The translations under genes and the position numbers were made by a program. Shown piece by piece: positions 1 through 43,867 of a stretch of DNA of 43,867 bases. The notes under the pieces were generated by a model, which ran no database searches, was not told the DNA's origin, and saw only the letters and a program-made list of their open reading frames with translations. Position 1 is the stretch's first letter; each line of letters opens with the position of its first letter. This DNA is from Nitrospirota bacterium (GTDB lineage: Bacteria; Nitrospirota; Thermodesulfovibrionia; Thermodesulfovibrionales; JdFR-86), in assembly GCA_037386965.1 (NCBI GenBank), contig JARRLN010000005.1:1-43867 (forward strand), in the 5' to 3' direction.

Positions 1-650
<650 letters not shown>

Positions 651-654
<4 letters not shown>

Positions 655-2318
655 GAGCTCTTCGGCAAAACCAGGGTGAACACGCTGCCCTTGCCCGCCT
701 CGCTTTCGACCAGCATGTCCCCGCCGTGCTCACGCGCCGTCTTCTTCGATATGGCCAGGCCGAGCCCCGTCCCTCTGGTCTTGGTGGTGAAGAAGGGATT
801 GAAGATGTCCTCCATGTCTTCCGGCCGGATGCCCTTGCCGTTGTCCTTCACCGAAAGGACGACGGTTCCGTTCTGTGTCGCGGTGGAGACGGTCACCTCT
901 CCGCCGCGGCCGTCCACGGCGTCGAAGGAATTCAGCAGCAGGTTCAAAAGAACCTGTTTTACCTGGTTATGGTCGAAGGGAAACTCCGGAAGGGTTGCAT
1001 CCAGGAAGGTCCGGATGCGTATTCCCTGGCCTTCGTACTCCTGCTTGAGAAGGTTCACCGTATCGTTGACCAGGAGGTTCAGGTCCCCGGGGGCGGGCTC
1101 GGTCTTGATGGGCTTGGAGAAGTTCAGGAGGTTGGAGGTGAGCTTGTTGATGCGCATGGTCTCGTCGTTTATGACCCGGACGAACTCCCGTATGAGGCTC
1201 CCCCGGAAGTTCTTGCCGATGTACTGCGCGGCCCCGCCGATGGCGTTCAGGGGGTTTTTAATCTCGTGGGCCAGGGTGGCGGCGAGCTGGCCCGTGGCCG
1301 CGAGCCTGCTCAGGCGCTCCCGCTCGGCAAAGGAGTTTTTAAGCTTGACCATCATGTCGTTGAAGGCATGGGAGAGCTTTCCTATCTCGTCCCCCCGCTG
1401 GGTGTTTATCTGCCGGTTCAGCCCCTCCTCGGCGACGTGCTCCACCGTCTCCTTCAGCTCCAGGATGGGCCGGATGAGCCGGAGGACCATCCCCAGCCCG
1501 AACACGAGCGCCGAGGCCAGGGTGACCAGGACGAGAAGAAAGACGATGAGGCGCTTCTCCAGAAGCTGCATCGGGTAGAAGTTCTCGTAGAAGACCACGG
1601 TCCCGAAGACCAGCAGGGGGATGGACGCCAGAAGGCTGAAGGCGGCCAGCGCCTTATAGAGGATGCTCTCTTTCAGGTTCAGGAGCTCGGTCCTGTTCAT
1701 GCTGAAGAACAGTATCACAAAGCCCACCGGCCGCAGCAGATGCCCCTCCACCCAGGCGTCCGAGCGTATCCCCGAGGGAAAGAAGAGGGCGACGGACGAG
1801 ATGCATATGAAAAGGTGCCCCAGGGCGGAGAAAAGAAAACGCGGGAGCTTCGTGTGGTAGTAGGCCGCCACGTACAGCATGCAGACCACGGCGGAGAGAT
1901 AGGCGATGACCATCCACACGAAGGGCCTGAACTGCCCGAAGATGGGAAACCTTTCATAGACCTGGGGCATCAGGAGAAGGAGAAGAGGCATGTACAAAAG
2001 AGGGACCGACACCCGCCTCCACGGCTTCTCCGAAGAGATGGCCGCTATCAGCGTAAGAAGGCCGAGGCAATATCCGAGGAGGGTCTGATACAGGAGGTTC
2101 TGGTTCAGCCCGAGCATGTGTATCTGGGCGTGGACCGCGCTGTTGACCGCCAGAAGCAGGAAGCCCGCTCCCACGAGCATGACCCTGCTTCTCTGTTCCC
2201 TTTGCCCGCGGTCCTTCCGGTCGAGCGAGAGCATGACGGAAAACGCCCTCAGCGCGATGCCCGACGAGGCCGCGGCGATAAGAAACTCCTCCCCTATGTG
2301 GTAGGTTAACCAGTCCAT
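651..2318 (-). CDS. Membrane-bound sensor histidine kinase (HAMP-HisKA-HATPase)
   Basis: 555 aa. The first roughly 280 residues are very hydrophobic, with about eight predicted membrane segments, and match no sensor domain I can name. A HAMP-like linker follows (about 280-330, RLIRPILELKETVEHV), then the HisKA H-box ATLAHEIKNPLNAI with the phosphorylated His, then a HATPase domain with the N box NQVKQVLLNLLLNSFDA, G1 box DNGKGI and G2 box GTGLGLAI. The role is autophosphorylation in response to an unknown membrane-proximal signal and phosphotransfer to the overlapping NtrC-type regulator. The start ATG has GGGGAG upstream. Divergent placement from the sulfur operons suggests the signal concerns sulfur species, redox state or envelope state; this is inference. 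Confidence 0.95.
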
Positions 2319-2366
2319 GACGGCTCCCCTGTGCGCGTCATGCAGCGCCTTTACCCTTCACCTCTT

Positions 2367-2372
2367 ATTATA
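2367..2372 (-). promoter_or_regulatory. Candidate sigma-70 -10 box of the kinase-regulator operon
   Basis: On the minus strand TATAAT lies about 50 nt upstream of the kinase ATG; no good -35 is visible. A CCC-N4-GGG core at 2373-2382 abuts this -10 and sits 32 bp from the strong palindrome at 2402-2417. Binding there could repress the operon. Confidence 0.5.
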
Positions 2373-2401
2373 CCCAAACGGGCCTCTCACGTCTTCCCTT
2401 C

Positions 2402-2417
2402 TGTCCCGTTTGGGACA
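2402..2417. promoter_or_regulatory. Enhancer (UAS) palindrome TGTCCC-N4-GGGACA
   Basis: Perfect 6-bp inverted repeat with a 4-bp spacer, centred 61 bp upstream of the -24 GG of the sigma-54 promoter at 2469. An identical palindrome sits at the identical distance in front of the second sigma-54 promoter. This is the layout expected for an NtrC-type activator site. Confidence 0.85.
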
Positions 2418-2468
2418 GCCGTCCCGCGGGTATGTTTACAAGTCCTTGTTTTCAGGTTCTTTTCTTTA

Positions 2469-2484
2469 TGGCATCGACTTTGCT
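2469..2484 (+). promoter_or_regulatory. Sigma-54 (-24/-12) promoter P1
   Basis: TGGCAT-N5-TTGCT, with GG (2470-2471) and GC (2482-2483) exactly 12 bp apart. It lies inside the 302-bp non-coding stretch between the kinase and the first DsrE-like gene and points right. The predicted transcript starts near 2495 and would cover 2621-3399. Confidence 0.85.
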
Positions 2485-2620
2485 ACAAGACGTTTCAGAG
2501 CGGGTGACTCCCTCTTCAGGGTCCCCTCTCTCCCCGTGGTGGGCCCGGCCGTGCGTGAGGGGAGGTAACGACGTGAAAGCGGCCGGGCCCGCAAAAATTC
2601 ATCTTTCCGGAGGAGGCGCG

Positions 2621-2893
2621 ATGCCCAGGAAAATAGCCGTCTTGGTCAGGGACAGACAGGCAGAGGCCTTGCGCATGGCCGTGGGTATGACCCTCATGGA
2701 CGACGCCATTGACATCTATGTCTTGGACAGGGAGGTGGAGCCCACCGAGGAGAACACCCTGAACGTGGAGACCGCGTTGGACATGGACATGGGACTGTAT
2801 ACGAACCGCCCCGGCGGGGGGGACGAGCAGTATCTCAGCAATGAAGAGATAGCCGTGCGTCTCCTGTCCTACGACCACGTCATTCCCTACTGA
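2621..2893 (+). CDS. DsrE/DsrF-like small protein
   Basis: 90 aa, starting MPRKIAVLVRDRQAEALRMA. It has the short alpha/beta look of the DsrE/DsrF fold (beta strand, amphipathic helix, then IDIYVLD strand). It contains no cysteine, so it cannot carry persulfide as DsrE and TusD do; it may be a structural subunit of a TusBCD/DsrEFH-like complex. The chosen ATG has GGAGGAGGCG just upstream. Longer in-frame starts would place the sigma-54 promoter inside the gene. It is first in the P1 operon, 25 nt before a DsrH-like mini-gene and followed by another DsrE-like gene. Family assignment rests on fold-like pattern and context. Confidence 0.7.
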   Translation: MPRKIAVLVRDRQAEALRMAVGMTLMDDAIDIYVLDREVEPTEENTLNVETALDMDMGLYTNRPGGGDEQYLSNEEIAVRLLSYDHVIPY

Positions 2894-2918
2894 GGAGCGA
2901 AGAAAGGACGGTGCGTTC

Positions 2919-3086
2919 ATGAAGATTCTCTACATTCTCAAGGGGGACCCGGACAAGACGGCGAGCTCCCTCATCGAGTGCCACCGAAACGGCAACGCCG
3001 TGACCGTCGTGGACCTTCGCAAGGAAGGGGACTACGGACGGGTGGTCGAGCTCATTTCGGAAAGTGACAAGGTCATTTCTTGGTAA
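2919..3086 (+). CDS. Mini DsrH/TusB-like protein
   Basis: 55 aa, MKILYILKGDPDKTASSL to the C-terminus SDKVISW. It resembles the ends of the DsrH/TusB family, which closes with a C-terminal Trp, but is much shorter than the usual ~95 aa. One Cys is present in LIECHRNG (about residue 21). It lies between two DsrE-like genes, 25 nt after the first and 16 nt before the next, and ends with TGG TAA directly before the next gene's ribosome site. The three genes together look like a compact DsrEFH/TusDCB-type sulfur relay trio. The annotation is tentative because of the short length. Confidence 0.65.
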   Translation: MKILYILKGDPDKTASSLIECHRNGNAVTVVDLRKEGDYGRVVELISESDKVISW

Positions 3087-3102
3087 GGAGGAAAGGAGGC
3101 CC

Positions 3103-3399
3103 ATGAAGCTCGGCATACTGGTCAACACCGACCGCCACGTGAAAGAGGCCCTGGGCATTGTCCATGCCGCCCGCGAGAGGGGCCATGAAGTGATGGTCTT
3201 CTGCATGGACGAGGGGACGCGGCTCCTGAACGAGCCGGCCTTCACCGCCTTGTGCGCTCTGGGAGGCGTCCAGATGAGCTTCTGCGGGCATAACGCCGAG
3301 GGGCGGGTGCATGCATCCCTGCCCGGGCATGTGGTCTGCGGAAGCCAGTACGACAACGCCTCCATGCACCACCATGCGGACAAGGTGATTGTCCTGTGA
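3103..3399 (+). CDS. DsrE-family protein with several cysteines
   Basis: 98 aa, starting MKLGILVNTDRHVKEALGIV. It has the alternating strand/helix pattern of DsrE-like proteins, and VMVFCMDEGTRLL resembles the region around the sulfur-carrying Cys in this superfamily. Cysteines are at about 34, 51, 61 and 79, so unlike the first gene of the operon it could accept a persulfide. The ATG is preceded by AAGGAGGAAAGGAGG; an upstream in-frame ATG at 3064 would overlap the previous gene and is less likely. It is last in the P1 operon. C61 in SFCGHNAEG and C34 are candidate relay residues. Confidence 0.7.
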   Translation: MKLGILVNTDRHVKEALGIVHAARERGHEVMVFCMDEGTRLLNEPAFTALCALGGVQMSFCGHNAEGRVHASLPGHVVCGSQYDNASMHHHADKVIVL

Positions 3400-3408
3400 G
3401 GGGGCGGC

Positions 3409-3456
3409 TGTTCCAAAAGGGACACCTCGGGGGCCCGGATTGTCCCTTTTGGGACA
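3409..3456. promoter_or_regulatory. Tandem UAS palindromes upstream of P2
   Basis: Two sites: TGTTCC-AAAA-GGGACA (3409-3424, one mismatch) and TGTCCC-TTTT-GGGACA (3441-3456, perfect). Their centres are 32 bp apart, about three helical turns. The inner site is 61 bp and the outer 93 bp upstream of the -24 GG of P2. The first operon has the same arrangement (perfect site 61 bp, degenerate core 93 bp). Confidence 0.85.
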
Positions 3457-3507
3457 GTATCGGGCCGGGAAAGGCGCGCGGCGGGGCTTCGTGCCGTACT
3501 TTCACCG

Positions 3508-3523
3508 TGGCACGGGGATTGCT
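3508..3523 (+). promoter_or_regulatory. Sigma-54 (-24/-12) promoter P2
   Basis: TGGCACG-N4-TTGCT, matching the sigma-54 consensus, with GG (3509-3510) and GC (3521-3522) 12 bp apart. The predicted start is near 3534, giving a leader of about 55 nt before the YeeE/YedE gene. Confidence 0.92.
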
Positions 3524-3588
3524 CGGAGGAGGAAAGGTTTCGGTTTCCCGCCGCCTGAGACAACTTTACGAAAGGGGGAGATAACGAG

Positions 3589-5085
3589 GTGGATTCAGCG
3601 ATGAACAAGGCTCAGACCGCTGCGGGTACGATGCAACCGGCGGCGGGAGCCACGCAAGCGGAGGCGGATGCGGCGCAGGCCGCCGCGGAGAGAAAGAAGC
3701 TCTGGGCGTTCGCCATCGTCGGGTTTTTCGCCCTGTTGAGCGTCTCCAGCTATATGTACAACGAGTACTACATCTACCTGTCGGCCTACCTGTGGTTCGG
3801 GTTCATCTACGGCATGTGTCTGCAGTACGGAAGGTTCTGCTTCGCCAGCGCCTTCCGGGACCTCTTTGCCGTGGGGGTGCCGCGGATGGTAGTGGGCATC
3901 ATGATTGCAACGGTGCTCTTCGCCTTCGTTTCGGCCTTCGTGACGGCCACGGGTATCAGTACCTTCCACTCCTCGCCGCACAGCATACACTCGGTCATCG
4001 GGGGCATCGTTTTCGGCGTGGGAATGGTCTTCGCCGGGGGGTGCGCCTCGGGCTCCCTGTACAAGACGGGCGAGGGCAACGGGGTCGCCGCGCTGGTCGT
4101 CCTTTCCATAAGCGTGACCCAGGCGCTTTTCGTCGATGTGGGGGGTTGGTTCAACGCGCTCGTGCCGGCCTCATGGCATGAATCCGCGCTTGCCAAGGGG
4201 CTCCCGGCGAGCATAGAGGTGGGCAACGGGTGGTTCGACCAGTACCTGGCCGGGTACGTCTGGAACCAGCCGATAACCACGTTCGCCAAGATGCTCGGAT
4301 TCGAGAACGAGTCCGTTCTTGGGGCCTACCTGGGCAACATGTTTATAGGGGTGTTTGTGCCCGCGCTGCTTCTGCTCGCGCTGGTCTATCTTGTGTGGGG
4401 CAGGAAGAAGCGGGCGGCGACGGCCGCTCCGGGCTTCCGCGGGGAGGCAAGGGGGTTCTGGGGGATGCTGAAATCCTCCAAGAGGACGTCCATAGCCGGC
4501 CTTATCGTGGGCGTGGCCTCCGGGCTGCATATGTTCGTCCTGGAGGGGCTGCGCATCAAGTTCGGGGTCAGGAACGCCGGGGAGATTCTGCAGAGGCTCG
4601 GCGAGCATTCGGGCATATCGGTGCGGGGCACGGTCTTCGACCCCGGGTACTGGTACGTGACGACACAGGAGTCGCAGTGGAGCGCCTGGGTAATGGAGAA
4701 GCTGGGCTGGCACGGCTCGCACAATATTTTCTTCGGCTACATAAACGGCATCCCCCACCCCGTCTTGAACGCCCCGGGGTGGATGTCCATCGCCCTGATA
4801 GGCGGTGCCGCTGTCATGGCCCTCATGAGCAACGAGTTCAAGTTCAAGAAGCCGACCAGGGAGCTCGCGGTCTGGGCCATAATCGGCGGGGCGTTGATGG
4901 GCATAGGCGCCCGCCTGGCGCTGGGCTGCAACATAGGCGCCTTTTTCGTAAGGGTGGCCAACGGGGACCCCGGCGGGTGGCTCTTCGGCCTGGGCATGAT
5001 AGGCGGCTCCTACATCGGCGTGAAGGTCTTCAACTGGTGGACGGAGCGCAAGATGGAGAAGGAATTGGCCTCCCTTGAGATGTGA
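3589..5085 (+). CDS. YeeE/YedE-family sulfur (thiosulfate or selenium) transporter
   Basis: 498 aa inner-membrane protein of the YeeE/YedE family. After an Ala/Gln-rich cytoplasmic N-terminus (1-36) come about ten or more hydrophobic segments in two halves. Family cysteines lie in CLQYGRFCF (C77, C84), AGGCASGSLYKTGEGN (C152) and LGCNIGAFF (C447); in characterised YeeE such residues pass thiosulfate by transient sulfur bonding. The GTG at 3589 is chosen because AGGGGGAG lies 8 nt upstream; the ATG at 3601 is an alternative. It is followed by a TusA-like gene after 34 nt, a known functional pairing. YedE relatives also occur with selenium metabolism, so the substrate could be sulfur or selenium. 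Confidence 0.9.
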   Translation: MDSAMNKAQTAAGTMQPAAGATQAEADAAQAAAERKKLWAFAIVGFFALLSVSSYMYNEYYIYLSAYLWFGFIYGMCLQYGRFCFASAFRDLFAVGVPRMVVGIMIATVLFAFVSAFVTATGISTFHSSPHSIHSVIGGIVFGVGMVFAGGCASGSLYKTGEGNGVAALVVLSISVTQALFVDVGGWFNALVPASWHESALAKGLPASIEVGNGWFDQYLAGYVWNQPITTFAKMLGFENESVLGAYLGNMFIGVFVPALLLLALVYLVWGRKKRAATAAPGFRGEARGFWGMLKSSKRTSIAGLIVGVASGLHMFVLEGLRIKFGVRNAGEILQRLGEHSGISVRGTVFDPGYWYVTTQESQWSAWVMEKLGWHGSHNIFFGYINGIPHPVLNAPGWMSIALIGGAAVMALMSNEFKFKKPTRELAVWAIIGGALMGIGARLALGCNIGAFFVRVANGDPGGWLFGLGMIGGSYIGVKVFNWWTERKMEKELASLEM

Positions 5086-5119
5086 ACCTCGGGAGCAAAA
5101 AAAGAGGAGGAAAGACGCC

Positions 5120-5371
5120 ATGGCTGTGAAATTCGAAAAAGTATCGGAGGGTTCCTATCATCTCGACTGTCTGGGGTACGTCTGCCCTCACCCCCAGATC
5201 TACACGAAGAAGATGCTTGAGAAACTGCAGGTGGGCGACACGCTCGCGGTCCTTTTCGACAACCCCTCTTCGTCCGAGTCCATAAGCGCCATGGTCGAGG
5301 CGCAGGGCGACGAGATCATCGAGAAGACCATGGAGGGCGGCAAGTACGTCTACACCATCCGCAAGAGCTGA
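5120..5371 (+). CDS. TusA/SirA-family sulfurtransferase carrier
   Basis: 83 aa. It carries the TusA signature Cys-Pro-x-Pro in the segment LDCLGYVCPHPQIYTKKML, with the sulfur-carrying Cys at about residue 22, and ends with the typical strand pattern GGKYVYTIRKS. TusA proteins accept sulfane sulfur as a persulfide and pass it to DsrE/TusD-type partners, so this protein plausibly links the transporter encoded 34 nt upstream to the DsrE-like proteins of the P1 operon. GAGGAGG lies upstream of the ATG. A role in selenium handling is an alternative, as small SirA-like proteins also sit beside YedE in selenium loci. Confidence 0.93.
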   Translation: MAVKFEKVSEGSYHLDCLGYVCPHPQIYTKKMLEKLQVGDTLAVLFDNPSSSESISAMVEAQGDEIIEKTMEGGKYVYTIRKS

Positions 5372-5401
5372 TGGGCCGGCCGGGAAGGAAGGAGGGGTTT
5401 C

Positions 5402-5587
5402 ATGGATAAGAAGTTCGCTGCCGTAGTCCTCGTGGTCATCCTCTTTGTCGGATACCTCCTGGGCTACAGCATACCGCCCTTCATCCACTCGGGTGTTTTC
5501 AGCGGCCGGGAGGAAAAGGGCGTGAAGGTGAAGATCGACAAGAAGACGGAGGACTACTACAAGAACCTGTACGAGGAATCGGAGTGA
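5402..5587 (+). CDS. Tiny single-pass membrane protein, paralogue of the next gene
   Basis: 61 aa: one N-terminal membrane segment (about 5-27, MDKKFAAVVLVVILFVGYLL), then a short charged tail ending DYYKNLYEESE. No family recognised. It shares the MDK start, single membrane helix and a C-terminal (Y/F)-K-x-L-Y-E motif with the 70-residue product of the following gene. GGAAGGAGGGG lies upstream of the ATG. The location between tusA and a UspA gene suggests an accessory subunit of the transporter or a docking factor for the carriers; this is inference. Confidence 0.8.
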   Translation: MDKKFAAVVLVVILFVGYLLGYSIPPFIHSGVFSGREEKGVKVKIDKKTEDYYKNLYEESE

Positions 5588-5596
5588 GGGAAGCTT

Positions 5597-5809
5597 ATGG
5601 ATAAGCGCTGGATAGCCCTGGTGGCGGTCGTTCTGGGGGTCGCCTTCGGGGTGGGCTTCAGGTCGTCGTATGTGAGCGGCATACAGCCGGGGTATTTCGA
5701 GAAGCAGGAGGCCCCCGCCTACGGCGTCGGCGGCGGGGAGGGATTCGCCGCCGGCATGAGCAAAGACGTCCAGGAGCACTTCAAGAAGCTGTACGAAGAC
5801 CTGCAATAG
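5597..5809 (+). CDS. Tiny single-pass membrane protein, paralogue of the previous gene
   Basis: 70 aa: an N-terminal membrane segment (about 4-22), a Gly-rich linker (YGVGGGEGFAAGMS) and the tail EHFKKLYEDLQ, matching the tail of the upstream 61-residue protein. It starts 9 nt after that gene stops, with GAGGGAAG as ribosome site. It contains no Cys, so direct sulfur transfer is unlikely. The tandem duplication with diverged linkers suggests a hetero-oligomeric pair. Function unknown. Confidence 0.8.
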   Translation: MDKRWIALVAVVLGVAFGVGFRSSYVSGIQPGYFEKQEAPAYGVGGGEGFAAGMSKDVQEHFKKLYEDLQ

Positions 5810-5817
5810 GGGTGGCC

Positions 5818-6279
5818 ATGAGAAGGGTCCTGATCGCAGTGGATGACACAAAGGGCGCCGCCCGCGCCGTGGAGGCCTTCGCGGACCTTTTCGCGGACAA
5901 TCCCCCGACGGCGGTCCTTCTGCTTCACGTTCAGAAGCTGGAGGGCCGCTCCCTGATGGACGAGATGCTCGGCGAGCCGGAGCTCTCCACGCTCAAGGAG
6001 CAGCTCAAGGACACCGAGTATCAGGAGGCGTTGAACCGCCGGGCCCAGGCCGTCCTCGGGCACGCCCGGGAACTGCTGGAGCGAAGGGGCATGAAGGGCG
6101 TCCGGAGCCTTGTGAGGGAGGGCCACCCGGCGGAGGAAATTCTCAAGGCTGCCGCCGAGGAGCGGGCCGACGTGGTCGTCGTGGGCTCCCGGGGCAGAAG
6201 GCTTCATACGCTTCTCATGGGGAGCGTGAGCCGCGAGGTGGCCAACATGTCGGACGTTCCCGTGTTCGTGGCGAAGTAA
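5818..6279 (+). CDS. Universal stress protein (UspA family)
   Basis: 153 aa. Starts MRRVLIAVDDTKGAARAVEAF, the usual UspA strand, and carries the nucleotide-binding pattern G-x2-G-x9-G-S in VGSRGRRLHTLLMGSVSRE near the C-terminus, so an ATP-binding type is expected. ATG 5818 follows TAGGGG at a suitable distance; GTG 5812 is an alternative two codons upstream. It begins 8 nt after the preceding small gene, and so is part of the P2 operon. UspA proteins often act as energy or stress monitors bound to transporters; here the partner could be the YeeE-like transporter (inference). Confidence 0.93.
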   Translation: MRRVLIAVDDTKGAARAVEAFADLFADNPPTAVLLLHVQKLEGRSLMDEMLGEPELSTLKEQLKDTEYQEALNRRAQAVLGHARELLERRGMKGVRSLVREGHPAEEILKAAAEERADVVVVGSRGRRLHTLLMGSVSREVANMSDVPVFVAK

Positions 6280-6376
6280 GGAGGGGCGGATGAAAGAGTC
6301 TTTAAAAGGAGGTGCTAAGAAAAGTTTGATGCAGGGGGAACACACGTATCAATACCCAAAGAAGGGGAGGGTGAGT

Positions 6377-7405
6377 ATGAAGGCAAGAAGGTTTGTCGTG
6401 TTTGTCGTAGTGGCGGCCCTGGTGTTGGCCATGTCGGGCTTTGCCTATGCGGGCTGGGCCAACCCCGGGCTGTTGCTCGACGCCAAGGACGTGAAGAAGA
6501 ACATCAACAAGTCCGACTGGGTGGTCCTGGACTGCCGCAACCTCAAGGACTACGCCAAGGGACACATCCCGGGCGCCATCAGCCTGGGCAAGCGGTGCAA
6601 GAAGGCGCTCCGTGACAGCACCTCGCGGGTCTTCACGGACGCCTCCAAGTACGAGAAGCTCCTCGGGAAAGTGGGCATCGGAAACAACACCCACGTGGTC
6701 ATCTACGGGGAGCACAAAGTCACCGACACCATGAAGGACGTGGGCGTGGCCTTCTGGGTGCTGGAGTACCTGGGCGACAACAAGGTGCACGTTCTCAACG
6801 GCGGCATCGACAGCTGGATAAACGCCGGATACAGCCTGGACAACACGCCCACCATCAAGCCCGCCACGACCTTCACGGCCAAGGTGGTCAAATCCAGGTA
6901 CGCCAGTACGGCCGAGATGGTCCGGATAGCCAAGGGGCAGGAAAAAGGCGTACAGGTCATAGACGCGCGCACGGCAAAGGAGTTCAAGGGCCAGGACATG
7001 AGGGCCATCCGGGCGGGCCACCTGCCGCACGTCACCCTGAACGTCTCGCACAAGGACACCTTTGACAAGTCCAAGGACCCCGCCACCGGGAAGATGGTGG
7101 ATAATGGGTTCTTCTCCTACGACCGCGTGGCGAGCTTCTACAAGAACCTGGACCCCAACAAGCGCACCATCTCATACTGTCAGACGGGGACCCGCTCCAC
7201 CCTGACGTATCTGGAGCTGAGGCTTCTGGGCTTCAAGAACCCGGCCAACTGGGACGACTCCTGGAGAGTGTACGGCAACAACTACAACTACCCCATCGAG
7301 GACGAGCAGTGGATCAACTTCGCCCGGATAAGGAAGCTCGAAAAGAAGCTCAAGAAGCTGGACAAAAAGCTCTCGGAGCTGACGGCGGACGAGGAGGAGA
7401 AGTAA
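6377..7405 (+). CDS. Exported tandem-rhodanese sulfurtransferase
   Basis: 342 aa. Signal peptide MKARRFVVFVVVAALVLAMS..AYA, cleaved near residue 26. Two rhodanese domains: the first (about 35-155) has GEH where the catalytic loop should be and no Cys, so it is probably structural; the second (about 175-310) has the active loop YCQTGTRST with Cys268. It likely transfers sulfane sulfur from thiosulfate or polysulfide to an acceptor in the periplasm, upstream of uptake by the YeeE-like transporter. The last ~25 residues are Lys-rich coiled coil. An in-frame ATG at 6290 with AAGGAGG would add 29 residues before the signal peptide; ATG 6377 with GGGGAGGGTGAG fits secretion better. Last gene of the P2 operon. 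Confidence 0.9.
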   Translation: MKARRFVVFVVVAALVLAMSGFAYAGWANPGLLLDAKDVKKNINKSDWVVLDCRNLKDYAKGHIPGAISLGKRCKKALRDSTSRVFTDASKYEKLLGKVGIGNNTHVVIYGEHKVTDTMKDVGVAFWVLEYLGDNKVHVLNGGIDSWINAGYSLDNTPTIKPATTFTAKVVKSRYASTAEMVRIAKGQEKGVQVIDARTAKEFKGQDMRAIRAGHLPHVTLNVSHKDTFDKSKDPATGKMVDNGFFSYDRVASFYKNLDPNKRTISYCQTGTRSTLTYLELRLLGFKNPANWDDSWRVYGNNYNYPIEDEQWINFARIRKLEKKLKKLDKKLSELTADEEEK

Positions 7406-7513
7406 CGCCGCGCCGGACCCACGGCCGTTGACGTCCGAAGGGGCTCGCTCCGGAGCCCCTCTCGGAGGGGGATAGGCCCCGCGGGTTCGCCTTGAACGCA
7501 GCCGGCCCGTGAA

Positions 7514-7555
7514 AGGGCCCTGGCATCGATGCCGATGCCAGGGCCCTCTTTATTG
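7514..7555 (+). terminator. Strong Rho-independent terminator of the sulfur operon
   Basis: A perfect 14-bp stem (7514-7527 with 7534-7547, starting AGGGCCCTGG) with a 6-nt loop and a T-rich tail. A second GC hairpin (7440-7446 with 7453-7459) lies between it and the rhodanese stop codon. Confidence 0.9.
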
Positions 7556-7634
7556 TCGGGATAAAGGACGTCCTCTTCACATCCAGCGTCCTCCGGCGCG
7601 CCCCGCAAATGGTATAGTAAAAGCGGCCTTGCAC

Positions 7635-9104
7635 ATGGGTTTTGACCTCTTTATAGGGCAATTCTTCGGCCACGTCTGGCCCCACATCGTTGGCGTTCTG
7701 ACCGTGCTGGTGACTCTTCTGGCTTCCGGCCACGCGGTCCTTCACAAGAGGGAGACCCTCTCGGCGGTGGCCTGGGTGGCCGTCATATGGCTTGTGCCCG
7801 TCGTGGGAGCCGCCCTGTACGTCCTGCTGGGGATAAACCGCATCAAGCGCCGTGCGGCGGCTTTGCGCTCCGACCAGACGCATCTGAGCGCCCATCTGGG
7901 CAGGGAAGAGTTTTTCGTCTCCAACTTCGGCCGGGCCCTCCCCGGGCACGAGCAGTTCATGGCCCTGTCGAACCTCGTGGAGCAGATCGTGGGCGCCCCC
8001 CTGCTCAGGGGCAACAGCGTGGAGCCTCTGGTGGGCGGCGGGCAGGCGTATGCCGCCATGGTCGAGGCCATTGAGGAGGCGCGCCGCTGCGTGGCCCTTT
8101 CCACCTATATATTCGACAACGACAGGGCCGGCCGTATGTTCCTCCACGCCCTGACCGGGGCGGTCTCCCGCGGGGTCGACGTGCGGGTGCTGGTGGACGG
8201 CGTGGGCGCCCGCTACTCCTGGCCTCCCATGACCCGCGTCCTCCGCGAAGCGGGCGTCAGGGTGGCCCGCTTTCTTCCCCCTTCGATACCCTGGCGCATG
8301 CCGGTGATGAACCTCCGCAACCACAGGAAAATCCTGGTGGCCGACGGCTCCGTGGGGTTCACCGGGGGCATGAACATACGGGAGGGGCACGTGGTGGAGG
8401 ACAACCCCGCCTATCCGATACAGGACCTGCACTTCCGCGTGCAGGGCCCCGTGGTCGCTCACTTTCAGGAGATTTTCGCGGACGACTGGCATTTCTGCAC
8501 CGGAGAGAGGCTTGAGGGGCCGCTGTGGTATCCGCCCATCGAGGAGGCGGGCCCGGTCATCGCCCGGGCCATCCCCGACGGCCCCGACGAGGACTACGAA
8601 AAGCTCCTCTGGACCGTCCAGGGTGCCCTGGCCTGCGCGAGGTCCTCCGTGCGGGTGGTCACGCCGTACTTCCTTCCGGACCACGCCCTCATAACATCGC
8701 TGAACCTGGCCTCCATGCGCGGCGTGCACGTGGAAATCATCCTCCCGGAGGTCAACAACCTCCCCATGGTCAAATGGGCCTCCATGGCCCTTTTGCCCCA
8801 GGTCCTGGAGCACGGCTGCCGGGTCTGGTTGACGCCGCCTCCCTTTGACCACAGCAAGCTCATGCTCGTCGACAGCGTCTGGATGCTCTTCGGTTCGGGC
8901 AATTGGGACGCCAGGAGCTTCAAGCTGAACTTCGAGTTCAACGTCGAGTGCTACGACCCCACCATGGCCCGGAGGCTCAACCAGGTGGTGGACAAGAAGC
9001 TCCAGGGCGCCCGGGAACTGACCCTCACGGACCTGACCACGGGGCGCCCCTTGCCCCTGAAGCTCCGCGACGGGGTGGCAAGGCTCCTTTCCCCTTACCT
9101 CTGA
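7635..9104 (+). CDS. cls: Cardiolipin synthase (phospholipase D superfamily)
   Basis: 489 aa. Two N-terminal membrane segments (about 5-30 and 38-65), then two PLD domains with HKD motifs: NHRKILVADGSVGFTGG (His230) and DHSKLMLVDSVWMLFGSGN (His406). This is the bacterial Cls layout: condensation of two phosphatidylglycerol molecules into cardiolipin at the inner membrane, through a phosphatidyl-histidine intermediate. The ATG at 7635 gives the normal length; the frame is open upstream into the terminator, which I discount. A TATAGT with extended TGG at 7610-7618 lies 16 nt before the ATG with no clear Shine-Dalgarno, so the leader is very short. Independent of the upstream operon because of the terminator. 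Confidence 0.95.
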   Translation: MGFDLFIGQFFGHVWPHIVGVLTVLVTLLASGHAVLHKRETLSAVAWVAVIWLVPVVGAALYVLLGINRIKRRAAALRSDQTHLSAHLGREEFFVSNFGRALPGHEQFMALSNLVEQIVGAPLLRGNSVEPLVGGGQAYAAMVEAIEEARRCVALSTYIFDNDRAGRMFLHALTGAVSRGVDVRVLVDGVGARYSWPPMTRVLREAGVRVARFLPPSIPWRMPVMNLRNHRKILVADGSVGFTGGMNIREGHVVEDNPAYPIQDLHFRVQGPVVAHFQEIFADDWHFCTGERLEGPLWYPPIEEAGPVIARAIPDGPDEDYEKLLWTVQGALACARSSVRVVTPYFLPDHALITSLNLASMRGVHVEIILPEVNNLPMVKWASMALLPQVLEHGCRVWLTPPPFDHSKLMLVDSVWMLFGSGNWDARSFKLNFEFNVECYDPTMARRLNQVVDKKLQGARELTLTDLTTGRPLPLKLRDGVARLLSPYL

Positions 9105-9241
9105 GGCCGGCTCCCCGGTTCGGGGCGGCCGCGGCGGACTTTTTACGGAGCAATGAAGGGACGGGGCCTTTCTTCAGGGCGCCCGGCGTACTATAATCGT
9201 GTACGGTTTCTACCGACCGAAAGTCACGGCAAGGAGGAGAC

Positions 9242-9718
9242 ATGCAGGTACTGGTTCTTTACTATTCCAAGGGAGGGAACACCCGCAAGCTGGCAGAAGA
9301 GGTGGCCAGGGGCGTGGAGTCCACGGGGGCCAAGGCGGTGATGAGGAACACCGGGGAGGTCACCAAGGACGATTTCCTCAACGCGGCGGGCATCATAGCG
9401 GGCTCTCCGGTTTATTTCGGCGTCATGGCCTGGGAACTCAAGAAGATATTCGACGAGTTCGTGGGGACGCGGAGAAAGATGGAAGGCAAGGTGGGAGCCG
9501 CCTTCGCCACCGGGGGACATCCCACCGGAGGGAAGGAGACCACGATATTCTCCATCCTTCAGTGCATGCTCATCTATGGAATGGCCGTGGTGGGCGACCC
9601 CATGAGTGCATCGGGCCACTACGGGGTCGGGTGCGTGGGCGCTCCGGACGAGCAGGCGGCCGAGCACGGGAGGCTCCTGGGCGCCCGGGTGGCCGAGCTC
9701 TGTAAGAAACTCGGGTAG
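9242..9718 (+). CDS. Flavodoxin-fold NAD(P)H/FMN protein (WrbA-like)
   Basis: 158 aa. The N-terminus MQVLVLYYSKGGNTRKLAEE is a flavodoxin/WrbA FMN-phosphate loop (S-K-G-G-N-T). Further family segments are AGSPVYFGVMAWELKKIFDEF and AFATGGHPTGGKETT, which line the flavin site. Likely an FMN-binding NAD(P)H:quinone oxidoreductase or electron-carrier protein in the cytosol. AAGGAGGAG precedes the ATG, and TATAAT (9192-9197) supplies a probable -10 with a 35-40 nt leader. Monocistronic. Family certain, substrate not. Confidence 0.9.
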   Translation: MQVLVLYYSKGGNTRKLAEEVARGVESTGAKAVMRNTGEVTKDDFLNAAGIIAGSPVYFGVMAWELKKIFDEFVGTRRKMEGKVGAAFATGGHPTGGKETTIFSILQCMLIYGMAVVGDPMSASGHYGVGCVGAPDEQAAEHGRLLGARVAELCKKLG

Positions 9719-9819
9719 AGGGGTGCCCGTTGTGCGGCTGACCATCGCCGCTTAAGGCGTTCCCTGGGCTTCGTGCGGGGACGCCGACCGGAGGGCTTTC
9801 ACCGCCCTTCCTGCTCCGG

Positions 9820-9828
9820 TGCTATAAT
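9820..9828 (+). promoter_or_regulatory. Extended -10 (TGCTATAAT), likely leaderless transcript
   Basis: The hexamer ends 6 nt before the ATG at 9835 and there is no Shine-Dalgarno, so transcription should begin at or next to the start codon. Confidence 0.6.
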
Positions 9829-9834
9829 CAAGGG

Positions 9835-10125
9835 ATGGAGGATTTTCTCAGGTCTCTGTTCGAGCGCCTGCAGGTCCGGTCCCATTCCCAGGCAGTCAGG
9901 CTCGTCAAGACCGTGGTGGGGTTTACCCTTCTTCTGGCCGGCATCGCCATGACCGTCCTGCCCGGCCCCGCCGTGGTCGTCATCCCCCTGGCCCTGGGCA
10001 TCCTTGCCAGCGAGTTCCTCTGGGCGCGGCGCCTCCTCCAGCGTTTCCACCGGGAGTTCAACAACTTGCGAAACCATCAGAATAACAAGCGGAAGAAAGG
10101 CGAAAGGGCCGAAAGGAAGGATTGA
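9835..10125 (+). CDS. PGPGW-type small transmembrane protein
   Basis: 96 aa. After a charged N-terminus, LLLAGIAMTVLPGPAVVVIP holds the PGP core of the putative transmembrane PGPGW family, followed by LGILASEFLWARRLL and a basic, Lys/Arg-rich tail. Two membrane segments are expected (about 26-46 and 48-65). Function is unknown in the family. The gene has no ribosome site and a -10 box 6 nt upstream. It ends just before the large GC palindrome at 10130-10165. Confidence 0.85.
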   Translation: MEDFLRSLFERLQVRSHSQAVRLVKTVVGFTLLLAGIAMTVLPGPAVVVIPLALGILASEFLWARRLLQRFHREFNNLRNHQNNKRKKGERAERKD

Positions 10126-10129
10126 AGCC

Positions 10130-10176
10130 GTGCCCCCCGCTGTGCCACTGGCACAGCGGGGGCACGGTTCTGTGCC
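10130..10176. promoter_or_regulatory. Large palindrome pair: candidate activator site and/or terminator
   Basis: 10130-10165 forms a near-perfect hairpin with core TGTGCC-ACT-GGCACA (10141-10155). An overlapping repeat, GGCAC-N6-GTGCC, runs 10161-10176. No T tract follows, so a pure terminator role is doubtful. Its position, 86-107 bp upstream of the -24 element at 10253, fits an enhancer for a sigma-54 activator other than the one serving P1 and P2 (TGTGCC rather than TGTCCC). Confidence 0.55.
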
Positions 10177-10252
10177 GCCGCCTGCGCCTCGGCCCGGAGC
10201 GCCCAGCCTGAAAAGGGCCCATGAAAGAGGCTTTTCGTCGTTTTCTTCCTTA

Positions 10253-10268
10253 TGGCACGCATCTTGAC
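10253..10268 (+). promoter_or_regulatory. Sigma-54-like promoter P3
   Basis: TGGCACG-N4-TTGAC: a consensus -24 half (GG at 10254-10255), with GA instead of GC at the -12 (10266-10267), spacing 12 bp. The predicted start near 10279 leaves a 13-nt leader that just holds the Shine-Dalgarno of the STAS gene. Confidence 0.6.
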
Positions 10269-10291
10269 TGCTCCGGCGCGAGGAGGGCCGG

Positions 10292-10693
10292 GTGATTGCC
10301 TCCAAGACCCTGGAGTCAGGCTGCGTGGGAGAGCTTTGCGTCACGGGTGCTCTTCCGCTGGAGGACATGGATGAGCTTGCGATAGCCCTGATGCGCATGC
10401 TCTTCAGCTACGAGCACGTGGTGCTCAACCTCGAGGGCCTGACATCCCTGGACTCCCCGTGCCTGCGCGTCCTGTGCTCCGTGCACAGGATGTCCGAAAA
10501 CCTGAACAAGTCCATGACCTTGCGCGGCAAGAGCCTCGAGGTCCTCGAGGCTCTTGTGCAGAAAGGCGGTTACTGCGCGCGCCCCTGCGCCTTGAGGTCT
10601 CTGGGCACGCGCTGTTTCTTCCGGGGGCGGGAGCCCCGGCGGCGGGACCTCGGAGGCGGGTCCGCTACCGGTCGTGCTTCTGAATCATCTTGA
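10292..10693 (+). CDS. STAS-domain protein with Cys-rich C-terminus
   Basis: 133 aa from GTG, with AGGAGG 5 nt upstream. Residues 1-90 fit a STAS (anti-sigma-factor antagonist) domain: strand GELCVTGALP, then VVLNLEGLTSLDSPCLRVL, where LDSPCLRVL matches the D-S-x-G-L-x-x-L loop whose Ser is phosphorylated in SpoIIAA-type proteins, then helix VHRMSENLNKSM. The tail GYCARPCALRSLGTRCFFRG holds three Cys in a short basic stretch, possibly a metal or redox site. The C-terminal 29 bp overlap the 3' end of the convergent disulfide isomerase gene. Likely a phospho-switch component; the partner kinase is not in the window. Confidence 0.75.
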   Translation: MIASKTLESGCVGELCVTGALPLEDMDELAIALMRMLFSYEHVVLNLEGLTSLDSPCLRVLCSVHRMSENLNKSMTLRGKSLEVLEALVQKGGYCARPCALRSLGTRCFFRGREPRRRDLGGGSATGRASESS

Positions 10694-11444
10694 GAAGCTC
10701 CTCCGCACTCACGGCCCCGCTGGCGAGAGTGCCGTCCTCGAAGACCATGGCGGGAGTGCCGTCGATTCCCATGCTCCGGGCAAGCCGGACGGTCTGGTCG
10801 ACGACGTCCGTCTGGCATGTGGGGTCCGGGAGGGTCTTTCTCGCGTACGCATCCTCCAGCATCGCAAGCGCCTTGTCGTTGGAGCCCGCGCAGACGATGG
10901 CCTTTGCCATTTTGTAGGCCTGCGGATGTATCTGTGCCAGGGGGAGCATCTTCAGGTAAAAGACGACATCGTCCCTTTCCGCTATCACCTTCTTCATCTC
11001 CTGATGAAGTTTTGCGCAGTAGGGTCACTGCGGGTCGTCAAAGACGACGACCCGATGCTTGGCCTGGGCGTTGCCCAGTGTGATGGCGTCCTTCAGGGGG
11101 ATGGCCGAAAAGTCCACCTTGGTGATCTCGTTGTACCTTTGCTTGGTGAGGTTTTCCCGGGTGGCAATCTCGACGACGGAGCCCAGGATGATGTGCTTTC
11201 CCGCCTGGTCGAGGTAAACGATGCCCTTCTTGCCCTTGCTCATCAGGACCACTTCCCAGAGGCCTTTCACCTCGGCAGGCTTGACGCTGAGCACCTGGAC
11301 ATCCGAAACCAGGGGACGGATGATATCTTCGGCCTCCTTGGTGCTCAGGGACTTCTCGGAGGCGGCGATTCCCATTGCCCCGGCCACAAGCAACGCGGCC
11401 AGGACCAGAAGAAGCGCCGGTTTCCAGCTGTTGCGGTTTCCCAT
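10665..11444 (-). CDS. DsbC/DsbG-like disulfide isomerase, probable selenoprotein (in-frame TGA at 11025-11027)
   Basis: 260 codons, including one internal TGA at residue 140. The N-terminus is a signal peptide (WKPALLLVLAALLVAGAMG), followed by a DsbC-type N-terminal domain (about 30-120). The thioredoxin-fold domain begins VVVFDDPQ-TGA-PYCAKLH, so the TGA falls exactly where DsbC/DsbG proteins have the first Cys of Cys-Pro-Tyr-Cys. Reading it as selenocysteine gives a U-P-Y-C active site (U140, C143). Downstream are the structural pair in AIVCAGS and DPTCQT and the cis-Pro loop IDGTPAMVF, so the frame is intact on both sides. AAGGAG lies 7 nt before the ATG. Predicted periplasmic thiol-disulfide isomerase or reductase. 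Alternatives: a pseudogene or a sequencing error of TGC to TGA. Confidence 0.85.
10992..11009 (-). promoter_or_regulatory. Candidate bacterial SECIS hairpin
   Basis: In the mRNA, CUUCAUC-AGGA-GAUGAAG forms a perfect 7-bp stem with a 4-nt loop. It starts 15 nt after the UGA, and the loop lies 22 nt after it. A G among the first two loop bases and this distance agree with the general rules for bacterial SECIS elements read by SelB. Confidence 0.7.
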
Positions 11445-11517
11445 TATGGCTCCTTGAGAGTAAATTTTCGCTTTTCCGTTCAGGCGTTCTATTATAAACC
11501 CTGCGGTCCCTTTTTTC

Positions 11518-11865
11518 CTATGCCCGTTCCCCGGTCCGGACGTTCGGGTCGCATCGGGAGGATGCGGGACCCCGCGTGGAAGCCAGCAGCCGGAGGTCCG
11601 TGAAGACGGGGCCTTCGTCGCAGCAGGGAAACAGCATCTGCACGAACTTCCTGAGATAGGCGGACCTGCGGTGCTCCTCCTGGGCCTTGTCGTCGCGGAA
11701 TGCCATGAGATGGACGAAGGTGACGCCGTCCTCCTCTTGATAGGCCTCGTACAACAGGGTGCCCGCCTCCTTCCTGCCGACGCTTTGCACGAAATCAGCC
11801 ACGGCCCGTCTGGTTTCGTCCACCTTCCCCCGCTTTACCCTGTATCTGGCCATGATGTGCGTCAC
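11518..11865 (-). CDS. Antibiotic biosynthesis monooxygenase-like (ABM fold) protein
   Basis: 115 aa from GTG 11865, with GGAGGAGG upstream; ATG 11853 is four codons further in. The pattern MARYRVKRGKVDETRRAVAD.., EAGTLLYEAYQEEDGVTFVHL and HRRSAYLRKFVQML is that of the dimeric alpha/beta-barrel ABM/quinol monooxygenase family. These are small cofactor-free or heme-binding enzymes, and many members have no known substrate. The C-terminus carries CC in LFPCCDEGPVF. It lies 59 bp upstream of the disulfide isomerase start in the same orientation, without clear linkage. Confidence 0.75.
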   Translation of the reverse strand: MTHIMARYRVKRGKVDETRRAVADFVQSVGRKEAGTLLYEAYQEEDGVTFVHLMAFRDDKAQEEHRRSAYLRKFVQMLFPCCDEGPVFTDLRLLASTRGPASSRCDPNVRTGERA

Positions 11866-11924
11866 GACCGCGCCTCCTCCATGGAACGGGCTTGAATCCA
11901 TTGTCGGGCATTTCGGAGGAGATG

Positions 11925-12356
11925 TCAAAAGCCTTCGGGAGGAGGAGGGGCCAGGCGTTTCACGTCCGGAGGGAGACGCCGGGGCCGGCCCCGGCCGTCG
12001 GCGCAGGCCAGGGTCACGGTGGCCTCCGCACACAGGGTATCGTCCCTCCGGACGAGATGTCTGAGGGTCATTGTGGCCCTGCCCAGCTCGGCGACCTCGG
12101 TGCTCACTTGAAGGACCTCGCCCAGCCGGACGGGCCTTCTGTAGCGGATGTCCACACGGGTTACCACATAGGAGAGGCCTTCGCCGTGGGCGCCCAGGAC
12201 GTCCACCCCCCGCTCTTCGAAAAAATCCATCCGGGCCCTCTCCATGTACCGGAGATAGTTGGCATAGTAGACCACGCCGCCGGCGTCCGTGTCCTCGTAG
12301 TAAATCTTGACTCTGATGGAGTGGGCCGGCTCTCTGGTCTCTCTATTTCCGCTCAT
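11925..12356 (-). CDS. YbgC-like acyl-CoA thioesterase (hot-dog fold)
   Basis: 143 aa. YYEDTDAGGVVYYANYLRYM is the 4-hydroxybenzoyl-CoA thioesterase/YbgC signature with the catalytic Asp in D-T-D-A-G-G-V-V-Y; IRYRRPVRLGEVLQV and the later strands complete a single hot-dog domain. It hydrolyses short-chain or hydroxy acyl-CoA thioesters in the cytosol; in many bacteria it sits with tol-pal genes, which are absent here. The C-terminus is Pro-rich (LAPPPPEGF). Confidence 0.92.
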   Translation of the reverse strand: MSGNRETREPAHSIRVKIYYEDTDAGGVVYYANYLRYMERARMDFFEERGVDVLGAHGEGLSYVVTRVDIRYRRPVRLGEVLQVSTEVAELGRATMTLRHLVRRDDTLCAEATVTLACADGRGRPRRLPPDVKRLAPPPPEGF

Positions 12357-12422
12357 GGGGGGCTTCGGCGCCGCGGCTGGCCGAGAAGCGGGAAAGAGGC
12401 CGGCTGTGGATGCCCGAGGAGT

Positions 12423-12947
12423 TCAGTCTTCCTCCGACCAATCCCAGGCGTAAGCGCTCCTGGCCTTGACCGCTTTGCGTTTCTCCGAGTCGCCGAAGGT
12501 CCCGGCGAATGCCCTTATCTTTTCCCTGTGGCGCTCCATCTCAGACACGGTGGCTTTCGCGCTCTCCGAGGCCAGGTACTTTCCGATGAGGAAGCGGAAA
12601 ACGTCGTTCACTTCGGAGGACTCTATTTTCGCCGCCAGGAAGTAGGCCTCGTCCAGGCTCTCCACGTGCTCCGCGGCTGCCCCTTTCAGAAGCGAGAGCA
12701 CCCGCCGGGCTTTCTCGAGCATCTCGGGGTCCGCGGGGGTGTCCAGCTCGTCCCGGGGCAGCAGGCTCATCATCTGCGAGAGGTCCCGGGAGTGCTGTAT
12801 CTCATCGGCCATCATGCCTTTCCAGAAGCGGGCGGCCTCGGCAACATGAGAGAAGGCGTAGGAGAGCTTCAGATAAAACGCGTACGCCTCCGTCTCGGCG
12901 TGCACCGCGGTCTGGAAAAGGTCGAATATGGTCCCTTTGGTTTCCAT
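12423..12947 (-). CDS. Ferritin-like (rubrerythrin-type) diiron protein
   Basis: 174 aa from ATG 12947. A four-helix bundle is suggested by HAETEAYAFYLKLS (Glu-x6-Tyr of helix A), ADEIQHSRDL (Glu-x2-His of helix B), SLDEAYFLAAKIESSEV and HREKIRAFA. This resembles the ferritin-like domain of rubrerythrins and bacterial DUF-type diiron proteins; no rubredoxin Cys-x2-Cys module is present. Probable role in iron or peroxide handling. The frame is open upstream, but the TATAAT at 13000-13005 (minus strand) supports the shorter start. Confidence 0.8.
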   Translation of the reverse strand: METKGTIFDLFQTAVHAETEAYAFYLKLSYAFSHVAEAARFWKGMMADEIQHSRDLSQMMSLLPRDELDTPADPEMLEKARRVLSLLKGAAAEHVESLDEAYFLAAKIESSEVNDVFRFLIGKYLASESAKATVSEMERHREKIRAFAGTFGDSEKRKAVKARSAYAWDWSEED

Positions 12948-13055
12948 GGCGGCGTTTCGGGTCCTGCGGAATGATTGTGCTCCATCCGCCAGGGACTCTA
13001 TTATACCCCACCGGGTGCCGGAGGTGCGAGGGACGTTCCGCTTTCCCGGTGTTTG

Positions 13056-13064
13056 TGGTATCAT
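13056..13064 (+). promoter_or_regulatory. Extended -10 (TGGTATCAT), likely leaderless transcript
   Basis: The hexamer ends 7 nt before ATG 13072 and there is no Shine-Dalgarno. Confidence 0.5.
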
Positions 13065-13071
13065 CTGTCGC

Positions 13072-13536
13072 ATGATGACGCCCAGCGAAGTGCGGAGAAA
13101 GATACTCCTTGCCCTGTATGAGCATTCCCGCCCGGGGGAGGGGGAGTACCTGGACACTTCCGAACTGTTCAAGCGCCTGAAGCTCGAAGACCTGGTCGAG
13201 TACTGGGAGGACATCCGCTACCTGCACGACGAGGAGTACGTGGACGGCACCCCGGTCCCGTACATGAGGCAGGGCTACATGCCCCGGGTCCGCCTTACCG
13301 CCAAGGGCCTGGCGGTGGCGGAAGACCCCGAAAAACTGGACCGCGCCTTTCCAGGGGACCCCGCTCGACACGCCGTGGAGGCCTTCCTGAAAAGCTACCG
13401 CCTCGAGCTGGAGAAGGCCCTCGTCGCCGACGAGGAGAAGGAACGGATATTTCTGCATCTGGAGCGCCTCGCCTCTCATCCGGTGGGGATGAGGGTCCTG
13501 GAGAAGGTCCTCACCTCCAGGGAGGCCGGGGGATAA
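13072..13536 (+). CDS. Winged-helix-like hypothetical protein
   Basis: 154 aa. Not recognised. The first 85 residues (TPSEVRRKILLALYEHSRP, DTSELFKRLK, LVEYWEDIRYLHDEEYVDG, RLTAKGLAVAE) have the helix-helix-wing pattern of a DNA-binding winged helix of the PadR/MarR type. The C-terminal half is acidic helix (ALVADEEKERIFLHLERLA). Possible transcription factor. Divergent from the ferritin-like gene across a 124-bp promoter region and close to uppP downstream. Confidence 0.7.
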   Translation: MMTPSEVRRKILLALYEHSRPGEGEYLDTSELFKRLKLEDLVEYWEDIRYLHDEEYVDGTPVPYMRQGYMPRVRLTAKGLAVAEDPEKLDRAFPGDPARHAVEAFLKSYRLELEKALVADEEKERIFLHLERLASHPVGMRVLEKVLTSREAGG

Positions 13537-13595
13537 AGTCCTTCCCCGGTCCGCTCCGGTCCCTTCCCTGTATATACAAAAACCGCCCTTCCGCT

Positions 13596-13604
13596 TGATA
13601 TAAT
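13596..13604 (+). promoter_or_regulatory. Extended -10 (TGATATAAT) of uppP-ftsK
   Basis: ATG codons follow at 2 nt (13607) and 8 nt (13613). The second would give a leaderless message. No Shine-Dalgarno is present. Confidence 0.55.
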
Positions 13605-13606
13605 GG

Positions 13607-14380
13607 ATGGTCATGGTCGCTGCGGTCCTCCTGGGAATCGTGCAAGGCATCACGGAGTTCTTCCCCATAAGCTCCACGGCCCATCTCGTCCTTTTCCCCT
13701 GGTTCTTCGGCTGGACCGGCACCCTGAATTCTCTTGCCTTCGACGTCGCACTGCACGGGGGCACCCTGGTCAGCCTTCTGATATGTTTCCGCCGGGACCT
13801 CGTCGCGATGCTCCGGGAAGACAGGCGGCTCCTTCTTTTCATCGCCGCCGGCACGGTGCCGGCGGGCTTGGCGGGCCTGCTCTTCGAGGAGCAGGTGGGA
13901 GGGCTGTTAAGGGTCCCCGTCGTTATCGCCGCGGCCCTGGTGGTGGTGGGTGTGGTGATGTATGTTTCGGAGCGTTTTGGGAAGGGCAGGCCCCTGGCGG
14001 GCATAACGCTCCGGGATGCCCTCTTCGTCGGCGCGGCCCAGGCGATGGCCCTGGTGCCGGGGGTGTCGCGCTCCGGCATCACCATCTCCGCCGGCCTGAT
14101 GCGGGGGGTGGGGCGGGAGGACGCCGCGCGTTTCTCCTTTCTCCTTTCCATCCCCGTGGTGGCGGGCGCCGCCGTCCTGGAGGGAAAAGAGCTTTTCACG
14201 AGCCCCCAGGCCTATGACCTGCGCCTCGTGGGCGTGGGTTTTCTGGTCTCCACTCTGGTGGGCATCGCTGCCATAGAGTTTCTGCTGCGGTATCTCAAAT
14301 CTCATACGCTGAACCTGTTCGTCCTCTACAGGGTGCTCCTGGCCGCGGTCATCGGAGGTTGGATATGGCTGGGCGGATAA
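13607..14380 (+). CDS. uppP: Undecaprenyl-diphosphate phosphatase (BacA/UppP)
   Basis: 257 aa integral membrane enzyme that dephosphorylates undecaprenyl pyrophosphate to recycle the lipid carrier of cell-wall synthesis. The two family motifs are clear: GIVQGITEFFPISSTAHL (Glu-rich motif, about 10-27) and PGVSRSGITIS (about 150). About eight membrane segments. Two in-frame ATGs exist; 13613 lies 8 nt after the -10 box and may be the real, leaderless start, losing two residues. The 3' end overlaps ftsK by 16 bp. Confidence 0.95.
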   Translation: MVMVAAVLLGIVQGITEFFPISSTAHLVLFPWFFGWTGTLNSLAFDVALHGGTLVSLLICFRRDLVAMLREDRRLLLFIAAGTVPAGLAGLLFEEQVGGLLRVPVVIAAALVVVGVVMYVSERFGKGRPLAGITLRDALFVGAAQAMALVPGVSRSGITISAGLMRGVGREDAARFSFLLSIPVVAGAAVLEGKELFTSPQAYDLRLVGVGFLVSTLVGIAAIEFLLRYLKSHTLNLFVLYRVLLAAVIGGWIWLGG

Positions 14381-16458
14381 GGCAGGAGGTTATCGGCATC
14401 TTTTCCCTGATGGGCGGGCTTTACGCGGGGTTGAGCCTTGCCACGTACGACAAGTGGGACCGCTCCCTGTTCACCTTCTCGGAGGAACCCGTGCGCAACT
14501 ACGGAGGGGTGGTGGGCGCGTCCCTGGCGGACCTTCTCTTCACGCTCCTGGGGGCCTCCGCCCTGGCGGTGCCGGCCTTCCTTGTGGCCTACGGCCTCAA
14601 GAGGCTCCTCGGCAAGGAGAAGGACCGCGTGCACCTGGCGGGGGCCGTGCTCTTCCTGGCGGCCTCCTCGCTTCTTCTGTCCCTGCTCGACGCTTCCTTC
14701 GGCCTGGACGGACGGGGCGGCGGGGTGCTGGGTCTTTACGGGGGCGCGCTTCTGGTGACCGGCCTCCATATCCTCGGGGCCTACATGCTCGCGGTGGCCC
14801 TGTTTCTGGCCTCCCTCGTTCTGCTGAGCCCCGTTTCCGTGGTCAAGCTTCTGAGCCCGAGGGGCCGTTTCTCTCGCGCCGAGAAGAAGCCCGGGCTCCG
14901 GCGGCGGAAGGCCGCACGCGAAGACCTTTTCCCGGAGGAGGAGGACGAGACGGGCGGGGAGCCTCCGGGGCCCCTCGTGGTGGAGCCCCCCCTGGAGGTG
15001 ATTTCTCCCCAGGCTGCCGGCGGCGGCCCCCTTTTTGAGAAGGCGGTCTCTCCCGAGGGCTACCGGCTTCCGGACATCGACCTTCTCGCCCGGTACGACC
15101 CCGTGGAGAGGCAGGGCCGGCAGGCCCTCATGGAAAGCAGCGCGCTGCTTGAGAACAAGCTCTCGGACTTTTCCGTCCAGGGGCGGGTGACCCATGTGCA
15201 CACCGGGCCGGTGGTCACCATGTACGAGTTCGAGCCCGCACCGGGGGTGAAGATAAACCGAGTGGTCTCTCTGTCGGAGGACCTCGCCCTTGCCCTCAGG
15301 GCCCAGAGCATCCGCATCTCGGCGGTGCCGGGAAAGGCCGCCATCGGCATCGAGATACCCAACCCCCGCCGCGAGGTGGTCTCCCTGAGGGAGGTCATCG
15401 CCTCCGAGGACTTCGCGAAAAGCTCCTCCCACCTGACCTTTGCGATAGGGAAGGACATCTTCGGCTCCTCCGTGGTGGCCGACCTTGCCCGCATGCCCCA
15501 TCTCCTGGTGGCCGGAGCCACGGGCTCGGGAAAAAGCGTCTTTCTGAACGCGACGGTGGTGAGCCTCCTTTGCAAGTCCACGCCCGGGGAGCTCCGCATG
15601 CTCATGATAGACCCGAAGCTCCTGGAGCTTTCGGCCTATGACGGCATCCCCCACCTCATCTGCCCCGTCATCACCAATCCCAAGGAGGCCTCCGAGATGC
15701 TCCGGCGGATGGTCTTCGAGATGGAGCGCCGCTACCACATGATTGCCCAGAGGGGGGTAAGGAACATCGAGAGCTTTAATGTGGCCGCGCCCGAGGAGGA
15801 GAGGTTGCCCTACATCGTCATCCTCATCGACGAGCTCGCGGACCTCATGCTGGCCGCCCAGAGCCAGGTGGAAGACTCCATCGCCCGCCTGGCCCAGATG
15901 GCCCGGGCCTCCGGCATCCACCTTATCCTGGCCACGCAGCGCCCTTCGGTGGACGTCATCACCGGGGTCATCAAGGCCAACTTCCCCGCCAGGGTGGCCT
16001 TCCAGGTGACCTCCCGCGTGGACTCGCGCACCATACTGGACGCGCAGGGGGCGGAGCAGCTCATCGGCAAGGGGGACATGCTCTTCATGCTTCCCGGCAC
16101 CAGGATAATGCGGGTCCACGGGGCCTTCGTCTCGGAGAAGGAGGTCAAGAGGGTGGCGGACTTCGTCCGCGGGCAGGGAGGCCCGGACTATGCCCTCATG
16201 GAGGAGATAGCCCAGGCGGAAAACAGCGCCCGTGCGGATGCCGCCCAGTCCGAGGACAGGGACGAGCTGTACGAGCGGGCCCTGGTTTTCGGGGGTGCCG
16301 CCGGGGAGGTCTCCATATCGTCGCTTCAAAGGCGCCTCAAAATCGGCTATAACAGGGCCGCCCGTATCATGGAGCTCATGGAGGAGGACGGCCTGGTGGG
16401 CCCTCCCCGGGGAGCGGGAAAGCCCCGGGACTTCCTCGGCCGGCGGGGAGGCTTCTAG
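14365..16458 (+). CDS. ftsK: DNA translocase FtsK/SpoIIIE
   Basis: 697 aa. Four N-terminal membrane segments (about 10-165), a short charged linker, then the RecA-like motor with Walker A GATGSGKSV (384-392) and Walker B IVILIDELADLM, and the C-terminal winged-helix gamma domain that reads KOPS sequences (KIGYNRAARIMELMEEDGLV). It pumps chromosome termini through the division septum. ATG 14365 has GGAGG 6 nt upstream inside the uppP coding end, so the two are coupled. The TAG stop lies inside the left terminal repeat of the 218-bp element, so the last residues may have been reshaped by its insertion. Confidence 0.96.
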   Translation: MAGRIRQEVIGIFSLMGGLYAGLSLATYDKWDRSLFTFSEEPVRNYGGVVGASLADLLFTLLGASALAVPAFLVAYGLKRLLGKEKDRVHLAGAVLFLAASSLLLSLLDASFGLDGRGGGVLGLYGGALLVTGLHILGAYMLAVALFLASLVLLSPVSVVKLLSPRGRFSRAEKKPGLRRRKAAREDLFPEEEDETGGEPPGPLVVEPPLEVISPQAAGGGPLFEKAVSPEGYRLPDIDLLARYDPVERQGRQALMESSALLENKLSDFSVQGRVTHVHTGPVVTMYEFEPAPGVKINRVVSLSEDLALALRAQSIRISAVPGKAAIGIEIPNPRREVVSLREVIASEDFAKSSSHLTFAIGKDIFGSSVVADLARMPHLLVAGATGSGKSVFLNATVVSLLCKSTPGELRMLMIDPKLLELSAYDGIPHLICPVITNPKEASEMLRRMVFEMERRYHMIAQRGVRNIESFNVAAPEEERLPYIVILIDELADLMLAAQSQVEDSIARLAQMARASGIHLILATQRPSVDVITGVIKANFPARVAFQVTSRVDSRTILDAQGAEQLIGKGDMLFMLPGTRIMRVHGAFVSEKEVKRVADFVRGQGGPDYALMEEIAQAENSARADAAQSEDRDELYERALVFGGAAGEVSISSLQRRLKIGYNRAARIMELMEEDGLVGPPRGAGKPRDFLGRRGGF

Positions 16459-16674
16459 AACCTGTCTCAAAATTGATTTCGAAGCGAAAGAGAGAATAAA
16501 CGGCGGCAGACAAGGAGGGAGGGGGAAATCGCCCGGAGGCGCGGCAGGGCTGCGTTGAGGACGCTCTTCTTCTTACGGCGCCGTATGCCGCCATTTAAGC
16601 CTCTTACAGCCAGGGTCCCCGAAAAGTCGCAAGATTTTTCGGGGCTGAGCCGCAAGCAATGTGAGACAGGTTCT
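16457..16674. mobile_element. 218-bp MITE-like element with 13-bp terminal inverted repeats
   Basis: AGAACCTGTCTCA (16457-16469) is perfectly inverted at 16662-16674. No ORF of note lies inside. The interior holds a 9-bp-stem hairpin (16617-16625 with 16636-16644) and the palindrome ACGGCGCCGT. No clear target-site duplication is visible. It fills most of the 318-bp gap between ftsK and metK. It could be a MITE, a remnant of an IS, or a dispersed regulatory repeat. The remainder of the gap (16675-16776) holds a weak promoter-like TTTCAT-N17-TAAAAT ahead of metK. Confidence 0.6.
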
Positions 16675-16776
16675 GAGTCCCCGCCTTTCATTTTTCGCGG
16701 GATTCTATTAAAATAGCTCTTTGCTCTTTTACGGCGGCACGGCGACGTGCGCCTGAGACAAGGAAAGGAGGACGAC

Positions 16777-17928
16777 GTGGGAAGAGTCAATTACTACTTC
16801 ACCTCGGAGTCGGTCACAGAGGGACACCCCGATAAAGTTGCCGATCAGATTTCCGATGCCATCCTGGATGCCCTCATCGAGCAGGACGCCAACTCCCGGG
16901 TTGCGTGCGAGACGCTGGTGACCACCGGCCTCGCCTTTGTGGCGGGGGAGATTACGACAAGGGGTTACGTGGACATCCCCACACTGGTGAGGGAGGTCAT
17001 CAAGGATATCGGCTACACACGGGCCAAGTACGGTTTCGACTATGAGACCTGCGCGGTCATCACCTCCATCCACGAGCAGTCGGGCGATATCGCCATGGGG
17101 GTGGACCCCGGCGGGGCCGGCGACCAGGGCCTGATGTTCGGGTACGCCTGCGACGAGACGAAGGAGCTGATGCCGCTTCCCATCTCCCTGGCGCACAAGC
17201 TCTCCATGCGGCTTTCGGAAGCCAGGAAAAAGGACATCCTGGGTTACCTCCGGCCCGACGGGAAGACCCAGGTGAGCATCGAGTACCGGGACGGCAAACC
17301 CTTCAGGATAGACACCGTGGTCGTCTCCGCCCAGCACAGCGACGACGTCACCCTGAAGGAAATCAGGGAAGACATAATAGAGAAGGTCGTCAAGCCGACC
17401 CTGCCGGAGCACCTGGTGGACGCCGAGCACATCACCTACCACGTCAACCCCACCGGGAGGTTCGTGGTGGGCGGCCCCATGGGAGACACCGGACTTACCG
17501 GCAGGAAGATAATCGTCGACAGCTACGGGGGCGTGGGAAGCCACGGCGGAGGCTGCTTCTCCGGGAAGGACCCCTCCAAGGTGGACCGCTCCGGCGCCTA
17601 CATGGCCCGCTACATAGCCAAGAACCTGGTGGCCTCCGGTCTCACCTCCAAGTGCGAGGTCCAGCTGGCCTACGCCATCGGGGTCCCCGACCCGGTCTCC
17701 ATCCTCGTGGACACCTACGGCACGGGAAAGGTTCCCCAGGACACATTGGTCTCCCTGGTGCGCGAGAACTTCAAGCTCACCCCGAAGGGGATGATAGAGA
17801 CGCTGGACCTGAGGCGGCCCATCTACAAAAAGACGGCGGCTTACGGGCACTTCGGGCGTGAGGAGCGGGATTTCACCTGGGAGATGACGGACAAGGCCGA
17901 TGACCTCAGGAGGCAGGCCGGGCTTTAA
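16777..17928 (+). CDS. metK: S-adenosylmethionine synthetase
   Basis: 383 aa from GTG 16777 (AAAGGAGG 5 nt upstream). It makes SAM from methionine and ATP. Family motifs: [20 protein letters not shown]-type N-terminus (ATP and metal site), then the central loop [17 protein letters not shown] and [20 protein letters not shown]. Followed after 27 nt by ahcY, so the two enzymes of the activated-methyl cycle form one operon. No SAM riboswitch structure was recognised in the leader. Confidence 0.97.
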
Positions 17929-17955
17929 TGAATCGAAAAGAAAGGAATTTTTTGT

Positions 17956-19215
17956 ATGCCTGACTATGACGTGAAGGACATGTCCCTTGCCAAGAAGGGG
18001 ATGCTCAGGATCGAGTGGGCGGCCAAGGACATGCCCGTCCTGGCCAAGGTCAAGGAGAGGTTCAAGAAGGAAAAGCCCCTGAAGGGCGTGCGCATGGCGG
18101 CGTGCCTGCACGTGACCACCGAGACGGGAAACCTGATGGAGACCCTGAAGGCCGGAGGGGCGGACGTGCGGCTCTGTGCGTCCAACCCCCTGAGCACCCA
18201 GGACGACGTGGCCGCTGCGTGCGTGAAGCACTTCAAGGTGCCCACCTTCTCCATCAAGGGGGAAGACAACAGGACCTACTACAGGCACATCATGCAGGCC
18301 CTGGAGCACCGCCCCCAGATTACGATGGACGACGGCGCCGACCTGGTCTCGGTCCTCCATACAAAGAAGAAGAACCTCCTGGGCGAGGTCATCGGGGGCA
18401 CCGAGGAGACCACCACGGGGGTCATCCGTCTGAAGGCGATGGCCCAGAGGGGCGTGCTTCACTACCCCATCGTCGCGGTGAACGACGCCTTCACGAAACA
18501 CCTCTTCGACAACCGTTACGGCACCGGGCAGTCAACCCTGGACGGCATCCTGAGGGCCACCAACCGGCTCATAGCCGGCTCCGTCGTGGTCGTGTCGGGC
18601 TACGGGTGGTGCGGCAAGGGCCTGGCCGGCAACGCCAAGGGCCTCGGCGCCAGGGTCGTCGTCACCGAAGTCGACCCCCTGAGAGGGCTGGAGGCCGTCA
18701 TGGACGGCTATGAAGTGATGCCCATAAGGGATGCCGCCGCTCTGGGAGACATCTTTGTCACGGTCACCGGGGACGTGAACGTCATCTCCAGGGACTGCTT
18801 CCCCAGGATGAAGGACGGCGCCATCATCGCGAACTCCGGCCACTTCAACGTGGAGATAGACATCGATTCCCTTAAGAAACTGGCGAAGTCCCGCCGCACC
18901 ATACGGGAGTTCGTCGAGGAGTACACGCTCAAGAGCGGACGCAGGCTCTACCTGCTGGGCGAGGGCAGGCTCATCAACCTGGCCGCCGCCGAGGGCCATC
19001 CCTCGCAGGTCATGGACATGAGCTTCGCCAACCAGGCCCTGTGCGCGGAGTACATGGCCAAAAACCACGAGAAGCTCGAAAACAGGGTCTACCCGGTCCC
19101 CGAGTCCATCGACAAGAGGATCGCGGCCCTGAAGCTCAGGGCCAAGGGAATCAAGATAGACGCCCTGAGCAAGGAGCAGAAGGAATACCTGGAAAGCTGG
19201 GAACTGGGCACCTAG
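17956..19215 (+). CDS. ahcY: Adenosylhomocysteinase
   Basis: 419 aa. NAD-dependent hydrolysis of S-adenosylhomocysteine to adenosine and homocysteine, relieving product inhibition of methyltransferases. The NAD site is [20 protein letters not shown] with downstream TEVDP; the catalytic-domain motifs [14 protein letters not shown] and [11 protein letters not shown], and the C-terminal LTAEQ-type dimer region ([12 protein letters not shown]), are present. Directly downstream of metK; it supports the radical SAM enzymes encoded nearby. Confidence 0.97.
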
Positions 19216-19273
19216 GCGGCCCCCCCGTGCGGGCGTGGGCGGGCTTCCGGATGCCCGGGATGCGCGGGCTCTT

Positions 19274-19282
19274 TGATATAAT
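19274..19282 (+). promoter_or_regulatory. Extended -10 (TGATATAAT), likely leaderless transcript
   Basis: The hexamer ends 6 nt before ATG 19289 and no Shine-Dalgarno is visible. Confidence 0.6.
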
Positions 19283-19288
19283 GGGTGG

Positions 19289-19882
19289 ATGCATGCCTCG
19301 TCCCCGGACGGCCTTGGACTCCCGACGCTCCTGAGCATCTCCCTGGGCCTTGCCATGGACGCCTTCGCCGTCAGCGTCACCAGCGGGCTCGCCATCCGCA
19401 CCATCAGGGTGCGCCATGCGCTGCGCATCGCCGCCTTCTTCGGCGCCTTTCAGGGCGTCATGCCGGTGGTGGGCTGGCTGGCTGGAACGAGCCTGCGCTC
19501 CTCCATAGCCCCCCTGGACCACTGGCTGGCCTTCGGCATCCTGGGGGTGGTGGGAGGAAAGATGATCTATGAGGCCGCCGTCATCGAAAAGGCCGAGGAG
19601 AGCGCGCCGTCGGACCTGAGCATCCTCGTCTTGCTCGGCCTGAGCGTGGCCACCAGCCTGGACGCCCTGGCCGTGGGCGTAACATTCGCTTTTCTGGATG
19701 TCCGCATCATCACCCCCGCCCTGGTCATCGGCGCGGTGACCTTCGCCATGTCCTACGCGGGGGTCTGGATAGGCGACCGGTTTGGTGGCTTTTTCGAGAA
19801 GAAAATCGAGGTCCTCGGCGGAATTATTTTGATTGCGATAGGCTTGAAGATCTTGACAGAGCATCTGTTTTTCGGTAAATAG
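19289..19882 (+). CDS. mntP: Manganese efflux pump MntP-like
   Basis: 197 aa, six membrane segments. It carries the two internal repeats of the MntP (DUF204) family, each with a membrane-embedded Asp: LGLAMDAFAVSVTSGL and VATSLDALAVGVTFAF. These residues are required for Mn(II) export in characterised members. The N-terminus has about 12 extra residues before the first helix. Downstream, TGCTATAAT (19912-19920) may start transcription of the next gene. Confidence 0.92.
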   Translation: MHASSPDGLGLPTLLSISLGLAMDAFAVSVTSGLAIRTIRVRHALRIAAFFGAFQGVMPVVGWLAGTSLRSSIAPLDHWLAFGILGVVGGKMIYEAAVIEKAEESAPSDLSILVLLGLSVATSLDALAVGVTFAFLDVRIITPALVIGAVTFAMSYAGVWIGDRFGGFFEKKIEVLGGIILIAIGLKILTEHLFFGK

Positions 19883-19980
19883 GGTATATATCGGGCACCG
19901 CTGGCGGAAAACTGCTATAATAATTCCCTGTCGGGGGCGACCGGGGGTATTCAAATCCAGGCTCAAATGTTATAGAATGG

Positions 19981-21405
19981 ATGAAAACGATGGCTATTAA
20001 GAGAATTTCTTTCATAGAGTCCAAGTCGCCGGGGAACCATATCTTCAGCAAGTTCCCCATACCCCGCCTGGGCGCCATTCTGCTGAGCACTATCCTAAAG
20101 CAGCGGGGTTACGAGGTCAGGGCCTTCGTCGAAGACATCGCCGACCCGGATTGGTCCTACATCGAGAACTCCGACCTTGTCTGCATCTCGGCCATTACGG
20201 GCACCGCCCTGAGGTCTTACCGCATCGCCGAGAGAATGAAGAAGCAGGGCATCCCCGTGGTCCTCGGAGGGGCGCACCCCTCCTTCCAGCCGGACGAGGC
20301 CCTGGGATATGCCGACTTCGTCGTCCGGGGAGAGGGCGAAGAGACTCTGGTGGAGCTGATGGGTTGCCTCGAAAAGGGGACCCCGTCGCTGGAAAGCATA
20401 GCGGGATTAAGTTTCCACGACAAGGACGGCAGGGCGGTCCACAACCCCGGCAGGCCGTTCATCATGGACCTGGACGCTCTGCCGGAGCCGGACTTCTCGG
20501 TCGTGCACAACTGGAAACCGACCAATATCTTCCCGGTCTCCACCTCCAGGGGCTGTCCGTTCGACTGCCGTTTCTGCTCCGTCATCCACATGTTCGGCCG
20601 CAAGTACCGTTTCAAGCACCTGGAGGCGGTGATGGAGGAGCTTCGGCATCTGCCGGCGGTCTCCCAGGGGAGCAAGTTCTTCGTGGACGACAACTTTACC
20701 GCGAACAAGGCCCGGACGAAAGAACTTCTTCGGGCGATGATTGCCGAGAAATTCAACTACTGCTGGTCCGCCCAGGTGCGCACGGACGTGGCCAGGGACG
20801 AGGAGCTTCTGGGCCTTCTGGCCGACGCCGGCTGCGAGACGGTGCAGATAGGGTTCGAGTCGGTCAATCCCAAGACCCTGGAGGCCTTCAACAAGAAGCA
20901 GAACCTGGACGAGATCGTCGAGTCAATCAGGAAGGTGCACGACTACGGCATCAAGATACACGGGATGTTCGTCTTCGGCTCCGACCTGGACACGGTGGAC
21001 ACCATCAAGCAGACGGCCGATTTCGCCATCAAGCACCGGATTGACACCATTCAGTTCATGATGCTCACGCCCCTGCCCGGAACGCCGTTTTTCACGGAGA
21101 TGAAGGACTCCGACAGGCTCCTGCACACACAGTGGGACAAGTACGATGCCCACCACGTCGTGTACAAGCCCCTTCTCATGACGCCGCAGGCGCTGCATAT
21201 GGAGAGCCTGAAGGCCATGGGAAGGTTCTATTCCTGGAAGTACATCTTCGACCACGCGGCCAAGCTGGACTTCTTTTATGCCGCCGTGGGCCTCTACGGC
21301 AAGCAGGCCGTCCGCAAGGCGCTGAAGGAGGCCCGCGGATACCTGGACTCCATCGGCGCCCTGGTGGAGTCCCCGCTGCCTGACCCGCCGCCGACCACTT
21401 CCTGA
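19981..21405 (+). CDS. B12-binding radical SAM protein
   Basis: 474 aa. N-terminal cobalamin-binding Rossmann-like domain (about 1-150: RLGAILLSTILKQRGYEV, VVLGGAHPSFQPDEAL, VRGEGEETL), then a radical SAM barrel with the cluster motif GCPFDCRFCS (C192, C196, C199), then IGFESVNPKTLEAFNKKQ and a C-terminal helical region. This architecture (class B radical SAM) is used for methylations at inert carbon or phosphorus and for ring rearrangements in cofactor, lipid and hopanoid pathways; the substrate cannot be read from the sequence. No ribosome site precedes the ATG, and TATAGA lies 4 nt upstream. Stands alone, convergent with the nitroreductase. Confidence 0.9.
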   Translation: MKTMAIKRISFIESKSPGNHIFSKFPIPRLGAILLSTILKQRGYEVRAFVEDIADPDWSYIENSDLVCISAITGTALRSYRIAERMKKQGIPVVLGGAHPSFQPDEALGYADFVVRGEGEETLVELMGCLEKGTPSLESIAGLSFHDKDGRAVHNPGRPFIMDLDALPEPDFSVVHNWKPTNIFPVSTSRGCPFDCRFCSVIHMFGRKYRFKHLEAVMEELRHLPAVSQGSKFFVDDNFTANKARTKELLRAMIAEKFNYCWSAQVRTDVARDEELLGLLADAGCETVQIGFESVNPKTLEAFNKKQNLDEIVESIRKVHDYGIKIHGMFVFGSDLDTVDTIKQTADFAIKHRIDTIQFMMLTPLPGTPFFTEMKDSDRLLHTQWDKYDAHHVVYKPLLMTPQALHMESLKAMGRFYSWKYIFDHAAKLDFFYAAVGLYGKQAVRKALKEARGYLDSIGALVESPLPDPPPTTS

Positions 21406-21410
21406 GGGCG

Positions 21411-21917
21411 CTACATTTCCCCGAGAACCACCTGGGAGAGCTCTTTCCTGCTTGACGTGCTCCGGCTCTCCGGATGCGGGTGTCCTATGGCCACCACGGC
21501 CATGAGCTCCATCGTCTCCGGCACCGCAAGGAGGCGCCTCACGTCCTCGGCCCTGTTGAGGATCTCGCCCAGCCAGACCGCCCCGAGCCCCAGGGCATGG
21601 GCGGCCAAGAGCATGTTCTGGATGCAGGCCCCCATGGCCTGGTAGTCCTTGACGTCGTGGTACATGGTCTCGCGGTCCACGAAGACGGCGATGGCCGAAG
21701 GGGCGTCCTCCAGGATGCGGCTGTACCTGGTGAGCCCGGCTACCCGGTGCCGGACGTCCCGGTCCCTGACGAGCACAAACCTCCAGGGCTGGTTGTTCAG
21801 CCCCGAGGGGGCCCACGTCCCGGCCCTGACGATTTCCATCAACTGCTCCCGCTCCACGGGCTCCGCGCTGAAGCGGCGGACGCTCCGCCGGCTGTAGATG
21901 CCTTCCAACAGCTCCAT
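21411..21917 (-). CDS. Nitroreductase-family FMN enzyme
   Basis: 168 aa from ATG 21917 (GCAGGAGG upstream). Family pattern: IYSRRSVRRFSAEPV (FMN phosphate-binding Arg-Arg-Ser-x-Arg), GTWAPSGLNNQPWRFVLV, then GACIQNMLLAAHALGLGAVW and the closing AIGHP motif. A dimeric NAD(P)H- or thiol-dependent flavin reductase. TATAGT is about 33 nt upstream of the start on the minus strand. It ends 5 nt from the stop of the convergent radical SAM gene. Confidence 0.92.
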   Translation of the reverse strand: MELLEGIYSRRSVRRFSAEPVEREQLMEIVRAGTWAPSGLNNQPWRFVLVRDRDVRHRVAGLTRYSRILEDAPSAIAVFVDRETMYHDVKDYQAMGACIQNMLLAAHALGLGAVWLGEILNRAEDVRRLLAVPETMELMAVVAIGHPHPESRSTSSRKELSQVVLGEM

Positions 21918-22004
21918 GACGCCTCCTGCTCTTTGGGGTACGTCCACTATAGGGGGCTTGAAGGGCTAAATTCAAGGACGGTTTGCCGGCGATGCCTTTT
22001 CTTC

Positions 22005-22010
22005 TATAAT
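22005..22010 (+). promoter_or_regulatory. -10 box TATAAT, likely leaderless transcript
   Basis: Ends 5 nt before ATG 22016. TTTGCC at 21982-21987 is 17 bp upstream and could serve as the -35. No Shine-Dalgarno. Confidence 0.6.
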
Positions 22011-22015
22011 GGGGC

Positions 22016-22504
22016 ATGGGAAGTACGGGGTTTTTCTTCTATGTCCTGTCCCTCTCACTCTGGACGGGAGGCATCGTCATGTACACGTTCGTCGTGACCC
22101 CGGCGGTTTTCCGTGCGCTCCATCGGGACCTGGCCGCCCGGGTGGTGGGGGTTCTGTTTCCGGGCTATTATTTCTTCAACCTCGCCGTAAGCCTGGCGGC
22201 GCTGGCGATTTTCCTCCTGGCGTGGGCCTTCGGGGACAGCCTGGGCCTGGGAAGCCCTGGATGGGGTCTTTCCCTGGCCCTGCTGGGGGCAGGGGTCACG
22301 CTGAACCTGTTTATCGTCCTGAAGCTTTATCCCGACATCAAGGCCGTAAAGCGGGACGTAGCCTCCTTTGAGTCCGTCCCGGCCGATTCCCCCTCCAGGC
22401 GCACGTTCAGGCGGCTTCACGCGGTGAGCGCGGCCCTGAACGTCCTGCTCCTTGCCGACGGGTTTGCGCTTCTGGCGCTGGGCGTGTTTGTGCGGAACCC
22501 TTAA
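22016..22504 (+). CDS. DUF4149 / TMEM205-like membrane protein
   Basis: 162 aa with four membrane segments (about 5-25, 48-70, 80-100, 135-157). It follows the DUF4149 pattern: LSLWTGGIVMYTFVVTPAVF, then a loop and FPGYYFFNLA, LNLFIVLKLYPDIKA, and RRLHAVSAALNVLLL near the end. Function unknown. The last 4 bp overlap the convergent YceI gene. Confidence 0.85.
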   Translation: MGSTGFFFYVLSLSLWTGGIVMYTFVVTPAVFRALHRDLAARVVGVLFPGYYFFNLAVSLAALAIFLLAWAFGDSLGLGSPGWGLSLALLGAGVTLNLFIVLKLYPDIKAVKRDVASFESVPADSPSRRTFRRLHAVSAALNVLLLADGFALLALGVFVRNP

Positions 22505-23055
22505 CCGGCCTTTTCGCTCTCCCCGGCGGGGTAGTCCGCTTCCAGGTCAAGCAGGATGAAGACGTCCTTGCCGACCATGAGCCCTCCGCGCTCCAGCGGC
22601 TCGTTCCAGGAGACGCCGAAGTCATACCGGTCTATCACGGTGCGGCCCGTAAAGCCCATGCTCGTGGCTCCGAAGGGGCTCTTTACCGGCCCGAAGGCCT
22701 CGCCCTGTATGGTCACGGAACGGCTCGTCCCCCGTATGGTGAGGTTCCCGCGGACCCAGGCCCGCCTCTCCCCGGTCATCTCCACGCTGGTGCTCCTGAA
22801 GGTGATGCCGGGATGGTTCGCCGCGTCGAAGAAGTCGCTGGTGAGGAGGTGCTCGTCTCTTTTTCTGATTCCCGTGGTCACGCTGCCCACGTCGATGTGC
22901 ACATCCACGGAGGAGCGGCCGGGGTCCTCTTCGTCCAGGGAAATCGTGCCCGTCACGCGGCCGAACAGGCCCCGTACATTGGCCAGCATCATGTGGCGGA
23001 CGGAGAAAGCCGCGGAGGAATGGTCGGGGTCTATGGTCAGCAGGACGCGCGGCAT
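22501..23055 (-). CDS. YceI-family lipid-binding-like protein
   Basis: 184 aa from ATG 23055 (GAAGGA upstream). The lipocalin-like beta-barrel pattern is clear: IDPDHSSAAFSVRHMML at the N-terminus, TGIRKRDEHLLTSDFFDA, and RYDFGVSWNEPLERGG. YceI proteins bind isoprenoid chains. No signal peptide is present, unlike E. coli YceI, so a cytoplasmic form is likely. It starts 40 bp after the end of the SPASM radical SAM gene on the same strand and is probably co-transcribed with it. Confidence 0.93.
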   Translation of the reverse strand: MPRVLLTIDPDHSSAAFSVRHMMLANVRGLFGRVTGTISLDEEDPGRSSVDVHIDVGSVTTGIRKRDEHLLTSDFFDAANHPGITFRSTSVEMTGERRAWVRGNLTIRGTSRSVTIQGEAFGPVKSPFGATSMGFTGRTVIDRYDFGVSWNEPLERGGLMVGKDVFILLDLEADYPAGESEKAG

Positions 23056-23095
23056 CGCTGTTTCCTTCGCGTGCGGCCCGATGCGAAGAGGCCGT

Positions 23096-24181
23096 TCATC
23101 GGGGCTCGATGAAGCACTGGGGGTCTTCCGAGAGGTAGTCGGCCCTGCCCAGGGCGGCGGAGTAGGCATAGGCTATGGCCCTGCATCCTCGGCAGGTGGC
23201 CCAGTGCTGGCACCGGCCGCATTTTCCACCGTACCGGTCCTTCTCCCTCAGGTCGCGGAGCACGGGGGACGAAGCCCATATTTCGCGAAGCGAATCCGAC
23301 CGCACGTTGCCCAGCGGGACGGGGAGCCGCCTGCACGGGGTGACCGTGCCCTCGGAAAGGAGCGTCAGTCCCGACACGCCCGCCGCGCACCCCCCGAAGG
23401 CGGTGCACCCGTGCTCGTCGGAGAAATGCGCGTCCATCTGTGCCGCCACGGGGTCCCCGGTCACAATCTCAAGCCCCGGGACCCGGGCCGAGAGAAGGGA
23501 CCTGTAGATTTCGGCCACTCTTTCCTTCTCAAGCATGTCCCCGATGAGGACTTCTCCCGCACCCCACGGCACCAGCCGGGAAAAACCCAAACGGTGCACG
23601 CCCACGGCCCCGGCCAGGGCCACAAGGTCCGGGACCCCCTCGGCGTTGAGCCGGGAAAGGGTTGCGTTCAGCGTCGTCCGCAGTCCCTGCTTCAGGAGGT
23701 TCTCCACCCCCCTCATTGCCCGGAGAAAGCTCCCCTTCCCCCTGATGGCCTCGTGGATGTGGGAAGGTCCCTCCAGGCTCACCTGCACGCCCCTCACCCC
23801 CAAGTCGGCGAGTCTCCGGGCCTTTTCTCCGTCAATCAGGGTGCCGTTGCTCAGAAGATACACCTCGAACCCGCGCGAGCGCATCTCTCCGAGCGCCTCG
23901 AACAGGTCCTCTCGCAGGAAAGGCTCCCCTCCGGTGACGGTGAAGCTCGGGGAGAAGGCTATCTCGTAGGCCTCGGACCACTGGTGAAAAAGAGAGGCGG
24001 CCTCCTCGATGACCTCACGGATTTCCTCGAGGGAAGGCTCCTCCTTCTTTCCGCCGGTTTGGTAGCAGTGCCTGCACCGGAGGTTGCAGCGCTCCGTGAG
24101 GTGCCACTGAATGAAGAAATCGAAGGCCGCCTCTGTTCTGGTTGCCGGACCGGCAACGTTCAGCTCTTTCAGGACTTTCAC
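23096..24181 (-). CDS. Radical SAM/SPASM enzyme, possible peptide maturase
   Basis: 361 aa from GTG 24181, whose GTGA overlaps the stop of the tiny upstream gene. Radical SAM cluster motif CNLRCRHCY (C32, C36, C39) within WHLTERCNLRCRHCYQTGG; SAM-binding GGEPFLREDL; C-terminal SPASM region with Cys in EHGCTAFGGCAAG, VTPCRRLPV, GGKCGRCQHWATCRGCRA and EDPQC, enough for two auxiliary 4Fe-4S clusters. Relatives include AhbD/NirJ heme-pathway enzymes and RiPP maturases such as PqqE. Coupling to a 34-residue gene favours peptide modification; no heme-pathway neighbours are present. The same frame continues upstream to 24313, but the coupled GTG explains the overlap better. Confidence 0.9.
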   Translation of the reverse strand: MKVLKELNVAGPATRTEAAFDFFIQWHLTERCNLRCRHCYQTGGKKEEPSLEEIREVIEEAASLFHQWSEAYEIAFSPSFTVTGGEPFLREDLFEALGEMRSRGFEVYLLSNGTLIDGEKARRLADLGVRGVQVSLEGPSHIHEAIRGKGSFLRAMRGVENLLKQGLRTTLNATLSRLNAEGVPDLVALAGAVGVHRLGFSRLVPWGAGEVLIGDMLEKERVAEIYRSLLSARVPGLEIVTGDPVAAQMDAHFSDEHGCTAFGGCAAGVSGLTLLSEGTVTPCRRLPVPLGNVRSDSLREIWASSPVLRDLREKDRYGGKCGRCQHWATCRGCRAIAYAYSAALGRADYLSEDPQCFIEPR

Positions 24182-24282
24182 TTCTGGCACAACCGGGCGG
24201 GGTTTTCCTTTACCAAGCGCTTCAGCCCCTTCCAGAACGCTTCCTCCCGCCGGGAGGCTTCCTTGCTCAACGGCTTTTTCAT
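24178..24282 (-). CDS. 34-residue peptide gene coupled to the SPASM enzyme (candidate RiPP precursor)
   Basis: 34 aa, starting MKKPLSKEASRREEAFW and ending ENPARLCQK. It has the best Shine-Dalgarno in this region (AAGGAGGTGA, 6 nt before ATG). Its TGA overlaps the GTG of the radical SAM gene. The peptide is basic and helical-looking, with one Trp (17) and one Cys (32) near the C-terminus, both plausible targets for radical chemistry. No known precursor family was recognised. Alternative: a leader peptide that only couples translation. Confidence 0.65.
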   Translation of the reverse strand: MKKPLSKEASRREEAFWKGLKRLVKENPARLCQK

Positions 24283-24324
24283 CCCTGTCACCTCCTTTCG
24301 TGCATACGTGCACCCCCTAGATTG

Positions 24325-24352
24325 ATTCTACCTATAACCGAATCATTGTCAA
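24325..24352 (-). promoter_or_regulatory. Sigma-70 promoter with operator-like inverted repeat
   Basis: On the minus strand TTGACA (24352-24347), 16 bp, TAGAAT (24330-24325). The inverted repeat TGATTC-N11-GAATCA (24323-24345) overlaps the -10 and spacer, and ATTGATT/AATCAAT flank it. The leader also holds GTGCA-N4-TGCAC (24300-24313) just upstream of the ribosome site. A dedicated repressor or MerR-type activator is plausible. Confidence 0.65.
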
Positions 24353-24409
24353 TCAATATTTTCTATGAATAGCTGGAGAATGAGGGAATCGGCAGTGCTC
24401 GGAAAGAGG

Positions 24410-24446
24410 CATCTTCGCCCCTGAGAGGCACGGGCGGGGCGAGATG
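24410..24446 (-). terminator. GC-rich hairpin downstream of the ClC-CBS gene
   Basis: CATCTTCGCCCC pairs with GGGGCGAGATG with one bulge. It lies 50-87 nt after the ClC stop codon. The minus-strand flank ends in CTCTTTCC, a weak T tract, so termination is plausible. Nothing else was seen in 24353-24496. Confidence 0.4.
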
Positions 24447-24496
24447 CGGATGACGGGTGCCGGGGAGGGGGCTTTGCCGGCCGTACGGAGGATTTT

Positions 24497-26239
24497 TCAG
24501 AATTTCTCCCGTTCCCTCTTGAGGACCTCCTTCTTGTAGGCCGCGATGACGTCCATGCGCCTGAGCATGCCGATCACCTTGCGGCTGTCGTCCCCGGAGA
24601 CGACGGGGATTTCCTCGATGTCCTTCACCGCGAAGTTCTCCATGGCCGTATTCAGGTCGTCCTCGGGCCTCAGGGTGATGACGTCTTCCGTGGCCAGCTC
24701 GCCGGCCTTGACGATGCCCTTCACTTTCTCCTCGAAAAGCACGGGCCTGACGTCCTGGATGGAGAGGATGCCCACCATCTTGTCCCCGGTGTCCACCACG
24801 GGGATGTAGAAGCGCTCCCGCTGGACCATGACGTTGACCAGCGCGGAGAGGGATTTGTCCTCGCGGATGCGGACCACGTCCCGGTTCATCACGTCCTTCA
24901 CCTTTATGCGGCCCATGATGGCCACTTCCTGTCCCGCGTGGATGTTGATGCCGCGGCGCGTCAGCTCCACGGTGTCTATGGAATCCTCATCGATGCGGCG
25001 GGCCAGGAGGGTGCCGATGATGGCGGACATCATCACGGGCACGATGATCTGGTAATTGCCGGTCATTTCGAAAAGCAGAAAGATGCCCGTCAGGGGGGCG
25101 TGGGTGGCGGCGGCCAGGAAGGCGCCGAGGCCCACGGTGGCGTAAGCCCCCGAGGAGGCCGTCACCTGCGGGAAAAGCCAGTGGACCACATAGCCGAATC
25201 CCCCTCCCGCCATGGCCCCTATGAACAGGGCCGGTGCGAACACTCCCCCCGTGCCGCCGGAGCCCAGGGTGACCGAGGTCGCCAGAATCTTCAAAAACAC
25301 CAGCACAATGATTGTGGCCGCGGCTACGTTGCCCGCCAGGGTCTGCTCGATGAAGGAATAGCCGTCGCTCAGCACTTGGGGAAAGAGCACTCCTATCGAG
25401 CCCACGATGAAGGCGCCCACCACCGGCCTTACGAGCGGGGGGATGCGAGAGTTCCGGAACGCGTCCTTGACCTTGTAAAAGACCCTGATGTACAGAACGG
25501 CCAGCACGCCCACCACGAGGCCCAGGACCATGTACAGGGGTATCTCATAGGCGCTCACCAGGTTGTACTTGGGGACCGCGAAGGCCGGGTTCGCCCCGTA
25601 GTACGCCCGGGAGACCACCGTTGCGATGCCCGAAGAGATGACGATGGCGGCGAAGGAGGTGAGCTCGTAGTTGCCCAGCAGGACGATTTCCATGGCGAAC
25701 ATGACCCCGGCTATGGGGGCGTTGAAGGTGGCCGCTATGGCCCCCGCCGAGCCGGCCGCGACGAGGAGCTTGAGGCGGTTTCCCGATACCTTGAAAAACT
25801 GTCCCATGACCGACCCTATGGTGCCTCCCACGGTGGCGATGGGCCCCTCCACCCCTGCCGAGCCGCCCGTCCCTATGGTCAGGGCGGCCCCGACCGTCTT
25901 GAGCACGATGGCGCGGGCCTTGAGAATGCTTCCCTTGAGGTTTACGGTCTCCAGGAACCGGTGGAAGGTGTAGCCGTAGATGTCGCCCGGAAACTTGTAG
26001 GCCAGCGGGATGAGCAGCAGGACGCCGGCCATGGGAAGAAGCGGAAGAAGAAGTCGTCTGAAGCCCCCGTCGTGCACTCCCAGCAGGTGGCCGCCGGCAA
26101 CGAAGACGTTGTCGAAGATGAACAGCATGCTGGAGCGAAAGACGATGTTCGCGGCCCCCGCCAATGCCCCCACGAAGACGGACATGACGATGAGCGTCGT
26201 ATGCCTATCTTTCAGAATACGCCGCATGCGCCAAACCAC
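24497..26239 (-). CDS. ClC-family chloride channel/antiporter with CBS pair
   Basis: 580 aa. ClC membrane domain (about 10-430) with selectivity-filter segments GTGGSAGVEGPIATVGG (carrying the gating Glu) and GSGGTGGVFAPALFIG, then two CBS domains (about 445-575: VKDVMNRDVVRIREDKSL and ATEDVITLRPEDDLN) that usually sense adenine nucleotides. Moves chloride or other anions across the inner membrane. GTG 26239 sits 2 nt after TATCAT, so the in-frame ATG 26227 may be the real start. It lies 51 bp after another, dissimilar ClC gene of the same strand. Confidence 0.94.
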   Translation of the reverse strand: MVWRMRRILKDRHTTLIVMSVFVGALAGAANIVFRSSMLFIFDNVFVAGGHLLGVHDGGFRRLLLPLLPMAGVLLLIPLAYKFPGDIYGYTFHRFLETVNLKGSILKARAIVLKTVGAALTIGTGGSAGVEGPIATVGGTIGSVMGQFFKVSGNRLKLLVAAGSAGAIAATFNAPIAGVMFAMEIVLLGNYELTSFAAIVISSGIATVVSRAYYGANPAFAVPKYNLVSAYEIPLYMVLGLVVGVLAVLYIRVFYKVKDAFRNSRIPPLVRPVVGAFIVGSIGVLFPQVLSDGYSFIEQTLAGNVAAATIIVLVFLKILATSVTLGSGGTGGVFAPALFIGAMAGGGFGYVVHWLFPQVTASSGAYATVGLGAFLAAATHAPLTGIFLLFEMTGNYQIIVPVMMSAIIGTLLARRIDEDSIDTVELTRRGINIHAGQEVAIMGRIKVKDVMNRDVVRIREDKSLSALVNVMVQRERFYIPVVDTGDKMVGILSIQDVRPVLFEEKVKGIVKAGELATEDVITLRPEDDLNTAMENFAVKDIEEIPVVSGDDSRKVIGMLRRMDVIAAYKKEVLKREREKF

Positions 26240-26290
26240 TTATGATAGCATGTTTGGAGCACAAGACGAGAAGCGGCGGGAGAAGGGAGC

Positions 26291-27676
26291 CTACTTTTCC
26301 CTCTTTTTCAAGGACCTTTCCACCCAGTTTATCAGTGCGATGATCTTCCCGGTCACGCTCCTGCTGCGGGGGTTGAACACCGCGCCCTTTATCTCTTCCA
26401 TGGTCTTGCCGCTTTCTATGACCAGCGTGGGCGACTTGGTGACGGCCAGGACCTGGCTCGGATAGACGCTGCGATGGCCGGTTATGAGATAGCTGATGAC
26501 GCAGGCCAGGGCGGCGTACGGGGTGACCTGGGGGCCGAAAAACTCGGCCGCCATGATGCTCGCCGATATGGGCGTATTGGCCGCTCCGGCCAGAAGGCTC
26601 ACCATGCCGATGGCCGAGAAAAGCTGGGGGTCCAGGCCGGTGAGCATGGCGTACAGGCTGCCTGCGGTGGCCCCGACAAAAAATATGGGCGTGACGATGC
26701 CCCCGCTTCCGCCGAAGCTCAGCGTGACCGACGTGAAGACGATCTTGAAGAAGAAGGCCGCCGCGGGAACGTGCGCCCCCGCCAGGGCGTCCTCGATGGT
26801 GTCCAGGCCCAGGCCGAGGTACCGCGTCCCCAGGACGAGGCTTGCCAGGGCCAGCGCCCCTCCGCCTATGAGGGCCCGCACCGGCATCCCCCACGGAAGC
26901 CCGCTGCTGAGCTTCTCGAACCTCTTGAGCACCTCGATGAGCAGAAAGGAGCAGAAGCCAAAGACGATGCCCGCGATGCAGACCTCGACGAAGTAAAGCC
27001 CGCTGAAGGCCGGCACGGCGGGGATGGCCCGCTCGAAATACGTGATGCCCAGGGACGTGGAGACCTCGTAGCTCAGGATTCCCGCCACGAAGGACGGAAA
27101 CAGCACGTCGTAAAGGATGCTTCCGACGAAGAGCACCTCCACGCCGAAGATGGCCCCGGCTATGGGCGTACCGAAGACCGAGGCAAACCCCGCGCTGATG
27201 CCGCAGATGACCAGCTTGCGCCGGTCCCGGGCGTCGAAGCGCAGCAGGGTGGAGAAACTGGAAGCGATGCCCCCGCCGATCTGGGCGCAGGGCCCTTCCT
27301 TGCCGGCCGCCCCGCCGAGGGCTATGGTGAAGATGGTGGCGACGAACTTTATCGGAGCGACCAGCGGCTCTATCCTGGCGGCCCGTGTGTGGATGGCCTC
27401 GATTATCTTCTCGGTGCCGTGGCCCTCGGCCTCCGGAGCGAGGTCCTTGATCACGAGGGCGCTCAACATCATCCCCAGGGGGAGGAAGAGGAAAAAATAG
27501 TGGAAGCGGCCCGCGGCGTCCGAGGCGTAACCCAGCGCCAAGAGGAACACGCTCGTCGAGAGGCCGACGCCAGCCCCCGTGATGGAGGCCAGGACGAACC
27601 ACTTGACGACGCTGATGAAAAGGATGGACTCTTCCAGGAACCGGCCGCCTGACCTTCTTTCTTCCTGGTTATCCAT
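26291..27676 (-). CDS. ClC-family chloride channel (no CBS domain)
   Basis: 461 aa from ATG 27676. Filter segments GGAAGKEGPCAQIGGG (gating Glu present) and GGSGGIVTPIFFVG, where Ile-Val-Thr-Pro replaces the usual Gly-x-Phe-x-Pro. No CBS domain; a short cytoplasmic tail ends KKREK. The missing Phe of the second filter loop suggests altered anion preference relative to its CBS-bearing neighbour. TGATATACT (27682-27690) ends 5 nt before the ATG, so the message is probably leaderless. Likely co-transcribed with the next ClC gene. Confidence 0.93.
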   Translation of the reverse strand: MDNQEERRSGGRFLEESILFISVVKWFVLASITGAGVGLSTSVFLLALGYASDAAGRFHYFFLFLPLGMMLSALVIKDLAPEAEGHGTEKIIEAIHTRAARIEPLVAPIKFVATIFTIALGGAAGKEGPCAQIGGGIASSFSTLLRFDARDRRKLVICGISAGFASVFGTPIAGAIFGVEVLFVGSILYDVLFPSFVAGILSYEVSTSLGITYFERAIPAVPAFSGLYFVEVCIAGIVFGFCSFLLIEVLKRFEKLSSGLPWGMPVRALIGGGALALASLVLGTRYLGLGLDTIEDALAGAHVPAAAFFFKIVFTSVTLSFGGSGGIVTPIFFVGATAGSLYAMLTGLDPQLFSAIGMVSLLAGAANTPISASIMAAEFFGPQVTPYAALACVISYLITGHRSVYPSQVLAVTKSPTLVIESGKTMEEIKGAVFNPRSRSVTGKIIALINWVERSLKKREK

Positions 27677-27681
27677 AGGAG

Positions 27682-27690
27682 AGTATATCA
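27682..27690 (-). promoter_or_regulatory. Extended -10 (TGATATACT), likely leaderless transcript
   Basis: On the minus strand the hexamer ends 5 nt before ATG 27676, and there is no Shine-Dalgarno. Confidence 0.55.
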
Positions 27691-27724
27691 ATTTCCGGCG
27701 GAAAGATACACGCCGGGCGCGGCC

Positions 27725-30700
27725 TCAGAATGCCTTCTCGAGAAGGGCCGCGGGAAAATGGGCGAAGGCGTCCCGCACGGAGAGGGCGCGGCTTCCCCGG
27801 TGGCGCACCACCCGCACGGTCTCCCCCGTCAGGACGTTCAGAAAGCGCGCGGGCGCGCCCGTGTCCTCAAGGACGATATGCGTATCCTTCCAGACCTCTC
27901 CGAGGGGCTCCTGGTCCTCCCCGACGAGGCCTCCGAGGAAACGCGGAACGGCGGCGATGCACGAGGAGCCGTCGAGCCGGCGCTCGAAGGCCACCACCCT
28001 GCCCTCCTGTTCTCCGGCCGCCCGCAGCGGAATGTACTGGCCGCCCTCAAAGAGCTGCCTGCGCGCCCTCCGGTAATTGAGCGCCTTATACGTGAGGTAG
28101 AGCTTCACCCTCCCGTCTTCCTTGGCCGAAAGGAGCTCCCGCACCAGGCCCGCGCCTTGCCGCTCGCTCTCCCGCCCGAGGAGCTCCGCCAGCATGGCCT
28201 CGGCCTTGCCGTAATCCACGGGCCTGCGATTGTCGGGGTCCACGAGGGTGAGGTTCCAGAGCTCGCTGCCCTGGTAGAAGTCGGGTACGCCCGGGGAGGC
28301 GACCTTCAGGAGCACCTGTGCGAGGGAGGTGTAGATGCCGAACGTGGAGATTTTCCTCTGCCACCGGAGGAAGCTCCCGAGGAAGCGTTCGGAGCCCAGG
28401 ACCGCCTCGACGAAGTTCGTGACCGCCTCTTCGTACTCGGGGTCCGGGTTTATCCAGCTGGTGTTCTCCTTGCCCTCGCGGACGGCCTTGAGCATGTAGC
28501 CCTTGATGCGTTCGGTGAAGTCCTTCTTTCCCTCCTCGTCCATGGGGAGCATGGGCCAGGCGCCCACCAGGCTCTGGTAGAGCAGGTACTCGTCGTTTCT
28601 GTCCGGGGCCAGCAGGCCGCCCTCCACGGTGGCCTTGAACTCCTGGTTCATCTCGGCCCATTGCAGGGTAAGGGCTCTCCACTCCTCCGGGAATTCCGAG
28701 ATCACATGGATGCGGGCGCGGACGTCTTCGCTCCGCTTGGAGTCGTGGGTGGAGGTGGTCACCATCGTGGTGGGCCAGCGCTTGCACATCTCGGTGTTGC
28801 GGCCGTGGAAGGCCTCCAGCGTCGTCCCGAAACGGTCGGGGTTTCCACCGACCTCGTTCAGGGAGACCAGGCGGTTGTAATCGTAGAATACCGTGTCCTC
28901 CAGGCCCTTTGCCATCACGGGGCCGGTTATCTGCTGAAACTTCATGGTGAACTCAAGCCACCGTCTGCGGGTCTGCTCGTCCATGCGTACGTCGCGGAGG
29001 ATGAGCACGTCGTGGAGAAAGGCAAAGACCTGCGGGCTCAGGTCCTTCCGCCTTCTGCGCGCCTTGCCGATGGCCTGCTCTATGTACTTCAGGTCCTGGT
29101 CGCTCACTCCCGCCTCGTCGATGTAGGTCCTGTAGACCGGGAAGTTGGCGATGACCTCCACGATGGCATGGGTGAGGCTGTTCCGGGTGAAATCCCTGAA
29201 ACGGCGGTCCTGCTCGGCGAGCCGGCTCAGCCAGTGCCCCAGCACGTTTATCTCACTGGCCATGGAGCTTTCCATGATGAGCTTCTTCTTTTCCCGCAGA
29301 AGCTCCGCAAAGTCCCGTCTTCTGCCGGTGAAAAGCTCATAGGTGGCCGTGAGGAGGTCGGCGTTGGCGCCCTCGACGAAGATGCCGCCCACCGAGTTCA
29401 TAAAGACATACCCGGTGGTCCCGAAGATCGGCCAGTCGTAGGGGAGACTCTCGCTTTCCATGAGGATTTTTTCCCCGACGACATAGAAGGGCTGCTCGAG
29501 GACCGCGTCGACCTCCCTTTCGGAGGCGTAGAGCTCTCTGACTCTCGCTTCGCCGGCGGGGTCTTCCCTTCCTGCGCCCTCCTCCCGGGCGCAGAGGGCG
29601 GCAAAGCACTCCTCCTGGAGACGCCTGAAATAGGCCCTGGGGCTGCTGAGGCCGTCGGGATGGTCTACCCTGAGCCCGGTGACCTTTCCTTCCCGCACGT
29701 GCCTGAGGACCATCCGGTGCGTGACGAGGAAGACCTCCGGGTCCTCGGTCCTGATGGCGGCAAGGTCGTTTATGTCGAAAAACCTCCGGTAGTTGATCTC
29801 CTCGGTGGCCACCTGCCAGAACGACAGGCGGTAGACCTGGGCGGAGAGGAGCTCATCGAGCAGGTCGAAGCTCTCCGAGACGTGCCGGGTCCCGTTGAAC
29901 TTCTCGATGTTTTCGGCCAGGAACGTCCGGAACGCGGGGCTTTCTTCGTCGAGGGTTTGCAGGCGCCGTTTGATTATCTCCTTCTCCCTGAGCCTCTCGG
30001 CGACCCTTTCCGGGTCGGTCTCGGTGGGCCGGGGGAGGTGCCGGAGGGCCGTAATGATGCTCAGGAGCTCGATGACGTGGGGGTCGTCCTCTCCCTGTTT
30101 CTCCTGAAACTCCTCCATGCGGTGCGTGAGAATGCGGTCATAGGTGCAGGGGTCCACGGGCAGCGTGTTGTCGTAGTAAGTGACGAAGAAGGCGCCGTCC
30201 TCGAACGTCAGCCGAAGCTCCTGGTTCTCCAGGACGCTGCCGTACTGGTCGCCGAGAATAGGCAGGATGACCTTGTCCTCGAGCTTTTCCGGGACCGGCT
30301 TCCAGTCTATGTCGAAGAAGCCGGCATACGGGGAGCTCTGTCCGTTCTCCAGGACGTCGTTCCACCACGCGTTCTGGCTGGCACCGATGCTCATGTGGTT
30401 GGGAACGATGTCCATGATGAGACCCATCCCGTGCTCCTCAAGAGCCCGGATGAACTCTGCGAACGCCTCCTCTCCCCCGAGTTCGGGGTTCAGGGTGGTG
30501 GGGTCCGTGACGTCATAGCCGTGGAGGCTTCCTTTCTGCGCCGTGAAGTACGGGGAGGAATAGATGTCGGTAATGCCCAGCTTGCTCAGGTAGGGCAGGA
30601 CACCCCTGGCCTGCTCGAAGGTGAAGCCGGCGTTGAACTGCATCCGATACGTGGAAACGGGCACCCGTGCGGGAAGGCGCGCCGTCACGCGCCGGAAGGC

Positions 30701-30742
30701 CTCCTGAATGTGCTTCTCCCTGGCGTCTCCGATGCTTTTCAT
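27725..30742 (-). CDS. treY: Maltooligosyl trehalose synthase
   Basis: 1005 aa GH13 enzyme that turns the reducing-end alpha-1,4 bond of maltooligosaccharides into alpha,alpha-1,1, producing maltooligosyl-trehalose. Motifs: [20 protein letters not shown] (TreY N-terminus), [19 protein letters not shown] (nucleophile Asp), [11 protein letters not shown] (acid/base Glu) and [15 protein letters not shown]. It is at the upper end of the family length. ATG 30742 directly abuts the GH57 stop (no gap). Works with treZ in the same cluster to release free trehalose from glycogen-like glucans. Confidence 0.96.
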
Positions 30743-33178
30743 CTATCGCGCGCTCTTGGGCAGCACCGCCCCGAGATTGAAGTTCAGGAGCTCTCCCAGT
30801 TGACGGAAGAGCTTCTGCCACTGCTGGCCGCCCCCGCGGGCGAGCACGTCGGGGTAAACGGCGGTGGCCAGTTCATAGAAAATGTTCTCCATGAGCCAGA
30901 AGTTTATCTGGAAGGGGAGCTCACGGGTTATGTCCACCAGACGCACGATGTTGGTCAGCAGCGGCAGGTCCAGGGGGCGCTCACGGAGGCTCTGCATCTC
31001 GCGCTCCAGGGTGCGCCTCATGGCGAACTCCAGGTCGACGGTGTCCAGCGTGAGCTTCCAGCGCTCCAGCTCGGAGAGGATTTCCTGTATCCCCGAGGCC
31101 TCTGCCTCCTCCTGGAGCATCCTCTTGAGGTCGAGGTTCAGGATGAACTCCGCGGCGGTCAGGAAGGCCCGGGGAATGGGAATCTCGGTGTCTTCGAGGA
31201 AGTACATGAGAGGGCGGTTGTTCTCGTACATCTGGCGGTAGGAGGCCTCGAACTCCTCGAGGGTGCCGCTTATCAGGGTGTTCAATATCTTTCTCTGCTC
31301 CTCCTTGAAGAGGTCTTCGAGCCCGTAGCGGCGGGGCCCGTAGTGTTTGTCCATGAGAAGGACCAAGTCGGAGAAGGAGCCGCTTTCGAAGGCCCCGGTC
31401 AATTCCTCCTCCACCACGCGGGGCTCCGGCGAGCCGCCCTCCGGGCTGACGCCGCAGTTGAAGTCGTGCGTTCCCAGATGAAGCAGGTTGAAATGCAGGA
31501 CGTCGGATTCCCATGTCACGTGGGAGCGGGCGGTGCAGCGGCCGGTGACGAACTCGACGGTGCCGGCCTGAAGCCGGCGGTAGGAGGTCTGCTTGATGTC
31601 GTAACAGAAAATGGAGGCGTCCTCCGGATAGTCCTCGAACAGGGAGCTTATGGCGTAATGGGCGACGACTTTCTTGAGGTCCACGGCCCGGGGCTTTACC
31701 TGCCTGCGATAGATGTCCGCCCCGTTGCCCTGCTGCGGGATGTTGCTCTTTGCGCGGGCGAGCCTGTCGAGGAACTCCCCCTCGACCCCGCCCGTCCCGA
31801 AAAGCTCCTCGGCCAGCTGGATGACGCGGCCGGCGTAGTTCATGACCTGGACGGTCTCCACGCGGCTCAGTTCGTCGAAGAACCACCCGCAACTCGTAAA
31901 CATGAGCATGGCGTGACGCCCAAGCTCCATGAGCTTGATGGCCGTGACATTTTCGTCCTCCCGGAGGGAGCGGACGGCGTTGGCGGCCAGGAAGCGCTCC
32001 ACGGACTCCTCCGTCCGGTCGTAAATGACGTCGATGTACTGGTCCCGCGCGCCCCAGGGGTCGACGAAGAACCCGGCGGCCCTGTCCTCGAAGCCCGGGA
32101 TAACCTCGTCCCTCAGCCAATCCAGGGCCTCCCTGAGGGGGGCGCGCCAGCGCTGCGTCCAGCCCCGGGTGGAGCCCGTGGTGCACCCGCAGTCCGACCG
32201 CCACCGCTCGACCCCGTGAGCGCAGCTCCAGGAGGTGTTCTCGATGACCTCCACCTCGTCCCGCGGCGGCTCGAGCTCCAGGAACTCGCCGTAATTGGTA
32301 ATGCGGGCGAGTTTCTTCTTCTCGATGTAGTCGAGGGCGTAGGCCAGGGCCATCTCGCCGAAGCGGTGGTGGTGGCCGTAGGACTCCCCGTCGGTGGCTA
32401 TGTGCATGAGCTGGGCCCTCCGGCGCCTTTCCGAAAAACCGCTCAGGAGCCGATGGGCGAAGTCCTCCCCGCTTCTGAGGAGGCCCTCGAAGGCCACCGC
32501 CCGGGAGACCGGACCGTCGTAGAAGAAAAGGGTGATGCTTTTCCCCGAGGGCAGCCGGCACAGGTAGGGCCGGGAGGGGTCTATCCTGCCTCCGGCGACG
32601 TCCCGCCAGGGGCTTGCTCCGGGGCCGCGCACCCGTTTTGCCTGATGGGGCGAGAGAATCGTGAAGGCGATGCCCAGGGAGGCCAGGAGCTCCAGGGTCT
32701 CCAGGTCCACGGCGGTTTCCGGAAGCCACATGCCCTCGGGTCTTCTCTGGAAACGGTGCTCGAAGTCCCTGAGGCCCCAGATGCACTGGGTACGCTTGTC
32801 CCGGGAGTTTGCCAGGGGCAGGATGATATGTCCATAGGCCTGGGCAATGGCCGCACCGTGGCCGGAGCGGAGGGTGTGGCTCATCGCGTCGGCCTTGAGG
32901 ACCGCTTCATAGGTCGAGGGGGAGAAATGCTCCATCCAGGACAGGAGGGTGGGGCCCACGTTGAAGCTCATCCGGGCGTAGTTGCTGACGATGTCCGTAA
33001 TCCGGCGCTTCTCGTCCAGTATCCGGGCGGCGGCGTTGGGGGCGTAGCACTCGGCGGTGATGCGCTCGTTCCAGTCGTGGTATGGGTAAGCGCCGTCCTG
33101 TATCTCGATGGCCTCCAGCCACGGGTTCTCCCGCGGCGGTTGATAGAAATGGCCGTGTATGCAGAGGAAGTGTTCCAT
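30743..33178 (-). CDS. GH57-family glycoside hydrolase (DUF3536-type)
   Basis: 811 aa. GH57 motifs: HGHFYQPPRENPW at residue 8, GMWLPETAVD (probable nucleophile Glu) and HIATDGESYGHHH (probable acid/base Asp). The long helical C-terminal half is of the DUF3536 type. Its ATG overlaps the treZ stop (ATGA), and its stop touches treY, so it is embedded between the two trehalose-forming steps. It probably trims or transfers alpha-glucan chains that feed treY/treZ. Family members are often found with glycogen and trehalose genes; the exact specificity is unknown. A longer in-frame start to 33328 is rejected because of the clean overlap. Confidence 0.9.
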   Translation of the reverse strand: MEHFLCIHGHFYQPPRENPWLEAIEIQDGAYPYHDWNERITAECYAPNAAARILDEKRRITDIVSNYARMSFNVGPTLLSWMEHFSPSTYEAVLKADAMSHTLRSGHGAAIAQAYGHIILPLANSRDKRTQCIWGLRDFEHRFQRRPEGMWLPETAVDLETLELLASLGIAFTILSPHQAKRVRGPGASPWRDVAGGRIDPSRPYLCRLPSGKSITLFFYDGPVSRAVAFEGLLRSGEDFAHRLLSGFSERRRRAQLMHIATDGESYGHHHRFGEMALAYALDYIEKKKLARITNYGEFLELEPPRDEVEVIENTSWSCAHGVERWRSDCGCTTGSTRGWTQRWRAPLREALDWLRDEVIPGFEDRAAGFFVDPWGARDQYIDVIYDRTEESVERFLAANAVRSLREDENVTAIKLMELGRHAMLMFTSCGWFFDELSRVETVQVMNYAGRVIQLAEELFGTGGVEGEFLDRLARAKSNIPQQGNGADIYRRQVKPRAVDLKKVVAHYAISSLFEDYPEDASIFCYDIKQTSYRRLQAGTVEFVTGRCTARSHVTWESDVLHFNLLHLGTHDFNCGVSPEGGSPEPRVVEEELTGAFESGSFSDLVLLMDKHYGPRRYGLEDLFKEEQRKILNTLISGTLEEFEASYRQMYENNRPLMYFLEDTEIPIPRAFLTAAEFILNLDLKRMLQEEAEASGIQEILSELERWKLTLDTVDLEFAMRRTLEREMQSLRERPLDLPLLTNIVRLVDITRELPFQINFWLMENIFYELATAVYPDVLARGGGQQWQKLFRQLGELLNFNLGAVLPKSAR

Positions 33179-35013
33179 CACAGGGGCCGCCGGTACAGAA
33201 GAAAGCCGTACGGAGCCACCGCGAGGGGTCCGTCCAAGCGGGCCGAGACAGGCCCGGCGCGCCGCAATCCGCCGCCGGGTGAGGCGGAATCCACCAGCAT
33301 CTCCCACCGGCCTTCGCCGCGCTCCCAAAGCCCGCCCGAGGGCAGCGCGGTCTCAACAGGCCTGTCGCCGAGGTTGGCCACGGAGATGAGGTGCTCGCCC
33401 CGGTGTCTGATGGCGAGGAAGAGAAGCCCGGGGCTGCAGCTTACGGCGATATCCTCCCTGCCGGGGCTTTCGAGGGCATCGAGGCTTTTCCTCAGGGCTA
33501 TGGCTCCCCGGTAGAATTCGTAGAGCTCCTTGTGCCTCCCCGCGTTTCTTTTCTCCGGGTTTACCCGGGAGCGCTCGAAGGTGGCCTCGTCCTGGGGGTC
33601 GGGCACCTCGCCCGACCACTGGAAGGAGGCGAACTCCCGCCTCCTCCCCTCGCGCACGGCGTGGATAAGGGACGGGTCCGCATGGCTGATGAAATACTGA
33701 AAGGGCGCATCCTCCCCGTACTCCTCGCCCATGAAAAGAAGCGGTACGGACGGCGAGAGGACGACCAGGGCGGCCACGAGCTTCAGCTGCTCCAGAGTCA
33801 AATGCTCGGCCAGGCGGTCCCCGCGCATGCGGTTTCCGACCTGGTCGTGGTTCTGGGAGAAGACGACGAATCTGCGCGGATGGATGTGGGCCGAGGAGTT
33901 GCCGTGGCGGCGCTTCCTGAATTCCGAGTACTGCCCCGAATAGACGAACCCCTCGCGCAGCGCCTTCTCCAGGTGCTCCGGGCGGCCGAAGTCAATGTAG
34001 TATCCCCTGTCCTCTCCGGTGAGCAGGGCGTGCAGGGCGTGGTGGAAATCGTCGTTCCACTGCGCGTGGATGCCGTAGCCCCCGCGCTCCGGCCCGTCGA
34101 TGACCCGGACGTCGTTGAGGTCGCTTTCGGCCATGAGATGCACGTGCCTGTCCAGGCCACGCGCCTCCACGGTTTCCCGGAGCTGGGCCAGGAAGTGTTT
34201 GGCGCCGAAGTCGTAGATGCCGTGCACGGCGTCTATCCGGAGGGCGTCCATATGGTAGTTCTCGAGCCAGTTGAGGGCGCTTTCGATGAAGAAGCGCCGC
34301 ACGGGGTCGCTGTACGGGCCGTCGAAATTCACGGCGTCGCCCCAGGGCGTTCTGTAGTGGTCGGTGAAGTAGGGGCCGAAGTCCCTGAGGTAGTTGCCCT
34401 CCGGCCCCATGTGGTTGTAGACCACGTCCATGACGACGGCCAGCCCCTCCCGGTGGCAGGCGTCCACGAGCCTCTTGAGGCCGTCGGGCCCCCCGTAGGA
34501 GTCCTGCACGGCGAAGGGATAGGCCCCGTCGTAGCCCCAGTTCCGGGGGCCCGGAAACTGGGCCACCGGCATGAGCTCCAGGGCGGTCACGCCGAGGTCC
34601 TTGAGATAGGGGATGCGCTCGATGACCCCGTCGAAGGTGCCTTGGGGGGCGAAGGTCCCCACGTGGAGTTCGTAGATGAGATAGTCCTCGAGGGGCATGC
34701 CCTTCCAGTCGCGGTCGGTCCAGGCAAAGGCGTCCTGGGCGTAAGTCTCCGAGGGGCCGTGCACGCCCCCGGGCTGGAAGAACGACGCCGGGTCGGGCCG
34801 CTCGACCTCTCCGTCCAGCACGAAGACGTACCGGGCCCCGGCTCCGAGCCCCTCGAGACGTGCTTGGAAATATCCCCGCTTCAGGCGCTCCATGGGGATT
34901 GTGCGGGCCGAAGGTCCAAGGACCTTCAGGCTGACGTTCTCCCTCCGGAGGGCCCAGAGGAGAAAGCTGAAATCTCCCCCGCCCAGATGGTTTGCTCCCA
35001 GATACTCGCGCAT
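33178..35013 (-). CDS. treZ: Maltooligosyltrehalose trehalohydrolase
   Basis: 611 aa GH13 enzyme releasing trehalose from maltooligosyl-trehalose. An N-terminal carbohydrate-binding-like domain (about 1-95) is followed by the barrel: YELHVGTFAPQGTFDG, MDVVYNHMGPEGNYL, LRIDAVHGIYD (nucleophile Asp), MAESDLND (acid/base Glu) and SQNHDQVGNRMRGD. Normal family length. ATG 35013 lies 11 nt after the treT stop with only a weak ribosome site, so it depends on coupling. The same frame is open to 35967 on the opposite side of treT, and that extension is not real. Confidence 0.96.
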   Translation of the reverse strand: MREYLGANHLGGGDFSFLLWALRRENVSLKVLGPSARTIPMERLKRGYFQARLEGLGAGARYVFVLDGEVERPDPASFFQPGGVHGPSETYAQDAFAWTDRDWKGMPLEDYLIYELHVGTFAPQGTFDGVIERIPYLKDLGVTALELMPVAQFPGPRNWGYDGAYPFAVQDSYGGPDGLKRLVDACHREGLAVVMDVVYNHMGPEGNYLRDFGPYFTDHYRTPWGDAVNFDGPYSDPVRRFFIESALNWLENYHMDALRIDAVHGIYDFGAKHFLAQLRETVEARGLDRHVHLMAESDLNDVRVIDGPERGGYGIHAQWNDDFHHALHALLTGEDRGYYIDFGRPEHLEKALREGFVYSGQYSEFRKRRHGNSSAHIHPRRFVVFSQNHDQVGNRMRGDRLAEHLTLEQLKLVAALVVLSPSVPLLFMGEEYGEDAPFQYFISHADPSLIHAVREGRRREFASFQWSGEVPDPQDEATFERSRVNPEKRNAGRHKELYEFYRGAIALRKSLDALESPGREDIAVSCSPGLLFLAIRHRGEHLISVANLGDRPVETALPSGGLWERGEGRWEMLVDSASPGGGLRRAGPVSARLDGPLAVAPYGFLLYRRPL

Positions 35014-35024
35014 AGTGAGGGTCT

Positions 35025-36242
35025 TCAGAACAGCTCGTGCACGGGACCTTTCTGCCGGTGCGTCTCGGCGAACCAGAGCGAGAGGTAGTCCCTGGCCTGC
35101 CGCGTGATGAGGAAGGAGTTGCGCACGTACTCCCGTCCGGCCTCTCCCATTCTCCTGGCCATCTCGGGGTTGTTGAGATACTGCCGTATGCGGAAGGCGG
35201 CCCCGTCGACGGAATGCACGAGAAAGCCCGTGACCCCGTGGGCCACCTGAAGGGGAATGCCTCCCACCGCCCCGCCTATGAAGGGCTTGCCCTTCCACAT
35301 GGCCTCCGAGACGGTGAGCCCGAACCCCTCCTTGACGGACTTCTGGAGGACCACGGTGGCCATGCGCTGCAGGGCGTTGACGTCCCTGTCGCTGAAGGGG
35401 GGCAGCAGCAGAATGTGTATGTCGGGGTCGTCCGCGGCGTACGAGCGCACTTCCTCCAGAACCTCCGCACCCTCGGGGTCGTCGGTGGCCGGACTGCCGG
35501 CCAGCACGAGGATGCAGTCGTTGTATTTCTTCACTATCTTGTACGCGTTGATGACGCCGATGGGGTCCTTGAACCGGTCGAACCGGGACACCTGAAGCAG
35601 AATGGGGCGGTCGCCGGGGATGCCCAGCCGCTCGGCGACCTCCCGTATCTCGTGCTCCGAGAGCTCCCGGTTTTTCTCGCTCAGGGGGTCGATGGATGGG
35701 GCGATGATGTACTCGGTGGTCGAGATGGCCCGCGTGAAACGCGCCACGGAGAAGATCGCCGCCAGGTACTTCTTGCAGTGCGCCTCGATTTGTTTGAACA
35801 CGTCCGGGTAGGGATTGGACATGTCGATATGGCACCGCCAGAACCACTTTCCCCTCTTTCTGAAAGAGACCAGCGGTGCGGGCTGCGGGTCGTGAATGAG
35901 CACGGCGTCGGCGCCGAGGTCCAGTTTCTGGGCGTTCGCCCGGTTCACCTCGAGGTAATGCTTCCACATCTTCTCCGTGATGGCCTCGGGGTTGCCCTGA
36001 AGCGCGTTATGGACCTTCTTTGTTGTGTCGTAGAACCGGGCGTCGCCCTGGATGACCTCCCAGCGTGCATCGATGTCCAGGGACTGTATCAGGGGGATCA
36101 TTCGCTGCAGTATCTCCGCCACCCCGCCCCCCTCGCGGGTGGAGTTGACGTGCAGGAAGGACCTTCCCCGGAGCTTCTTGCCCAGCTGCTTCAGAAGGAG
36201 AAGGTCCCTGTTGGGGGCGATGCCCGCGTATTGCGTTATCAC
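35025..36242 (-). CDS. treT: Trehalose synthase TreT-like GT4 glycosyltransferase
   Basis: 405 aa from GTG 36242, overlapping the DUF5752 stop (GTGA). GT-B fold: N-terminal HVNSTREGGGVAEILQRMIP, central HDPQPAPLVSF and CHIDMSNP, C-terminal LQVSRFDRFKDPIGVI and EGFGLTVSEAMWKGKP (nucleotide-sugar Glu). This is the TreT/TreP-like group, making trehalose from an NDP-glucose and glucose, reversibly. With treY-treZ the cluster encodes two independent trehalose routes, one from activated glucose and one from glucan. Confidence 0.92.
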   Translation of the reverse strand: MITQYAGIAPNRDLLLLKQLGKKLRGRSFLHVNSTREGGGVAEILQRMIPLIQSLDIDARWEVIQGDARFYDTTKKVHNALQGNPEAITEKMWKHYLEVNRANAQKLDLGADAVLIHDPQPAPLVSFRKRGKWFWRCHIDMSNPYPDVFKQIEAHCKKYLAAIFSVARFTRAISTTEYIIAPSIDPLSEKNRELSEHEIREVAERLGIPGDRPILLQVSRFDRFKDPIGVINAYKIVKKYNDCILVLAGSPATDDPEGAEVLEEVRSYAADDPDIHILLLPPFSDRDVNALQRMATVVLQKSVKEGFGLTVSEAMWKGKPFIGGAVGGIPLQVAHGVTGFLVHSVDGAAFRIRQYLNNPEMARRMGEAGREYVRNSFLITRQARDYLSLWFAETHRQKGPVHELF

Positions 36243-36922
36243 TCGATAATCTCCATTTCCTTGCGCAGGCCGTCCTCCAGCATCTCGGCCAGGTGGGTGC
36301 GCACCCCCTCGAGGTTGTGCATGAAGGGGTCGATGGACCTGACGCAGTCGGCGAGCTCCTGGTTCTTGACGACCTCGGCTATCCACTTGGAGAAGTCGTC
36401 CTGCTCCTTGCGGAGCCTCACCCGGGCTTCGTAGTAATGGTAGTAGATGGAGCTTGCGTCGATGAACTTGATGGCCGTCAGAAACTCGGCCAGGTTCTTC
36501 GCCCGCACCCCCGCGGCGAAGACGAAGGAGACGGCCTCGCTGAAATAGAACTCGGCACCGGGCAGGACCGGCCTGGGGGCGGGAAACTTCTCCCTGTAGT
36601 CGTCCACCACCCTGAGGAGCTCTTTTCTGAGGGCGTCGGTGGATTTGAAGGAGAAGGAGTCGATATTGGCCAGGTACTCCGCCAGGGCTCTCTCCTCCAG
36701 GCTTTCGGCCGCCCACTGGGCGAAGTCATTGGTGTATTCCTGGACATGCCCCTTGGCGAAATACTGGTACGTATGGTGGAAGATGCTTTCCTCACTCACC
36801 GCGGCAATGCCTTCGCGAAGCTCATCCAGGGTGCTGGCCTTCAGGCCCGTCGTCTTGACCACCGTGACCACGTCCCTGAATATGAAGGACTTGTCCGGTT
36901 TCTTTCTGGCTCTCTGAGCCAT
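36239..36922 (-). CDS. DUF5752 protein, trehalose-cluster associated
   Basis: 227 aa. Two similar helical halves: SIFHHTYQYFAKGHVQEYTNDFAQW and SIYYHYYEARVRLRKEQDDFSKW share a pattern S-I-(F/Y)-(H/Y)-H-x-Y..D-F-(A/S)-x-W, an internal duplication. Basic N-terminus, mostly alpha-helical, no membrane segment. I recognise it as the DUF5752 type that often neighbours trehalose synthase; function unknown. GTGA overlap with treT implies fixed stoichiometry, so an accessory or regulatory subunit is plausible. AGGAGG precedes ATG 36922. Confidence 0.85.
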   Translation of the reverse strand: MAQRARKKPDKSFIFRDVVTVVKTTGLKASTLDELREGIAAVSEESIFHHTYQYFAKGHVQEYTNDFAQWAAESLEERALAEYLANIDSFSFKSTDALRKELLRVVDDYREKFPAPRPVLPGAEFYFSEAVSFVFAAGVRAKNLAEFLTAIKFIDASSIYYHYYEARVRLRKEQDDFSKWIAEVVKNQELADCVRSIDPFMHNLEGVRTHLAEMLEDGLRKEMEIIE

Positions 36923-36955
36923 GGAGTTTCCTCCTTCTGTCCTCTCCCGCTCCCC

Positions 36956-38254
36956 TCAGGGGCTGGCCGGGAGAGTCTTCTCTTCGCGGGGGTACGCGCG
37001 GGCGACGGCGCTCCCGTCCGGCTGGACCGTGTTGAGGAGAGCGTCCATGTTTTCCCGGAAGAGCCGGAACGCGGCCATCAACGGCCCGCTCAGGCGCTTT
37101 CTCCGGGGCATGTCCAGCGTAAGCGGATTGACGAAGTGCCCCCTGTGCTTCACGCGATAGTCCAGATGGGGGCCCGTGGCCATGCCGGTCATCCCCACGC
37201 GTCCGATGACCTGTCCCTGGGTGACGCCGGCACCCGTGCGAATGCCCCGCGCGATTGCCGAGAGGTGGCCGTAATAGGTCTTGTACTGGCCGCCGTGCTT
37301 GATGACGACGAGGTTGCCGTTGGCTCCCTTGTAGCCCGCAAACACGACGCTGCCGTCCCCCACTGCGGAGACCGGCGTGCCTTTCGGGGCGGCGTAGTCC
37401 ACCCCCGGATGGGGCCGGTAGATCTTCAGTATGGGATGATACCTCCTCTTCGTGTATCCCGAGCTGATGCGCCTGTAGCTGAGAGGGGCCTTGAGGAACG
37501 TCCTCTGCAACGACTTGCCCTCCTGGTCGTAATAGGCCTCCCTCCCGTCGGCCTCGAAACGGTAGGCCCGGTAGGTCCTGCCGTCGTTGACGAACTCCGC
37601 CGACAGTATCCTGCCGAACCCCTTGAACTCGCCGTCGAGGTAGAGTTCTTCGACAACGAGCTTGAAGGTGTCTCCCCTGCGGAGGTCGGTGGCGAAATCT
37701 ATGTCCCAGGCGAAGATGTCGGCCAGGCGAAGGGCAAGCTGGACGTCCTGCACGGAGTTGACGAGGTTGCCGTGAAGGATGCCGCCCGTGTGCGCGATGC
37801 GCCTTTCGTACTGGACGGCGGTCTTCTCGGCATGAAACCCCTCCTTCTTCCGGGAGACCTCGAGCCATGATGTGTCGTCAATGCGGTAGGCCAGGCGAAG
37901 GACGCGCTTTTTCGTATCCGTACGGATGCTGTACGGATGCCCCGCCGCGAGCATCCCGATGTCGTAAATCCCGGCACTGGCCTTCTCGATCATGTCCAGC
38001 TCCCCGATATCGAGGCCGAGCTTTTGGAAAAGGTCGAAGAAGGTCTCGCCGTTTTTCAGGACGCCTTCGGCCTCCTCCTCATGCGGGGTCTGGGCGCCGC
38101 CTTGCGCGCCGGGCTCCGCTCCGTGCATGACCCATGCGGCGGGTCCGGGGAAACCGCTTCCGAAACCGGAGGGGGAACGCACGTTGTTCAGGGCGAAAAG
38201 GGCCGCCGCCAGGACGAGACAAAACAGCAGGAAGCCGGTGCGTTTCTTGCTCAT
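36956..38254 (-). CDS. M23-family peptidoglycan endopeptidase
   Basis: 432 aa. Uncleaved or cleaved N-terminal membrane segment (SKKRTGFLLFCLVLAAALFA), an OapA/LysM-like region (about 65-150), a middle domain, and a C-terminal LytM/M23 domain with the zinc ligands HPGVDYAAPKGTPV (His and Asp), the strand SVVFAGYKGANGNLVVIKHG, and the His-x-His-like end GPHLDYR. Probable DD-endopeptidase of the MepM type acting on murein cross-links in the periplasm. It lies 33 bp upstream of the DUF5752 start in the same orientation. Confidence 0.93.
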   Translation of the reverse strand: MSKKRTGFLLFCLVLAAALFALNNVRSPSGFGSGFPGPAAWVMHGAEPGAQGGAQTPHEEEAEGVLKNGETFFDLFQKLGLDIGELDMIEKASAGIYDIGMLAAGHPYSIRTDTKKRVLRLAYRIDDTSWLEVSRKKEGFHAEKTAVQYERRIAHTGGILHGNLVNSVQDVQLALRLADIFAWDIDFATDLRRGDTFKLVVEELYLDGEFKGFGRILSAEFVNDGRTYRAYRFEADGREAYYDQEGKSLQRTFLKAPLSYRRISSGYTKRRYHPILKIYRPHPGVDYAAPKGTPVSAVGDGSVVFAGYKGANGNLVVIKHGGQYKTYYGHLSAIARGIRTGAGVTQGQVIGRVGMTGMATGPHLDYRVKHRGHFVNPLTLDMPRRKRLSGPLMAAFRLFRENMDALLNTVQPDGSAVARAYPREEKTLPASP

Positions 38255-38372
38255 GATTCGTCAATTTTATATGAAAACGTCCCGGCTCGCAACACGCACG
38301 CCTTCCGGCACGGCGCCGTGCACTCGTGCAAGGACATGTGAAGGCCCGGGCCTACTCCGGTGAAACGCGGGC

Positions 38373-38777
38373 CTACTCCGGGGGAGAGCTTGTCTTTTTC
38401 CTCGTGGTTTTCTTCCGGGCCGCGCGCTTTTTCGGCGCGGCCTTCTTCACGGCCTTTTTCCTGGGGCGGGCCTTCTTGGGTGCCGCCCTCTTCCTGGCCG
38501 CCTTGGGTTTCCCGGGCTCGACGACGCCTATCTGGGACTCGAGCTTCTTCAGTCTTTCCACGAGGCTCATGGCGGTGGCGTCTTCCCGGGGGTCCTTCGA
38601 CTCCCGGAGCAGGGTATAGGTGCGGCCCCCCAGTTCCGACATGAGCCTGTGGGCTCTGCTTTTCAGCTCGAAGGCGCGATACCGCCTCTTGCCCTCCTCC
38701 GTAAGGACGCCCGCCCTCTTCCTGACGGCATCGAATCCGCCGAAGACATCTTCCTTGATCCTGTCCCAGAAAGACAT
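38373..38777 (-). CDS. Histone-H1-like basic protein
   Basis: 134 aa. The N-terminal 85 residues are helical (MSFWDRIKEDVFGGFDAVRK.., ELKSRAHRLMSELG, LVERLKKLESQIGVV). The C-terminus (about 90-134) is a low-complexity Lys/Ala/Arg/Pro tail (KKAVKKAAPKKRAARKK) like eukaryotic H1 and bacterial HctA/AlgP tails. It could bind DNA, RNA or polyphosphate. GAAAGGAGAGCAC precedes the ATG, 14 bp after the gpgS-like gene, so the two are co-transcribed. The stop codon lies in a 13-bp direct repeat (GGGCCTACTCCGG twice, 38349-38383). Confidence 0.8.
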   Translation of the reverse strand: MSFWDRIKEDVFGGFDAVRKRAGVLTEEGKRRYRAFELKSRAHRLMSELGGRTYTLLRESKDPREDATAMSLVERLKKLESQIGVVEPGKPKAARKRAAPKKARPRKKAVKKAAPKKRAARKKTTRKKTSSPPE

Positions 38778-38791
38778 GTGCTCTCCTTTCT

Positions 38792-40000
38792 TTAGGCGTT
38801 GTCGTCGTCCACGGCTGCTCTTATATGCCTGAGGATGTTCGGAAGCGCCGAGGTGACCCTTTCCCAGGGGGGGATGAGGGGGACTCCGACGGGGTTGTCC
38901 ATGATGATCTGGGCGGCCTTCTCTATGCCGCTGGTGAACGTCTCCACGGCCAGGCTTTCGTTATGCCGGTCGAAGGCCAGGCCGTTGACGGCCGCGTCGT
39001 CCTCGTAGCGTTTGAGGAAGTCCTGGGCTATGCGGACATAGGTGGCAAGGAGCGTTTTGAAAAAGCCCTCCGAGAAGATAATGCCCTCGGAGGCCAGGGT
39101 GCGGAAGATGGACTTCGAGATGTCTATGCACATCTTGTTCAGGCCCTTGGTGGCGTCCTCGGGAGAGAGGACCTGGTGCTTGTGCTCGTAGTTCTCGGCG
39201 ATGTCGATCTGGCAGACCCTCCGCACCGACGTGTTGCGGTACACCTCCGCCAGCACGCCCATCTCCAGGCCCCAGTCCCCGGGGATGCGGATGACGCGCG
39301 AGAGGTCCACGTCGATGGAGAACTCTCCCGCCAGGGGATAGCGGAAGCTGTCGAAGAACTGCACCAGGGGCTGCTCCCCGATGATGGCGGAGATGGCCCT
39401 GAGCAACGGGGTCACCAGGAGCCGCGTCACGCGCCCGTGCATGCGGTCGGTGACGCGGCTGTAAAACCCCTTGCAGAAATCGTAATCCAGGTTCGGGTTG
39501 ACCACCGGGTAGCACAGACGGGCCAGCATCTCCCTGCCATAGGTGAGGATGTCGCAGTCATGCAGGGCGATGACCCGCAGGTCCATCTGGGAAAGCACGT
39601 ACCCGTAAGCCATCCAGGCGCTCTTGCCCTTTCCCTCTTCCCCGGGGGGCAGGTCGGCGGCCTCCAGGGCCCGGTAGATTTCCGTCAGCCGGGGCCCGTG
39701 GTTCCAGATGACGCGCGTGCTCTGGGGCAGCCCGGAGAAGAAGTCCCTGGCGTGCTTGAACTCCTCCTCGCTGGCCGGCCCCAGGGCGACGATGACCTGT
39801 TTGACGTATTCCACTTCCTTCAGGCGGGTGACGATTCCCTTGAGCGCCTCCCCCTGGAGTTCGGAGTACAGGGAGGGAAGTACGAGGGCCACGGGGCGCT
39901 CCTGGGAGTACCACTTCAGCTCGGACTCGATGCGCTCGAGCTTGCTCGCCCCCAGCCTGTGGAAGGTGGCAACAACCCCTGTCTGGTAGAAATCGGACAT
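38792..40000 (-). CDS. gpgS: GpgS-like glucosyl-3-phosphoglycerate synthase
   Basis: 402 aa from ATG 40000 (AAAGGAGAGC upstream). GT-A fold of the GT81/GpgS type: ALVLPSLYSE at the N-terminus, VIALHDCDILTYGREMLARL (D-x-D metal site), YDFCKGFYSRVTDRMHGRVTRLL and GDWGLEMGVLAEVY. It would transfer glucose from an NDP-glucose to 3-phosphoglycerate, the first step to glucosylglycerate, a compatible solute. No GpgP phosphatase lies beside it. A mannosylglycerate-type activity is an alternative. First gene of the leftward compatible-solute cluster. Confidence 0.8.
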   Translation of the reverse strand: MSDFYQTGVVATFHRLGASKLERIESELKWYSQERPVALVLPSLYSELQGEALKGIVTRLKEVEYVKQVIVALGPASEEEFKHARDFFSGLPQSTRVIWNHGPRLTEIYRALEAADLPPGEEGKGKSAWMAYGYVLSQMDLRVIALHDCDILTYGREMLARLCYPVVNPNLDYDFCKGFYSRVTDRMHGRVTRLLVTPLLRAISAIIGEQPLVQFFDSFRYPLAGEFSIDVDLSRVIRIPGDWGLEMGVLAEVYRNTSVRRVCQIDIAENYEHKHQVLSPEDATKGLNKMCIDISKSIFRTLASEGIIFSEGFFKTLLATYVRIAQDFLKRYEDDAAVNGLAFDRHNESLAVETFTSGIEKAAQIIMDNPVGVPLIPPWERVTSALPNILRHIRAAVDDDNA

Positions 40001-40050
40001 GCTCTCCTTTCCCCCCGGGACGTCTCGCGCCGCTAATGTAGCGTAGAACA

Positions 40051-40079
40051 AGTATAATTGCAAAACGGGGCGGGGTCAA
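40051..40079 (-). promoter_or_regulatory. Sigma-70 promoter of the gpgS cluster
   Basis: Minus strand TTGACC (40079-40074), 17 bp, TATACT (40056-40051). The leader of about 45 nt ends in AAAGGAGAGC before ATG 40000. Confidence 0.75.
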
Positions 40080-40106
40080 GCGCGCGGCGGCGAGAATCCG
40101 GCACCG

Positions 40107-40115
40107 TGGTATAAT
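40107..40115 (+). promoter_or_regulatory. Extended -10 (TGGTATAAT) of the rhomboid operon
   Basis: About 55 nt upstream of the TTG start at 40171. Here a Shine-Dalgarno-like AAAGGTGAGG is present, unlike the leaderless genes of the window. Confidence 0.6.
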
Positions 40116-40170
40116 CTCGTGTGCTGGTTCGCCTTTTCGGCGGAAACTCCGGATTGAAAGGTGAGGGCCT

Positions 40171-40833
40171 TTGATACCGTACAAGGACGACAACCCGACG
40201 CGCCGGCCTCCGGTGGTCACGCTGGCCATCATCGCCCTGAACGTCCTGGTCTTCATCATGGAGCTGGCCGGCAACATGCAAGCCATGGCCTTCAATTACG
40301 GCGCCATTCCCAAGGCCATGCTGACCTTGCAGTCCAACCAGCCCATTTCCCCGGTGCTGACCGTTTTTACCGCCATGTTCCTGCACGGAGGGTTTCTGCA
40401 CATCGGGGGGAACATGCTTTATTTCTGGATATTCGGCAACAATATCGAGGACAAGCTGGGACACGGAAGGTTCCTGGTCTTCTATCTCCTGAGCGGCGTG
40501 GTCGCCGCCTACTCCAACGCCCTCGTGGACCCCACGTCCACCGTCCCCATGATAGGGGCAAGCGGCGCCATAGCCGGCATCCTCGGCGCTTACATCCTCC
40601 TTTTCCCCCGGGCCCAGGTCTACACCGTCATCATCCTGATCTTCTTCATCCAGATAGTGCGGCTGCCTTCCTTGATAGTCATAGGCTTTTGGATTATCAT
40701 ACAGGTCATTAACGGGCTGATGGCCTCCGGGGTGACCGGACAACATGCGGGAGTGGCCTGGTTCGCCCATATAGGGGGGTTTCTGTTCGGGCTGGGCATG
40801 ATAAAGGTTTTCTTGAAGACCAGGAGGAGGTAA
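40171..40833 (+). CDS. Rhomboid-family intramembrane serine protease
   Basis: 220 aa from TTG 40171 with AAAGGTGAGG upstream. Six membrane segments; the catalytic Ser is in GASGAIAGILGAY and the His in WFAHIGGFLFGLG. The loop-1 motif and FLHGGFLHIGGNMLYFWIFG place it in the GlpG/YqgP-like group. It cleaves transmembrane helices inside the inner membrane; the substrate is unknown. The next gene begins 9 nt after its stop and uses its terminal GGAGG as ribosome site. Confidence 0.94.
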   Translation: MIPYKDDNPTRRPPVVTLAIIALNVLVFIMELAGNMQAMAFNYGAIPKAMLTLQSNQPISPVLTVFTAMFLHGGFLHIGGNMLYFWIFGNNIEDKLGHGRFLVFYLLSGVVAAYSNALVDPTSTVPMIGASGAIAGILGAYILLFPRAQVYTVIILIFFIQIVRLPSLIVIGFWIIIQVINGLMASGVTGQHAGVAWFAHIGGFLFGLGMIKVFLKTRRR

Positions 40834-40842
40834 GCGCGCGGC

Positions 40843-41682
40843 GTGGTCGTTTCCTGTCCGAAGTGCAAGACGAAGCTCAGGGTCGGCGACGAGAAGATAA
40901 AGCCCGAAGGCACGCGCTTCCGGTGCCCCAAGTGTGGCGCCGCCTTCCGGGTGGCGCGCCCGCAGGGCGGGGCGAAGGCGCCGGACAGGAGGAAAGTGCT
41001 GGTGGCCCATGAGAAAGGGGAGGTAGTGCGGGCCGTGGAGGCCGCCCTGTCAAAGGCGAGCTACCGGGTGCTTCGGGCCTCCGACGGCGTGGACACCCTG
41101 GTCAAGGTGCTCAAGGAGCTTCCGTTTCTGCTCATCCTGGATGCGGCCCTCCCGAAGATAACGGGCTATGAGATTGCCCGGCGGCTCCGCGGCCGCCCCG
41201 ATACGAAACCCCTCAAGGTGGTCCTGGTCAGCTCGGCGGACGACCCCCGGCGGGTGGCGAAGCGCCCGGCCTCCGCCCACGGCGTGAACGCCTACGTGGA
41301 GGAGAGCGACATACCGGCGAGGCTCCTTCAGGTGCTGCACGAGGCCCTCAGCGAGAAGCCCGCGGAGGTCGAACCGTCCCGTCCCGCCCCCGAGCCGCCC
41401 CCCCGGGCGGAGGGGCCCCCTGCCGGGGAAGACCCCGATGTCCTCCGGGCCAAGAGGCTTGCCCGCACGGTTCTTTCCGACATAGAGCTTTACAGCCCGG
41501 AGAAGGTTTCCGAGTCCATCCGGGACAACACCTTTCAGGCGGTCTTCGCCCAGGAGTTGAAGGAGGGGCTCAAGCACTACGAAAGCCGCATCCCGGTGGA
41601 AGTGCGGGGCCGGGGGAACTTCTTCCAGGACGCCATAGACGAGTTCATGGAGGAGAAGAGGCGGTCGCTGGGCATAGCGTAG
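40843..41682 (+). CDS. Zinc-ribbon protein with degenerate receiver domain
   Basis: 279 aa from GTG. Residues 1-38 are an MJ0042-type zinc finger (CPKCKTKLRVGDEKIKPEG, then RCPKCGAAFRV). Residues about 50-165 form a receiver-like domain: KVLVAHEKGEVV lacks the acidic pair, while LLILDAALPKITGYEIARRL keeps the phosphoacceptor-site Asp and VVLVSSADD the Ser. A Pro-rich linker (about 170-195) and a helical C-terminus (about 200-279) follow. Probably a pseudo-receiver that reports binding rather than phosphorylation. Co-transcribed with the rhomboid gene. Confidence 0.85.
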   Translation: MVVSCPKCKTKLRVGDEKIKPEGTRFRCPKCGAAFRVARPQGGAKAPDRRKVLVAHEKGEVVRAVEAALSKASYRVLRASDGVDTLVKVLKELPFLLILDAALPKITGYEIARRLRGRPDTKPLKVVLVSSADDPRRVAKRPASAHGVNAYVEESDIPARLLQVLHEALSEKPAEVEPSRPAPEPPPRAEGPPAGEDPDVLRAKRLARTVLSDIELYSPEKVSESIRDNTFQAVFAQELKEGLKHYESRIPVEVRGRGNFFQDAIDEFMEEKRRSLGIA

Positions 41683-41796
41683 AGGAGAAGGACGCTTTTC
41701 CCCGAGCAATTTCGAGCAAATTTCGTTAAAGCTCAGTAAAAAATCATTTAAGCCGCGTTTTGGTCTATCTCGCCTACTTTTTCTCTCCTCCGGCCC

Positions 41797-41825
41797 TTGC
41801 TCTCCTGCATGCAGTGCGTTATTAT
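41797..41825 (+). promoter_or_regulatory. Sigma-70 promoter of groESL
   Basis: TTGCTC (41797-41802), 17 bp, TATTAT (41820-41825). The -10 directly touches the CIRCE operator, the usual arrangement for HrcA repression. The preceding 41683-41796 is AT-rich with no gene or clear structure. Confidence 0.75.
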
Positions 41826-41851
41826 TAGCACTCATCGGGGAGGAGTGCTAA
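41825..41851. promoter_or_regulatory. CIRCE operator (HrcA binding site)
   Basis: TTAGCACTC-N9-GAGTGCTAA, a perfect match to the CIRCE consensus, 39 bp before groES. It implies heat-shock control by the HrcA repressor, encoded elsewhere. Confidence 0.98.
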
Positions 41852-41889
41852 CAATCTCTTAAACCTTATGCGAAAGGAGTGGAATCTCC

Positions 41890-43805
<1,916 letters not shown>

Positions 43806-43832
43806 GCGCGAGGGACGACGTCCCCGCGTAAA

Positions 43833-43850
43833 CCCCCTCCGGCGAGGGGG
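43833..43850 (+). terminator. Possible terminator hairpin after groEL
   Basis: CCCCCTC (43833-43839) pairs with GAGGGGG (43844-43850) across a 4-nt loop. No T tract is visible before the window ends, so it is only a candidate. Confidence 0.4.
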
Positions 43851-43867
43851 GCAGCAGCAGCCGGCGG

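What the first reader, a model, noticed from the sequence alone, without database searches (positions are those of the whole stretch)
10992..11444. In-frame UGA at the active-site Cys of a DsbC/DsbG-like protein, with a SECIS-like hairpin: a probable selenoprotein isomerase
Seen: the reading frame is continuous from the signal peptide through FDDPQ-TGA-PYCAKLH to the cis-Pro loop GTPAM and beyond. The only stop is a TGA at codon 140, exactly where DsbC/DsbG have the first Cys of Cys-x-x-Cys. The mRNA then folds CUUCAUC-AGGA-GAUGAAG starting 15 nt after the UGA. Known: bacterial Sec insertion needs UGA plus a hairpin at about this distance with a loop G, and Sec commonly replaces the nucleophilic Cys of thioredoxin-fold proteins. 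Inferred: a periplasmic U-x-x-C disulfide isomerase or reductase; an ordinary gene caller would split it into two fragments.
Basis: partly seen in the sequence, partly recalled or inferred. Interest (0 to 1): 0.88.

Follow-up and report, generated by a model that had tools for sequence, protein, structure and literature searches.

The report
Selenocysteine-containing DsbC-type disulfide isomerase
A bacterial periplasmic enzyme that repairs wrongly paired disulfide bonds is built here with the rare amino acid selenocysteine at its reactive site, so a stop codon inside the gene is read through on purpose and ordinary gene callers would cut the gene in two.

Summary
The finding holds. In 136 homologues the column is always UGA (79) or Cys (57). 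The hairpin 15 nt after the UGA is complete in 79/79 UGA genes and 1/57 Cys genes, although synonymous codons would keep it in only about 5%; four two-sided base-pair changes keep it paired at the cost of an amino-acid change. The hairpin meets all four published bacterial SECIS criteria. Every aligned relative has the DsbC_N dimerisation domain; the predicted structure matches solved DsbC. Sec insertion is close to certain by sequence. The isomerase/reductase role, fed by CcdA, is inferred. Sec-UxxC thioredoxin-fold enzymes are a known kind, and a named family ('thiol:disulfide interchange protein', PF13098) may already include it; DsbC is not named as a selenoprotein in the reviews I read. 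New here: breadth in Nitrospirota, repeated Sec/Cys switching, and a frozen SECIS.

The parts
10665..11444 (-). Complete selenoprotein gene: 259-residue periplasmic DsbC-type protein with Sec140 (U-P-Y-C), stop TAG at 10665-10667
   Evidence: Translation with TGA as Sec; PF10411 DsbC_N, PF13098, NCBIfam DsbC best; homologues
11025..11027 (-). In-frame UGA, codon 140, at the first active-site Cys position
   Evidence: UGA in 79 and TGC/TGT in 57 of 136 homologues
10992..11009 (-). SECIS hairpin CUUCAUC-AGGA-GAUGAAG, 7 bp, loop G at position 2, loop 22 nt after the UGA
   Evidence: Folding; full in 79/79 Sec genes and 1/57 Cys genes; bacterial SECIS criteria
11016..11018 (-). Codon of Cys143, the resolving Cys of U-P-Y-C
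   Evidence: invariant in alignment A1; one relative outside A1, L146, has Ser
11370..11444 (-). N-terminal signal peptide region (approximate end)
   Evidence: Hydrophobic helix, residues 8-23 of the model; sequence; cleavage site not predicted with a dedicated tool
11145..11330 (-). DsbC_N dimerisation domain, residues 39-100
   Evidence: PF10411 6.9e-12; matched by 55/55 members of A1
11450..11455 (-). Shine-Dalgarno AAGGAG, 5 nt before the ATG
   Evidence: Sequence

Best explanation
This is a genuine selenoprotein gene. During translation SelB carrying Sec-tRNA binds the hairpin just downstream of the UGA and inserts selenocysteine as residue 140 (supported by sequence, machinery and conservation; not shown biochemically). 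The product is exported and should form a DsbC-like V-shaped dimer through DsbC_N (inferred from domain and fold). Its selenolate is the nucleophile that attacks wrong disulfides in periplasmic proteins, Cys143 resolves the mixed selenenylsulfide, and the pair is kept reduced from the cytoplasm through the CcdA-type membrane protein (inferred). It would therefore act as a disulfide isomerase/reductase, perhaps for the many Cys-rich periplasmic proteins of these bacteria.
For: Machinery in the same genome: tRNA-Sec 75 bits with anticodon TCA, SelB 363 bits, SelA 590 bits, SelD 362 bits with its own in-frame UGA and a similar CAUC-loop-GAUG hairpin. Column 140: 79 UGA and 57 Cys, nothing else, in 136 distinct homologues. 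Hairpin: 79/79 Sec genes have all 7 pairs, loop NG[GU]N and the same spacing, against a synonymous expectation of 5.4%; Cys genes sit at their own expectation. CTT is used in 79/79 Sec genes against 12/48 Leu codons in Cys genes. Two-sided pair changes in L144, L149, L173 (U-A to C-G, Met to Val) and L216 (U-A to C-G, Lys to Glu). Sec and hairpin switch together in 6-7 of 7 independent pairs on supported branches, p about 0.016. 63 of 67 genomes listed with a UGA-containing copy have selB. DsbC nature; a structural Cys pair (C185, C210) matches that of DsbC in the alignment. CcdA present. TGA is an ordinary stop for 10 of 25 gene-like ORFs of the window, so it is not reassigned genome-wide.
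Against: No protein or 75Se evidence. Activity, dimerisation and redox partner are inferred; a dimeric DsbC-like protein such as HP0231 of Helicobacter is described as an oxidase (abstract of PMC4597128). Four genomes with a UGA copy gave no selB match, though only the three best candidates per genome were scored. No conserved operon partner was found.
Confidence: 0.9

Rival explanations
1. It is a selenoprotein, but it works as something other than an isomerase: a DsbG-like rescuer of oxidised single cysteines, a reductant of apocytochrome c before haem attachment, or an oxidase.
For: The x-x pair P-Y is that of DsbG and glutaredoxins (own knowledge); most relatives carry a haem-c type CxxCH motif before DsbC_N, which points to a cytochrome link; the dimeric DsbC-like HP0231 is described as an oxidase (abstract of PMC4597128).
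Against: Profile and structure favour DsbC over DsbG; DsbC-type structural Cys pair kept; the window protein itself lacks CxxCH; no VKOR found (DsbB not searched).
Confidence: 0.25
2. UGA is a real stop and the gene is split or decayed; the downstream ATG fragment (10665-10997) and the upstream fragment (11025-11444) are separate products or a pseudogene.
For: A gene caller would report two ORFs of 139 and 110 aa.
Against: The same UGA at the same codon in 79 genes and both coding halves conserved at 40-57% identity; a conserved hairpin at nucleotide level; the split would separate the dimerisation domain from the catalytic site and remove the catalytic residue.
Confidence: 0.01
3. Sequencing or assembly error: the true codon is TGC or TGT.
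For: The genome is a 137-contig draft.
Against: Independent assemblies of other species carry the same UGA with the hairpin; the hairpin in this gene uses codons that are rare in its genome.
Confidence: 0.01
4. UGA is read as another amino acid (Trp or Cys) by a suppressor tRNA or altered code.
For: The frame is open under such codes.
Against: UGA ends many normal genes in the window; complete Sec machinery; hairpin tied to the UGA.
Confidence: 0.01

Closest known systems
DsbC, bacterial periplasmic disulfide isomerase (E. coli 1eej, Salmonella 4i5q, Yersinia 4npb)
   Same: Signal peptide, DsbC_N plus thioredoxin fold, active-site pair, cis-Pro after Thr, structural Cys pair; best sequence and structure matches
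   Different: Sec instead of the first active-site Cys; P-Y instead of G-Y between them; below NCBIfam's DsbC cut-off (102 against 215 bits)
Selenoprotein family 'Thiol:disulfide interchange protein' (PF13098, UxxC, WP_011366075.1; Geobacter, Syntrophus)
   Same: Same Pfam catalytic domain and UxxC motif (PMC13188914, PMC1794560); a Syntrophaceae genome has the Sec-DsbC gene (L051/L189)
   Different: Identity could not be tested, as that sequence is not held here; the tables read do not mention the DsbC_N domain or Nitrospirota
DsbG-like selenoprotein (NF041057, Rcas_1661 family)
   Same: UxxC in a thioredoxin fold
   Different: The window protein scores 13.9 bits against a cut-off of 190, so it is not that family
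DsbA-like selenoproteins (PF01323, UxxC)
   Same: UxxC, thioredoxin superfamily
   Different: DsbA lacks DsbC_N; the window protein matches DsbC better

Membership tests
Bacterial selenoproteins (co-translational Sec at UGA) | In-frame UGA aligned with Cys in homologues | tested here: met
   79 UGA and 57 Cys in 136
Bacterial selenoproteins (co-translational Sec at UGA) | selA, selB, selC, selD in the genome | tested here: met
Bacterial selenoproteins (co-translational Sec at UGA) | bSECIS: loop 3-9 nt, stem 4-16 bp, G in the first two loop positions, 16-37 nt from UGA to loop, energy at most -7.5 kcal/mol | tested here: met
   4 nt, 7 bp, G at position 2 followed by G, 22 nt, -8.0 to -11.8
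Bacterial selenoproteins (co-translational Sec at UGA) | Selenium in the product | not testable with these tools
   Needs 75Se labelling or mass spectrometry
DsbC disulfide isomerases | DsbC_N dimerisation domain plus thioredoxin-fold catalytic domain | tested here: met
   PF10411 45 bits (cut-off 25) and PF13098 72 bits; 55/55 relatives; model pLDDT 92.8 with solved DsbC structures as best matches
DsbC disulfide isomerases | Active-site C-x-x-C and cis-Pro loop | tested here: met
   U140-P-Y-C143, GTPAM; P231 invariant
DsbC disulfide isomerases | Over NCBIfam's equivalog cut-off for DsbC (PRK10877, 215 bits) | tested here: not met
   102 bits, so DsbC-type, not called a strict DsbC orthologue
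DsbC disulfide isomerases | Homodimer and isomerase activity | not testable with these tools
   Needs the purified protein
DsbC disulfide isomerases | Membrane reductant (DsbD/CcdA) | tested here: met
   CcdA-type protein at C31; no physical link shown
DsbG-like selenoprotein NF041057 | Over the NCBIfam cut-off of 190 bits | tested here: not met
   13.9 bits
Thiol:disulfide interchange selenoprotein (PF13098 UxxC) | Sequence homology to WP_011366075.1 | not testable with these tools
   Sequence not held; only the shared Pfam domain and motif are known

The most novel reading that the evidence does not exclude
In Nitrospirota the periplasmic disulfide isomerase has become a selenoenzyme that repeatedly swaps Sec and Cys, and in most relatives it is additionally a monohaem c-type cytochrome (CxxCH before DsbC_N), so electrons for disulfide repair may come from or through a haem rather than only from CcdA. 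The window's protein would belong to the haem-less branch.
Probability: 0.3. Interest if true: 0.8.

Novelty: new member of a known kind. Interest (0 to 1): 0.58.

Why it matters
It puts selenium at the centre of periplasmic disulfide repair in a poorly cultured phylum and shows that many such genes are likely mis-annotated as two fragments (no NCBIfam model covers the Sec form). The family is an unusually good natural experiment on Sec/Cys exchange: close homologues with and without Sec, often in one genome, in which the hairpin is lost when Sec is lost, with one Cys gene still carrying it (L091).

Tried and rejected
Rfam gave no match in the region, so the published bSECIS criteria were used instead. 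A genome-wide search for the exact hairpin found only this site; selD uses a related but different hairpin. Two Nitrospirota homologues listed with TAG or TAA stops were checked in case Sec had moved to another stop codon: both are TGC at the active site and the one stop in the aligned stretch (L123) lies far downstream. Extra TGAs in L088 and L148 lie about 142-144 codons upstream, probably before the start codon. Conserved gene neighbours were sought in 49 loci; no convincing partner, only a generic response-regulator cluster in 18. VKOR is absent. The original 2004 description of the PF13098 UxxC selenoprotein is not held.

Full report
What is there. The minus strand from 11444 to 10665 encodes a 259-residue exported protein interrupted by one TGA, codon 140. 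It has a hydrophobic N-terminal segment, a DsbC_N domain and a thioredoxin-fold domain. The TGA falls where DsbC has its first active-site Cys: U-P-Y-C. Solved DsbC proteins are the best sequence matches, and the AlphaFold model (pLDDT 92.8) finds DsbC structures first. The full-chain TM-scores are moderate (about 0.5) while the catalytic domains alone superpose well (3gv1, TMt 0.84), as expected if the hinge angle between the domains differs.

Is UGA translated as Sec? Four lines agree. First, the genome (2.54 Mb, 97% complete, Nitrospirota by its neighbours) has tRNA-Sec with anticodon TCA, SelB, SelA and SelD, the last with its own in-frame UGA. Second, across 136 distinct homologous genes the column is UGA in 79 and TGC/TGT in 57, never anything else. 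Third, the hairpin 15 nt after the UGA is complete in all 79 UGA genes with a loop NG[GU]N, while synonymous re-draws keep it in 5.4% on average; the 57 Cys genes lie at their own random expectation and only one keeps it. Codon choice shows the constraint directly: Leu is CTT in 79/79 Sec genes against 12/48 in Cys genes, the last Lys is AAG in 79/79 against 21/57. Fourth, the stem covaries: L144, L149 and L173 change a U-A pair to C-G and accept Met to Val, and L216, from the search in the phylum of Geopsychrobacter, changes another U-A to C-G and accepts Lys to Glu. The hairpin meets the four published bSECIS criteria (PMC13188914).

Relatedness caveat. The homologues share ancestry, so counts are not independent events. 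On a tree built without the active-site residue, 24 Sec/Cys changes are needed on the best tree and at least 7 on well-supported branches; in 6-7 of 7 independent pairs the hairpin changes with the codon (sign test p about 0.016). The direction of the changes is not determined by this unrooted count. L091, a Cys gene with an intact hairpin, looks like a recent Sec-to-Cys change.

Distribution. In a sample of 396 Nitrospirota genomes 157 have a homologue. 67 genomes list a copy with a UGA in the match, and 63 of them have selB; the four exceptions may be draft gaps or limits of the search. Genomes often hold two or three copies, mixing Sec and Cys; the window's genome has a partial Cys copy at a contig end (C85). 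In 395 genomes of the phylum that contains the Geopsychrobacter locus L055, 108 have a homologue, but the Sec form with hairpin was confirmed in only three.

How it most likely works. Shown by sequence: exported DsbC-type protein, Sec codon, SECIS, Sec machinery, CcdA-type membrane reductant. Inferred: the selenolate attacks wrong disulfides, Cys143 resolves, CcdA re-reduces, and the DsbC_N domain gives a dimer that is not oxidised by the DsbA partner. Function other than isomerisation is possible: the P-Y pair is that of DsbG, and no activity can be tested here.

Known or new. Sec in UxxC thioredoxin-fold proteins is a known kind, and the reviews list a 'thiol:disulfide interchange protein' (PF13098, UxxC) from Geobacter and Syntrophus (PMC13188914, PMC1794560) that could be the same family; I could not compare the sequences. 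The 2026 review does not mention DsbC and a search for papers with DsbC and selenoprotein found none describing a Sec-DsbC of this kind. NCBIfam has no model that fits: all 55 aligned members match the DsbC model, the window protein far below its cut-off. I therefore call it a new member of a known kind with a new distribution, not a new category.

Side finding. 107 of the 136 homologues carry CxxCH directly after the signal peptide, as in c-type cytochromes. The window protein and its nearest relatives lack it. Whether haem is bound is unknown.

Noticed in passing
107 of 136 homologues, e.g. L164:5-766, L043:4007-4798: A haem-c type CxxCH motif (about 113 residues before the active site) precedes DsbC_N in most relatives, Sec and Cys alike; it suggests monohaem cytochrome-DsbC fusions. 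The window protein lacks it.
   Followed up: partly
L146 (G154:C1:2087717-2088403): A Sec form with U-P-F-S: the resolving Cys is replaced by Ser, in a genome with two further Sec copies.
   Followed up: no
L091: A Cys-codon homologue that still has the complete SECIS hairpin, probably a recent Sec-to-Cys replacement.
   Followed up: partly
L186 (G000:C114), selD: selD of the same genome has an in-frame UGA followed by GUCCAUC-GGACCU-GAUGGAC, sharing CAUC/GAUG next to the loop with the DsbC SECIS.
   Followed up: partly
G000:C85:14175-14603: Second, Cys-type DsbC homologue in the same genome, cut by a contig end.
   Followed up: partly
window 9242-14380: Neighbours: FMN reductase/flavodoxin-like (9242-9718), PGPGW membrane protein (9835-10125), STAS protein (10292-10693), ABM monooxygenase (11518-12033), thioesterase (11925-12356), BacA (13607-14380); no obvious operon with the selenoprotein.
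   Followed up: partly
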